DNA of 64,000 nt from Dryococelus australis (Eukaryota > Arthropoda > Insecta > Phasmatodea > Phasmatidae). The notes beneath the pieces were generated by a model. The model was given only the letters and a program-made list of their open reading frames with translations, did not search any database and was not told the origin of the DNA. The stretch lies in contig CM056995.1 of assembly GCA_029891345.1 (NCBI GenBank), positions 215,206,547 to 215,270,546 on the forward strand. Reading direction: 5' to 3'. Of the stretch, positions 1-64,000 are shown piece after piece (position 1 is the first letter of the stretch; each line of letters begins with the position of its first letter). The position numbers and the translations under genes are program-made.

Positions 1-894
1 GTACTGGGTCCTTTGTTATTTACCATAATGGTAAATGACATGGGTTTGGGGATTAGGGGAAAAATTAGATTGTTTGCAGACGATTGTGTTGTATATGCTG
101 AGGGGGCCGGAAATTTGCAGGCGGACATTGATAAGATATGGTTGTGGACCAGAAAAAATAAAATGAAGATAAATGTAAGAAAAACGAAGGTAGTGAGGTT
201 CACAAGGAAGATGATAAGCAGGGACATGTACAAATGGGAGGGACAAGAGATAGAAGAAGCAGCAGAATATAAGTATCTAGGGATTTTATTGCAGGGAGAC
301 CTCAGGTGGAAAAAACAGGTAGAGAGGGTGGTTGCAAAGGGAAGAAGGGCTCTGGGTATGCTGGGAAGGGTGCTGAATGGAGTCAGCTGTGAGGTGAAGG
401 AGAAGGCGTACGGCACAATGGTACGGCCAATGTTAGAATATGCTGCAGCAGTATGGGACCCATATGTGGAGGTGGAAGTGCAAGAACTGGAAAAGGTGCA
501 GAGAAAGGCAGCAAGATGGGTGAAGGGTAGGTGGAGAAGGCAGGGGCAAGATGGTGAGGAAGAAGTAAACTATAGGCCATCAGTGATGATGAATGAAATG
601 GGGTGGAGCTCATTGAAGGACAGGAGGAAAGTTGACCTGTTAGTCAGGATGTACAGAGTGGTGAATGAAGAGGGAGGATGGGGAGGGCTACACTGCAAGC
701 TAAGTAAGGGGGTGTTTAGGGGAAGAGGAAACAACAGTGAGAAGCTTCAGAGGGTGTGGAGGAGAATGGAGCGGGGTAGGCAGTCCATGCTTGTGAGGTC
801 TGTGAGGGAGTGGAATGTGTTGAGGGAGGAATTGGTATCTGTGAGATGGGTCGGTAAATTCAGGAAGGGAGTGGAAAAGGAGTTGGTTGGGTGA
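1..894 (+). CDS. LINE reverse transcriptase, C-terminal part (partial, open at left edge)
   Basis: The frame is open from base 1 to a TGA at 892-894, about 297 codons. It begins at the conserved LGPLLF block of the palm. The catalytic box FADDCVVY is at 73-96, with the aspartate pair intact at 79-84. The thumb follows (KYLGILLQGDLRW, about residues 90-102) and then a long basic C-terminal region with a conserved RPMLEYAAAVWDP block. The protein would copy its own RNA at a nicked target site. There is no stop or frameshift in the visible part, making this the best preserved mobile-element frame here. The first two thirds of ORF2 (endonuclease and fingers) would lie to the left. Confidence 0.88.
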   Translation, partial: VLGPLLFTIMVNDMGLGIRGKIRLFADDCVVYAEGAGNLQADIDKIWLWTRKNKMKINVRKTKVVRFTRKMISRDMYKWEGQEIEEAAEYKYLGILLQGDLRWKKQVERVVAKGRRALGMLGRVLNGVSCEVKEKAYGTMVRPMLEYAAAVWDPYVEVEVQELEKVQRKAARWVKGRWRRQGQDGEEEVNYRPSVMMNEMGWSSLKDRRKVDLLVRMYRVVNEEGGWGGLHCKLSKGVFRGRGNNSEKLQRVWRRMERGRQSMLVRSVREWNVLREELVSVRWVGKFRKGVEKELVG

Positions 895-962
895 AGGAGA
901 GTTGAGAGAGCTCGCCACTGGGTGGTAGCCTAATTGCGAGTGTATGTATGTATGTATGTATG
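1..962 (+). mobile_element. LINE family A, copy 1: 3' part of a non-LTR retrotransposon
   Basis: The segment runs open from the window edge through the end of a reverse transcriptase and stops in a (TATG)n tail at about 945-962. Its last 120 bases before the tail match, in reverse complement, the end of the second copy at 2071-4452, so this is a repeated family with a fixed 3' end. A short microsatellite tail rather than poly(A) is typical of CR1/L2-like and some jockey-like LINEs. Immediately after the tail the sequence reads as part of a different LINE, so this copy appears to be inserted in it. The 5' end lies outside the window. Confidence 0.88.
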
Positions 963-2070
963 ACAATTTAACAAAGAGTAAAAAATCTTATGGAAAAAAC
1001 TAAATCACCACCCACAAAACCTGTTTTTGAAAAGTGATATTAATAGATGTTTTAATACTGCAAACCATATGAAACATACACTGAAATCCAGTTATTACTG
1101 TAATAGGTTACAAATAAACATTAGTAACCCCAAGAAAACATGAAAAATAATAAATGAGGTAATTCATAATCAACGTGATGTCAAACTACAAGCAGCCATA
1201 ATTTTGCACAGAAATGGTAATCCCATATCAGTTGGAAGAGATAGCAAATAAGTTTAACTTGTTCTTTGCAAACATAGGCAAAGAATTAGTAGATAACCTA
1301 TCCTTCCAGATCCAGGGTCCAATACAACCAATTCTCCTACACCAATTAACTCAGTTTGATATCTTACTTCAGTTACTACGCTTTAAGTGGGAAAAAAAAA
1401 CATTACTGGTCTTAAAAACAAGAATAATAAAACAAGTGATGGAATCACAAATATTATACAAAAGAAATTAAATGGTACCCTTAGTCCAGCTATCGTGCAA
1501 TTAATTAATCATTCATTCTCTATGGGGGAATTCCCAGATAAATGTAAACTTGCTAGGGCAATACCTGTATACAAGGATAGGTCTAGGACTGAGCCGTATA
1601 ACTATAGGCCAATTTCAATACTGCCTATTATTTCTAAAATTTTCTAGAAATGTGCCAAATTTAGGTTAAAACAATTTTTGAACAAAAAGCAATATTTCTT
1701 TCCATATCAGTATGGGTTTATGGAAAAATCGTCCACCACAAATGCTACTATGGACATAATAACAAAATTGGAAAGTGTATTAGATGAGGGATGATTGAAG
1801 GGGCAATCTTTATAGAGCTAAAAAAAAACTTTTGATACTGTACATCACAGCTTACTATTACAAAAACTAGAAGAGGCTGCAGTCAGAGGAGAGGCCCACA
1901 AGTGGTTCTTTAGCTATTTACATAAGCGAAAACAGTATGTTTCAGTTAATGTGGATTATAGTAAGGAGTTAGAAGTGACTTATGGCGTGCCCCAAGGTTC
2001 AGTCCTAGGACCGCTATTATTTTTGGTGTATATCAATGACCTAGGAGCGTTGCCACTAAAGGGCCAGCTA
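963..2070 (+). pseudogene. LINE family B (jockey-like) reverse transcriptase, 5' segment, broken
   Basis: Pieces of one reverse transcriptase can be read in changing frames. A linker with NPKK and KIINEV lies at about 1120-1160, and IANKFNLFFANIGKELVDNL at about 1232-1290. NYRPISILPIISKIF is at 1600-1645, a decayed FDTVHHSLLLQKLEEAAVRG at 1830-1890, and GVPQGSVLGPLLFLVYINDL at 1984-2043. At least four stops and two frameshifts interrupt it. The block order matches the fingers and palm of jockey-type LINEs. It ends abruptly at 2070, where family A copy 2 begins on the other strand; the continuation resumes at 4453. It starts right after the tail of family A copy 1. Confidence 0.85.
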
Positions 2071-2104
2071 ATACATACATACATACGCTCACAATTAGAC
2101 TACC

Positions 2105-3899
2105 GCTCGGTGGCGAGCTCTCTCACCTCTCCTTCACCCAACCAACTCCTTTTCAATTCCCTTCCTGAACTTACCAACCCCTCTCACAGATACCAATTCC
2201 TCCCTCAACACATTCCACTCCCTCAGACCTCACAAGCATGGACTACCTACCCCGCTCCATTCTCCTCCACACCCTATGAAGCTTCTCACTATTGTTTCCT
2301 CTTTCTCTAAACAACCCCTTACTTTGCTTGCAGTGTAACCCTCCCCATCCTCCCTCTTCATTCACTACCCTGTACATCCTGACTAGCCGTTCAACTTTCC
2401 TCCTGTCCCTCAATGAGCTCCACCCCAATTCTTTCATCATCTTCCTCATTCCATTTCTCGCACCTCCACCTCCGGGTCCCATACTGCTGCAGCATATTCT
2501 AACATTGGCCGTACCATTGTGCCGTACGCCTTCTCCTTCACCTCACAGCTGACTCCCTTCAGCACCCTTCCCAGCATACCCAGAGCTCTTCTTCCCTTTG
2601 CAACCACCCTCTCTACCTGTTTTTACAATCTGAGGTCTCCCTGCAGTACAATCCCTAAATACTTATATTCTGCTGCTTTTTCTATCTCTTGTCCCTCCCA
2701 TCTGTGCATGTCCCTGCTTATCACCTTCTTCCTTGTAAACCTCACTACCTTAGATTTTCTTACATTTATCTACATTTTATTTTTCCTCGTCCACAACCAT
2801 ATCTTGTCAATGTCCGCCTGCAAATTTCTGCCCCTCCCCCCCCCCCCCTTCACTACCACTTCAGAATAACAACACAATCATCTGCAATCAATCTTATTTT
2901 TCCCCTAATCCCCAAACCCATGTCATTTACCATTATGGTAAATAACAAAGGACCCAGTACGCTTCCCTGTAGTACCCCTGACGGAACCTCCTCTTCCTCC
3001 TATATTGTCTTCCCCTCCCCCCCACTTTCACCCTCTGCCTTCGCCCCCTGAGGAAGTCCCCTATCCATTTCACTACCCTCCTGTCCAGTATCAGCGCCTC
3101 CACTTTCCTCATCAATGTCCCATGGGGCACCTTATCAAATGCCTTCTCAAATTCTATGAACCAGGTATCCACCTGCTTCCCCTCATCAACTACCTGCACC
3201 AGATCCTCTAATAACCCAGCCAGCATAGTCTCTAATGAGTATCCCCTCGTGAAACCATGCTGGGACTCCTCCAACCAATTCCTATTGTTTATAACCCTAA
3301 CCACATACTGCACCACCAGCCTCTCCATTACTTTTCCTGTACTTGATGTGAGACTCACAGGTCTGTAGCTACCAGGCCTCCCCCTATCCTCTCTCTGCTT
3401 GTGTGTAGGTACCACCATAGCATCCTTCCAATCTTGTGGTAACTTACTCTCTCGTAAGGAATTTTTAAACATCACCTCTAAACATTTCACCAACTCCTTG
3501 CCACCAAACTTTAGTGCTATGTTTCCTATCCCATCTGGACCCCCTGCCTTACTGCTCTTCAAACCCCTAATTACCTTATCTATCTCCCACTCCCTCATAT
3601 TAAACTTACTAAACACCCCCCGAACCCTATTTGCCCCCTAATTCCATTCCTCCTTTGCCTCAAACACTTGACAAGTACTGCCCTTGCAGCATCTCCGAAT
3701 TTTCTTGGTCATTTTTCGCATGCCTAACATCCCTTCCTGTTAGCAGAGGGATCCCTTCCTGCCCTCCCCTTAACCTCCTAACATACCTAAACAATTTCCC
3801 CCATTCCTTGCCTTTTCCTTCTTCCACCATGTTCCCCAGAAATACATTCTTTGTCTTTTTGATCTTCCTTTCAAGCTCCGTACCCATTTGTTTCATCAT
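2105..3899 (-). pseudogene. LINE A copy 2: linker and reverse transcriptase, frameshifted
   Basis: The linker reads from 3899 to 3660, then the reverse transcriptase from 3616. Visible blocks are SYRPVSLTSSTGKVMERLVV, QHGFTRGYSLETM and FIEFEKAFDKVPH (first catalytic aspartate replaced within the FxxFxKAFD block by glutamate in FEK, with the later D kept). Frames then change, and GVLQGSVLGPLLFTIM follows. The catalytic box reads IADD at 2878-2889, where copy 1 has FADD. A poly(C) run at about 2838-2850 and several stops break the remainder, but the C-terminal blocks matching copy 1 (GWSSL, DRRKV, RMYRVVNEEGGWGGLHCK) are recognisable. Copy 2 is therefore inactive although nearly colinear with copy 1. 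Confidence 0.85.
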
Positions 3900-3921
3900 T
3901 TCCTTAGATCTTATCAGACCT

Positions 3922-4452
3922 TCATTTCTCCACTTGGCATGTAATTTTCTGCCCCTTCCTCTTCATTTTCAAAATCTCCTGTCCATAATATGGGGGATTT
4001 CTCTCAGTCCATAACCTTTTCACTGGCACAAATTTCTCTAACATAACCTCCATTAATCCTCTAAACTCCCTCCACAACCCTACTACACCCACCTCCATTG
4101 ACCATTTTTTAAACCTGTCTCTCAGGAAGATTTTTGCCCCCTTCTTGTCTCCTCTCCCATACTGCCACACCAACCTTTCTGCCATTTGCACTTCCCTTAT
4201 CCTGCCAATCCCAATTTCCACAACCGGGATATGATGGTCGCTTATACCATCCAATACTGTTGCACCAACTATAGCATTCCCAGATCTGACCAACACCACA
4301 TCCAGCACTGACCCAACACCCTCCTCATTCCATCTCGTAGGTGTTTCTACTACCTGGACTAATCCTCTGCTGACTAACTGTGCTGCCATTCTCTGCATTA
4401 TGCTACCCATTCCTTCTGCACCCTCTATCCATTTCACACCTGCCATATTCAT
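3922..4452 (-). pseudogene. LINE A copy 2: apurinic-type endonuclease, C-terminal part
   Basis: An open frame of 176 codons ends with a stop at 3922-3924. It starts in the block MNMAGVKW, equivalent to the conserved G-D-x-N region of exonuclease-endonuclease-phosphatase enzymes, and includes TRWN and SDHHIPVV. The latter is the conserved SDH motif carrying the catalytic histidine. The C-terminal part leads into the linker to the reverse transcriptase. The N-terminal two thirds of the endonuclease are missing through truncation, so it cannot nick DNA. The frame then shifts into 3899-3660, a continuation of the linker. Confidence 0.8.
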
Positions 4453-5295
4453 AATCCTATTTGAGGATGATGCTAGATTATTTTATAAAGCCAGTAATGC
4501 TAATCTGTTGATGGAAGACATGCAGTATGATTTTAATATAATCTAGTATTGGCTTGTTAGTAATAAATTATCTATAAACATTGTAAAAACTTGCTACGTG
4601 GTTATCACAAAAGCTACAGCCAATATCCCAGACACTTTAAGATTAATTGTTAACAATTCACCAATTAGAAGAGTAAATGTGGCAAACTATTTGGGTTTAC
4701 AAATTGATAATAATCTAACCTGGGCTTCTCACATCAATCATATTAAATCTAAAATTGCCCCAGTAACTGGTATCCTACATCGGTTAAAAAAAATAATGCC
4801 ACATATCTTCAAAAACATATGCCCTAATACATTCACAACTGCAGTACATGTGCAAAGTATGGGGTCAAGGATCAAAAGGGGTGATAAAAGATTTAGAAAT
4901 CCTACAAAAACAGGAAATAAAAAATATTATATGGTTTTCCCCACCTTCTCCCATCCCATATACTTTTTCAAGAAAGCAAGATCCGGCCACTAAAAATTCA
5001 GATACAATTAGCAAGCATGACCTATATGTAGCAAGCTATCAACAAACAAATACATTGTAATGTCCCTATTTACAATAATCAAGACATCCATAGGTACAAA
5101 ACAAGACAAATTAAAAACATCCACATGAACACTGTTAGAATAACTAAGTATGGCACAAAAATTATTATGGTTAATGTTGCAAAGCTACCTATGTAATAGT
5201 TTACCTACTAATATTAGAGAAATAAAGGTGTCAAGTGTATTTAAAAAAACAGCTAAAAAGTATCTGTGGGTAAATTATAATGCAGAGATTTGACA
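4453..5295 (+). pseudogene. LINE family B reverse transcriptase, 3' segment after the nested insertion
   Basis: This continues the frame left at 2070. The catalytic box is LFEDD at 4457-4471 in place of the usual LFADD. The thumb follows with NYLGLQIDNNLTWASHINHI at 4687-4746 and KSKIAPVTGILHRLKKIMP to 4800. After a frameshift, a block with LQKQEIKNII and then YLWVNYNAEI precedes a TGA near 5293. The C-terminal sequence NLPTNIREIKVSSVFKK is typical of the end of jockey-like ORF2 proteins. Several stops and frameshifts make it a dead copy. Confidence 0.82.
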
Positions 5296-5806
5296 TTGAT
5301 GCAACCTTTAATCTTGCATTTAATAGTCAAGTGTTACTAAATATTTGAATCCAGATCTCAGTAAAATGCATTTATCAGAGGCTAAGTACATTTATAATTT
5401 GTTTGAAGACATGAGCACTATGCTAATGTTAGAAGTAAGTTGATTGCATGTACTGTAGTTATGTTAAGGGTAAAGTGCAATGTAGTAGACCAGCTTTTGG
5501 TTATCTTGTGGAGCTAAATATCACCAAATATGTTATGTGAGAGCAGTGTTAAGCTTCATTAAATTGCTTTCTCTTTTGAATATTGTATAGATAGTAAATG
5601 CAAAGTAGTACTTTCCTTTATGTTACAATTAATGATTTGAACTTTATTTCTGTTAGCATAAAATGTGTAAAGTATTGTAGGTGAAAATATTGTAATGCAT
5701 TGTGTAAAGAAATCATATAAAGCCGCAGACAGGCATGTATGTACAGTCTCTCCTGAATAGAGCAATGCTCTCTGGGACATCCTATAAATAAGAAGAAAAA
5801 AAACAC
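5296..5806 (+). other. Probable 3' untranslated tail of LINE B
   Basis: No coding frame is convincing here. The stretch follows the LINE B stop codon and ends in an A-rich run (ATAAGAAGAAAAAAAACA at about 5787-5804). This would suit a 3' UTR and tail of a non-LTR element, but no second copy is present in the window to fix the end. Confidence 0.4.
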
Positions 5807-5910
5807 CCTTTTAAGCATTATTTCGAAAACATCGTAACGGTAAAATCAGACGACACTCTATACCCATGCAAATTACCACACAACTATTTTAATTTCACTT
5901 TTCCCATAAC

Positions 5911-6011
5911 AGAAACACTCATATTTTCGCACAATTCCTTGATTTAACACGTCTAACTGAATGAATTGCATTAAAACATGCTTTTAAGCACTCTTACATC
6001 ACAAACGTTCT
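5911..6011 (+). repeat. Dispersed repeat family R1, copy 1
   Basis: About 100 bases beginning AGAAACACTCATATTTTCGC are clearly related to 14372-14471, in the same orientation, with common blocks AGAAACACTC, GCACAAT, AACAC, GAATTGCA, GCACTC and CACAAAC/CACAAGC. It is not coding. It may be part of a larger element whose other parts have diverged. Confidence 0.6.
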
Positions 6012-8081
6012 TTGGTCATTTGCCACACACAAACTGACACCAACCTTTGAAAAATTGTCATTGATGTGTCATGGTACGGGATATTCAAATAATGCTACAC
6101 TGGCATAACATTATGGTACATTTCTAACATTAGCTTAATATTTTTACGGTAATCATAGTACATGGTAGACAAGGTCTAGTTATGGTACAAGTACCATGAA
6201 AATGGTCTGTCTAACATCACATACAATATGTCGCCCGATGTAAACAAAGCTACTGAAACACTTGTATTTTAACTATTTTGTTTTCGACGTTATAGCCTAG
6301 TTAACGTATCATCAAGGCCCCGTAAATATCAATAATGCATAAACAATAAATTCACAGATAAATATTACAATAAATGCAATCTTTGGACACTGGGCGACTC
6401 AACATTCACCTTTGTACAATATTAAAGCCTTTTCAGCCCATTTAATGACACAATATTATGGACGTCAGCATTACCATTTGTTACCAACCCTAACATTTGG
6501 TTTCCCGAGCAACACATTCCACTTTAAAACAGAGACAGCTCAATTCATATACCTTAACCCATTTCTGGGTGCAAAACTCTAAAAGGGGGAGCATTAAAAC
6601 ATTCCAGTTTCATTTGTAGTTTAAACAGTTAAGCGGCCACCAACAAATATTCATAAAACGTGCTCTCTCATTAAAAGGGGGCCACTGCACCAAGTTGCTA
6701 AACCCTTTCTTTATAAATCTCGTACATCGGCTCCCGCAGAATAATTATAAATTCCAAATATTTCATGACCGAGGGAATGAACATTTAAATAGATTTAAAT
6801 AGACACTTCTGCAAACATTATTAACTTGCTGACAGTATAAGCAGGAACATGTCGTGGTGACACAATTTACAATTGAAGCCAACGGCCTTCATACCAAGTC
6901 AAACGGGGAGGCAAGGCATATTACTGTACAACCAAGAGAAATTTCCAACACTACTCCAGAAGCTTAAATTTGGATAATCTAGCCCTGCAACTCACCGAAT
7001 ATTTACCGCTACCCTCAGATAACACACACATTGAAAATCATTGCACACAACTACTTACCTTTAGAAAAGTTATACTGCAGCCATCGCCTATGCCATATTC
7101 TCATGTCATTCAGACAAATAATTGTTATCAAAATTAAGTCGTACACCAGTGTGTCCTCGGTATGATGACCTAAGTTCCGGCCAATGATGTGAAAGCTGCA
7201 AAGTTATGATGCTTAAGAAGGAGGAACAGCGTGCTAGGCCTTTTATACCTAACATATTCAAACATCTGGAAAAAAAATGGCACATGAGGGGGAGGTATAA
7301 GGTAGAAGGGGAAACAGGAGGGAGAAAGGAAGGGGTATCGGACTATCACCGAAGTAATTGATTTAAGGAGTGCTGGCTGATGTAATTAATAAAAACAACC
7401 AAAGGTGCTGCCTAGCAGCACAATTTCCCACCCCTAAATGTTCCCTCACTTTTAAGTCACAGTTCGTCAAAAAAATCCGACAAAATTTTGAAGAGTTCGA
7501 CAAAGAGTTCAACACATACTTAAAGAACAGATCTCGAAAGAGGGAAGGAGAACAATGTCTTTAGGAGAGGCAACTTGAGTCACTCAGGGCCCTTAGGAGA
7601 CTCCGAACATCTCTCCCACAAAACATCCCAGCAGTACAATTTTGATACAAATACAGTTCATGGACATCAAAATACATCAAAGGTCTCTATGACGTAAAAC
7701 GTAGACAGGTCAAACAGTTACACAGTTCAATACTTCAGTAATTTAGTAAATCAACATTTCAGCAGTTCAGCTGTACAATGGTTCCCTGGAATGGCGGGCA
7801 GCCGGACGACCAAATCATCCATCGCCATCAGATTATTCAGCACAAAACACGATGGAGGGAGTGAGGGGCCTCTTCAGGGGATGACTTCGTAAGCTTCTCT
7901 TGAAATCGCCATATCCAGTGTCATGGAACTCTGCAGTAGTTCCGTGCAGCGTTGTTTTGGTGAGGTCCGGAGAGAATACTGGTTTGAAACAAACAGGTAG
8001 GAAATGGTTAACAACAAAAAAATTAAACCACAAAAGCTCTCAATACCCTTAACTTAATTTTCACATTACTACTAAAACATC
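6012..8081. other. No gene recognised; AT-rich repeat-like sequence
   Basis: No spliced or unspliced frame with a known fold was found. A purine-rich block lies at 7275-7335. A 64-codon frame at 7370-7564 has no recognisable motif. From about 8081 leftwards the sequence should hold the 3' non-coding region and possibly an LTR of the Gypsy element at 8082-13449. I could not find a second LTR copy to prove this. Confidence 0.4.
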
Positions 8082-8216
8082 CTCATTTATGCACATCATA
8101 CCTCTTCAAGTGCGAAATGTGTGCCTTCATAAACACCGTATTGTTTTTAATACACATTAAATTCACTGTAGTCACACCTAAACATTTGTTAATTCTGAAA
8201 GGGTCTAGGTATTTAG
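8082..8216 (-). pseudogene. Gypsy-1 integrase C-terminal domain, separated by a DNA transposon
   Basis: The - strand frame reads YLDPFRINK, then a short strand-rich segment with TTVNLM, and ends HISHLKRYDV before a TGA near 8082. The P-K-Y-L-x-P-F-x-I-x-K pattern and terminal H-x-S-x-L-K are typical of the SH3-like end of Gypsy integrases. The frame joins across the DNA transposon to codons at 11638-11660 when one copy of the 4-bp target duplication is left out. This ties it to the integrase core 3.5 kb to the right. Confidence 0.8.
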
Positions 8217-8244
8217 GGGTGAATATCAGAATAGGCTGCATTTT
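8213..8244 (+). repeat. TE-A left TSD (8213-8216) and left terminal inverted repeat
   Basis: TTAG is followed by a 28-bp end beginning GGGTGAATATCAG. It pairs with the right end at 11610-11637, the two differing only at the sixth and seventh bases. Confidence 0.88.
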
Positions 8245-8412
8245 CATGAACTGAATTCTGAAAATGTAAAACTTGTTTTAAAAATCTGAAAAAAATTAAC
8301 TTGATCAACCAAGTGTTCATAAGTAAGTCTTAGCGGTGGTACAGCTAAAAACCCAACATTTAATTTTGTTTCACATTTTGAAATTTTGAGGACCCACGCC
8401 AAAGATGCAGTG

Positions 8413-8426
8413 TCCATGCTAAAGAC
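8413..8426 (+). repeat. TE-A subterminal motif, left copy
   Basis: TCCATGCTAAAGAC occurs about 170 bp inside the left end. It is the same motif as those on the right arm, and candidate binding site for the transposase. Confidence 0.6.
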
Positions 8427-8592
8427 TATTTGTGTTAGAAACCAGAATATGATAATAAAAAAAAAGATAATTGCAGTTGTCTCATACAAAAGAAACTTTA
8501 TTATTGAAATGAATATGCATTAAAAATTACTTCACAACAATTAAGCAGAAAACAAATTACAACTGGAAATCGAGAAAAGTAAAGGTTGCTGC

Positions 8593-10777
8593 TCAAGAAC
8601 TGTATGGTACAGGATTGCCAATCTTTTTCACCACATCATAAAAAGGATACTTCAATTGGTCGTTCTGTGCTGGCCATTTGTATTTCCCTCCAACTGTAGG
8701 GTGCATTACCATGACTTCAGTGTCATCAAAATGTACCTACCCAGTCTCCAATTTCATAGAAGACTCTTGAGCCTTTAGAGGCTTCAGTACAATCTGAAAA
8801 ATTATTTTACCAAATAATAAAACATTCTTAACTTAAGTTTGTATTTGTTATAAAAAATTTTGTAAGCAGTTTGTTATTGGATTTTTAAAACAATAATGAG
8901 AACGTTAATAATGAAACCCCTTACCTACACTTTTCAAGGGACCAGTAAAAAATATTGTAAAATGCAGGAAGTTTATAATGTAAAAACTGTGAATAGGACC
9001 AAAGAAAAAAAGTGTAAATCACGGGGTGTAAGTAAGGGGTTTCACGTATATTAAAAAATTTTATGAAAAATCTAATAAATTAGCTTCAACATTGGATAAA
9101 AGTAAATGGCTATGTTTATATACTCAAATAATAATTGATCTATTACCTTGTTCCGATAATGAAGTTGGAATCTGCATTCCCAGATGGTAGTGCTTGCATA
9201 CTGTTTCTGTTGAACATTCAAAGCACCCTAATTCTCGGAACATTAAATGACCACTTGTCTTTATCCAGCAGACTTGATGGAATTTCACAGACCCTGCAAA
9301 AAATATAATATGTAGTTCCCTTATCAACCTTTTATTCAATGTCCGTTACAGTTTCCTCACTGACAGCTTCCATGTGTACACCAGATATGTTCGCCATCAA
9401 TGAACTTAACAGAACCTCAAAGCTTGAAATGTCATTGCCTTCTGCAACAAGGCGATCAGGAGTACGTTTTAGAAGACCTCCTGTGCCATCTGGGGCCTCC
9501 TTACCATGACCAGATTCAGAATAATTCCAAGTAATTTTTTCAGTGCCTGGAAATATGCTAGGAATGTAAGATTTGATTATTGCATACATGGTTTTATTAC
9601 GGTATTGTGTACTTGGACTGTCTGAATAGAAATGTAGGTTTCTAACATCTGGAAATCCAGCTAAATACTTCTGTATTATTGGAGACATATGTGCAACTAT
9701 GGCAAAGGTGTTGTGAGACGCTGCCTTTTGGATAAAGTGCAAAATGACTCTTTTATGCCACCTTCTGCATAAACTACACCAGTGTGAAGGGTGACCTGTT
9801 CCATTGAAGCCCTGAAGTAAACAGACCGTGCATCAGCAGAATATTTGCACATATAATTATACGAGAAATCCATGTGGAATAGGAGATCTGTACACTGTAA
9901 ATTCTTCATTAGTTTTGACATGACTGAATACTGATGTTTGACAAACTTGTGTTGCATGAAACCCACTATACTACTTTCAAACATGTCCACCAAATCACCT
10001 ACATTTAAATTACATCATCTTTCACTGTCCTCTTTACTACAATCTCTAATTTTGTCTTGTTACTTATAACTTACTCTTTCTTAGTTATCCACTGCTTTAC
10101 AGCCACTTGCTGGTGATAGTCGGTCTTTGTAACACACACTTTTATATTTACAAAGAGCACATGCCCTCCTCTGTAACAATCTTCTGTTTCTTCCTCACAC
10201 GTCAACATTTTAACTGACTTCTCTTCATCATTCATGTCAACAATTTTCAACAAATGAATTTCCTGCACTATCAATTTAAAGTTCTCATGTTTTACACAAA
10301 GACGTGCGTCTCGATCACTCACCTTTGGTGCCACTATCCAAAAGGGGCGCAGTCTACAAAAGGCACGATAGCTTATTAGGAAACTCTGAATGCGCTGGCT
10401 GGAACTTGAGGGGGAGATTTCTGATAGTGTATGTCAAATATCTTTTTTGCTTCTGTATAACCTTTCCTTGAAATTACGTCTTTCTTCCCAGGATATAAAC
10501 ACTAGTTGTCATCCTGTTCCAGAAAAGTTGTTACCACATTTTGAATGTACTCTATTTCATTTCATTCTTTCATAGCATAAGTTCTTGGATCGCTTTGTGT
10601 CTTTCACCAACTTAACTTTTCCCGACTCTTTTGCCTGTAAGTAGATTTCATGTTTTTTTCTTTCAGTGCTCTTAATTTTTATGGATCATTTTTCATATTT
10701 TCACACCTCCTTTTCTCACACTCTCTCTTCCGCTTCAACCTTTCTTCATTGCTTAAAGGCCCCTAGGTTCTTGCCAT
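8593..10777 (-). pseudogene. TE-A transposase-like gene, four or more exons, disabled
   Basis: Exon 1 starts at ATG 10777 with a basic region (EERLKRKRECEKRRCENMK, then KEKKHEIYLQAKESGKVKL). It continues through about 10074 with LRPFWIVAPKVSDRD and CVKHEN. The next part (about 10006-9332) has MDFSYNY, YMCKYSADARSVYF, QVTLHTGVVY, then after a frameshift near 9740 FYSDSPSTQYRNK and WNYSESGHGKEAPDGTGG. Exon 9293-9147 (acceptor TTTTTTGCAG, donor GTAATA) has VKFHQVC and RELGCF. The last exon 8793-8593 (acceptor AATTTTTCAG) ends DVVKKIGNPVPYSS. In-frame stops lie in exon 1 (at least two), near 10360, before the exon at 9293, and in the last exon. I recognise the family as a repeated, uncharacterised group in arthropod and cnidarian genomes. 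A nuclease role is inferred from the conserved acidic residues and from its position inside the TIRs. Confidence 0.75.
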
Positions 10778-10838
10778 TGTCTGCAACAATGATAAAATAC
10801 AGGTAAGTCAGAAATGCAGTGATATATAAATCTGTCTG

Positions 10839-11452
10839 TAGCATGGATTCTTAGTCTTTAGCATGGTTGCAAAAAATCCATGCTAAAGATACTTGAGTGT
10901 GTCCATGCTATGGAGAAAAGTTAGGTTAACTACAGTTATATTCCATATGTAAAGACCACTCAGTATGAAACTTTTCATGAAGTTTATTCCCTCACTTGGC
11001 TTTTAAATTGTTGTTAACATTTTCATTTATCATTAATAACTTAGCCAGAACTCAATCCATACTAAAGACATACAATTTTCCTACTCACCTGAAAAATACA
11101 TTCACAATAGGTAAACACGTTTTTCTTATAACTTTCCCCTTCAATTTGAAGCCAGTGCTGTCAACCTAGAGTAAAGGTAAATAAATTTTTACTCCAGAAA
11201 AAAGTGTAAAACTAAATATTTTTCATTTAGAGACTCTTAAGCACTGTCCATGCTAAAGACATGAAACTTTGGGGACAGTTTTTCAAACACATGTAACACA
11301 ATTTTGAACAAATTAAAAAAAATATGTATATGACCAAATTAGCCCTCAATAAATATTTTTATTTGGCTGGCCTTAGTTCATTATTACTTATTAAAATAAC
11401 CACTTGAAATATACATTTATCTGTAAAAGTGTGGTCGGGAACATCCATGCTA
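10839..11452. repeat. TE-A subterminal motif cluster, right arm (seven copies)
   Basis: Full or partial copies of TCCATGCTAAAGAC lie at 10839-10847 (inverted), 10854-10866 (inverted), 10877-10889, 10901-10910, 11056-11069 (one mismatch), 11247-11260 (perfect) and 11444-11452. Repeated subterminal motifs in both orientations are known binding sites in several DNA transposon groups. They lie upstream of the - strand gene start at 10777, so they could also act on its promoter. Confidence 0.65.
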
Positions 11453-11609
11453 CTGGACATTTTATGGAATTTAGAAATTATGGCATCCATATAGTACAAT
11501 AAAATAATTTAATAACCATTAAAAATCATTCACAATAATCTGTGCAACAATTAAAAAAAAAATTATGCTTGTAAATTTGTTAATTCTTAGAAAAATTGCA
11601 TTGGGATGC

Positions 11610-11641
11610 AAAATGCAGCCTATTCTGATAACCACCCTTAG
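11610..11641 (-). repeat. TE-A right terminal inverted repeat and right TSD (11638-11641)
   Basis: Read on the - strand the end starts GGGTGGTTATCAG and is the partner of the left end. TTAG follows at 11638-11641 on the + strand. The flanking sequence belongs to the Gypsy integrase. Confidence 0.88.
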
Positions 11642-11666
11642 GTACTAGGGAACCCAGCCTGTTACC

Positions 11667-12150
11667 TTGTTTTTTATTTTGTATTGTCATGTGGCTAGAA
11701 CAGTTACCATGTAAAAAAATTTGGTTATCATACAAAGCGCCCCCCCCCCCCCCCCAACCTTGTCACCTCCCAACATTCCACCCACCATCACCTCCCACCC
11801 CCCAAACCCCTCCCCCCATCTTTAGTCATACAAAGACTGGAAAACAAAATTGCATAGAGATATAAAATTATATGTCATACCATACATTTAGAATAAACAT
11901 TACCTTCATATTTCTATGCAATAATCTCTATGTATTAATAAAAAACTTTCATAGGAAAAAGTAATTAAAAAATGAGTTTTTAGGGCCAAAAGTAATGATT
12001 GCGTTGACTGATCTAGCTGAAATTTGAGCTTGACCTGTATTAGACCCTGAAGATTCGCTCTGCAAAATTTGATGAACTTCTGTTGAGTTTCAAGGGACTT
12101 ATAAGTATTAAAGACAGACAGAGATTGTCCCACTATATAGGATAAATTTT
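11667..12150 (-). mobile_element. 484-bp insert in Gypsy-1, probable short retroposon
   Basis: It is flanked by CCTGTTACC (11658-11666) and CCTGTCACC (12151-12159), a 9-bp target duplication with one change. On the - strand it ends in an A-rich run (ATACAAAATAAAAAACAA) before the duplication, as expected for a SINE or truncated LINE. It contains a poly(C) run at 11740-11755 and a 75-codon frame with no recognised motif. The surrounding integrase sequence resumes on both sides. Confidence 0.5.
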
Positions 12151-12195
12151 CCTGTCACCTCTTTGCTTAAGTCTGGAAGAGCAAAATTACGACGT

Positions 12196-12246
12196 AAAAC
12201 TAGCTCCCTGACCTTAAATGAAATACTAGCTCCCTGACCTTAAATG
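12196..12246 (+). repeat. Tandem duplication, about 28 bp, two copies
   Basis: CTAGCTCCCTGACCTTAAAT occurs twice in a row within the decayed Gypsy-1 integrase, separated by a few bases. Confidence 0.75.
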
Positions 12247-12932
12247 ACCTGGGAGCCTGCCTTTATCTAACTGAGCCAACACTCCTGCTTTGCCAACACA
12301 AGGTGATGAAACACATCTTGCAACAGGCGGTCCCGGTCCACGATAGTTAGGGGTGGGGAAACTGAAGGTATATTCGGAATGTTAAGCAAGGGGTGGGAAA
12401 GGGCTTAACCAAAGAAAGGAAGGGAAGGACCACCTATTGACTCATGATAGATGCTATTGAACCCCAAACTAATAAAATCCCACTCCTTATCCCATTGGGT
12501 ATGATCCTTATTTAGTAAATCATTAGACAAACCTTCCAGTTCTTGTTAAAAGTTCCACCTGGTTTCCCTTGGAGAAATAATGGGCTAGATGTTATATGCT
12601 TCACTGCCCAACGGAAACACACCTCTATAGGCACACCAAATATTTTTCACAAAACCCTCACAATGGTAGGACCTTTCACATGACATAATGGGAGCAAAAT
12701 GACAAACTTCGAGAATGTATCTAACAATATCAGGATGCAAACATTTCCTTTCCGCGACCACACTAGGGGCCCGAAAATATTTAAATGTACCATACTCCAC
12801 GGCGCTAGGTATACGGGGTACAACCTGAACCACATTGGTAGTCTGTTCTTGCTTACATTGTTGGCATGAGTCGCAGGATCTGACCAACTCAGTCACATCC
12901 TTTTTAGGCTCGGAAAAGCAAAATGGCTCAAA

Positions 12933-13006
12933 AATGTATTAAGGGTTGTATTTATCCCCAGATGTCCTCAATGTATTAAGGGTTGTATTTATCCCCAGAT
13001 GTCCTC
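12933..13006 (+). repeat. Perfect 37-bp tandem duplication in Gypsy-1 integrase
   Basis: 12933-12969 and 12970-13006 are identical and directly adjacent. 37 is not a multiple of three, so the duplication shifts the integrase frame. The identity indicates it is recent compared with the decay around it. Confidence 0.9.
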
Positions 13007-13449
13007 TAAATACCAACTTGTGAAAGTAGGTTAAGACCATAGCTCTGAACCATTCCGGAACCACAAGTTTACGTGCTCTACCATACATACATGAGAGAAC
13101 ATCCGCCACCTGGTTGTCGGCCCCTCTCACTTGATGCACTTTCAAAGTGCGCGAAAGACTCAGCACCTACCTCCTTAGTTTCCCTAGTTGTTGCAGATGA
13201 TTTAACACCCAGCTCAATGCCTGGTTATCTGTATATTGGTCGCACTCATCATGCTCAATATACGCAGCCAATTTCTCCAGACCATATCGGCCTATACAGG
13301 CTAGCGTCTCCTTGTAAATCTGTAATTTTTGCTCATTTTCCATTAAACGTCGACTTGCAAAGTCTACCGGGGCTAGACCCTGTTCGGTTGGCTGACTCAG
13401 AACAGCCCCCAAGGCTAAAGAGGAAGTATCCACTTGAACGACAGACTGT

Positions 13450-14371
13450 CACGTAAAATTTCGAATGTCTAAATTTGTGGAAAATTGAGGTTTGTTTGGC
13501 TAGATTTAGACATGTATAACAATACAAAGACTCTAACAATTTCGGGATTTAAACGTATTGTAAAAACACATGCAATAAATTTTCTAAGAACACAATATAG
13601 AGCTGTGTTGCTGTTAGAGAAAAAAATTATGGCCAATTCAAAAAATGTCCCAAAACTGTGATTTTACACTGTCCTCACAACAATTGATTGCCTGTATCTG
13701 GAAAGATTTTTTTTCTAAAAATCTATTTATTTATTTATTTTTATTATTATTTATTTATTTATTTATTTTTATGAAGAGTGGCAGAAAGCACTAGTTTCAG
13801 AAAAATTAAAAATGGTGAGGGAAAAAATTAATTAAATTTTGTTGATTTCACATGGAATGGCCCAGATGCAAGAGTGCTTTGCACTCTATGCCTACCAAAA
13901 AACAGCCGGCATGCCTGGAATCACTGTTTTGGGGATTTGCTACCCTTCTGGTTCTGGGACTCTGGCTCTGTGTGTAATGTTTGACTACTCTTGAATAGTA
14001 TGATTCAGTGCGAGGGGGCTACACTTGAATATAATTTATACAGGATCGCAGTAAACACTGCAACCTATTGTGAAGTTAAGTTTAATTTGGTTAGGTGTTC
14101 TGCATTTGACACAGCTAGGTGGCAGCAGTACGTAAGCCCTTCAATGCAGTACTACATAGTTCAGTTCACTACACTTACTTTCTATGCAAAAACTTTACTG
14201 TAAATTACGTTACTCCCCATGTAAGCTGCGAAAATAGCACCTTAATGATTTATTGCCAGTAACTCATGTGTAGGACATGTTAATGTTTATTCAATTTGTA
14301 GAAACTCCACAAACACTCTTATTTCTGCACAAAACTTATATTTTAACACTTCACATGTACATAATATGCAA
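13450..14371. other. No gene recognised; simple repeats
   Basis: This begins where Gypsy-1 similarity ends. It holds a (TTTA)n microsatellite at 13722-13770 and otherwise AT-rich sequence. A degenerate second copy of the R1 start (AAACACTCTTATTTCTGCAC) lies at about 14312-14331. No supported coding frame was found. Confidence 0.5.
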
Positions 14372-14471
14372 AGAAACACTCGTATTTTTGCACAATACTT
14401 TAATATAACACATCGGATGGAAAGAATTGCAACGTAACACGCCTAAGAGCACTCGTAAATCACAAGCCTTC
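14372..14471 (+). repeat. Dispersed repeat family R1, copy 2
   Basis: Related to 5911-6011 along its whole length. It lies just left of the tandem array. Confidence 0.6.
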
Positions 14472-14552
14472 ACAAGGTCAAATTCATACAGTGCACTGAA
14501 ATTTGGCACACTCCCAGCATACTACTGTCACATGAAATAGTTAGAAACTTAG

Positions 14553-14650
14553 CCTGGATCGATACCGATACATTGGCCGATTTACCCAAAATCGGTATCA
14601 GTTACAATTGGCAATGGTCCAACCAAATCGTTTCATCAACCCTAATGATT
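14553..14650 (+). repeat. Direct repeat DR-left next to the 285-bp array
   Basis: It contains CGATACATTGG, CCCAAAATC, ATCAGTTACAATTGG and TCATCAAC and TGATTTAAT blocks. All recur in the same order at 15877-15985. Confidence 0.65.
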
Positions 14651-15872
14651 TAATTATATTTTTGAACGTGTGAACTGAGTTTCACCCAACTAGGTACACA
14701 TATAGTACTAAGTAAGGAAACTTGACTTTTATAGTTTTTGGCCATGTGGGCACTTATTTTCAAAATGGCTTCTACTTTAAAATGTAGGGTGATATGTCAT
14801 ATCTCAGGAAACATTCAATCGATTTATACCAAATTTTGTATACTGACAGTACAAACTGTAAGCATAGAATTCAGTGGTAAATATTGTTACAGGTCCGCCA
14901 TTTTGGAAAATATTGCCACATTGAAAATTAAGCTTTTACAGTATATCTTTAAAAGTACTCAACCAATTTTGGCCAAATTTGGCACGTAAGTAATACAATG
15001 ATAGACCAGGTAAATATAAGTAACTGAACTAAATTAGGCACTTATTTTTAAAATGGCGGCCATTGAAAATATTTTAGGTTTATTTGGCATAACTACCACA
15101 CTGTTTGACCAGTTTTGTCCAAATTTCATACGCTGACAGTATCTATTACGAGCAACATATACACCAAAAAAAAACCACTTTTGTCCGCCATTTTGTAACA
15201 CAGTGTTATGTAAATTGATAAAAATTTTGTGTAATAACAATTGCAGATTCCTATGAAATTTGGCAAACTAGTAGTACTGTGGCAATTGATACGTACAAAT
15301 ATGTTTCAAGTATGTAACACTTATTTTGAAAATGGTGGCCATCTAGCTATATTAGCATAGTATGCTATATCATCGAAACCATTTAATCAATTCCAACTTA
15401 ACTTTGTATGCTAGCAGTATATATAACATCAAATATGCCTTCATGGAGCCTCTTTCATCCTCTATTTTGTAAGATAGTGCCATACGAATAAATAAAGTTT
15501 TTATGTCATATCTCAAAAAATAATTGTACAATTCCTACCAAATATGGCAAACAAATAGTACTGCAGCAGGTAATGTTAATTGATATGTTTTAGGTATGTC
15601 GGACACTTACTATCAAAATGGCAGCCATATAGCTATTCTAGTTTTGTATGTTATATAATGAACACAGTGTAATTAATTCCGATCAAACTTTGTATGCTGA
15701 CTATGTATATTACAACCATCAAATGTGTCCACACAAAATCTCTTTTTTTCTGCCATTTTGTAAAGCAGTATTACATGACAAATTAAAATTACGTGATATC
15801 TCTGAACACAACCAATTTCTACCAAATTTGGTAATCCAGTAGTGGTATGGCATCCATATAAACATTTTAGTA
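14651..15872 (+). repeat. Tandem array, period about 285 bp, about four diverged units
   Basis: Units can be phased on CACTTATTTTCAAAATGG at 14751, 15039, 15318 and 15604 (spacings 288, 279, 286). Each unit also has the reverse motif CCGCCATTTTG or a variant about 145 bp later (14893, 15183, 15466, 15757), and a block resembling TATCTCAGAAA followed by ACCAAATTTGGC. Units differ by substitutions and small indels, so the array is old. None is coding. Confidence 0.8.
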
Positions 15873-15876
15873 GAGC

Positions 15877-15985
15877 TAGACAGATACTGATACTAATACA
15901 TCGGTCGATAAACCCAAAATCTATATCAGTTACAATTGGCCTTGGTTCAACCAAATCTCTTCATCAACTCAAATGATTTAATCAT
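15877..15985 (+). repeat. Direct repeat DR-right next to the 285-bp array
   Basis: Matches 14553-14650. It starts with AGCTAGACAGATACTGATAC and ends with AAATGATTTAATCAT. Confidence 0.65.
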
Positions 15986-18118
15986 CATGGAAATTACCAC
16001 AATTGGTTATCTTGCAGGACATTTTTCACAAACTAATTTAATTTTTGCAACCGAAAAACTATTTTCTTAATTTTACTTTTATCTTTTTAGTAACAGGTGA
16101 TTTGAAATTAAACTGAAACTGATATGGCTGGGTTTGGTGATGCTACAGCCATAACTGGTGAAATTGGTAAAATAAAATGTAATTAAACTTATAATACTGG
16201 TAGGTATCTGCTTTTGAGGTCATTAAAATTCATTTGTAAAAAAAGTTTTAATGCTATAATAGTCATTATCGTAAATTTTCTATCACACAAACGTCAACTG
16301 TGTATTGATCTATCGTTCCCACGCTGTATATTGATATTTCGTTCACAGCCTGACACAATTCATAAATCAATTACTAGCAATATTTATTGTTTTATGTACG
16401 AATCTGATTTGAATTATCTGAATCACTATGGTGGTGGCGCTCATTCGTGGGCAGAATCATAACGTTCATTAAATTTATAAACAAATATCTCTAACCATAA
16501 ATGTTGGCAAAATGAAGAAAGTAAATAGTGCGCATATATAAAGCAGATGAATGCAATTTACACACTGAACATGTGCACAGTATTTAAAAATGATGCCATC
16601 TTTAATCATTTTGTTTTTTGTGGTTAGGTTCTTGACATATACTGCATTTGCAACTATTGGGCGAGGTTGGTCATTGTAACTGGCTAATTATTTCACAAAA
16701 CCAGTTAAGAATGTGAAAAATAGTTACTGTTTTAGATTGTGCCCCCGAGTTTGATAAAATGAATTTTTTTTATAAACAAAATGCTAAACTGCAATGTAAA
16801 AATTGAGTGGACGGGTGAGTACACGTGCTTAAATACTGCCGTGTCGTATGCACAGTGATTTGTAGTGTATATATTGTATAAGGAATTGTATGTAACTTTT
16901 TTTTATTTATTAACATTTTTTTCTACATCCTCAAGACTTTGTGCTCATTTGAAAGTTACTGAGACACAATATAAAAAATTACAGATTAAATTATTTGTAT
17001 CTGCACTATTTGCAGGATCGGCCACAAAGTATTGGTATTGGTAATGTTGGCAAAATGGGGCTTGGACTCACCTCTAGTAAAAACAAAAATTGATGCACAT
17101 TTGTTTCGTCTCTGTGCATGGTTGTTCAACGAACGTATCATAGCGAAACATGTTAACATCCTTTAAACAATAGCCTACCTTTAATCATCTTTTTTTACGA
17201 TATACTATATGATTATTTTTTCTAGGACTACTATGTTACGTAGTACAATCTTCTCGTGAATATAGACAGTTGAAAAGCTAAATAGGATTAAATAATATTT
17301 CAACACTGCTTGATTACCGTGGTTTATGCCTATATAACCTTAGCACGTCAGTAAAAACCTACCCTATGAATTACGTTTTGTAAATTAAGGTTTCATTTCC
17401 AGAGGTGTTCTCACATTTAACTTGATTCAACAACCTGATATAAATATATTTTACATAATTTTTTCATGTTTTATCGCATAAACACCTCAATCTTCATAGC
17501 CCTCCTCACTATCACATTTCATGGTTTATACTGTAAATTACACGAAGCCCCAATAAAATTCTGTTAATTGTGGTTAGTAACGACCGTATATATACCATTT
17601 GCACCAATTTTCTAGATTTTCGGAATAGCCCCTATTCTGGATAAGTACCGTAAGAAGAAGTAAAATTTTCAAATATTAAATTTTTTAATAATAATACATT
17701 TTAACTTGGCAGTTGTATGAATAAAGTGATTAGGCCCATTGCAATGTTAATTCTGCATATGGTGAAAGAATACACAATATGTATGCAAAGAGATCCTAAG
17801 CAGGAATTTTAGAAGTCCTCTGTTCACCATGAACAGCCTTTAAACACATGTATGATACTGCAAATAAAAATAATCTACTGACTTTTCACCAGTTGGTACA
17901 CTAAAACTATACAAGAAATATGTTAAATATTCTGGTATGAAATGTTTCATTAAATTACCACATACGTAATTTGAAAGTGTTATCTAATGTAAATTTGTTT
18001 ACAATAAGGTTAAATTAAACATTTTTCTGATTTTAAATGCTTTTTAAATAAATGATTATCGGTTTATGTTGGCAAATTGAATGATTACAATATTAGTTAA
18101 TAAGTATATAGTATTTAT
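15986..18118. other. No gene recognised; AT-rich spacer
   Basis: No supported coding frame. The right part of 16990-17090 (GATCGGCCACAAAGTATTGG and following) resembles, in reverse complement, the start of DR-right. 15873-17090 could therefore be a short non-autonomous element with poor inverted ends. The rest shows nothing specific. Confidence 0.3.
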
Positions 18119-18879
18119 ATGCGCCTACTGCCATATGCGACACTGGCACTATACATGGACTCAGCTCTGTGGGGAGTGACCCATCTCGACCCTCCTCACC
18201 CCAGGTAAACCCACTCGTGGTTCCGTCGCCAGGCAGACAGGAATGATTGCTAGCTGACCTGTCTGGCGTCACAGCCCCTCCGCCCCCCTGCTGGAGAAGC
18301 CAACGACTTTAGAAGATGCGCAAGAATATTCTGTGAACTATTACCCTCAGTACAATGCTGCATTTAGAGAAATTTCTGGGCGATGGTCTACGACCCTATA
18401 AATATTGCAGTGGTCCAAGGGTCTGCAGTCTGTTGGTAGAAGTCTTTTGCTGAGTGCAGTAACCCGTGCAAAGTCAAGTGTGGCGAGGGACATCGGTGAA
18501 GAGAATGGACGATGACTGGAGAGGTGTTTGTGGTGTGAACGGATGAAATGGCATGAAACCTGTCAAGTGAAGGTTACTGTGCATGAGGGTGCTCGGAGAA
18601 CTCTACAATGTTGTGGACTGGTGGGACCTGGACTAAACTGAGGTGGGACTGATTGTACTGATTGAATTTGTTAATTAATTGTAAATAGCAAGAGAATCAA
18701 TTCATTGTGAAGTGTTGGTTCAAGAGAATTTTGTGTATAGTTATTGTAAATCAGGAAATTATAATTAACTCTTTTATTTAATTAAGACCTCTATCTCTTA
18801 ACGAACCTGGTTTAGGCCACTGACTTGGAGAGAAATTATACTCTCTGTCTCGTATAACTTGGCAAGATTATGACAGTCA
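18119..18879 (+). repeat. Gypsy-2 5' LTR with TATA box
   Basis: The first 530 bases match the 3' LTR (for example CGACCCTATAAATATTGCA, GCGCAAGAATATTCTG and GACTAAACTGAGGTGGGACTG). The TATA box CTATAAATA is at 18397-18405. A candidate tRNA primer site TGGCAACTTGATGTGA starts at 18885. The true first bases (TGTTACG) appear lost. The right end near 18879 is an estimate. Confidence 0.72.
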
Positions 18880-18934
18880 GTGAGTGGCAACTTGATGTGA
18901 GGCTATACAAAACAAAGTGCCATTTACAAAATCC

Positions 18935-19400
18935 TGTATCAGCTGATGCACGAACGATCAAAAGTTAATATTATGTTGGCTATTCTGAGTGCACTGCCGA
19001 CACACATAGGACAAGTAGAAAATATGCTATAAGAAAGAGTTCCTAGATTAATTAATACAATTTATTTTATTTTACATGCTCACAAAACAGCTGTTGTTAT
19101 TGTTACAAACTAAACTTTGTGCTAAAGTTGTAATGTATAGGTGTTCAAAATGAAATGTACAATAAAACAATCCGTATCCAAATGAAACGCAACTTCAAAC
19201 CTTGAGAGTTCTTTTCATATCGTATCCCCACTCTCCATCCATGTTTTCCATACATGCTTGACATTAACTCCAAAAGCCTACATAAATATTGATGGTATTG
19301 TTGAATTAGTTTTTCAAATAATTTGACAAAATATATTTTAAATAATGTTGCTTCGAACCAGTAATATGAGAAAAGTCAACTTTTAAAAAGACAAGATCAA
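18935..19400 (+). repeat. Dispersed repeat family R2, copy 1 (inside Gypsy-2 leader)
   Basis: Related to 46110-46520: common blocks include ACAAAATCCT, GTTATGTTGG or close variants, ACATGCTCACAAAACAGCTGT versus ACATGGTCACCAAACAGCTGT (split here by substitutions), and TAGGTGTT. It lies between the primer site and gag, so it either belongs to the Gypsy-2 leader or was inserted there. Confidence 0.55.
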
Positions 19401-19467
19401 GGCAGGCCAACATGCTGCTACCTGTTGACTAACGTGCTAGGTTCACAACAGCACGTCTTGCCATGCC

Positions 19468-20436
19468 ATGCACGCCATCTGTCTGATAGTGTTAGTGAAG
19501 TGGTGGACAGGAAAATAGACAGTGTTAGCGAAGTGGTGGGCAGGAAAATAGACAGTGAGAATGAAAATGTGGACCGAAAGATTGAGGGTATTAATGAATT
19601 AGTAAACAAGAAAATTGAAAGTGTAAATGATAGGGTAAGCTGTGTCGAGTGCAAGGTTGACTAGGAGGTGAGCACCCTCAAGAAGTGCCAACAAGTGAGG
19701 GCAGTGAGGAGAAGATAGAGGTCGCTGCCAATACAGCCATCACAGGAGAGGCCCAGCAGTTCTGCATTGTGGGTACGCCTCAGCCAGGGGTGGGTAAAGT
19801 CTGTGTCACAACAAAGCCTGCCCCCTATGATGGACAGACACCTTGGCGTGAATACCAGCACCAGTTCGATATCATCGCTGCCTTGAATGTCTGGAATGAT
19901 GAGCAGCCGGTATATTATACAGCAGCTGTACTTAGGGGACCTACACTGAGTATACTGCAATCCCTGCCAGAAGTTGGCATTGACAGGAGTACTCCACATT
20001 GGTTTCTACCTTGGAGCTGCGGTTCGGTGACCGATACCGGCAACACCCCCACCTTGCCCAATTGCAAAGCTGCATCCAGCAACTAGGTGAACCACTGCAG
20101 GAGCTGTGGCAGGACATTGTGATGCTGTCACATGTGTCTCTGGAGAGGTGCTCTGAGGAAGCACGAGATATCACAGTCAGCTTCTTCATCGACGCTATAG
20201 CTGACACCTAGGTGCAACAAGCTGTACGTTTGACTGTGCCTCATACCATTCAGGAAGCCTTGGCCCGAGCACTGGAGGCTGAGTCAGCAAGGCAGGCATC
20301 AGCACCCCAGTGTTTAGTGCGGGCAGTGATGTTGAACGAAGAAGAGGATGCTGAAGGAACTGCAGACAACCATAAGGGACATTGCTTCCATGATCTGCGT
20401 AATGGATATTTGCTGTCCCCCATTCAAATGGCCTGA
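19468..20436 (+). pseudogene. Gypsy-2 gag remnant
   Basis: The N-terminal part (to a TAG at 19662) is a repeated heptad-rich segment, with DSVSEVVDRKI, DSVSEVVGRKI, ENENVDRKI and NELVNKKI in series, likely a coiled coil. A new frame from 19685 contains the capsid-type pattern PAPYDGQTPWREYQHQFD and AAVLRGPTLSIL. Another continues LELRFGDRYRQH and ends at 20211, and after a stop TIQEALARALEAESARQ follows. The order matches the gag of insect Gypsy elements whose capsid has the F-x-G-x-x-x-W-x-x-Y-x-x-x-F motif. No zinc knuckle was found. At least two stops and two frameshifts disable it. Confidence 0.78.
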
Positions 20437-20552
20437 ATTGTGGTCATGTGGACAGCCAAGCACCTGAAAGTTAACTGTCAGCAGTAGCAACCAGAGAGTA
20501 TGCAACGAGGGGCAGGTGAAAGTGTAACATATTCGGGAAAATTTTAAGCATC

Positions 20553-20990
20553 TACGCTGGATACTAAATTTCAAGAACCCCGAAGGTCTAATAGCCCAGT
20601 GGATACAGCATCTGCAAAAATATGAGTTTGAAATACATCACAGGTCTGGACGTCTTCACAGCAATGCAGGTGCACTTTCCAGGAGACTATGTGAACCACT
20701 GTCATCATTGTGAATGTCAAAAGGAAAAGGGTGGTGTATCGTGGGAGCAAGGAGGTCAAAAATTCAAGGCCCTGTATATTGCGATGGGTCACCTTACATG
20801 GGACGATGAGGACATTAGAAGTGATCAGCTAAGTGACCCCACCTTGCATCCCATACTGGCAGAAAGAAGCTGGGTGTTGACCAAGATGGGAGGAGGTATC
20901 CAGCGTAGGCATGACAGTGAAGGCATACTGGGCACAGTGAAATTCCTTTGTCCTAAAGAATGGTGTGTTTTACAGGAACTGGGAAAGTAA
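20553..20990 (+). pseudogene. Gypsy-2 pol: RNase H end and start of integrase
   Basis: In one frame from 20553: RWILNFKNPEGLIAQWIQHL, then EFEIHHRSGRLHSN and ALSRR with the usual aspartate of N-A-D-A-L-S-R-R changed to glycine. A stop follows near 20720. A second frame from about 20794 has DIRSDQLSDPTLHPIL and KFLCPKEWCVLQELG. These are the link between RNase H and the integrase zinc finger in Gypsy pol. The zinc finger and the catalytic core are absent; the coding similarity resumes at 21365. Confidence 0.8.
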
Positions 20991-20999
20991 TGATGGAAA

Positions 21000-21364
21000 A
21001 CAAAGGTCGTGGTTACACGAGTGCTGTTATACACATTCAGCTAAATACATCCGGATGTCTGAACAAGTTTAAAAACCGAATGTGTTTTTGTTGTTACACA
21101 CCCAAAGCAGAATTAAATCAATGGAAATTATAACCTCAACAAACATAGAACTTAAAATGTACGATATTTTATTATAATAGCCTCCAACATTTATCTCTTA
21201 ATTTTTTTTTATTGTTATGAAATCTACAGTTTTACTGTATTGTAATAATGGGTGGGTATTAGTACATTCAACCTTAAACTTAAGTTAATTCAACAAGTGC
21301 AGGAATTTCTGCCAATTACAGCAATATTTTTTATACTGCTTGTGAAAGCTGTTCATTTTGAATG
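21000..21364. other. Filler replacing the integrase core of Gypsy-2
   Basis: Unrelated AT-rich sequence lies between two pol fragments. Its left part has a short inverted pair ACACATTC (about 21030) and GAATGTGT (about 21078). It may be an insertion with a matching deletion. Confidence 0.45.
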
Positions 21365-21866
21365 AGAAACAACTGTGATCGGAACTCGTTTGAAGGCAGT
21401 CCACGAGTCTACAAGGGTAACACCTTGAAGGATGCTGTTTGGGAGGGAGCTCCACCTCCCCGGTGACGTGCTGTTCGGATGTCCGGTGGAAGAAGAAGCG
21501 GCCACCTCAGAATATGCCATTAAACTACATCAATAGTTAGTTGACATTCATGAATTTGCCTGGCGGCACCTTAAAATTAATAGTGACAGAATGGAAGTAT
21601 GATATGACCAGAGAATGCTTGAAGAGACTTTTCAAAGACAGCTGGTGTGGTTTTATAACCCTCAAAGGAAGAAGGGATGTTGCCAGAAGCTACAGAATTG
21701 TTGGAAATGCCCATAGAAGATCCTGAAACAGATCAATGATGTAGTCTACTGGATTTGTTGACAGGGCTCTCAGACGAAGCTTAAGTTGTTTACATTGACT
21801 GACTGGTGCTGTACGAAGGTCCAGATGTTGGAGAATCTGTTCAGGACAAACAAACTTAAGGAGTGG
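21365..21866 (+). pseudogene. Gypsy-2 pol: integrase C-terminal part
   Basis: After the filler the frame reads AVHEST and then MLFGRELHLPGDVLFGCPV. These are the conserved end of the integrase core, followed by LVDIHEFAWRHLKINSDRM, VWFYNPQRKKGC and KILKQINDVVYWI. Stops and a frameshift occur. It ends just before the purine tract and 3' LTR. This is the normal order for the end of Gypsy pol, so the element has no env. Confidence 0.82.
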
Positions 21867-21870
21867 GCAG

Positions 21871-22371
21871 TGTTACGCCACACCTACTGCCGCATAGGGC
21901 GCGGGCACCAAGCGTGGACTCGGCTCTGTGGGGGGCGATCCATCTCAACCCTCTTCCCTCTCTCCAAGCAGACAGGCTCGCTGTCCTGGCGTCACAGCCT
22001 TTCCTCCCCCTGCTGGAGAAGCTGATGACTTTAGATGATGCGCAAGAATATTCTGATAACTAGGATCTTCGGGGCAATGTAGCATTTAGAAAATTCTGGG
22101 CGATTGCCTACGACCCTATAAATATTGCAACAGTCGAAGAGTTGGCAGTCTGGTGGTAGAAGTCTTGCTGAGTGCGGTAGCCCTGGCAAAGTTGAGTGTG
22201 ACAAGGGACATCGGTGAAGAGGACAGATGATGATGGTTAGAAGTGTTGGTGGTGTAAACTGATGAGAGGGTGTGAAACCCGTAGAGTGAAGGCTACTATA
22301 CATGAGAGTGCTTGGAGAACTCGAGAACATTGTGGATGGTGGCATCTAGACTAAACTGAGGTGGGACTGCA
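21871..22371 (+). repeat. Gypsy-2 3' LTR, 3'-truncated or diverged
   Basis: Starts TGTTACGCCACACC and matches the 5' LTR up to GGTGGGACTG at 22361-22371. Its TATA box CTATAAATA is at 22117-22125. The R-U5 portion present in the 5' LTR (about 18660-18879) is not recognisable here. Confidence 0.78.
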
Positions 22372-22620
22372 CAAACATGTGATATGGTCTTTGTTGTAAA
22401 TATTGGAACTGTCAAATATGGACATAATTTATGAAGTAATTCGTTATGTTTTGATACGCTGTCTATTATGACTGATTTTAGATATATATATAATTAAGCT
22501 TACTGTTTTGTACTATTTACAGAATTACATTAGCTTTTTTCCCCCTCCAGGAATTAAATAATTTAACAAATGCACTGCTGAGGATAGTTTTAATCTGGTG
22601 TCCCTTGCTCTCTTTTTCAG

Positions 22621-22798
22621 CAACGGAGCGCATCTCTGAGAACATGCACATTGTTGCCAATGAGCCATCGCTAGCTTTTTACCGTCTGCAAGAGCATGTG
22701 AGAAAGGCATTGCCTCCAATGGTAGAGAAGAGAGTGGAAGTAAACAAACTCCACCATGAACTTCAAGGACGTTGTTATGATGTGGAGTATGCTGTGGG
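22621..22798 (+). CDS. BORCS8: BORCS8-like protein, exon A (first visible coding exon)
   Basis: The exon is bounded by a pyrimidine-rich acceptor (CTCTCTTTTTCAG at 22608-22620) and donor GTATGA at 22799. It encodes 58 full codons including ANEPSLAFYRLQEHVRK and CYDVEYAV, and starts in phase with two bases of a split codon. The ANEPS-x-A-x-[YF]RLQEHV[RH] pattern is the hallmark of BORCS8 (MEF2BNB), a small helical subunit of the BORC complex. BORC sits on lysosomes and recruits Arl8 and kinesin for outward transport. An upstream exon with the start codon must exist but was not found. Codon content is clearly richer in G and C than the flanks. Confidence 0.9.
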
Positions 22799-25310
22799 GT
22801 ATGATGATGGCGTTTTACTTTGCATATGTGGTTGATAATTTTTCACCTAGTAAGCTTGGTTTTCTCTGAAATTAAAAAAACACTTCATGACAAAAATGTG
22901 TTGATATGAAATATGATTCTTATGTAATAAGGAGCAGAATCTTAAAATATAGAATGTTATAACCATATTCTATCTCATATTTCGTATGAATGCATTTTAA
23001 ACTTTGTGTGAGAACACGCTTTTGTTTTGTTTTTTTAGTACTTTCTATTTGGTTTAACAGCCCTCCTTTTGTGATTCCACTCTACTCACATCATTGTGCT
23101 CAAAGAATTGCAAAACATTCCAATTAAAATATTTTTGTTAATTTTTGGTCTTCTTTATCTTAATAAAGCAATAACTTTTTCTCATGGTCAGTATTCCACA
23201 TCGTCTTGCAATAGGATTGAATACACTAACTAATTTTCCAAAGCATGCTGTTCTTTTTAATAATCTGTCCAATCAAAACATCTGATTGCCTTGTGAAATT
23301 TGTAAGACTTTTTATTACAATTGTAATTTTCTATTATCTATCAGTAAGTGCCGTTGAGTATTCCAAACTAATCTCCACTGTATGTGAGACACTCTTTCTT
23401 TGGTTTTAGGACTCCTTTTGTTTGCTATTTTTTTCATGTAATTAATATAATCTTTTCTTGTATTTACTGGCCCTTTTCTTAGATTATTACCAATCCTTTC
23501 TATTTCTTTATCCCAAATTTAACAAACTGTTACTTTGTTAAATAAAAGTACTATAAGTGTAAAAAATGTTAATAGGGATTAAAAATTATACATGGGTGCT
23601 AAGAGCATACATTGTGTAACGTGATGTATAGAACAGTACAAACATCATAAATCCTGTAAAATGCTATCAATACACAAGACTCTCAATCACTCATAGGACA
23701 AATACAATACCCTTTAAAATAAGCAATACTCTATTTGGAATAAAACAAAGAGAAAAAGCAACAATTTTAATTGAATGAAATTTACGATGCCGTGAACCCA
23801 TTAAATAATTGTGAATAAAATTATGATGCTGCTCATTTAATTCAGTATAAAGAAATTAAACATTTTTGCAATATCTACATCCTTCTTTACAAAATTGGGT
23901 TAAGGGGAAGAGTGGAAAGCTAGAACTTGTAACTAGTTAATTCCTTCAAACTTTTAAATAGTTTGTTAATTTGTGTCACGTTATTTACTCTTGAATGCTC
24001 TTTAGAAGAATGGAACAAAGTTCAAAAAATATATTTAATTTCCATGGCAGCTTCAGTGGTAAGCACTTGGACTCTTAATGGCCACTAGGTAGTTAAGATG
24101 AAAAGCTTAATTTTTGCCTAAATTTAAAAGCTAATTTGGCTGAGACATAGTTTAAATGACTAGTTGAAGCAACTGGAAGTGGTCATCTTACAGTTTTCTG
24201 CATGATAATAGGCTGGGAAGGTGGGCGTTTTCTGTGGCATCATTCCAGGCATGAGGAAAACCTCATTCCTCCAGTGGCGTTGGCAACTTAAAAGCACTCA
24301 AAAAATTAAAATTTCAGGTGCCTTGTGGGATCTCGTAAAAGATCCAGGCCCTCCTAACAACTTTACAAATGTTCCCTGGTCCTGCATACTGATCTATCCT
24401 ACTTTAGGAAAAAATGGAGTCATTTTTGCCTAGAAAGGCTTTTAGCATGTCTGGCTTCCTTGAAGTAAGAACCAAGAGTGTTCTAAAACTTAAATCTAAA
24501 GCCTATCATAATAGGAGCTTAAATGTTGCCCTTGGCAACCAAATAAATAAACGTAACTCCAAAGAGAATGTATATATTATAAGATGGCCTAACCTTAATT
24601 TACAGATATTTAAATATAAAATCAAAGCTAAGCTAATTGGAAATGTTAAAAAATTTATGTACCTCAAATAAAATTTATGTTAAAAAATAATTTTTAATAT
24701 AATTCTGTACTATAATAATTACGAACAAAACTATAATACATATCCTGTAATATTATTATATTACACACAATATGAGATTGATCTTTCGATTCTTCATGGA
24801 ATCCATGTGAAATCACTTGGAAATAACAAAACTACAGTTTTCTGTCACAACTAACCTTAATGTGCCATTATAATTTGGTCTTGTTAGATATATTGAATTT
24901 CAAATTTGTAATTGGTTATGGTATAGTTTATTTTTCCAAACAGCTGCAGAAGTTATAAAAGTCATAGAGTTAACATTAATTTAAACACATGCTCATTTTG
25001 CACAATTCATAAACAAATAGATTCAATAAAACAATTTATCAAGAGAGATCCGTGGAGCCTGCAGTAAAATGGCAGACTAGAACTTCCTTTCACATAAAGA
25101 ATGGCTACTTTGTGCTCTTTTTGGATTCTGGATGAACTAATTGTGTATTCCATGGAGGTGACAGCTTACTTAGTGGACTCATTTTGAGTGTTAAATGTCA
25201 AAGTAAATTAGCAGTATTTAAGTATTTTCTCTTCCATTTTAGATATTTCACAGTCATGTGATTTTTAAAAAACAGAATTATAAAGTGATGCATGATGCAT
25301 TTCGCACTTA
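22799..25310 (+). other. Intron 2 of the BORCS8-like gene, left part; no features
   Basis: AT-rich sequence without a recognised element. Frames at 24221-24433 and 24414-24671 show no known motif. The whole intron spans 22799-31517. Confidence 0.5.
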
Positions 25311-26290
25311 GAGAAAGCGCACATATAATAAACTACTACGCCCCATCTCAGATGGCTGCTCTCCAAGGAGCAAGTCACTCCCAATGAAAATTGGTAATTG
25401 AGGCAGGACATGCCAACCAACCTCAGTTACCAGTGACTCAACTCACCAAATAACCATGTGTGCCTTGCCTTTACTGTCCACCTAAACTCTACCAGAAGTC
25501 GTCACGTCAAGGCCTCTGTCCAAAGAAGTGCTCCTACTACTTTGCCTCTCCTCTAAATGCACAGCGCACACTTTGGATTTTGCGTCGCTGTAGGGATGCA
25601 AGCTGCCCGCCAGAAAGTCACGGCGTCTACGAGACCATTAGGGCAAGATTTGTCAACGCCCCTTGCCAAGCGCCACCGCAGATAAGGATCCATGGTTCAT
25701 GCATGTGGCATCACAAGCTCCACCCCCGAGAGGCTGGGCTAATTCCCCCGTTCCTTTCTGAGCAACTAGAAGCTGGAAAAATTTCTATAAAAGGCATCCC
25801 AGCCTAAGCCCCAGGAGTGATTGCTGCACCGTCTGGCTGTGAGAGAAGACAGTGCTAGCACCAGGGCAGAGTCCCTCGCCCGTGCCGGTGACCACGGAAG
25901 GTCCAATGGTCGACAACGTCACCTACAGCTCCGGAGGATTTCCATATTCCAGAAAATCTGCAACCTCTTCGGCTGCCTCCAGCAACCTCCTGGAGGGCCA
26001 ACACCAACCCGAGGCCTTCAACCTTTTCAGCCGCCTCAGCCAGTAGCACCAAGGTCATCAACGGACACCAGAGACTCCCACCACGTCGTCCATATCACTC
26101 CCTCAATACCATCCCCTCCTTTCGTCTAAACAGGTATTGCAGGTGGCTACGACATGTCCCTTCTGGACACCCCCGTAAGGCACTAGCCAGGCTACCTTAT
26201 CACCAGTTGGATGAGGAACACCCCTGTTGGATACATGTCTAGGTCCCTGCAGGACACCCCCGCCTAATTAAGGTTAGGATTACCATTGAG
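25311..26290 (+). repeat. GC-richer repeat-like block, possible solo LTR
   Basis: This block stands out as GC-rich within the AT-rich intron. It has a good TATA box (CTATAAAAGGC at about 25786) about 30 bp before CAGCCTAAGCCCC. Two overlapping frames (25460-25807 and 25821-26129) have no recognisable motif. The pattern would fit a solo LTR, but no second copy and no target duplication were seen. Confidence 0.35.
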
Positions 26291-26869
26291 GGTATTTTTA
26301 ATTATTTTATTTAATTTAAAATATTAAAATTTGTTTCAAATGTGAAAACACTTTCATGTTTTTTACCAGGTTGCCTTCACCTGGCATTTTGTATCAACTT
26401 CCGTAATAGTTAAATATTTTAGTTTACATAGGCGAGTGCAGTATACGTGTTTGTAAAATTTGCTTTCTTTAATTTGTCTTCTAGTAAACGTATTAATATC
26501 CAATCTATTTTGATGATTCTTTTTATTCAGAGTTTGAAACCTTTTGCCCCTTTTGAGTGTTGCTATATTTTGAATTCAGAGTTAACTTGTGTTATACGCA
26601 ATATAACGCTGACCAAACATATCTCGCCAAACGGTAGACATAATAAACACCTTAGCTGCAGCCCAAGTTTGGCCAAGGTATTTCAAATTGTATTGCAGTG
26701 GCTAATGTTCGTAGGAGCCCTTCACTAGGCACTCATCACATGTAAGAGGTTGGACTGTCTAGCTCTATTGTTGCCTAGCTCTATAGTTCTGCCTTGGCTA
26801 GAAAATAGCTGGACTGGAGTTATACAGCGGGTCACACTGGTCAGTTGTCCTCATAGGAGCACACAATAG

Positions 26870-27400
26870 GGCTGCTGTCATACCCGGCTTTGTCTTACGT
26901 GCTTTGCTTAACAATTCTTTAAATTCTGCCTTATGCTGCGAACACATAGGAGTGGGCAGAAGTTATGTTTAAAACAGTCATTAAAGAAATTGGAAGGAGA
27001 AATTAATAAGAAAGTGATTCTCTTTTCCCACTGCCTACTAGAGTTGCAGGCAAAATTCCATTAGAGCATTTATTAATTGTTCTTCTTAACACCGAAGTAT
27101 TGGGATACGACCCCATTCCCCTCCCAGAACCTTACACTACCAATTCTCCTCACATACCACAAGGACCTGCGAGCAGTGAGAGCCCTCTTCAGCCACAACC
27201 AGAGTTGACCGCTGTTCCACAGCATGCCGCCCCAGCAAACCAGTCGGAGAAGAGGAAGGGGCTGCTGCCTCGTGAACATCAGGTAAAGCGCCGTCCCATT
27301 ACAGTGTGTGTGACCCCTTACTTTATACCAACACGTAAGCTCACACATCCAACATTGTACACCAGCGTCCTGCTCAGATGAGAGTAGTACCTTGGTGGTA
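26870..27400 (+). other. Unidentified coding-like block in intron 2
   Basis: A frame of 93 codons (27100-27381) rich in proline, serine and glutamine, with PELTAVPQHAAPANQ and a basic end, follows a helical segment (KKLEGEINKKVILFSHCLLE at about 26980-27040) in another frame. The character suggests a gag-like remnant. I do not recognise a family. Confidence 0.25.
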
Positions 27401-28191
27401 TTGTCCCCGCAATACTGGCATCATTTTATTTGAAGGCCACCACCATCACGCTTACACGCACTGTGTCTAGCAGAATTTTAAAAGTATAATTACATATAGG
27501 AGTTGCAGTCCCCAAGTCATCTCTCAAACAAGAACACTTACAACCCACACAATCTTTGAGACATCCCAATGTGAAGGGAAGATCCCACTTATGAGCAAGC
27601 CAGGGACAGGTGAGCGCCCTTTGATGACGTCCGGGAGGTAATTCGGATTTTGTTTGTACTGTGTGACATCCCTACATAATCGGGCACCGAGGTTAAAGCC
27701 CTTGGCTTCCACCTATACCGAATTGGTCTTGTAACCAACTCTTTCATTATATTTGATTTTGTGTCATTACACTTGGTGGCTTAAATTGCTTCAAAAGTTA
27801 GTTCTTTTTTAGAGGTTACAATCTTGAGATCTGTAACAAAATGTAAGTAGGCCAAGCCACGGAGGTGATATTTAGCTGTTTGTTTTATACTTTCCACTTA
27901 TAAATTAATTATATTTGATGATTTTATGTTGAGGGACCAAATAAAGAAAGTATGATTTAGGAAGCTTTATTGTGAAATAAAAATAATTATGAAAGAAAAC
28001 AGAACACTTAAAAAAAGGGGACTGAAATGCCACATAAATTTGAGGATAACTCCCAGCAGTACTTAGAGAAAATAAATCTTGAAATTTGCAGATATTTAGT
28101 ATATATGCACTCAAAAGCAAGAGACAGAACTATCTGATTAATAATAACATAATGGGTGCTCATTTTCTTAGCTCACCTTCATGTAAATATA

Positions 28192-29116
28192 CAGAGTGCT
28201 CGGAAATTCCCCTTACAAATTCCTAGAACTTGTAGAGGAGACTGAGTAGATGATCTTTTGAATAGAAACCCATTTCCGGAAACATACAGTTTCCATACTA
28301 CAACCATTTCAAATCAGGTATTTTACACATGACCGTCCAGAATAGCTGCCCACACATTGATAGAAATTCTGTGCTGGAATCCGTGGACATGCATGGTATT
28401 AGGGCTTTTGTCTGCCCAGACATGGCTGTTTCGAGACTCGAGAACACTGTTCCTTGTGAATGTACATTCATCTGTGAACAGAACATGATGTGGGAACAGT
28501 CTCATTGGTACAGCTGGGAGCACACCCATTGCACACGTAATTATTTGCGTACTCGCTGATGGCCTCTGTTCAACGTGATGCAGTACGGCCTCTTCCAATT
28601 CAGGAGAGCTGCGTCTCTTTGGAGCACCACAGCCGTTCCTGTCGGCGGTGAAGGTACCTTGTTCTTAGCGCCGTTGCGTAATTGTGGTAAAAAGGGTATG
28701 CAGTTGTGTCGCACGTTGTGGATAACTCTGTAGATATGGCCGACGAGCTGCTTTTCCATTATCTTCAGCTGTGCCATACACAAGTATCACGTCTGTGTAT
28801 TCCATAAACGTGTACTCGACCATATTAATCTGAGACACAATGGCGCATGAATGGAGCTCGAGGCAGGATAGATGTCGTGTGCCATCAGGTGATTGTCTGA
28901 AGTAATGTACTACCACCTGGTTGCATACCAACATAGGCACATCCGAGACATTGCTCTTTCCCTCAGTGGATGTGGACAACTGATACACCTGATTTGAAAT
29001 GGTTGTAGCATGGAAACAGTACATTTCTGGACATGGGTTTGTATTCAAAAGATAGTCTACTTAGTCCCCTCTAAAAGTCCTAGGCGTTTGTAAGGGGAAT
29101 TTCCGAGCATGCTCTA
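28192..29116 (-). mobile_element. Tc1/mariner-type element, 925 bp, internally deleted (Mar-1)
   Basis: Inverted repeats of about 130 bp lie at 28192-28320 and 28986-29116. They share GCTCGGAAATTCCCCTTACA and a further block ending in CAACCATTTCAAATCAGGT, split by scattered differences. TA at 28190-28191 and 29117-29118 is the expected target duplication. The transposase remnant inside is on the - strand. Confidence 0.85.
28323..28823 (-). pseudogene. Mar-1 transposase remnant, catalytic domain truncated
   Basis: A helix-turn-helix start (MVEYTFMEYTDVILVYGTAE, then NGKAARRPYLQSYPQR) runs from 28823. After a frameshift near 28665 the frame 28598-28323 has EEAVLHHVEQRPSAS and TCAMGV. It jumps to HHVLFTDECTFTRNSV, which carries the first catalytic aspartate, and to FQHRISINVWAAILDG. 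In full-length relatives about 50 residues separate the second and third of these blocks, and the second and third catalytic residues follow. Both are missing because the right part has been deleted up to the inverted repeat. Confidence 0.8.
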
Positions 29117-29118
29117 TA

Positions 29119-31517
29119 GTCACCTCCATAGATTTGACATGCGAGGTGATGTGTTTTGTTTTTCATGTAGATTGAATAGGGGATAGAGAGATCTCACTGG
29201 CTGCACAGAGCCAGTGTCCATGTCCCATCATTGAACTGATTTACTGGCAATACGACTAACATAAATTACGTGGATGGGATTTGAGGAGGTTACAATACTG
29301 TTTAGTAAACAAGTGCTTTGAGATGTTTGTATGCTTCCTGTAACCAAATTTAATTACAGTAGGTACAATTCATAGTAGGAAAAGTATTTTATTCATATAA
29401 AAGGGCTTGTCTTTTGGAAATAAAGATATAAATAAACACATTCATCACTATTTACCATGTGACATTTGACAGTTGTTTTCATTTGTGATAGGTCAATGGT
29501 AAGTACATGCGCAGAAGACTAATAATGGGTGTACCTCATCTTCAGTCTGTGGTTTTTCACTATACAAGATAACCTGATGTTAACAGATTCATGTCATTTT
29601 GTTTTAAACTTTAATTTGGGGGTTACTTATAACTATATATTTCTATATACATTTGTTTTTCAAAATAACACGTCCTTGGGTGTAAGTAACTATAGAGGAA
29701 CTATGCTAGAAATTAATATAAATGTGAAAATACTGTAATCTGATATTCAAAGAAAGAGAGTACTGTTGTTAGTACTGATGCAAATTCAAAAGTTCACATG
29801 AACCCATACTGGAAGTATTTTTTAAAACTATTGAGTTCATCAATGGGGGTGATATTGACATTTGTAGCACACATTTCTTAAAGTGGAAAAAAAAAACTTT
29901 AAATTAAATATTAAAACATTTATTTTTCTCAGTAAGTGACAAAAATATACATTTTAATCATTTTCGCCTACCTATAGCTAAGGCCTCGCATTTGTGATAA
30001 GTAAAATGAGCTGATTTCATTATAAAAATATTTTAATTTCATGAAATAAATTTTATAGCGAAAATGCATGTTATATTATTATGACGTGTATATGTTATTT
30101 TTGTAACAATTTCAATTAAACCTAAATGGAACTTGTTATTCATTAGTTTTAAGTTTTAATCTGTACGTATTTCCATGAAAACACTAAAAACTATGTAACA
30201 GTAAGGATGAAAGGATAATCTAACGAGAGTACACTTCATCATGTAATAACGCACATTGTCGCAGTTGTAGTCAGTCTTTTCCACCCACAAAGAAAACGGA
30301 GAAAAGTCAAGGAATTTCATGTGACAGGGAAACGTCAGGGAATTATTTTTACGGAGTTAGGGAAAATGTAAATATTTGATTCATTGTAAAAGTTGTTTGT
30401 TGTGTGAATACATGATAATGCAATTATGAGCATATACATTTTCAAATTTCAATTTTTAAATTCGTAAACTGGCACTAATGCATCTTTCCCAAATGAGATA
30501 GGACCAATAATATATACAAAATAAAATATTTGTGTATTTGTAATGGGTACTTGTGTGATGTCGATAGCGTGTATTGTGAGAAATATAGATGGGCTAAATA
30601 AAATGTTGGATCTGCTTGCTTGGTCTGCTGCAGTGTAATTTAATTCAAATTAACTGATATCATATTTGTTCTTTCAACAGAGGAAATATATGGCATTTGA
30701 AGGTTTTGATCTTAAAAATAGGTCAGGAAAAATGGTAAGATTCTACATGGGAAACAGGGAAGAGTCAGGGAATTCCAAAATGGAATTTCAGTGTACACCC
30801 TGTTTTACTTTGTCAAGACAATTTAAAACTGCTTAAGAACACTGGAATCATTTTTTTTTTTTTTCTAAAAGAAATTTACGCCACCCACATAAAGCTTCTA
30901 TTCATGTGTAGGTAACAAAATTTTGATTAGAAACACAAAAACACACTATCTCTTTTAATCAATCATTATATCCCACAGAATCACCATATCTTGAACCTTG
31001 ACGAAGTATTCCAATTTTTGTTTATACACTTCGTGAATTTTGGATATGTGACTCCATTGGTGTTTTTACACAAGGCTGTTGTTGTCAACCTATATTAGTA
31101 CCTATGATTAAAAGGAAAATATAAAACTGAGGTAAAATTAAAATAATATCAAACACTGGCAAAATGCTTGCACATGCATTTTTTAAGTTAATGTCGGATA
31201 TATCTCTTGCAGAATGTGTTACAATCCTGTATGGATAAACATTTCTATTCTGTCATTTTTGTGGTTAACTAACATTGCTATTATAAATTTTTTATTTTAG
31301 TGATAAGTAAATTTGTTAATGTGCTCTCTTTCTAGTCTTCTTTCCACATTATGAACCATTATATTTGTGTGTTGTCAAATTTACTCTAATAATGCATGTC
31401 TTTAAGCCAGACCTTATTTGTAATTTAAGTATATTATAATTTTAGATGTAATGTTTTCAAAAAATCCATATTGCAATGGCTAGTCAATACTTTATCTTGT
31501 ATGCATTGTTTTTCTAG
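29119..31517. other. Intron 2, right part; repeat with CAGGGAATT blocks
   Basis: No coding frame. Two stretches, 30270-30370 and 30690-30810, share GAAAAGTCA, GGGAAACGTCAGGGAATT and GGGAAACAGGGAAGAGTCAG-like blocks in the same orientation, likely pieces of one repeat. A poly(T) run is at 30851-30864. Confidence 0.4.
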
Positions 31518-31625
31518 TGCAGTAAAATCTATGGAAAGTGCAGAGGACAGTTTTCATAATATTCAAGAGCTTCTAAAAAATGCAGTGTTCCTGAAACAGC
31601 AGATCAAGTATGAAGAATCTAGGAG
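31518..31625 (+). CDS. BORCS8: BORCS8-like protein, exon B
   Basis: Acceptor TTTTTCTAG ends at 31517; donor GTATGG starts at 31626. The first base completes a glycine codon with the last two of exon A, giving AVGAVKSM across the join. The exon encodes ESAEDSF and NIQELLKNAVFLKQQIKY, followed by EESR. The helical block with LLK-x-A-x-x-[IL]-[KR] is conserved in BORCS8. 108 bp, split codons at both ends. If translation ran through the donor, ten further codons would be read before a TAA at 31649, so an unspliced short form is possible. Confidence 0.9.
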
Positions 31626-33235
31626 GTATGGGCTGAAGACTAAGATGTAATAATGTATGTATATAAGAAATTAAAGTTGCAAAATATGTTAAAAGTTATG
31701 TACAAAAATGTTGTAGTATTTATAAAACTAGGCATGCATTTATGTTTGCCATGGTTTAAGTTTGGGTACCGTCTATTTAATGTTGCGTGTTGTAGGATAA
31801 TTTCAGATTTTGTTTCTTTTAAAAGTACTGTATTTTTCGTAGTGCTAGTTTTAGAAGTACTGTTGTTATTGGTTGCACTTGTTTATGTTTATTTGTGGTG
31901 CCAAATTTAATAATTTTTGTTCCTAGAATTATTTTTATATTAAAGTAGTTACTGAATGCTTAGATTTTTGAAAAAGTAGTTAGTTCAGTTTTAGTGTTAT
32001 TAGTGTGTGAGACATAGTGTATGTGTTCAGTACGTCTGATCTCTTGAACATGGCTCGTAGTACAGATCTTGAAAAATATTATTGTAAGCTATCACAACAA
32101 AATCATTTGTTACAAGTTGACACAGTTTAATGTCAACATTCTCTTAGTTTGAAATGAAGAAATTTTGGAATATTAATTTTTAATGTATAGTAGTCTACAA
32201 TGTACATAACTCACATCATACATAAAAGGAAAACCAAACACAAACATATTCAAATTTCAGATAATACAAGCAATTGTTAAATTTTTTTTTAATTTTCTCA
32301 TTATTTAATTTATAACTTTTGAATATAAACCAAGGTTTGCTTATTCAAAATTTAAAGTTATAGATAAGACCAGCAGTTACGGTGTTGAAATCTGTTGTAC
32401 TCTCTTTAATATTTCTGTTGATTTAGTTTATCATCCATGTCCTAGCCTGTGGTTAGGCCAGCATAGTGAATGTTTCTCCATCTTCACTAGCTTTTCTCTT
32501 CTACCCAACCACACTCATTCCCAATATTCCTTTCTGTTCTGCACTCCCCCTATTATTTGCTTTTCCCATTTATGTAACACTGTAGTCAGCCTCGACACAT
32601 TTAGCCAGTATGCTTCAGTACATTTAGGTCCAAAAAATTTTCCGTTGTTCCTCTACCTTCTCATTCTCCCAATTTCAGTATACCTCCTCATTCACTATTT
32701 TATCACAGGCTCTTTCAGTCTCAACTGTACCTATATCCTTTATCGTACCTTCTCATTTGCAATCCTGTCTCTTCTAGTTGTAGACATTATGCTTTGTTTC
32801 CATTGCATATATTATTGTAGACATCTCTCTAGAATATCTCAGCAGCTTATCTTCCATTCCAAATCCTTCATGCATCTTTACATGTCCCCATGTTAGTCTC
32901 TCTAAATTATTGCTTTCCAGTGTATATACTTCCATGATGTTTATTTCAATTCCACGCCAATTGTTTCTACAGTGAAACCTCTTTAATACAAATGTTTTTG
33001 CAGTTTGTAATAATGATGTTTTTTATTGACCCGTGTTTGCAATAATTATAAAAAGATCTCAAAAAATTTAAACATTGACTCTGTGATTGAAATGATTTTT
33101 GCTACTTCAGTACTGGTTTGCTTTGTCTATCACAGCTTCACAGGAGCCCCTTTAGTTGCTACTTGTCACAGTTTCCTGCAGAACCTTCGCATCTACTATA
33201 GTGGCCCCAGGCCCACAAACTATCCAATGTTCTTC
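31626..33235. other. Intron 3, first part; no clear features
   Basis: Frames at 31653-31910 and 32645-32896 are hydrophobic but AT-driven and not supported. A pyrimidine-rich block at 32440-32900 looks like the reverse strand of a decayed repeat but has no motif I can name. Confidence 0.4.
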
Positions 33236-34400
33236 ACCAGTGGTGGCTGGTGACTTGTGAAACTGGGAGGGCTGTGGCGACGATCCTAACTCAGATCTTT
33301 ACAAATATAGCTTTTTAAATAGGCATAGTGATGAATAAATTGCATATGACATGCTTCTGTAAGTGTGGAAGTTTAATTTTCAACCTGTATGCACTATTTG
33401 ACTGGCAATGAATATTCATTCACCTTACCAATCACTAAAAATTCCGTAGCATTGTTTATTTGCCGTGAACTTAATTGATATCTTTTAACTTTAGCACCAA
33501 AATGTTTAATATCTTTTACCCCTATTGACAATCCATGCAAAATCATTACATTTCACTAGCAAACAAATAAAACAAAACATACATTTCTAACTTCAAATCT
33601 GCGTAGCCAGTTCATTAAAATTGTATGTACTTAAGTTGAATTTTCGAGTACACGAACCACTGCGTTTACCATCTTGGCTTTGTTGTTGAGTTGTATGTTT
33701 TTAACTGTGGCCTTGCAGGCCCCAATTTCTTAAGCTCTAGTTTTTTCTCATAATTAAAACTATTTGTCGTAAAAAGGTATAAAATGTTACTCACTGAATG
33801 ATCCATTATTTACAAGTTTACACAACACGACATTAACAACAATTCAACATTGCTTCTGACCGATGCTCATTACTCATCTTGTTCCTAGAGTTCCTTGAGT
33901 CACGACATTAAAAACAAACTTATTCTGAATATTACACACACTATTTGAAGCTAACGCAAGTTTGAATTTAACCATAAATAAAAACTGTTCGAAATATATA
34001 TGAGCATTGTTAAGAAATGTGTTTAACAACTGCAAAAGTGTATCCACAACACATGTAGTATATAACTGCAGAACACATCCTGTTAAACAGTAGAATTTGA
34101 AGTTCCAGTTTTGGTAGCCTTGTGAAGCTCCAGAAAACTTTTTGTGTGAGTGCAGGGGCACGTCCATCTCTCTTATTTACAGCATGTGATTGGCTGAAAA
34201 GTGACGAGCCCCTGATGTCTTCCCTCCCTCTGGTAGCACCCCTAGTTCATTGTTACCGTCACTTGAAATTTCTAAAAACATTTCACTCGTCCATCTCAAA
34301 AACATGTTCATACGCAGTATTATTTTCTCAGTATTAGATAAGGAGAGTTCTGTGTTCTGAGATTTTATTAATAGGGCTGTGCCTCGCAACCCTCCCTCAG
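33236..34400. mobile_element. Possible non-autonomous DNA element
   Basis: The left end CCAGTGGTGGCTGGTGACTT with following ACTGGGAGGGCTGTGGCGA is weakly mirrored by the right end, where ACTGAGGGAGGGTTGCGAGG reads on the - strand near 34375-34405. No clear target duplication. No coding content. Confidence 0.3.
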
Positions 34401-34860
34401 TACGCAGGCATTCACTACTTTGTGCCGTTTCCCATCTTCTGCAACTTGGACTTTAGGATACCATGGAGGATACATGAGTTGTGTATGAGAGGCAAAAGGC
34501 GGTGGGGAAGACCTAGGAATGGATGGTTGAAGGGAGTGTGTAAGGAACAGAAATGAAGACTGGAGCAGAGTGAGAATGAAGAGGTAATGGGAAGACAGAA
34601 GAATATGGAGAGGCCTGTACTGCAAATAGACCTGGCCAGTGGCTGGAACCGGTTTATGATGATGATGACGACGACGACGGCAACAAAGACTCATTATCAC
34701 ATGGTATGATGATAACACTGTCATCTAATTCATTTTGTTACTAGACTTCATGGCACCTTGTTTTTCAATGTAACCAGCTGCACTTTCTCGCACTCATTTC
34801 CTCGAGCTCATGCTGCCAAAGGTACTCGGCTCAAGCTCAATTTTCTAGTACTCGCAGATT

Positions 34861-34924
34861 TCTGCTTCAACCTTTGCTTGCTGTTCTGATTTTCTGCTTC
34901 AGCCTTTGCTTGCTGTTCTGATTT
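34861..34924 (+). repeat. 32-bp tandem duplication, two copies, one mismatch
   Basis: 34861-34892 and 34893-34924 both read TCTGCTTCA(A/G)CCTTTGC followed by TTGCTGTTCTGATTT. Confidence 0.85.
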
Positions 34925-37900
34925 AGATTGGTGTACAACTTTGGGATTGTTCGTGCTTTTTATTACTGGCTGTTAACATTATTTTTTTTAGTTGGGGGAG
35001 GAGGACTTATTTGGTAATATTTTTGGTTTGGTTTTGTGAACAAGTCTTTACAACCAACACAATTTTCAGCACATCTTGTTTATTGATTGAAAGGGGCATT
35101 TTTCAAGTGCATGCACAGGAACATCCACTCCACAGGATTCCTTCACCCTCATGTGAAGGCCACAAGTGGGAGGGTGCGAGGATGCTACACTGGTTGTTAG
35201 GCGTTCCCCTTATCTCACTCGCCATGTAAAGGGAAAATAAGATCAGCTGGGCATAACAAAGCTGCTGAAGATTATTCTTCCAAGCCACGTATACCTTTGT
35301 ACTGTAGCAATAACAATGGTGGAATTCATTTGTGATGGACGCTCGATAACAAAGCTTTTAAAGTGATTAATATTTAATTTAAAAAATGAGATTTTTGAAA
35401 CAGCAGTATATAAATACAATCATTAATATTTGTTTCTTTATCACCTTCAATAGTAAATTATTCAAACCACATCTGCTAGTTTTTCCATAAAATTCCTCTT
35501 GTGCTTGCCACTATTAATTCCGTGCTCCCAAGGCATGGTGGTTTGTGCGTTATTTGGCAACATGTCATATATGCCCTTTCATGATATCATTCATACATTT
35601 CAATAACAAATCCTCTGATTTTCCAGCAAGATATAACTGAAAATTGGCTTCATGCTCAGTAAAATTTATGCTTCACTCAGTGTTGGTAACATTTTTGGCA
35701 ACAAGGGAGGTGTAATATGCCCAGCTAAGGAACTTTTTTTTGAAGATGTCTACCTGTTGTTTAAGTAAAAACTTGTCATTTTCATGCGAGAGGTGATATA
35801 ACATGGACTTCATGTGAAACATGGCAAATTTTGATATTTAGGGTTTGGACGTAGGTCAAAATCAATCCAAAATGTACTAAAATATCTCTTATGGCCACCC
35901 CTCACTAACAACACTATTCCTGCAAACCGTGAGAGATCATATCAGTGGAGTTATACTGTATTTCCAGTATGTAAAATGTCTTGATGCAGCATATGAATTT
36001 CATACCATGCACCTGCCAGCAACTACAAAAATCATCAGAGTTGTCTGTGCGTGACTGTATGGCCTTGCGCTTTAGTGTTACCATGACTCCATCCAAGTCG
36101 CAATAATTCCGGAGACAATAATTGCTAGAGACTTTTACATGTAAATATCCTTCTACATGTTTGTAGCAATATGCCCATGAATAAATCATAGCAGAACCGC
36201 ACTATGTCAGATGATGGTGGTCAGATAAATAATCACTATGGCAAATTATAGTTATACTCAAATTCGCTGTGAATCATTTCATGCCGTGTAATTGCATACT
36301 CCCTTCATGGATGTCCTGTTTTTTTGTGCACTCGTGACTAGTGTCACATTTTAAAGATGGTTAAAATTGGAATATTCACCGTCCGTTGAGAGCAATATTT
36401 TGTGGTGCCTCTTGCCTTTGAATACGTCCAAAATATAATCCATTCATGGTTTCTTCACACTTTTTGGAGCAAGCTTTCGAAAAATCATCCTAAGAGTAAC
36501 ATGTTCACTTGTTTTTCAAATAACTCGTATACCGTAAATATTTAACACTGTGATTAACTTTAAAGTACGTGTTATATTTTTGATTAAATGAAACTTTAAC
36601 TTGTATATCTTTGATAAATTGTAAGATTTATTTGGTTTTCAAATATGAATTAAAAACAGTGAGAGCAGTGATGTGTTGGCAATAGCTCGTAAGAAATAGT
36701 TCGCATTTCAGATGTTGTTACAACATAGTTTTACTATTTGTAAAATTAAGCATTTCCTAGTAAACTAATTACTTTTTCAGGTAGCATTGTTGGAAACATA
36801 TGTTATTGTTACTGCTAAAAATGCCTGCGCTAAATATTGCACGTAGGCGCTAATGATCTAGTGTTCCTCCATCATTCCTCCCATATTATCTGAGGAAGAA
36901 ACTTGAAAATGCAGAGCAGAGCTTATCACTTTTTTTTTTATGACATTTATGGAAAGTAACCTAACACAGTTAACTGGGTTATGTCGGTCATGCGACCAGA
37001 TTTCCTTGATCATTTGGGACTTACCAGGTTGTTATTGAATGCTCAAAAGCAATTCAGGTTTTTAAAATGATGGGAACTCAAAATAAGCCTGAGTATTTAG
37101 TGCATATAATAAATGCTGTGCTTGATGATGATGATGACGAAGAAAGTTTTTGTTAAATTATTTTATATCCAAAGAGAATTCGCAACTCAAATAAAGACAC
37201 TATTAATACAGTACAAATACAGTACCTTCATATTCATCATCAGGTTAGTATGAAATTGTCTTCCATCTACTTGAAAAATGCCTTCCATTTGTTCATTTAA
37301 CAAATATATTGTATTCACTTCCCTGCTTCTCTCAATGCTGCTTTTACTATTGCCTTGTTTGTTTCGGTTGCATTGTTTCAGATATTTTGTGCCATTTCTC
37401 TTGTGTAATTTGCTAGATACCATTTTCCCTAATGTTGAGCAGAGTTAGTCTGGAGTTAGTCAACAACCCAGTTAACTCAAGGGACTTTAAGAATGTGAGT
37501 AAACTTCAATCTGGTGATTTATCAAATGAACTGAGTAAAAATTTTATTCTTACCAGGTTAACAAAGGGACTTTTTGTAAATGCCTTGACTTTACAAGTTT
37601 CACACAGTGCTAATATCTGGAAAATGATGCATTTTTTCAGTTTTAGCATATTTTATACATACTACAGGGGAAAATTATCATGTTTGAATTTGTGATTTAA
37701 AACTGGAACAGGAGTTTAATGTTTGAATAAATTTTATAATATTAATACGTAATGGTGAAACAGTTACAAATTGGAAATTCACATAGTGGCAACATGATGT
37801 GGTGTGTCGTTTTTTGCTGAACCAAGTGTTTAATTTTTTTCCTGTGAAAAATAATTAAAATTACCAAATCATATTTACATTTGTTCACTTACCTGGGCAA

Positions 37901-37960
37901 GTTACAAGGTTGTGGTGAATCTGTTTTTCTATAGCAGGAATAAATATAGGTACTTTAACG
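34925..37960. other. Intron 3, no supported gene; weak coding-like traces on the - strand
   Basis: On the - strand between about 36190 and 35400, broken frames (35914-36189 with YCYKHVEGYLHVKV and SSNYCLRNYCDLDG; then LAGKSEDLLLKCMNDIMKG near 35640-35580) look more like decayed protein than random sequence. I do not recognise a family. A (GAT)n stretch lies at 37120-37140. Confidence 0.3.
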
Positions 37961-37994
37961 TGTGTTGTGTTGGGTGCTGCGAGTGATGTTCATG

Positions 37995-38207
37995 AAAGTG
38001 AAATGATTGTTGTTGCCGATGAGGGTGATTGAGGTGAGTATGGAGCAGCACCAAAATGAAAGTGCAGGGGAAACTAGAAAACCTGCCAACCAGCAGCATC
38101 GTCCCGATTCCTACACGTGAAAATCCAGGAGTGACCCGGCCGGGGATTAAACCCGGTTTGCCTTGGTGGGAGGTGAGCAGGCTGACCGCTTAGTCACAGT
38201 GGCCCCC
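37995..38207 (-). mobile_element. tRNA-derived SINE
   Basis: On the - strand from 38207 the sequence starts GGGCCACTGTGACTAAGCGG. It holds an A-box-like GTGACTAAGCGGTCA (38197-38183) and a B-box-like GGGTTTAATCCCC (38154-38142) at tRNA-like spacing. These are internal RNA polymerase III promoter elements. A body follows with CACGTGTAGGAATCGGGACG. The tail and target duplication are unclear, so the left limit is approximate. Confidence 0.6.
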
Positions 38208-38487
38208 TAATATATGTGGTCGCAGATATAGGATGTAAGGAGCATACAAACAGAGTTTCAACTCAGTGGTATAATGAGAGAACATTATTCATTTGTTTGC
38301 CGACACCATCTTAAGTAGGTTCTACAGTACCGTCAACATTAGAATGCAGATCAAACTACGAATGTTCACTTATTTATGTTTGCAGTAAAAAAAACTACTG
38401 ATGTCTCCAGCCTATTAATTTATTTATTTTAATGCTAACATATGTACTCGGGCCAAAATTATTCATTGCATCATTGTTGGTTATTTC

Positions 38488-38580
38488 TAGGGATGGGTAG
38501 AGTCGATTCTTTGATCCATCGATACCATTGATTCTTGTGTAATACTCAGAATTGATTAATCAACATTTCAGGGCATCGAT
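38488..38580 (+). repeat. hAT-like element end, unpaired
   Basis: CTAGGGATGGGTAGAGTCGA opens a stretch rich in ATCGAT blocks. A similar opening, CTAGGGATGGGTTGG, occurs at 62722. Such starts are common at ends of hAT-type short elements. No partner end was found. Confidence 0.3.
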
Positions 38581-41459
38581 TATTGATTCCTTGTGTCTAC
38601 ATTGCATCATATCCTATGCTCCTATAAAAAATGTTTTGTTTTAACTGCTGGAAAATATGATGCTGTGAATTAATACAGAGCTACCAAATATTGCAGATTT
38701 TCCATAATTATAACTGATTTTAACGTCCAGTTACGGAATTATGGAGGCTTGCCCCAACCAACATGACAGACTAGCACATCAAGAAGAGTAGTCATGTTTG
38801 GGGAAGTGCATGCTAAAATTTGCTAGGGATCGTAATTATGTATTTTGGTGTTTATAGGCCACACATTTTTACAAAAAAAAAATTACTACAAAAAGTGGGG
38901 TGCGGTTTATATACAAGCTATTGCCATTAAAAAAATTTTTCCCCAAAACATGTTTAGAAATTTGTCAACATACAGTATATTTTAATGTTCTAACTTAAAG
39001 GAAGGAAGGGAAGGGAAGAAGAAGAAGAAGAAGAAGAGAAGTGGAGGGGAAAAAAAACTGTTCCACTCGTACACTTATCTGTTCATTCGCGTTCATAAAC
39101 AATAACCTTCATCCTGCACGTGTAAAATGTAAACATGTTGTAGCTCGGCCATAGCTGCCGTACATGAGAAAATAATTTCTCTGCTGTACAAGAGAATTAT
39201 ATCTTGCGTAGTTCGCATGCCCGTCTCAGCACTACAAGCGTGCATTGATAAGATCCCATTTTGTATAACATGTTGCCATGGTTTTGCTTTCTCAAGTCAC
39301 TTTACCATCTGTGGAATAGTAACCGTGCAATGTATATTCGTAAACATAGTAACATAATACAAATTTTCTGTTAGAAATGTTTTGTAGGGGAGAAATTAAG
39401 TCTGAATTTATTATGTTTGTACGGAATTGTGACTTAACGATGTTTACAGGAATACAAAAATATAGTGCGGCCTATACTTGAAATATTAATTATCATACGT
39501 ACCCGGCACATATACACCAAAATACAGTAAATAGACAAAACTGGCCAGGGAGCCAAAGGTTAAGAATGACTTGTATTTTCCACGAATTTCGTGTATGTAT
39601 TAATATGTGTATTTGTGAATGCAGTATTTGTGAAGTGTCATACATCAAGTTCATTAAAAATTCTCCTCCAGCAGTCAAGGCTGCTGGAAGGTACACTCAT
39701 AGCTGTATTCACCAGAGATAAAAGGAAAAGTAAATATAAAGTACTTCAAGGTCAAAAATAAATTTAATGTGCAGGACAGCTGAAACAAAGAATTTCAAAA
39801 GGGAAAAAAGTTGCTTTATTTCTATGCTGCTGGAGCTGCTGTTTATTGTAGCTTGCCCTGCAGTAATGGCAGGAGCATTACAGCAACCTATGACTCAACT
39901 CAGACACAGATTCAAGAGAGGGGCAATTGATCACCCTCCGCCTAAGCATCTAAGGGAAAGGGGGAAAAAAATTCAGACAATACAACCAACATGATTTGCC
40001 AGTCACTCGAAAGAATGCAGCATATTCCACACAGCATTGGTGGAAGTGAAGCAGATGTGGAGGAATCCGCAATGTAAATTAGAATAGGTGATCTCAATCA
40101 GTGGAATAATTTTACTGAATCTTTAGGTAATGAGCTATTTTCCACTAGCAAATCAGTGGCATGCCACTGGTTTTACTGCCAGGTCAGTGCGATTCACTAG
40201 GAATAAGTAGAAACCATTCTTTAATCGGTGAATACTGGTGACTTAAATGATCAAAATGATCTATATACTTTTACTGCTTCAAGTGGGGTAGTTTCAACAG
40301 ATCTGCAGTCAAATTCACTGATTTTGAGTAGTTTTAACTATTGAGATTTTATAGCGTGACAGCTGATGATGAAACTAGTTTTGCTCTATTGTTTGACTAA
40401 CTGTGTTCCTGGTTATGTAGTGATCATATTTGCTGACTTGAATGAGTTTTTCTTATTGTGTGCTTTTTTATGAAAATTTTGCACGAAATGGTAAACATTG
40501 AACTGTTTCTATAAATTGGACTGAGAGTACTGTTCTCAAGCTTAGGAATTTTTCATGATAAAGTAGAGGATCACCTTTTACTCATGCTCTACACAGTTTG
40601 AACAGAGCTTATTATTCTCTGTTTGTTTCACCATGTTTACCTTCATACTCAAGGAAAATGACTGTGTATGTCATGCTATTATGTGTGTTTATTGTGACCA
40701 TTGTGTGAGGAATTAACTCAGATTTTAGAAATACTGTCTGTTGTAAACACTTTGATCAAGAATACCTACTTAATGGCATCAAAAGCACCTGTATTAACTT
40801 GCTTTGATTTACTGTACATCTAAGTAATAATGTGTAATCTCTTAAAACTATTTGCTTGCAAAGAAATATTGTTCAGCTCATCATGAACTTTATACTTGGC
40901 CAACCCTGATTTTTAATCATATATGTGTGTCATTTTTAGAATTTTGGGAAAAAAACTTTTGGACACAATAGTTTTTTTTTTTTTGCTGATTTGTGTATAT
41001 TTTGAAATGATGATTAATATATAGGATTTGTATTTCCCTTAGGGTATAGGTCAACCTTTATTTACTTAGGGATTTTCCTTTCATACGAGTAAGGAATCTG
41101 TTAAAGTTGCTATACTTCTGTCTTATAGGCTCACATAGGAAATAAATTCAATTAGCCTTTGAGGTAATTTTAATTTCCTAGTTAACAAGTGATAATAAGC
41201 ATCACACAGAAAAAAAAAAAAAAAGTTTTCTTTTATGATACACAATTTAAATTTTGGTGTAGATTATTTACTGTTTCAAAATGTCTAATCAATTGAGATT
41301 CTTATTAGTGACCAACTGGATATATTTTTTGGTTCTCTTAGAATAATTTTAATTTTGTTTAATTCATTTATTTTGAACTTAAGTCTGTTTCAACCAGTTG
41401 TAGAGAATTCTAAATTAGTGGTTTCCCAATCATATGCCTACTTTCCTGTGAGGCTTACA
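38581..41459. other. Intron 3, no supported gene
   Basis: A (GAA)n-like purine run lies at 39001-39040 and poly(A) at 41208-41224. A 75-codon frame at 39767-39994 begins with a hydrophobic segment but has no recognised motif. Confidence 0.4.
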
Positions 41460-42060
41460 AAGTTAAGTTTACTTTTTGGCCAGCATCCTAGGCAAGAGAG
41501 AGAAGACCGTCAGGAAGCTTAGTTGCACAGTATTTGAGATGGGCTCAGTCGCCGCAGCATGGCGTTAGACAATCCGTGGACTGCTGTCACGTTTCTTCCT
41601 TAAATTTCATTCCGCACTCTGCTCGGCAAAAGCTGCTTTGCACCAGTGCATGTTCTAGCCACGTTCGCTGTTTAGCTACAAAAAAAGCACCCTTTGGACA
41701 GGTTGATGTGGCAAGTTCTTGTCCCTGAGTAGCACTTGTGCACCTTCTTGCCATCTCTCGAGTGTTGTGGAACTACTTTTAGTTCACACCATTGCCATGG
41801 AGTGCTGCAAAAAGGCCGCATCTTCTTGTGCTCATGTTTTTGCGGCACATTACTCGTCTTCTGGCACTCGGAGCTGTATACACGCTTTTCTTTCGGAGTG
41901 GTCATTCACTACTGGTATGTAGTCGTCAAGGGGACTTCTATGTTTTCTCCAATGTACCTGATAGTTTTGAAGATGCGTAGTGCCATAGAGAAATTAGTTA
42001 TGTAGTTATTTTGTTGTTATCGTAGAATCGGCTGGCCTACACCTAGGCAAGTTTTGCCAA
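41460..42060. other. GC-richer block of unknown origin in intron 3
   Basis: Base composition rises clearly compared with both sides. Overlapping frames on both strands (for example 41719-41922 on + and 41672-41905 on -) are cysteine-rich but match nothing I know. A donor-like GTATGTAG is at 41918. It may be a non-coding exon, a processed copy or a mobile element fragment. Confidence 0.3.
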
Positions 42061-42903
42061 TCTCCGGAATGGCAAAGTTCGACGCTCCTTTTTTTTTATT
42101 AAAAGTTTTATCTGCGAGTGACAAACTAATTTCCACATTCCCATCTGTTCAATTTTTTTGTAGAGGTTCCTTTATTATTATCATCCTAGTTCCATTCTGT
42201 CTTCTTTTGCGGTACTTGGGAAGCTGAGGTAGTTCATTCCATGTTCCGGCTTCCAGTTCGTCCCGTTCCCGAGGCTAACTGCGCAGCTTCCCGTTAGGGA
42301 TAACCTCAATTCACAGGATGTAAACCTGGACGGATCCTCATCAGTGAAGCTCTGCAATGCACAGATATGAAAATGAAACTTTTTTATTTTTCTACTTAAT
42401 TGTTTTTGATGAAATACTAAATAATGGAATATTTTGAACGCTAGTACAAACAACTGAAGGCAGTAAGCAGAGATGGACAGAATTTAAAGTAAACAAAGAT
42501 ATAATTTTTTTTACAAAATGAATAATTGAAAATGTATAAATATTAATTATATTATTTACAAAAATTTGTAAGAGATCCCACTAAATAAATTTTTTTTTTC
42601 TTTTTTTGATTTAATTCTCTTAAATATTTGTGAATCAACAAAAAAATCTGTAGTTAAGGATTTTTTAATGTAAAGAGAATTTAATACTCAGATGTCAGAT
42701 GCACTTGTTAAAGTTTTGGGTTATAATATATTGAGACCAACTTGTTGAATTCTCATGTTCTTTTTGTAATACCTTTGAGTAAGATTTCTATCCTTCAAAT
42801 ACCTTTTTATTATGTGGACATAATGTTATCTGTTTTATGACTTGCCATGTTTGCCAGCACGTATTTTCATATTAATTTTATGCGTGTGTGTGTGAGTTTG
42901 TGT

Positions 42904-42971
<68 letters not shown>
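42904..42971 (+). repeat. Compound microsatellite (TA)n(CA)n
   Basis: (TA)n at 42904-42924 runs directly into (CA)n at 42925-42971. Confidence 0.95.
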
Positions 42972-42977
<6 letters not shown>

Positions 42978-43133
42978 TAGCAGAAGTTTAAATAATTAAT
43001 ATGGGCAAGTGCATAACATATGTTACAAAACTGTTAGGTCCCTTCAAAAGTGAGAAAAATAAGTATATGTATCAATGACCAGGAAGCGTAAAAATACATT
43101 CCTTCCGAGCTGTGCTGATACCGTAAAATATAT

Positions 43134-43245
43134 GTACACAGATAAACAGGACTGGCTTTACTTAACATTTACTACGCTATTAAAATTAAGTACACAGATA
43201 AACAGGACTGGCTTTACTTAACATTTACTACGCTATTAAAATTAA
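43134..43245 (+). repeat. Perfect 56-bp tandem duplication
   Basis: 43134-43189 and 43190-43245 are identical (start GTACACAGATAAACAGGAC, end CGCTATTAAAATTAA). No divergence is seen, so it is either recent or an assembly artefact. Confidence 0.92.
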
Positions 43246-43405
43246 CTGAATGGAAGAAAGTCACTTTCGCTCTTGCTGATGTCATTAAAGCAAAACTGTT
43301 TTGGTTAGCTTATTCATTCTCTTGTATTGTCCTTGCTCTAAACTCATTTATCCTTATCACTCTTACTAGAGAAGCATGCAAGTTACCATTCACAAGCCAA
43401 TTTAA

Positions 43406-43436
<31 letters not shown>

Positions 43437-46109
43437 ACAACGTATGAACATTACTAGCCCACTTGTCCTTTTTATTGTCTCCTATACTATTAAAGTATTT
43501 ATGTGGCATTTCAACTCTATGGCGCAGCTGCCACCAACAAACTGTTGGCAAGTGAAAAAGCAACTTCATTGACAGCCAAGAAAGGAGGGAAAGATGGAAG
43601 TGATGGCGAAATGGGGAGAGAAGCTGAGAGCGACTAGACAGGCAGAAACATAGACAAAGAATGCTTACAAACCCTCTGTCTTCTACCCCTTATCAAGCTT
43701 CTGGCGTGCACTTTTTATTGCTTTAAGCTGGTCTGCCAGACACAAAAAAAGTTGAGTCAGTGATTGCATTATGAGAAACACGCCAACCCAAGCCACAAAA
43801 AAAACATTTTTAAAAAAGTCAAAATAGTGTACACGTATAATAGAATCTTGTACCATGGTTGAGACTGTCTACAAAGAGAAATTCATGGAAAAATAACACT
43901 ATCGTTCAAGACACCACACTTGACAAGGTTTACTGTATATGTTTTCATTGCCAATAAATAGGCCCAGTTAATAACAGTTCATTTGAATTCCATATTTTTC
44001 CACTGTATATCATGAAAGAGGATTCGGCAAAGAGATAGAAATATCTGTAATAATAAAGTTAATGTAACAGGCATGGTAGCTAAAGGCTTTGTGATCATTA
44101 ATCAAGGGTTGAAATAAGATTATTGGTGAGCTTGAAGGTATATGTTTTCAAATTGTGCGTACTACTGTAACTAGGCCCTAATACCCATCGCCCCTTGTCC
44201 ATTGCCTTTTCTAGCAATATGACGACACTGGGATATCCTACGCACTTTTTTATAATTCATTCAGGTTGACCAGAACATGCTAGTGAATGGAATTTGAGAG
44301 TAATGATCTGTGGCATATATTGTGTTTTACAGGACCAATTTGATATAGCGATTTTTATGTTACTCCTCACACTATATTATTTACACTGTAGAATGCTCTA
44401 CATAATTGTGTCTTTAATTTTACACATTATTTTATGAGGGTTTTTTATTGCCGTATGACATCAGTGTGGAATATTTTCCAAGATTTGGAGGGGCCCTTGG
44501 GATAAGGGGCCTGGAACAAATTGCCCCATTTGTCCCTCCCTGTGTGTCATCCTGTGCAAGACAAAACTGTATTATGTAATATCCATTGCAAATTTTTTTT
44601 TGCATTACTACATACTAGTTGTTGATACAAATGTTATGTATACATCTTTTTAAGCAGTTATGTCACACAGATAGGTGCCAGTGTGTAGATTGTATAAAAT
44701 CATTTATGGTTACTGTATTCTTGAATCCCAAGTAGCATAGATGTAATACAGAGCTCAGTAACAAATAACAAGGAACCAGCAGATTATGAACTCTGTGAGT
44801 AGTGTTTTGTGAGTTTCAGACTGACTTCACTGGAAAATTTTATTTGTGTGTTAAAATTTTTTGAGATCGTTTCTGTAATCACAGCACATGAAGAACTTGA
44901 AAGAGTGAATTATCCAAGTCAGCTATCGTTTTGTGCGTATTATGAGCATGTTTGTTGCCTATTTCTGTGTATGTAAACAAAAGCGCCATCAGACTGTCAT
45001 GCATAAATAGTGCATTGAAACACTTTGGCAGTTATTCATGCACAGTAAGCAGAGGAATGTGATATAGAGCAAAGAGTTCAGCTGTGGGATGTGGTGACTG
45101 CTGGTCCTGTTCTTGTAAAATTCAGCCCCACCTTTTCCCTGCCAGGGCCTGGCAGGAACAAATGTAAGCTGGGGAGAGCAGCACAGAGGGCACATTCTAT
45201 CCATCTTTAAAAAAATTTTTAAACATTGTGGAAGTGGAGGTTGAGAACTGCGGGACAAGAATACTAAACAAAAAAAAAATTATAAATTTACGCTCCACAG
45301 TGAATATTATTATAGGCCGTTCATGGTAAAGAGAGCACTTTTTGAAGCTGTTTCATCAGACATAATAACCAATAAATGCATTTCATTGTGGCCTCGTAAT
45401 TTTGCTTTTGGGTATGGTGTATGTATACACTATGTTTATTACTTACATGACAGGGTTTACATTAACAAGTGGTGGAAGGATATAAATCGGTTGAAAGAAA
45501 ATAGTAACTAGAACTTCAAAAGTGCTCACTTTACCACAAACAGGCTATATATAGGATTCCATCATGCTTTTCATGAGTCGATTTCCTTAGCTTAGTAATT
45601 TTACATGTTAATAAAATGTGCATGTTATTACATTATTTTTATTTTGCATTTCATCACAAGTTTATGACTTGTGAGTCATAGAAGTGGCAACTTGACATGG
45701 AAAGGCTTGCACACATCTCGACACATGCATGCATCTGTGTGTGTGGGCATGCGCACTCTCTCCTTTTACAATTTATAAATTCTTTGTTGTTTGCTCACTA
45801 GGGATGTGTTGAGGTAGAAATGTGTGGGGATCCTGTAGACCTCAATTTTGTCTTGGGAAGCTTAAGTGAGTGCAGTTGGAGAAATTTCATCAGTTGCAAG
45901 TATATGAGACATGGACAGGCTGGGCAGGGGTCTAGAGTGACAGATATTACCTCTTATCACTTGTGGTTGTTTTGTTCATATAACCATCAGCATCTCAGCA
46001 TGGGGAACTCTGATTCATTACAGGTGGTTGCTCACATCACTGCAGTTCCTTGATAATGTGCTAGTGGATCCTGTCTGTACTATGAAAGCAAGATTTTTAG
46101 CAGCCATTC
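43246..46109. other. Intron 3, no supported gene
   Basis: AT-rich with a (TA)n-poly(T) run at 43403-43434. Short frames at 44989-45258 and 45820-46053 have no motif or splice support. Confidence 0.45.
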
Positions 46110-46520
46110 TGTAGTAAGATGTTATGAACAAATCTAACCACTCTCCATATACGTACAAAATCCTATTTCACCTGTTGTGTGAACAAATGAAAGCAAGTGT
46201 TATGTTGGGTATTTCGACAACCCTGCCAATACACAAGCTGACCATGGAGTAATACGTGGGAAGGAAATAGTTGTTGAACAAATTATTACGATACTATTTT
46301 ACATGGTCACCAAACAGCTGTTATGTGTTTAAATTAATAATGTGTAGGTGTTTTAGTTCTCACTTGGCATTGTAAATGCTTTATATTCATTTGATGAGGC
46401 GGCAGAATGGTCATGTGGTGTTTTTTAAATATTTTTCTGTACTAATTTTACAATATATATTTAAAACCCAAGTTGTTTCAAGCCAGTATGAGGCCATAGT
46501 TGACATTTAAAGAGACGTGA
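46110..46520 (+). repeat. Dispersed repeat family R2, copy 2
   Basis: Colinear with 18935-19400 in the same orientation. Shared blocks include ACAAAATCCT, TTATGTTGG, ACCAAACAGCTGT/ACAAAACAGCTGT and TAGGTGTT, with moderate divergence. Confidence 0.55.
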
Positions 46521-49507
46521 TAATATTTGTGCTGCCAGCTGTACTGTCATATCTTGGTAAGCCTGCTTTCAGGCCATGCCCCAATGCTGCATCGTGAAAT
46601 GTCACTTTACATGTGTGTAATACAAAAATATATACCCAGAGTTTTACATGTTGCAATGATTCACCATTTTGTATTGGGTGCCACCTACTACAGCTCAACA
46701 GAAATGATTGTAATTTACACATCTTTTGCAGGGGAATAGTTTTTGAAACAAATAATATTTATGTAAACTTAACATCACCAAGGTGCATTCGGTGCCACCG
46801 TTAATTTTAATTAACTTTGTTACGTGGACAAACTAACATGCCCTACTCTACAGCATGTTGGCCAGTGCAGTAACTAGAAGACACCACTTTTGATTGCAAA
46901 TTATATTATTGTTATGGATAAAATTAAATAGTCTGATACTTTTTGAACTTGTAATATATTCAGGCTAGTCATATATGATTTAACAATCCAAACTGCTATT
47001 GTTTGATAACCACAATTACAGTCTCAAGATTGTTAACCAAATTACAGTCTGTAATAAATTCAACAGCGCTGCATAACTTTGTTTTGCAAACTAGGGTTCC
47101 CATAAAATTTTTCTTTAAAACTGGACATTTTGTAGTATTCTTCTTAAAAACTTGGGTCATAAAAAAAAGTCACAAAAAAATTTCAGTTAATATAGATAAC
47201 AGTAACATTCTTGTATTCATTACAGAAACTTTCTTTATAACATAAGGAAGAATACTTACTACACAATTTAAAAACAGTCGTATAATCATTGCAGAAACTT
47301 AATTTTTAAAGGAAGAACATTTATTACAGGTTCAGTCTTCAGAAGTCAATGTTTCATTACTGAAGTACTTACCAGATTTATGAATTTCTTCTACATCAAA
47401 TGTCTTGGTTGCTCACTTCGCAGGAAGGGTAACAAGCCTGATGCCCATTCAATACCAAACAAAGCTTAGCTAATTACTATTCCCGATTGGGAATATCTGA
47501 GGAAGATATGAGAATGGGAAAGCTAAGAATGCTAGTGATTAAACAAACAATAAAATGGTGTGCAAGTATTTTAGCATTTTCGAAGAACTCTTGTTAAGTT
47601 GGTTGGCAAAACTATACCGGTAATGTAGTTTCTCAACATGTCCTGTTTCCTTTTCAATAAATATGTCTGAATACAGTGCTAGTATAATAATAAAATCTAC
47701 TTAAATATTAATTTCCAAGGAATAATCTGCAGTAAATTGTATATTTTTACTGCTGTGCAATCGTACATTGTTTTGGAATCATGATAGAAATATCTTGATG
47801 TGTCATGCAGTTTGTTGACATCCACAGAATTTTAGGTTATTCAATTTCTGTTTCTCTAATGTGTTTTTTTCTCCAGTCCATAAAAATTTATATATGTAAG
47901 AATCAGGTTTTTGGCCAAGTTACAGCCTGTCACATTGTCATATTTACGCATTAAAGAAAGTATCCAAACCTTTGCTTAAGGATTGCTGATTGAATGAAAC
48001 TTATTAATGTCTCTGATTTGCGATGTTGCCACATCTTTATTAATACGTATATTATATATACTTGTTTGATATACCTAGAAGCAAAAATTTATTGTTCAAT
48101 TGTGAGCTTTGTTGGCTCTCAATGTTTTTTTTTAACTGACTAATCATTAGGTTACTATTTTGTTGTTATTTCTTAATTCATTATTATATTTCAGCTATTT
48201 ATACTTATAAAAAAAAAGTAGTGATTTTATAATTTATTGTGGATGTCATGGACATTTAAATTTATGATAGAGTAAACTTAACTAACACATTTAATAGTGT
48301 TGATATACTAACTGCGCTATGTTTAATGTAGTGACTTTTTGTAAGTATTTTTTTAGTTATTTCTGTAATATATATCAGATTGTGTAATGTACTGTACTTC
48401 CGTACTTTTGTTTGCTTGTTTTACTGTATTACTATTCTTTAGTTTAGTTTGTTTTTATGTTTGCTATGGAGTGGGATGGTTATATTTTTGTTGAGTGGGT
48501 TGATGTTGCATGTTTTGTTTGTGTAGGCTAGCCTCCCTTTGTCCCAGCCTACATGCAGCATAGCTCTTATGTGTCTCGTGAGCTTTTCAATGCCAAGGTA
48601 AATTTTATATAGGTGCTGTTCTCTTATATGTTCACATTTGGTACTCTTTTTGAGACATTCAAGATTTAATAAGTTGGAGATAATTTATTTAATCTGTATG
48701 AATTATTCAACATATTTTTTAAATAATGTTTCAGTTTTTTTATATTTTTATGTATTACGTATATGCATATTGTTTAAACAATAGTCATCGTTTTTAAATT
48801 AAATTTCTTAGTTACCTTAATCGATTGGTGTTGCTGTAATGGTCCATAAGATTACTGATTTTAAACAATCCCATTGATGATTGCTTTTTTATCTCGTGAA
48901 ATAGTGCCCTACTGTTTTGTTTGCATGATAAACCTGTCATATAAAAAGAAAGTGTCTAATAAAGTTGAGCATACATTCTGTTTGTAAACTTTGATGCAAG
49001 TGACTTGTATTGGTGTAATGTGAACAGCATTGGTGTATCTGTAACTTTTAAATATTTCCTTGGCCATAAAACTGTAGATATGTAAACTTGCACTCTTCTG
49101 TTACACATCCCAGTCTTTACTCACTGAATTTTTCTGTTTTGTGGGAGGGTAGTGGTAAAGAACTTAAAAGCTAATGCCATACGCACTGCTATTGCTGTTT
49201 ATTGTTTTACTGTAAATTTCTGATCTCGTACTTGGACTATCGTAGAGGAGTTCTCCATTGTTAGGAATTAAGCATCTGCCAGATTAGCAGAAGATGATGC
49301 TATCATGTGTGCATAATGACAAAATACGTACATAATTGTTCTAATTGTTTTGCAGTTGCAATTCAACAGTAAATGAACAGGTCTCCATCCAAGTTTATTT
49401 GTTGTATGATTTTCAGCATGCAGGAAATGTTTTTGAATAATCATGTGAAATAAAAATAGAAGATAATGAACATTGAGGACAGTAGTCGTGTGTGCTTAGC
49501 TGAAATA
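46521..49507. other. Intron 3, mostly featureless
   Basis: AT-rich sequence. The only notable segment is a splice-flanked open stretch at 48532-48597, listed separately. Confidence 0.45.
48532..48597 (+). other. Candidate 66-bp cassette exon in intron 3
   Basis: A T-rich tract and GCTAG precede it, and GTAAAT follows directly. The 66 bases are GC-richer than their surroundings. They have no stop in the phase needed to join exons B and C of the BORCS8-like gene, and the length keeps the frame. In another phase it also reads open (PPFVPAYMQHSSYVSRELF), which looks more protein-like and would not fit. Not recognised; could be an unrelated relic. Confidence 0.3.
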
Positions 49508-50129
49508 CAGGGTGGATTGAAAATGGCGAATCAACTCGCGGCCTATGATAGCCTAGCCAAAAATAAGAAGAATGAGTATAGGAACCACCTCTTTATCTCG
49601 AAGTAAATACCCCATAGAAGTGGAGCTGAGGAACATGTTAGGCGATAATAAAGTAAAAACTATGTGAGATTGAATATTGAACTTCCGGATTCCGTTCACA
49701 TGCATGGGGATATGCGCATGATGAACAAATTGTGACTGTCATCCAACCCCATCATTGGAAAACGTGGGTGTGCCACCCTTATTATGCATGTCATTATGTA
49801 ACTTTAGGTCATAAGAGATGTATCTAGACGAATTAATAATTAATATGTCATAATTAATAAAATAGCTTCTCTTGTCCGAACTCTCAGGCTAACCATTTTT
49901 GCGATAAGAGCACACAAAATTTTAATGCTGTTTTCATGCCTACAGACAGGCAACCCTTTCAATACGTGCATAGCAGCACTGCACACACAATAGCACTGTA
50001 TAGCCCTAGTGGTATGCAATAAACCTGACAATGGATGGAGGTGAAATGGGCAGATATAGTCAGTGAAGTAGTGCACCTGCTAAATGTGCATTCCCAACAG
50101 TCAAATAGTGCGAAAGTGAAGGCAACTGC

Positions 50130-51150
50130 ATGAAATATGCCATACGGGAATACTGCGATATATGCTGCAAACTTGGTAAGTGTCATGGTAATGCAAATGC
50201 TGCAGTGCGATGTACAGATAGAGGTATCGTGGTTGTAGTCACTAGACAACCAATGATATCAGAAGGCTGGATCAATGAGCATGAGAATCGGGACAAATAT
50301 TACATTGGCTGAGCGTAAATCATGGAATGCAACCATATTGATGCATGCCGTGGGTCAAAGAAAGGGTTCTTCAGATCTTCGTGAGGAATCCCACCTTGAG
50401 CTCGCACGCTGCCAGATGGCACCATTGCGTGAGCCATTCCTTCGTATTGAACATCTTGAATGATGATGGGTTCTATCCCTATTGCTACAGTGTCATACCT
50501 GATTTACTAATGGAAGAAGTTTGGCCTTGCCATCTTGAGTACCATAAATGGATGCTGACATCACTCTAACAAGACAACAAGACCCAGACTGCTTGGGTCT
50601 CATCCTTTGGACGGACGAAGCACATTGTACCCGCAAAAGCAATTGATACAACAGCTACCATTAGCATCACTGCAATCCACATGTAATACATTCTAGAGGA
50701 CTTCAGGCATGATGGAGCATAAATGTGATGTGTGGTATTCTGGGCACCTGGTTAGTGGGACCGTATCAGTTGTCAGAACCCTCACTGGACGGATGTATGC
50801 AACGTATCTCCATGAGATTCTGCAGAGTTGTCGAAAATATAGTACCAACATGATGGGGCACCACCTCATTACAGCAGAGTAGCTCGCCGGAAACTTGATC
50901 ACATCTGTCTGCAGCGGTGGATCTGTAGAGGAGGACCTGTATCCTGGTCTCCGAGGTCGCCGGACCACAATCCTGTACACTTACTTTTGTGGGGATTCCT
51001 CAAGGAACTAGTGTGCCATGAAACTGCAGACAGCGTCGAGGAATGCATTGCTTGATTACATGCTGTTGTGGTACATGTAACCAGGGATCACTTGCATGCA
51101 GTATAGGCGGCCATTCCACATTGTGTTCATGCCTGAAAGAGATTTGATGA
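50130..51150 (+). pseudogene. Mar-2 transposase, frameshifted, DD36D spacing
   Basis: The helix-turn-helix part starts with YAIREYCDICCKLGKCHGNA. Later blocks in changing frames are RNPTLSSHAARW and SHSFVLNILNDDGFYPY. Near 50600 the block around the first aspartate (FGRTKH) is decayed. Then come LTGRMYATYLHEILQ, DGAPPHYSRVARRKLDH (aspartate at 50852-50854), RGGPVSWSPRSPD (aspartate at 50963-50965), FLKELVCHETADSVEECIA and VVHVTRDHL. The last two catalytic aspartates are separated by 36 residues. Several stops and frameshifts disable it. The reaction would be cut-and-paste transposition into TA. Confidence 0.82.
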
Positions 51151-51349
51151 TAATTAGTAGCTCATAACTCTAAATCACTTTTTTTTAAGTTGACTTTATT
51201 GACTTCATTGGCCGATACATTTTCCATTGGGCATGGCATGACAGTGTGTGTTTGTGACGTTTGACGAGCTCACGTTAGACCGACTTGATGACTAATTCAC
51301 AGTTTGTAACATGGGAACTTAAAATCTGCCATGGAGGAACTGGCACACA

Positions 51350-51405
51350 AACTCCCGACTCTGTAACTACAAGTCTGCCACTCTGCCCCTGAGCTATGGG
51401 GGCAG
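51350..51405 (-). repeat. tRNA-like fragment inside Mar-2
   Basis: On the - strand CATAGCTCAGGGGCAGAGTG looks like the D-arm and A-box of a tRNA. No good B-box or acceptor stem pairing was found, so it is at most a tRNA-derived fragment. Confidence 0.3.
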
Positions 51406-52335
51406 AGCACTACTCATTTGCAACCTTCACACTAAGTCTTGTGGTATAAAATTGGCATTTCTTTCACTGTCAGATACGTAACTTTTACAGTTTCTATTGA
51501 AGGTAATTTTTTTAAGTGTTGCAAGATATTACAGACACCTGATGCTACTTTGTGATGTTTGAATGAATAGGTCTGGGTGACACTGATAACCTAACTGCCA
51601 CAGAAACTATAATTTGTGGTAACAGTGGAAAAGAAAGCTTCATGCAAACTCGGCATTGTTCATTCCCGAAATCCGAAGCTATAAGCTGTATGGAGACTTT
51701 CCACATTCTGTATTTACAAACACTGCTCCATTTATCATTATTTCATACTGCATTTCCGTGTATTTACTGTACATTTCTGAAAAATTTTCCGTAAATATAC
51801 TGACACTTTTTGAAGTGTAGTCCTATATTTTGTCGGATTGGAACTACATGTCAGACAAGACCACTAGTAGTCCCATGGCTACGTAATGTGATGAATGTGT
51901 TGAAAGGGTTGCTTGTTTGTAGGCATGGATGCACCACTCAAACTTTGTGTGCTCTTATTGCAGAAACGGTTAGCCTGAACGAGTTCTGACAAAGAACCTT
52001 TTTGTTAATTATGACATACTGATTATTAATTCACCTAGATATGTCCCTTATGACCTACAGTTATATAATTACATGCATAATAAGGTAACACATCCACATT
52101 TTAAAATGACGGGTGTGATGACAGTCATAATTTGTTCACCATGTGGGTATTTCCATGCACGTGAACAAAATCCAGAAGCTGAATGTTCCATCTCACATAG
52201 TTTTTGCTTTATTGTCATTTAACATGTTCCTCAGCTTCACTTCCACGAGGGGATGGTTCAAATGCTCATTCTTCTTGTTTTTGGCTCTGCTACCATGGGC
52301 CACGAGCTGATATGCCATTTACAATTCATCCTGTA

Positions 52336-54447
52336 TATTAATTATGCAGGTACATGAAGTGTAAATGCAGTGTGTAATTAATATGTTTGTATAAACAAAC
52401 AACCAAGAGGAGAACTAGGCCTGTCATTAGGAGTTTTAAATCTGAAAAAATCTCTATAATGCTGGAAACAGTTTTAATCTCTGTATCACATTAGTCTACT
52501 ATATGCCCAGTTTTACCCCTAAGAGATATGAGCTTTGGCCATTATAGTAGAGAAATGGTGGCAAAAAGCATTTTTTTTGTCAGTATCTTATTTCCAGTGC
52601 ATTTTATCAAAATAATGCCCTGAGAACTTTACGAAAGTAAAATTCTATTCACTATAAAATTGGCTCTTCGCATATTTTATGTAGGCTTAATGGTTTCCAA
52701 GTGACACATTTAGAAACAAGTTCTTGTGTATATAGTTTAAGTGAAACATTTTTGTCATTACTTGTGAATTTTATTCTATCTACACAAAATATTTTTTAAA
52801 TTTGTCTAGATTTGTAGCACAAATTGTACCTCATTTTAGCAGCACTCAAAAATTTGAAAGGCTTTGACAAGTGTTTCCAAAGTCACCAGATGCCACTATA
52901 AAGTAATAGTTGAACCACATGGGGAGGTACCATCCATGTCCCCCATTGTTTTTTTTTCTCTTCATAATTTAATGTTTTCCTATTTCCCCCTTTTTATTAC
53001 TTTTTTTAATTCTATGTTAGCAGGATGATGGTAATATATCTGGTCTATTATCATCCTTTGTTAGAATTTCTTTGTTATAACTAGAGTGTAAAGAAATCCT
53101 GAAGTTATGGTAGAGATACTACCAGCAATTTTTGGTTGTGCCAATGTTGGTGCAACCTTGACTCCAAGACTCAACCAACATTGGAAAAATAACTTTAGCT
53201 GAACATCAAAATTACACTCGAGCTTTTTTTGGTTCAGTGTCATATTTTACGTGTGCCGGTCTATAGACTTGTATGCACAGTCATGTAGCTGCCAACGTGT
53301 ACAATTTTTTCGTATTTTGTCCAAATTTTCGCAGTGTGTACGATTTTACGAACTATGTAAATTTTCTTACAAATGTAAATTATTTTTCATTGTTTTTACT
53401 TTGGTGGAGTTTTTTTTGTATAAAAAGAAGTGATTAATTTTAATATTTGAGTATTTTTTAACAGAGCGCCAAAAAATTAACATGCAATTTTAATAGACCG
53501 GTACTAAAGAAGTAATTTATTATGGTGTTGTCTGCACTCTGCTATGCAAAAATATTTTAAAAAGCATTTATTCTTGTGGTTTTCATTGTGCAGTGCAGAC
53601 TCCTCTCCCAATTGTCCAATTGAAATTGAAAAAAAAAAAAAATTATTATGATTGCTGCTTGTTTTAAAATTATGCTTGTGATATGTTTGCTATAAATATA
53701 ATGTTAATACAAATATAAAAAAATATGTCTACTCTCATGGAAGTGGTGGAACATCACCAAGAGTGTAGTGTTAAGTGTCATAATATGCCATGCGAGTTCA
53801 CTTAGGTTGGTTCTTCTATCAGTTATGGTGGGTGCACTAGTGCTGGCAGTATTTATGTGTGTTATTTACATATGCTTGTGTCAATTTGTTGCAGTATTTA
53901 TTTAAAAGTTGAATTTGCAATATACTTTTCTAAAAAGCTTTTTTTAATTATTTTATTATAGAAAAAAGTAATGGTAGTGTATTTTGAGACTTGAGATTTC
54001 ATAGAAATGTGTTTAAATATAATATTGTAGTGTTGTGTTTATGTGCAAAGTATGTGCTACAAATTTTTTGTATATATGTTACTGGAAGTTTACATATTGA
54101 AGAGAAGCTTTTTGAAGTTAAAAGTAGTATACAGTGTAATGCATTTCGTAATAAGATTTGGTGTAGTATACTTGTAGTTTTCTTACATCAGTTGTGTTTT
54201 TAATAAGAAATCAGTGATAATTTTGCAAGGTTTTTTTAAGCTGTTTCAGTTTGTAAATTTTCTCATATGTGTTGCACAAAACTTGTGCAGGCTTACTGTT
54301 TTATACCTAGTCAGACGAGACTGCATAACAATTTTCCAGAAGTCGGAATGCATTTCCATCTCAATGTCGCATCTAGATGGTTTTTTCAATTGTTTCAGCC
54401 TTAACCATTGAAGACGTGTAGAACCAATTTTATGAATATGTTTACAC
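52336..54447. other. Intron 3, no supported gene
   Basis: AT-rich. A hairpin with 10-bp perfect arms (CCAATGTTGG and CCAACATTGG) lies at about 53139-53182. Confidence 0.4.
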
Positions 54448-56165
54448 CTAACTAGCTAATAGTTTGTGATCTGTATGCACCTGTACAGGCCTGCCATAAA
54501 TGTGATAGAAATAGTGAAATTTGGAAGCTACAAACTGAACTGCCATGAGCTCTTTTTCAATTTGTGAGTGGTTCTCTTCACTTAATGTAAAGAATTGAGA
54601 TGCTGTATGAACAGATTGGAGTCCATTGGGTCCATAGGTGTGTGCAGTGTTACGTAATGGGGGTGCAACCTGCAATTTAAAGACCCACTTTTGCGACAAA
54701 AATACAAATTAAGAATATACATATTTAAACTTAGTCATCACAAATAGTCTGCATTGTTCCAAACATGCAACCATTCAAGTAAAAATGCAAAGTTGGCAAG
54801 GTTCGTCATTATTTTTCTCTTGACATGATGCAATGGGCAGTGCAGCTGCATCCCCTGCATCCCCCTTGTGTACGCCTATGGTTGTGTCCTTCCTGAAAGA
54901 ACTCACCCCAAGACACTTTTTGAGGCATCACACTGAATGGTCAGTTTAAGGGTAGGGTTCAAATTCGCTAATACAGGGGCAGAAGCTACCACTAACTTAA
55001 GTTTTTCAAAAGCCTCAGCATGGTTGGGGTCCATTGCCATTCCACACCTCAACGCAACAAATCTCTCATTAGACTTACAAGGGCAGCAGACATATGGGAT
55101 ACATAGTTATGCACATAGTTGAACATTCATAATACTCGTAACTCTTTTTGTTGCTCGGTGATTCAAGAGAAATCTCTGGGTCTGGGGACATGCCAGATTG
55201 TGAGAATATTTGACCAACATATTTAACCTCTGTAACTCTGTACTGGAGTTCAGCCTTGTTAAACTTTATTCCTAAAGAACTAGCTCTTTCCATAAGTCTT
55301 GGTCTCACATGTATCATGCCCTTGAACAGTTTTGCCAGTGCATAGTTCATTACAAAATTTTCATTTTTTATGTCTCCAAAATTTTCTTCTATGAATTTTT
55401 GAAAGCTTCAGGAGCTTTAGTGATGCCATAAGGCATTCTCAAATACCTATACATAGTAGCCAAAAGGAGTGGAGAATCCACATTTTTTTTTATGATGCCT
55501 CATATAACCTAATTTGATGGAAGTCTTCTTCTAGATAAATACAGAGTATAAGTTTTTATGAGTTAATTTTTTTTATACTATTTCTTCAACAGTATGAATT
55601 GAATGACGTCATTTAAATTAGTGGAGTCAATATGCAGCCTTAATTTGCCATTTTTCTTTTCAGTGAAGACAAAATTACTAACCCACGTTTGTGAATCAAC
55701 TTGTTTGACTGTTTCAATAACATCTTTACTTTCAAGCCTCCGCAGTTCACTTATGAGCCCTCTCCTTATGCCCCTAGGTACCCACCTCTGTGGTTTTCAT
55801 ACAGGATCAACATGTTCTTTTACTTTTATGGTACATGTGTGGGGAATACAACCCAAATCAGTGAAAACATCCCTATTTGTCTCAAAAAATTAATTCTTGA
55901 GCTTATGTGACTCGTCAGCCATATTACAATGAACACAATTTACTAAATCAGACTGTTCGCATGACTTGAGTCCGAGAAGTGGGTACCTTCAGAATCACGT
56001 TTCCGTAACCTTTATAATACACCAGAGATCTACAATACCTGTGAGTGGGAGCATTGGACCACCCCATACTTGAACTACAAATTGCTAGTTTACTTTTCTA
56101 AAAAAAATTTAAGGGCAAGACATTAATTTCTGCTGCAGGATCCAGTTTGATACTTTCTTGTTTGC
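54448..56165 (-). pseudogene. Gypsy-3 pol: protease, reverse transcriptase, RNase H
   Basis: The protease block reads KLDPAAEINVLP where the family has D-T-G-A, so the catalytic D-T-G has become D-P-A. The reverse transcriptase has TWVSNFVFTEKKNGKLRL-like and FGDIKNENFVMNYALAKLF pieces. Where the Y-x-D-D box is expected the sequence reads FVMN. LMERASSLGIKFNKAELQY, KYVGQIFSQSGMSPDPE, then APVLANLNPTLKLTIQCDAS and ASQFFTLSEENHSQIEKELM follow, and HTDHKLL ends RNase H. Missing catalytic residues and many stops mean it is inactive. Confidence 0.78.
54633..54880. mobile_element. Short non-autonomous DNA element (248 bp) in Gypsy-3 RNase H
   Basis: The ends are CATAGGTGTGTGCA on the left and CATAGGCGTACACA (on the - strand) on the right, followed by GGGGGTGCA and GGGGGATGCA. 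It interrupts the RNase H coding sequence, which reads on both sides. The target duplication could not be settled. Confidence 0.55.
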
Positions 56166-56329
56166 CTTCTATGAGAATATTTTCCCTCCACTCAGTGATA
56201 CTTTGTCTGTAGTTGGAGCCCTGCAGTGTAACTGCAAATAAGTTTTCCGAGTCACAGCATGCTGTTGAATCATCTTATGAAACATCCAACTTAACATCAG
56301 TTACCTTACACATATTGCAAGCTACTGCA

Positions 56330-57095
56330 AAATGATTGAGCAACCCACACTTATTACATTTTTTTTTTTTCCATATGCGGGACACTGCCTAGGTTTATAC
56401 TCAAATGGCACCTGTGGCATTCAGAACATTTAGAACCAGTGTGATAACTATCCCTACTACCAATTGTATTTTTAACTTTATAGAGTACAGGTTCTTGACG
56501 GAGTCCACTACTGATGCACTTGCTTCCTGTGGAGCTCTGGTCTTGTCTTCAAACTTCCGTGCATGTACTCTGCCAAGTTCCACTCCTCTGCAGTATTTTA
56601 CAACCTTCTCGAGTGCTATGTTGTCCATTCGCAGGATTGCTTCCGTGACACTATTGTCCCGATTTCCTTGCACCGCAGCAAGAACCAACATTTTCTCCTC
56701 TTGTGGCACCAACTCGTAGCCACATCTTTTAACTAATCACCTGCAGTCTGTCAGAAAGTGGTCACAAGACTCGCTTCTTCCTGATTTTGTTGGTGAAACA
56801 GGAAGCATTCGTAAATCACATTAAGTTTGGGTGCAACAATAACCGTGTACGGTTCTTTAACTGTTTGATATATCAGTTTGTCTGCATCTGATATTGTAAA
56901 TGTGTCAAAGGGCACTTCTCTTGGACTCGAGCATGTTTTTCAGGAGGCAATTTTGACTTTGTCTGGTGACTCATCTTGGCCTGTGGCTATCAGCTAGTTG
57001 TTGAAATCTCCTTCAAAGGTGATCCAATCCTGGTATGCTGTATGACCTCCTAGGTCAATACTGTCGGGTAACTTTACAAGGTGCACTGCAATTTT
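56330..57095 (-). pseudogene. Gypsy-3 gag with zinc knuckle
   Basis: The frame starts LVKLPDSIDLGGHTAYQDWI and FEGDFNN. Later blocks are DTFTISDADKLIYQTVKEPY, IVAPKLNVIYE and FLFHQQNQEEASLV. After a frameshift come NRDNSVTEAILRMDNIALEK and VVKYCRGVELGRVHARKFED. It ends with YKPRQCPAYG and KCNKCGLLNHFAVAC near 56400-56310. The last two hold a C-x2-C-x4-H-x4-C knuckle. Length and order fit a Mag-type gag. Stops (for example after FEGDFNN) disable it. Confidence 0.82.
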
Positions 57096-58463
57096 TAGTT
57101 TAAGAGCATAACTTCAGTTAACCAAAAGTAAAAGAAAAATAGTGTTGCATACATGCAACTGACAACTTTCATAAATTGCTTAACATTGTTCAGTATTATG
57201 TCCTAACAAAAATTTCCTGCCACAGCAGAATTTCATCACAGATTTAACTGGAACTCTTCATGATACATCCACATGACTGTGCCATGTTTTAGGTTGCTGT
57301 TATGCTGCAGTAAATTCAGTAGTCTGATGGTCACTTTAGTATATTTATTAGGCACACCCTTATAATAATAATAATAATAATAATAATAACTTGTTAGATA
57401 TACAACAAAATGCCTTGTAAACATTAACAAACTCTGCTCCATAAGTGACCTACATGGCATGTCAACCTGTGACACACATTTGACATACAGTGTTGCCAAC
57501 ACACATCGTTGTACAAAAATGGATTATGTGTCTAAATACATCCTTTGACCATAGACCCGTCAATTCAAGTTAAAAGGATTGTAGGATATTCCAAAATAAT
57601 GTTCGGGAGAATCCTTACAATTCAATGATTTATGATAAAAGGGCAGAAGTCTTCGACCTGTGCCCTTGTAACAAAAATTACACTTTTAGTTAGTGTTCGA
57701 TTTTGAGAGCCTTGCATAGTGTTCAAAGTGGCAGCCTTGCATATACTGTACATAATGTAAATTGATGTGTACGATATTAGTACTGTTCAGTGTTGACTTG
57801 CTTGTAATCAGATGCTCCTTGAAACATTGTAACATCGCTTTTCTGTTTTGGATGAAATACCCGATTCTCAGAAAGGAAAAAGGTGAGCCAATCCAAAGGA
57901 CTATAAACCTAATGTAAATAAAAAGGCTAGAGTAATGTGTAAAGGATATGAGAACAATGCTGGAAATGTTATTACTGGTAAAAGCATTGGAAATCATTGT
58001 TGGTAAGTACTAGATTAAATAATGGTGATGCTTATTTAATGCATTATTGTTATAGATGGTGGAATATCTCCTCAATATCACGTCTCTCATAAAACATATA
58101 TATGTTAATAAATGCTATAGAAAATATAATCAATGCTATAAATAAAATATATACAAATGCTATTTTTCCTTCATTTATAATTATTGTGTTTCTGACCAAA
58201 TACTTACGAATGTAATTTATTTTCAAGCGCAAGAAGAAATACTTCAGTGCTATCATATCTACCAATAATCAGCTGTTGGTCTTCAGTAACTTCTCAAACA
58301 AATATTCTTCAAAACATAAACGAAACATTTATTTGCAAGGCCTAATAGAAGTTGTAGATGTGAAGAGGAGATGATCACGCAATGTTAACGAAAGGAAGGT
58401 AGACATTATTCATTAAAATACCACATAATGGTGGGCTCAAAGAGATCAGACATATGTACAAGT
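57096..58463. other. Intron 3, no supported gene; (TAA)n microsatellite
   Basis: (ATA)n at 57360-57389. No frame with a recognised motif. It may hold the left end of the element whose gene begins at 58464; no inverted repeat was found. Confidence 0.4.
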
Positions 58464-59842
58464 GACTTTGCTGTGAATGAAAAGTGTAATTGGCTATTCC
58501 AGGCTCTAAACGTTGAAGGTAAAAGTCCTGTGGACAATCAGGAAAAACATACCAATTTCACACTACCCCCAATAATAAAATAAGGGTGCAGGAACATATT
58601 CAGTCATTTAAGGAGAATCATTATACCGGCAAGCCAGTTAAATATTGTAATGCTGGTTTGAATGTAAAGATATTGTACCAGTTGTTTAAAGCACTGTACC
58701 ATGATACTAAAGTCAGCTACAGCTTTTATTTCAACTATTTCGAAGATGACTTCAACGTGTCATTTGGACATCCACAAATAAATTGTTGTGTATGTGAAGA
58801 ACTAGAAGTGAAGCTGGAGTCCTTTCTTTTTATGCTGCAAAACATGTTTATGCTATTGAGCTAGTTATCCATACATGACGAAGTAAGAAATTTTACAATG
58901 CCCTGTAAGAAAAGATAGATTGAAAAAATGGACACAACAAGAATATTCTCTCAATCGCTTGTGATTATATGCAGAAAATATAAATGCCAAAATTTCCTGT
59001 TCAGGAAAATTTTTTTATTTACTGCAAAGAACTGTTAATGTCTTCTGTATCCACAACATAAAAACAAACAATGCAGTAATTTACCTTTATCGTGAGGGTC
59101 AGGCAAAGAAAGGGCCTTATGAAGTGTTCCTCTTTTCTCCATTACTCGAGTAGCATCCCAGACCAGTATGACGAAATTCATTTATTGTCAGACAACTCTT
59201 TTGGTCAGAATAAAAATTTAACATTGTCAAAATTTCTTTTGAGTCTATCAGACTCTTAACAGATTAAAAAAATAGAGCATTTACCATTAATAGGTCATGC
59301 TTCTTAGATTGTGGTAAGGATTTTGCCATTATCAAAATATGTATTCGTAGACATGATAAAATTTACAAAACATCATCTCACTGAAATGACAATTTGTAGT
59401 AGTAATTCTCTTAAATTTAATGTTGTGGAAGTGAATCCATTAAGTGAAGTAATTTATAATTTTAGAAACGGATGGCAAAATTATTATAAAAGAAAACCTA
59501 TATTATTTGAAAATGCAAGTATTAAGGAGTATGAAATAAAGTATACTTTGCAATAAGCAGCTTTCATAATTTTATCTATGTAGCAAGACCATTCATTAAT
59601 GGATTAACTGAATGAACACACATTCATTCTTTGCCAAAACTCACACACTGCCATTAAACTTATTAAGTTCAGTGGCTTATTTTGAAGCAAAAACATCACT
59701 GAAGGAAGAAAAAGTCAAGGACTTGAATAATATTCTCTCATACATTGATGAAAATTGCAGACAAATGTATGAAGATATCACAAATTATGACAAATTATGT
59801 TCTGATGTGCCCAGAAAAGGTCATGCATTTAGAAGACACTAG
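58464..59842 (+). pseudogene. Transposase-like protein, SD-x4-Q family (copy 1)
   Basis: Blocks in order on the + strand: DNQEKHTN (58532), VQEHIQSFKENHYTG and LNVKILYQLFKAL (58585-58700), FNVSFGHPQINCCVCE (58754-58801), SKKFYNAL-like and CDYMQKI with FPVQENFF (58880-59010), and VFCIHNIKTNNAV with YREGQAKKGPYEV (about 59040-59130). DEIHLLSDNSFGQNKN (about 59170-59217) is next, then KKIEHLPLIGHASLDCGKDF and RRHDKIY (about 59268-59365). A conserved C-terminal part (59612-59842) has LPLNLLSSVAYFE and LNNILSYIDENCRQMYEDI. I recognise the layout as an uncharacterised repeated family in arthropod genomes. Stops and frameshifts lie between blocks. Catalytic function is inferred only. Confidence 0.7.
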
Positions 59843-60239
59843 ATTTTAACAATGTTATTGATTGTTAAATGTGTATCCTGTATGACATTTATGTCATTTT
59901 GTCCATTTTCTTAAGGAAAGTAGGATGTTTGCTTTTGATTTCCTCACAGACATTAAGTAATTTCATTCCAGAACATTGTTTTTATATTGTATGCTAGAGT
60001 TTTTTTTTCCCAGATATACTGCAACATTAAGAAATGGGGTTTTTCCTTTAGACTCGTTATTTGTAATAAGAGTGGTAGTCCCGAGTTTAAAAAAATGCCC
60101 TATTTTACATCCTAATTAATGGAATTAAAATGTTTTGAATATGAACTTTGAGACTGGAATAAATGTTTAAGGATGATAAAAACTTTCTAGGCTTTGTTCA
60201 GTTGCAAGAAAAATGTTTTCTCTCTCCTGTAAAATATTT
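59843..60239. other. Spacer between two tail-to-tail transposase-like genes
   Basis: AT-rich, with no motif and no visible inverted repeats. The two genes of the family end toward each other here. Confidence 0.45.
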
Positions 60240-61563
60240 GTTTCTAGACTTTAACTCTTTTTAAAAAATAGCAATAAAATTCCATTGGCTGGACACCATT
60301 GCACACAGAATTCTCTTTTGCCTTTCAATAAGAGCAAAATCACGGACACAGGACAGAAGACTGACCAGAAAAGAGAAATTTTTGCTCAACTTTAACAGTA
60401 ACCAGAAGGAACAAAATACTGATAAAGGACTAGCATCGTCCAATTATTACTTTGCCCCATGCATCGATCTGACCACACCACTCGGATTCTCTCAGCCCTA
60501 TTATCTAGTTTTTCAAAAAATAACTGTACTTGAATGAAGCAATTTCTGCTGAGCCCCTCTTAGCTATAAATCAGTGATATAAATGCATGGTAACTTCATT
60601 GGTCCCCATATTATGAATTGCTAGATTATGGCAGGACAGTTGCCGCTTAATATACCTTGAATGTTTCATATCAGGGCAGGGTTAAACCTATTGTGAGTCT
60701 TTACACAGAACTACATAGTTTGGATACCTTTTAGCTTTGTCTAAATTTTTTCTTAATGTTCTGTATGTGTGTTCTGCTTCCATTTGATGTAAATAACTGC
60801 AGATTTTCTCCCTCTCCCCCCCCCCCCCCCCCCCCCCTGCTGTGATTGTGTGGCATGCCAAATTTTAAGTTGAAGTTGCTCTGAAAAATATCTTTGTACA
60901 GTCGTTACCTTACCTCTGTGTTGGGATACTTTTATTTTTTTGACAAGTTTAAATTTGTGCTTAAATATTCGTGCGATATATTTTTGTACTGTAGTGACTT
61001 GGCTGGTGGGGAAAACTGGCAATGTTTTCACAACCCATTTAATTCACATCATATGATACAGCCTGGGGCATATTTTTATGAACACCATGCCCATCTGTAC
61101 GTGATTTCCCTAATTTAATTTTCTGCTTTAGCACCTGAATTTGTCTTTTTATTATGGAAAGCATGTCACGTAGGGTCCTCTGATATATAGGCTCCATTGT
61201 ACCATCTATTTGAATGGATATGTGACTGTACTTTTACATTGAGATGTGCACATTCCTGTAGTATATAATAGTAACACAAACATAAGAAAACATAATGGCT
61301 AACATGCTATTACATATGTAAATATAATGTGTACACATTATATTTACCAAGCATTACAACTACATGCTATAGTTAAAAAAACAAGCTGTTTTCAATTTTA
61401 CAGGTTTATTAGGATATAACAATGCAACGTTATTCCACGCACCTTAGGTCTGGGTTCAGGTAAATATTTCTTGCCATTTCTGCCTTCATACTCCGTTCCA
61501 CGGTTCCTAAGCTTCTTATGTTTCATATCCTTCCACTCAGTTACATTTATTGTCCATTTTTGT
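60240..61563 (-). pseudogene. Transposase-like protein, SD-x4-Q family (copy 2), spliced
   Basis: An N-terminal exon at 61563-61443 reads WTINVTEWKDMKHKKLRNRG and TEYEGRNGKKYLPEPRPK. It ends at a donor GTGCGT. Its basic W-K-x-N-[KR]-x-K-x-L-R-N-x-G pattern is usual for the start of this family. A core piece at about 60510-60400 has DNRAERIRVVWSDRCMGQSN followed by NWTMLVLYQYFVPSGY. The last piece has QKFLFSGQSSVLC and, after a frameshift, RDFALIERQKR and SQWNF (to 60261). The GHSFL-x-CDRDFA block of relatives is thus split, with G-H changed to G-Q. The middle exons are not recognised. Confidence 0.65.
60816..60837 (+). repeat. Poly(C) run
   Basis: Twenty-two C in a row. Similar runs at 2838-2850 and 11740-11755. 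Confidence 0.95.
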
Positions 61564-62188
61564 CTTTTATTTAACATTGTAAGCACACTTGGGACACATT
61601 ACAATCCTGCCGTACAGTCATCTTTTGTGTTATACAATGTTGTTCCACACCTATGCTAAGAACTTTTTGGGGCACTTTTTATGTGCTTATTGTTTACAGA
61701 ACATTATGCCACTAACACCTCACTATGTTTTTAAATTTGTGCCATACATTGTTATTCAAGAGGACCTTTCAATTCTTGGGGCAGCACAGTCAAAATTTAC
61801 TCAAAAATATTTAAGGAGCACAAGTATTTACAGGTAGTTATTATGCATTATGAAGGGATAGAGGGACAAATTATGAACTAATCATTATTGTACTGTAAGT
61901 AAAAGTGAAGCAAATGAAGGGCCAATAAAATATAAATTGCAATGTATATTAAGCAATTAGTTTATTTATGGGTAGTGTTATTTTATCCTTGTTCTTTAAT
62001 TAGCTTCATGCTCACGAGAATGTATTTTTCCCTGATTATGTTTTTGTTAATGAAAAATAAATGTGTATAACAAAATAATTGTTATCCTCTATGTAAGAAG
62101 CATTAGTAATCAATTTATTATTGTATGTTATGTTTCTAAAGGAAGAGAATGGAAGATTTTCTTGTGTGTTGTGATTCGCATGTTCTAG
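61564..62188. other. End of intron 3; no features
   Basis: AT-rich sequence up to the acceptor GTTCTAG at 62182-62188. Confidence 0.5.
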
Positions 62189-62372
62189 GAACAAGAAGGA
62201 GCCTTCTTCTGTGTACAAGCGGCTTTCTGCACACATAACGCTTGACTTGCCAGACCTGCCAGAGCTGTCCGATGCCCTCAGGGAGACGGCCAACCGGGTG
62301 GAGTCCATGATGGCTCATGCTCGACACTCGAGTGGGGCTGAGTTACAGCGCTCCCACACCATGCACCACTGA
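62189..62372 (+). CDS. BORCS8: BORCS8-like protein, last coding exon (C)
   Basis: Acceptor TGTTCTAG ends at 62188. The first base completes the arginine codon left by exon B (AG+G). The next 60 codons have no stop and end at TGA 62370-62372. The protein part is NKKEPSSVY, KRLSAHITLDLPDLPELS, DALRETANRVESMMAHARHS and a short tail ending TMHH. The exon is far richer in G and C than its flanks. Vertebrate BORCS8 is about 119 residues, so this C-terminal part is longer than the vertebrate form. Assignment to this gene rests on the exact phase match and strand. Confidence 0.78.
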
Positions 62373-62565
62373 GCTGCAAGCTTCACATGCCACCTGGCCA
62401 ATGCTGACAGCTTTACCAAGTACAGGGATCGCTGTTGTATCTCGTGTACATGCAATCTTTATGGCTGTCATTGAGCTGAATTTTTGTGTGAATTCTCCCA
62501 GTTTCATAAATTGTGATCATGTATTGGTAGTTCTAGTAATAAAACTGGTTAAACCCAGAAATTTA
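62373..62565 (+). other. 3' untranslated region of the BORCS8-like gene
   Basis: Follows the stop codon. A polyadenylation signal AATAAA lies at 62538-62543, about 165 bp after the stop. Confidence 0.6.
62538..62543 (+). terminator. Polyadenylation signal AATAAA
   Basis: The first canonical signal after the stop codon at 62370-62372. Confidence 0.55.
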
Positions 62566-62721
62566 GCGAATTCATGAAAGCAGATTTTGTGTTGGGGTCC
62601 ATAAATGACTGTAGTTACATGAGCTTATATTGTTGGATAGTGTTAATACAGCAAAAATGTTTTCTGATCATTTATTCCACTGTGATGTTGAATTTGTGTA
62701 ATAGTAAAGAAGACTACACAC

Positions 62722-62790
62722 TAGGGATGGGTTGGTTCCGGTTCTCAGTTCCACTGGTTCTTGATTTTGAGAACCGGGACCGATTAACCT
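62722..62790 (+). repeat. hAT-like element end, unpaired
   Basis: CTAGGGATGGGTTGGTTCCG, then alternating GGTTCTC and GAGAACC blocks (GTTCTCAGTTCC, TTGAGAACCGGGACC) that can pair. Its opening resembles that at 38488. No right end found. Confidence 0.35.
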
Positions 62791-64000
62791 ATTAAAATTT
62801 CAGTTCTACGACGAAAACAGTAAACACACTATTTTTATACATAGAAGGAGATGAAGTGGGAAGTGAATTACCTACAACCACATTCATATTAATTATTGAT
62901 GGGTAATATTTTCATGTTTAAACCTTCGTTGTCTCGAGTTTCTACGAGTACTTTACAACAAAATTGTTATCTATTTCTAACCATGTGGTACATATTTCTC
63001 GTATGGAAACAAAAATAAAACGTTTCCATAGGTCCATGGGTGATGTATACAGCTGTTATGTGTAACATGCAGAAAATGAACAACACTATGGCGAACAATG
63101 GAAAATGAAGCCCTCATGGTGGTGAACTGGAGGAACCATTTAATACCAAGCCGTTCATGTAACTTGTCCCATATATCAGGAATGTACATTTGTAAATAAT
63201 AGGTTAATTAACTACACAGGCTACATAGCAAGCAAAATTGCAAAAATGTTGTTCCTTTCTATCGGATGTGACATCAAGGCACTGGAAATTATTGTTTCTT
63301 TCAACTCAACCCTAAGTAGCTACACAGGCAAGTTTGCGTAGCAGTATATTAAAATCAGTTTTTGAGGTGTAACTTGTGTAATGTAAATGAAAACCTACAA
63401 ATTTTAGTTTTGTTATGTGTTTATTGTTTGATTGAGGAAACCTTTGTTTTCATAACGGGATGAAAATCTGTAATGTTCTTGTACATTGATGTTTATGAAA
63501 TTTTGTTTATGAAAACAAGGAATAAAGCAGCAAGGTAAAGTTAATGTACCTTTACTATTTCATGTTGTCTGTTTTGATGATATTAGTATTAGAAATTAAA
63601 ATGAGATTATTTCAAATTTACAGACGTATGGAATTAATTTATATTAAATTTGCTGAACAGTATACATAGACGCTAATGATATTATTTACAAATGCTAAAA
63701 ATGCATCATAATAAAAGTAAGTTAATTAAATTTACTTGCACAATTAGTAATAAACAAAAATCCAGCACGCAGAAATATCTGTTGTCTATTGAGCAGCAAG
63801 ATGACGGTGAGAGCTGCATAAAAGTAGTTTCTTTCAACCCTTCCTGTGTAACTGCAACCAGAGAGAAAAAGGTGTAACTGCACTAGATTACACACATTTT
63901 GTTTGAAAGAAATGGACCTAATTATCTTGGAGATTATGTGATGTGCATAAAAGTTAAAGTTATTAACTTTCCAGGAGCTTAGGTTCAAGTAGCAAAAATA
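62791..64000. other. Downstream sequence, no gene recognised
   Basis: AT-rich. Short frames at 62977-63189 (-), 63692-63877 (+) and 63722-63988 (-) have no motif or splice support. Confidence 0.5.

Follow-up and report, generated by a model that had tools for sequence, protein, structure and literature searches.

The window analysed here, a 64,000-nt stretch of the Dryococelus australis genome, contains a 3421-bp element that is in all probability (about 0.92) a dead copy of a DDD/E cut-and-paste DNA transposon. As far as can be read from the sequence, this is indicated by the inverted ends, by 4-bp target duplications in two sublineages, by the dispersion of copies over chromosomes, by conserved acidic residues and by decay. 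The coordinates of the element and its parts are collected in Table 1.

Table 1. Positions, strands and supporting details of the putative transposon and its parts in the window.
Feature	Position	Strand	Remarks
Transposon copy, 3421 bp	8217..11637	-	Gene on minus strand; ends, and copies elsewhere in the host genome
Left target-site duplication TTAG (putative)	8213..8216	.	4-bp length backed by other copies
Right target-site duplication TTAG (putative)	11638..11641	.	Read from window sequence
Terminal inverted repeat, element 3' end in gene orientation	8217..8244	+	
Terminal inverted repeat, element 5' end in gene orientation	11610..11637	-	
Degenerate transposase gene	8566..10777	-	ATG at 10777-10775; several stops and frameshifts; tblastn of P0001
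Internal deletion junction	10598..10600	-	About 620 nt (N-terminal half of protein), present in L036-L040
Single supported intron	8794..9146	-	GT-AG, 353 nt; splice signals kept in other copies
First catalytic Asp (putative)	9868..9870	-	D510 of P0001, in MDFSYNY
Second catalytic Asp (putative)	9620..9622	-	D592 of P0001, in YSDSPSTQYRNK
Conserved Glu, alternative third acid	9515..9517	-	E627 of P0001, in WNYSESGHGK
Preferred third acidic residue	9488..9490	-	D636 of P0001, in GHGKEAPDG
Subterminal repeat TCCATGCTAAAGA near element 3' end	8413..8425	+	
Four-repeat cluster	10835..10914		10835-10847 (-), 10855-10867 (-), 10877-10889 (+), 10902-10914 (+, 2 mismatches)
Subterminal repeat	11056..11068	+	1 mismatch
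Subterminal repeat	11247..11259	+	

The two 28-bp ends (GGGTG..TTTT) agreed in 26 positions and were bordered on both sides by TTAG, just as the initial annotation had described them. By itself the inverted repeat was suggestive, short of decisive, because in 25 dinucleotide shuffles the best inverted 28-mer, which had 20-23 matches in 24 cases, equalled 26/28 in one. The 28-bp end recurred, however, 12 times at up to 3 mismatches in the 3.4-Gb host genome against zero for the reversed control, and some of these occurrences were the termini of homologous copies on other chromosomes, so the inverted ends are real and a chance inverted repeat is ruled out by dispersed copies with common ends.

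The search of the host genome with the DNA of the window element gave at least 52 matches (40 of 167 candidates scored), including long pieces 82-92% identical to it on C1, C2, C3, C6 and C10. In this window sublineage both ends were readable in four copies, flanked by TTAG/TTAG, ATCA/ATCA, TTCA/ATCA and ACGC/ACTG; L039, L040 and L042 had only one visible end. A protein-level search with the 832-aa family member P0001, in which 54 of 5061 first-look candidates were scored, yielded at least 62 matches, and stops were present in 56 of these. All long window-lineage copies that were read were decayed.

A second sublineage was represented by the locus L047, whose C-terminal two thirds are covered by a 477-aa open frame, approximately 37% identical to P0001, and whose N-terminal part has one stop and one frame change. 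Among at least 74 genomic matches obtained with it (38 of 525 candidates scored) were 10 further long copies that share their borders. Reading outward from the L047-type copies revealed a common left end, GGGTCATTTGCAAATAACTTGT, and a matching right end; both ends were comparable in 9 of the 10, C7 being without the left end and the right end of C3 being damaged. L047 itself was cut off from its own left end by a nested repeat: the exact terminal repeat in the right orientation lay 10.6 kb from the break, with TACC on both sides. The two diverged sublineages have GGGT termini and 4-bp duplications in common. The inner inverted repeats first noticed in L047 turned out to be subterminal motifs and not element ends, and the loci L069-L072, considered as its empty sites, instead share the end of another repeat interrupting L047 on the left side. 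This other repeat family (L047:1-1831; C10 ~102258600-102269033) stops precisely at the point where it breaks into the L047 element; three more of its copies in the genome have their end at this base too (query 1831), beyond which the sequence is unrelated.

The target-site duplication was evaluated in 19 copies of both sublineages with both ends readable, which were pooled and whose flanks were taken by one fixed rule. It was perfect in 8 of the 19 and agreed in at least 3 of 4 bases in 15, with 60 of 76 flank bases identical overall, while 0 of 20000 re-pairings of the flanks reached either figure; in the remaining four, two bases (L038, L085, L089) or a single one (C3) agreed. A comparison of 13 copies (nine L047-type and four window-lineage) gave perfect duplications at 4 bp in five, at 2 bp in two and at 3 and 5-8 bp in none, by which lengths of 2, 3 or 5-8 bp were ruled out; the C3 right flank was placed by eye in this count (2/4), the fixed rule giving 1/4. 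Five extra copies, picked solely by an exact terminal repeat at both ends, contributed two perfect 4-bp duplications, one at 3/4 and two at 2/4. The perfect duplications were TTAG and ATCA in the window sublineage and ATAT, AAAT (twice), ATTT, AGTT and TACC (the latter from L047 itself) in the other, and since the sequence varies in this way, TTAG is no family-specific target. At the single window locus the TTAG flanks may be read as a target duplication, for which the earlier wording of a proven insertion site is too strong. The family possesses terminal inverted repeats and a target duplication of fixed 4-bp length, by which DDD/E cut-and-paste transposons are recognized. A lack of ends or of the duplication in other members would have refuted the initial annotation, and both sublineages passed this test; in a further family member, L046, the terminal repeat search read neither ends nor a duplication.

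The initial annotation regarded the transposon as complete, with a spliced gene. Its completeness had to be abandoned: about 620 nt of the coding sequence are deleted internally, and the rest is frameshifted and interrupted by stops, so that P0001 aligned with the window by tblastn in eight pieces over three frames, with in-frame stops, and its codons from about 61 to 263 were absent. Five other copies (L036-L040) carry 603-634 nt at about this point, and the genome-search query breaks at 2382/2384 in the matching copies (at 2384/2428 in L037). Splicing was upheld for one intron instead of several. Its donor-like sequence was kept in L036, L037, L038 and L039 and its acceptor-like sequence in the first three of these, L039 having none at the expected place. 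The apparent introns near 10075-9999 and 9332-9299 were rejected and assigned to a stop and frameshifts, because the relatives continue in frame there. The gene was thus a real one, but its copy in the window is dead.

Using the read-through window protein as phmmer query, 121 proteins were retrieved at E ≤0.001 (3928 candidates), the best being LOC134537058, an 832-aa protein of the stick insect Bacillus rossius that aligns with 90% of the query at 46% identity. An organism was named for 28 of the 120 relatives listed. Of these, 26 were from insects and one was from a fish; the last, P0017, is labelled as belonging to a Wolbachia assembly, and we take it as host contamination. Named relatives from fish, lancelet, mollusc and butterfly came in addition from two further queries, each scored over the approximately 7990 candidates that had most words in common with it. 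Full-length members comprise some 750-900 aa. Many relatives came from contigs of a few kb, about one element long, which is what the collapse of repeats during read assembly would produce. The source names of the family are uncharacterized, hypothetical or unnamed save one "vertnin" and one unrelated-domain name. In the "vertnin" from Elysia marginata (P0145), the part 297-439 matched the transposase family by profile (hhalign probability 98%); the name would stem from an OTU-like C-terminal part, and the protein is possibly a fusion of a transposase-family piece with an OTU-like domain. Neither the family region of the 14 proteins scanned nor four window pieces had a Pfam match exceeding the cut-off; there were six weak matches below the cut-offs, and the only one above (Baculo_FP_2nd in P0057) fell in an unrelated N-terminal stretch. 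The PDB held no meaningful relative by sequence (best E 5.6), and none of three pattern matches in viral contigs was a relative. The literature, searched mostly by superfamily names, gave no paper describing this protein family, which is no proof of its being unpublished.

The AlphaFold model of a relative (pLDDT 86.5) showed a predicted RNase H core of the retroviral-integrase/mariner type, with a Cys cluster besides and an SH3/Tudor-like domain at the C terminus. The family has conserved D-D-D (and E) in this core, within the motif set DFSENY, SDxPSxQYRNK and ExGHGKGxxDGVG. The acidic blocks singled out previously were present on the minus strand of the window (codons checked), and the proposed D-D-(D/E) transposase is supported by these acids together with the predicted fold, which is RNase H-like and not an unrelated one. 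Three acidic residues are conserved within this predicted RNase H fold, the third being provisionally D636, with E627 as an alternative. Foldseek alone gave no match with E <0.001 against the PDB, and the VIA-align rows including the C-terminal domain had an rmsd of 11-15, so the arrangement of domains was not matched rigidly. A viral fold library produced three matches at E ≤0.001 with low TM-scores (an unnamed protein, an ostreid herpesvirus ORF and an SprT-like protein) and led nowhere as a source of relationship. Given the ends, the target duplications and the predicted fold, the uncharacterized or hypothetical insect, fish, lancelet and mollusc proteins of this family are very likely transposases. 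Gene annotation of the members would be corrected accordingly, and the family could be searched for intact usable elements and for domesticated genes.

Inward of the terminal repeats, both sublineages carry arrays of a short word. In the window, TCCATGCTAAAGA was found at six places with up to 1 mismatch, all inside the element, and at up to 2 mismatches there was one place outside. In gene orientation the sites lie at 379, 570, 749 (reverse), 771 and 791 (forward), with another 208 from the 3' end and a weaker one at 724. The word of L047 differs: CAGGAGAATGACA occurs at 174, 370, 569, 721 (reverse), 746 and 766 (forward), with one more near the break on the 3' side. Five of six 5' sites agreed between the window element and L047 within 25 bp and in orientation (equalled by 28 of 100000 random placements) and four of six within 10 bp (29 of 100000); the placements concerned the first 900 bp with the sites treated as independently placed and one element per sublineage, and the match of layout may in part be due to a distant common origin of the 5' region as a whole. 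L046 has the window word with a similar spacing (345 and 45 versus 370 and 42). Genome-wide, the longer word TGTCCATGCTAAWGA was modestly enriched, with 22 matches against 6 for the reversed control, and it is not exclusive to known copies, as just 8 of the 22 lie in copies that were read. The likeliest reading is that the repeats are binding sites of the transposase, promoter elements being possible as well. Such arrays would be an example of binding sites in which the arrangement persists longer than the words themselves.

For the chemistry of transposition, the excision and the role of repeat binding we infer the following course. Full-length members encode a single transposase, in which an N-terminal region that is basic and helical is followed by a conserved Cys cluster, by a predicted RNase H-fold (DDD/E) core and, in P0001 and other members read, by the SH3/Tudor-like domain. 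This enzyme would recognise the inverted ends with their GGGT termini, and probably also the subterminal repeats, as its binding sites. It would excise the element and integrate it elsewhere through joints staggered by 4 bp, the result being a 4-bp, mostly A/T-rich target duplication.

Other possible mobile-element remains were noticed elsewhere in the window. The region 58523-60200 (+, three frames) contains a decayed piece of another uncharacterised insect protein family. Its blocks SDNSFGQNKN and, later, CFLDCGKDF resemble the second-D and GHGKG..D blocks of the element described here, of which it may be a sister transposase family; a 113-aa piece of it had no match in Pfam. Reverse transcriptase fragments (RVT_1) at 1822-2307 (+; E 4e-8) and 2936-3637 (-; E 2e-13) are probably non-LTR retroelement remains, and a weak sub-cutoff Integrase_H2C2 match at 12588-12938 (-; E 0.0037) possibly marks an LTR-element fragment. 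The ORF at 28323-28664 (-) resembles a Tc1/mariner-type transposase in its text (FTDECTFTRNSV) but had no Pfam match at E ≤0.01.

As to classification, the family is probably Sola2-like, judged by its target sites and not by protein sequence. Its membership of the Sola superfamily, most likely of Sola2, with only the name missing from protein databases, is the assignment we rather favor, and the guess of Sola in the initial annotation thus remains the most plausible among known superfamilies on account of the 4-bp duplications, with the alternative of a separate superfamily kept beside it. The Sola2 elements described from dictyostelids have 4-bp AT-rich AWWT duplications (ATAT, AAAT, ATTT), terminal repeats of 12-21 bp and a putative transposase that measures 888 aa in one of the families (PMC3627910). 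They resemble the window family in their A/T-rich 4-bp duplications, a single large transposase (832 aa in P0001) and short terminal repeats, although the latter measure about 22-28 bp in the window family. The AWWT pattern fits four of the six perfect duplications of the L047 sublineage (not AGTT and TACC) but none of the window sublineage, which has two; TTAG, ATCA and TACC, not being of this pattern, count against Sola2; the lack of a Pfam family covering the protein would suit the Sola assignment. A separate, undescribed superfamily of DDD/E transposons is in our estimation unlikely. It would account for the family's own motifs, for the absence of above-cut-off Pfam matches over the family region in 14 proteins and of PDB relatives, and for the source names, but being unnamed in protein databases is not the same as being absent from Repbase or Dfam, and the 4-bp A/T-rich duplications fit Sola2. 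Slightly more doubtful still is its full form, an animal superfamily defined by GGGT termini, 4-bp duplications, an integrase-like D-D-D transposase ending in an SH3/Tudor-like domain and a co-evolving subterminal array, perhaps with the 58.5-60 kb family as a sister; if it were true, the asymmetric array would keep its layout while the bound word changed, binding specificity and sites evolving together. A host gene with chance inverted repeats and no transposon, for which the one shuffle reaching 26/28 could be cited, has a negligible probability, since several copies that share these ends and have 4-bp duplications are dispersed in the genome and the long copies read are decayed.

The DDD/E transposon reading was finally compared with other known systems. 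PiggyBac, with its TTAA duplication and CC..GG termini, was rejected, neither being present in the window family. Tc1/mariner elements (Mos1, SETMAR) generally have 2-bp TA duplications (PMC10045372), in contrast to 4 bp here, and were rejected as well. Ginger1/Ginger2, IS481EU and retroviral integrases are similar to the window family in the integrase-like fold, the Cys cluster before the core and the SH3-like C-terminal domain, and 4-bp duplications occur in Ginger1, Ginger2 and IS481EU; in these accounts, however, the termini are TGTNR in Ginger1/2 and TGT in IS481EU, and Ginger1 targets CCGG/CCGT (PMC2836005, PMC10045372), while the window family has GGGT termini, by which Ginger1/2 were rejected, and no integrase Pfam match. 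Kolobok, as outlined in PMC9587614, has a TTAA-specific duplication and shares a C/DxxH motif. It resembles the window family in the 4-bp duplication and in 5'-RR..YY-3' termini (GG..CC in the window family), but its TTAA is fixed whereas the targets here vary, and with no TTAA duplication among the 19 copies the classic Kolobok was rejected. The target alone does not exclude every Kolobok, because the KolobokP lineage has 3-5-bp duplications (PMC9587614). The place of the C/DxxH motif of Kolobok, P, hAT, MuDR and Dada, between the second D and the last acid, reads E627-x-x-H630 in the window family, both residues being highly conserved.
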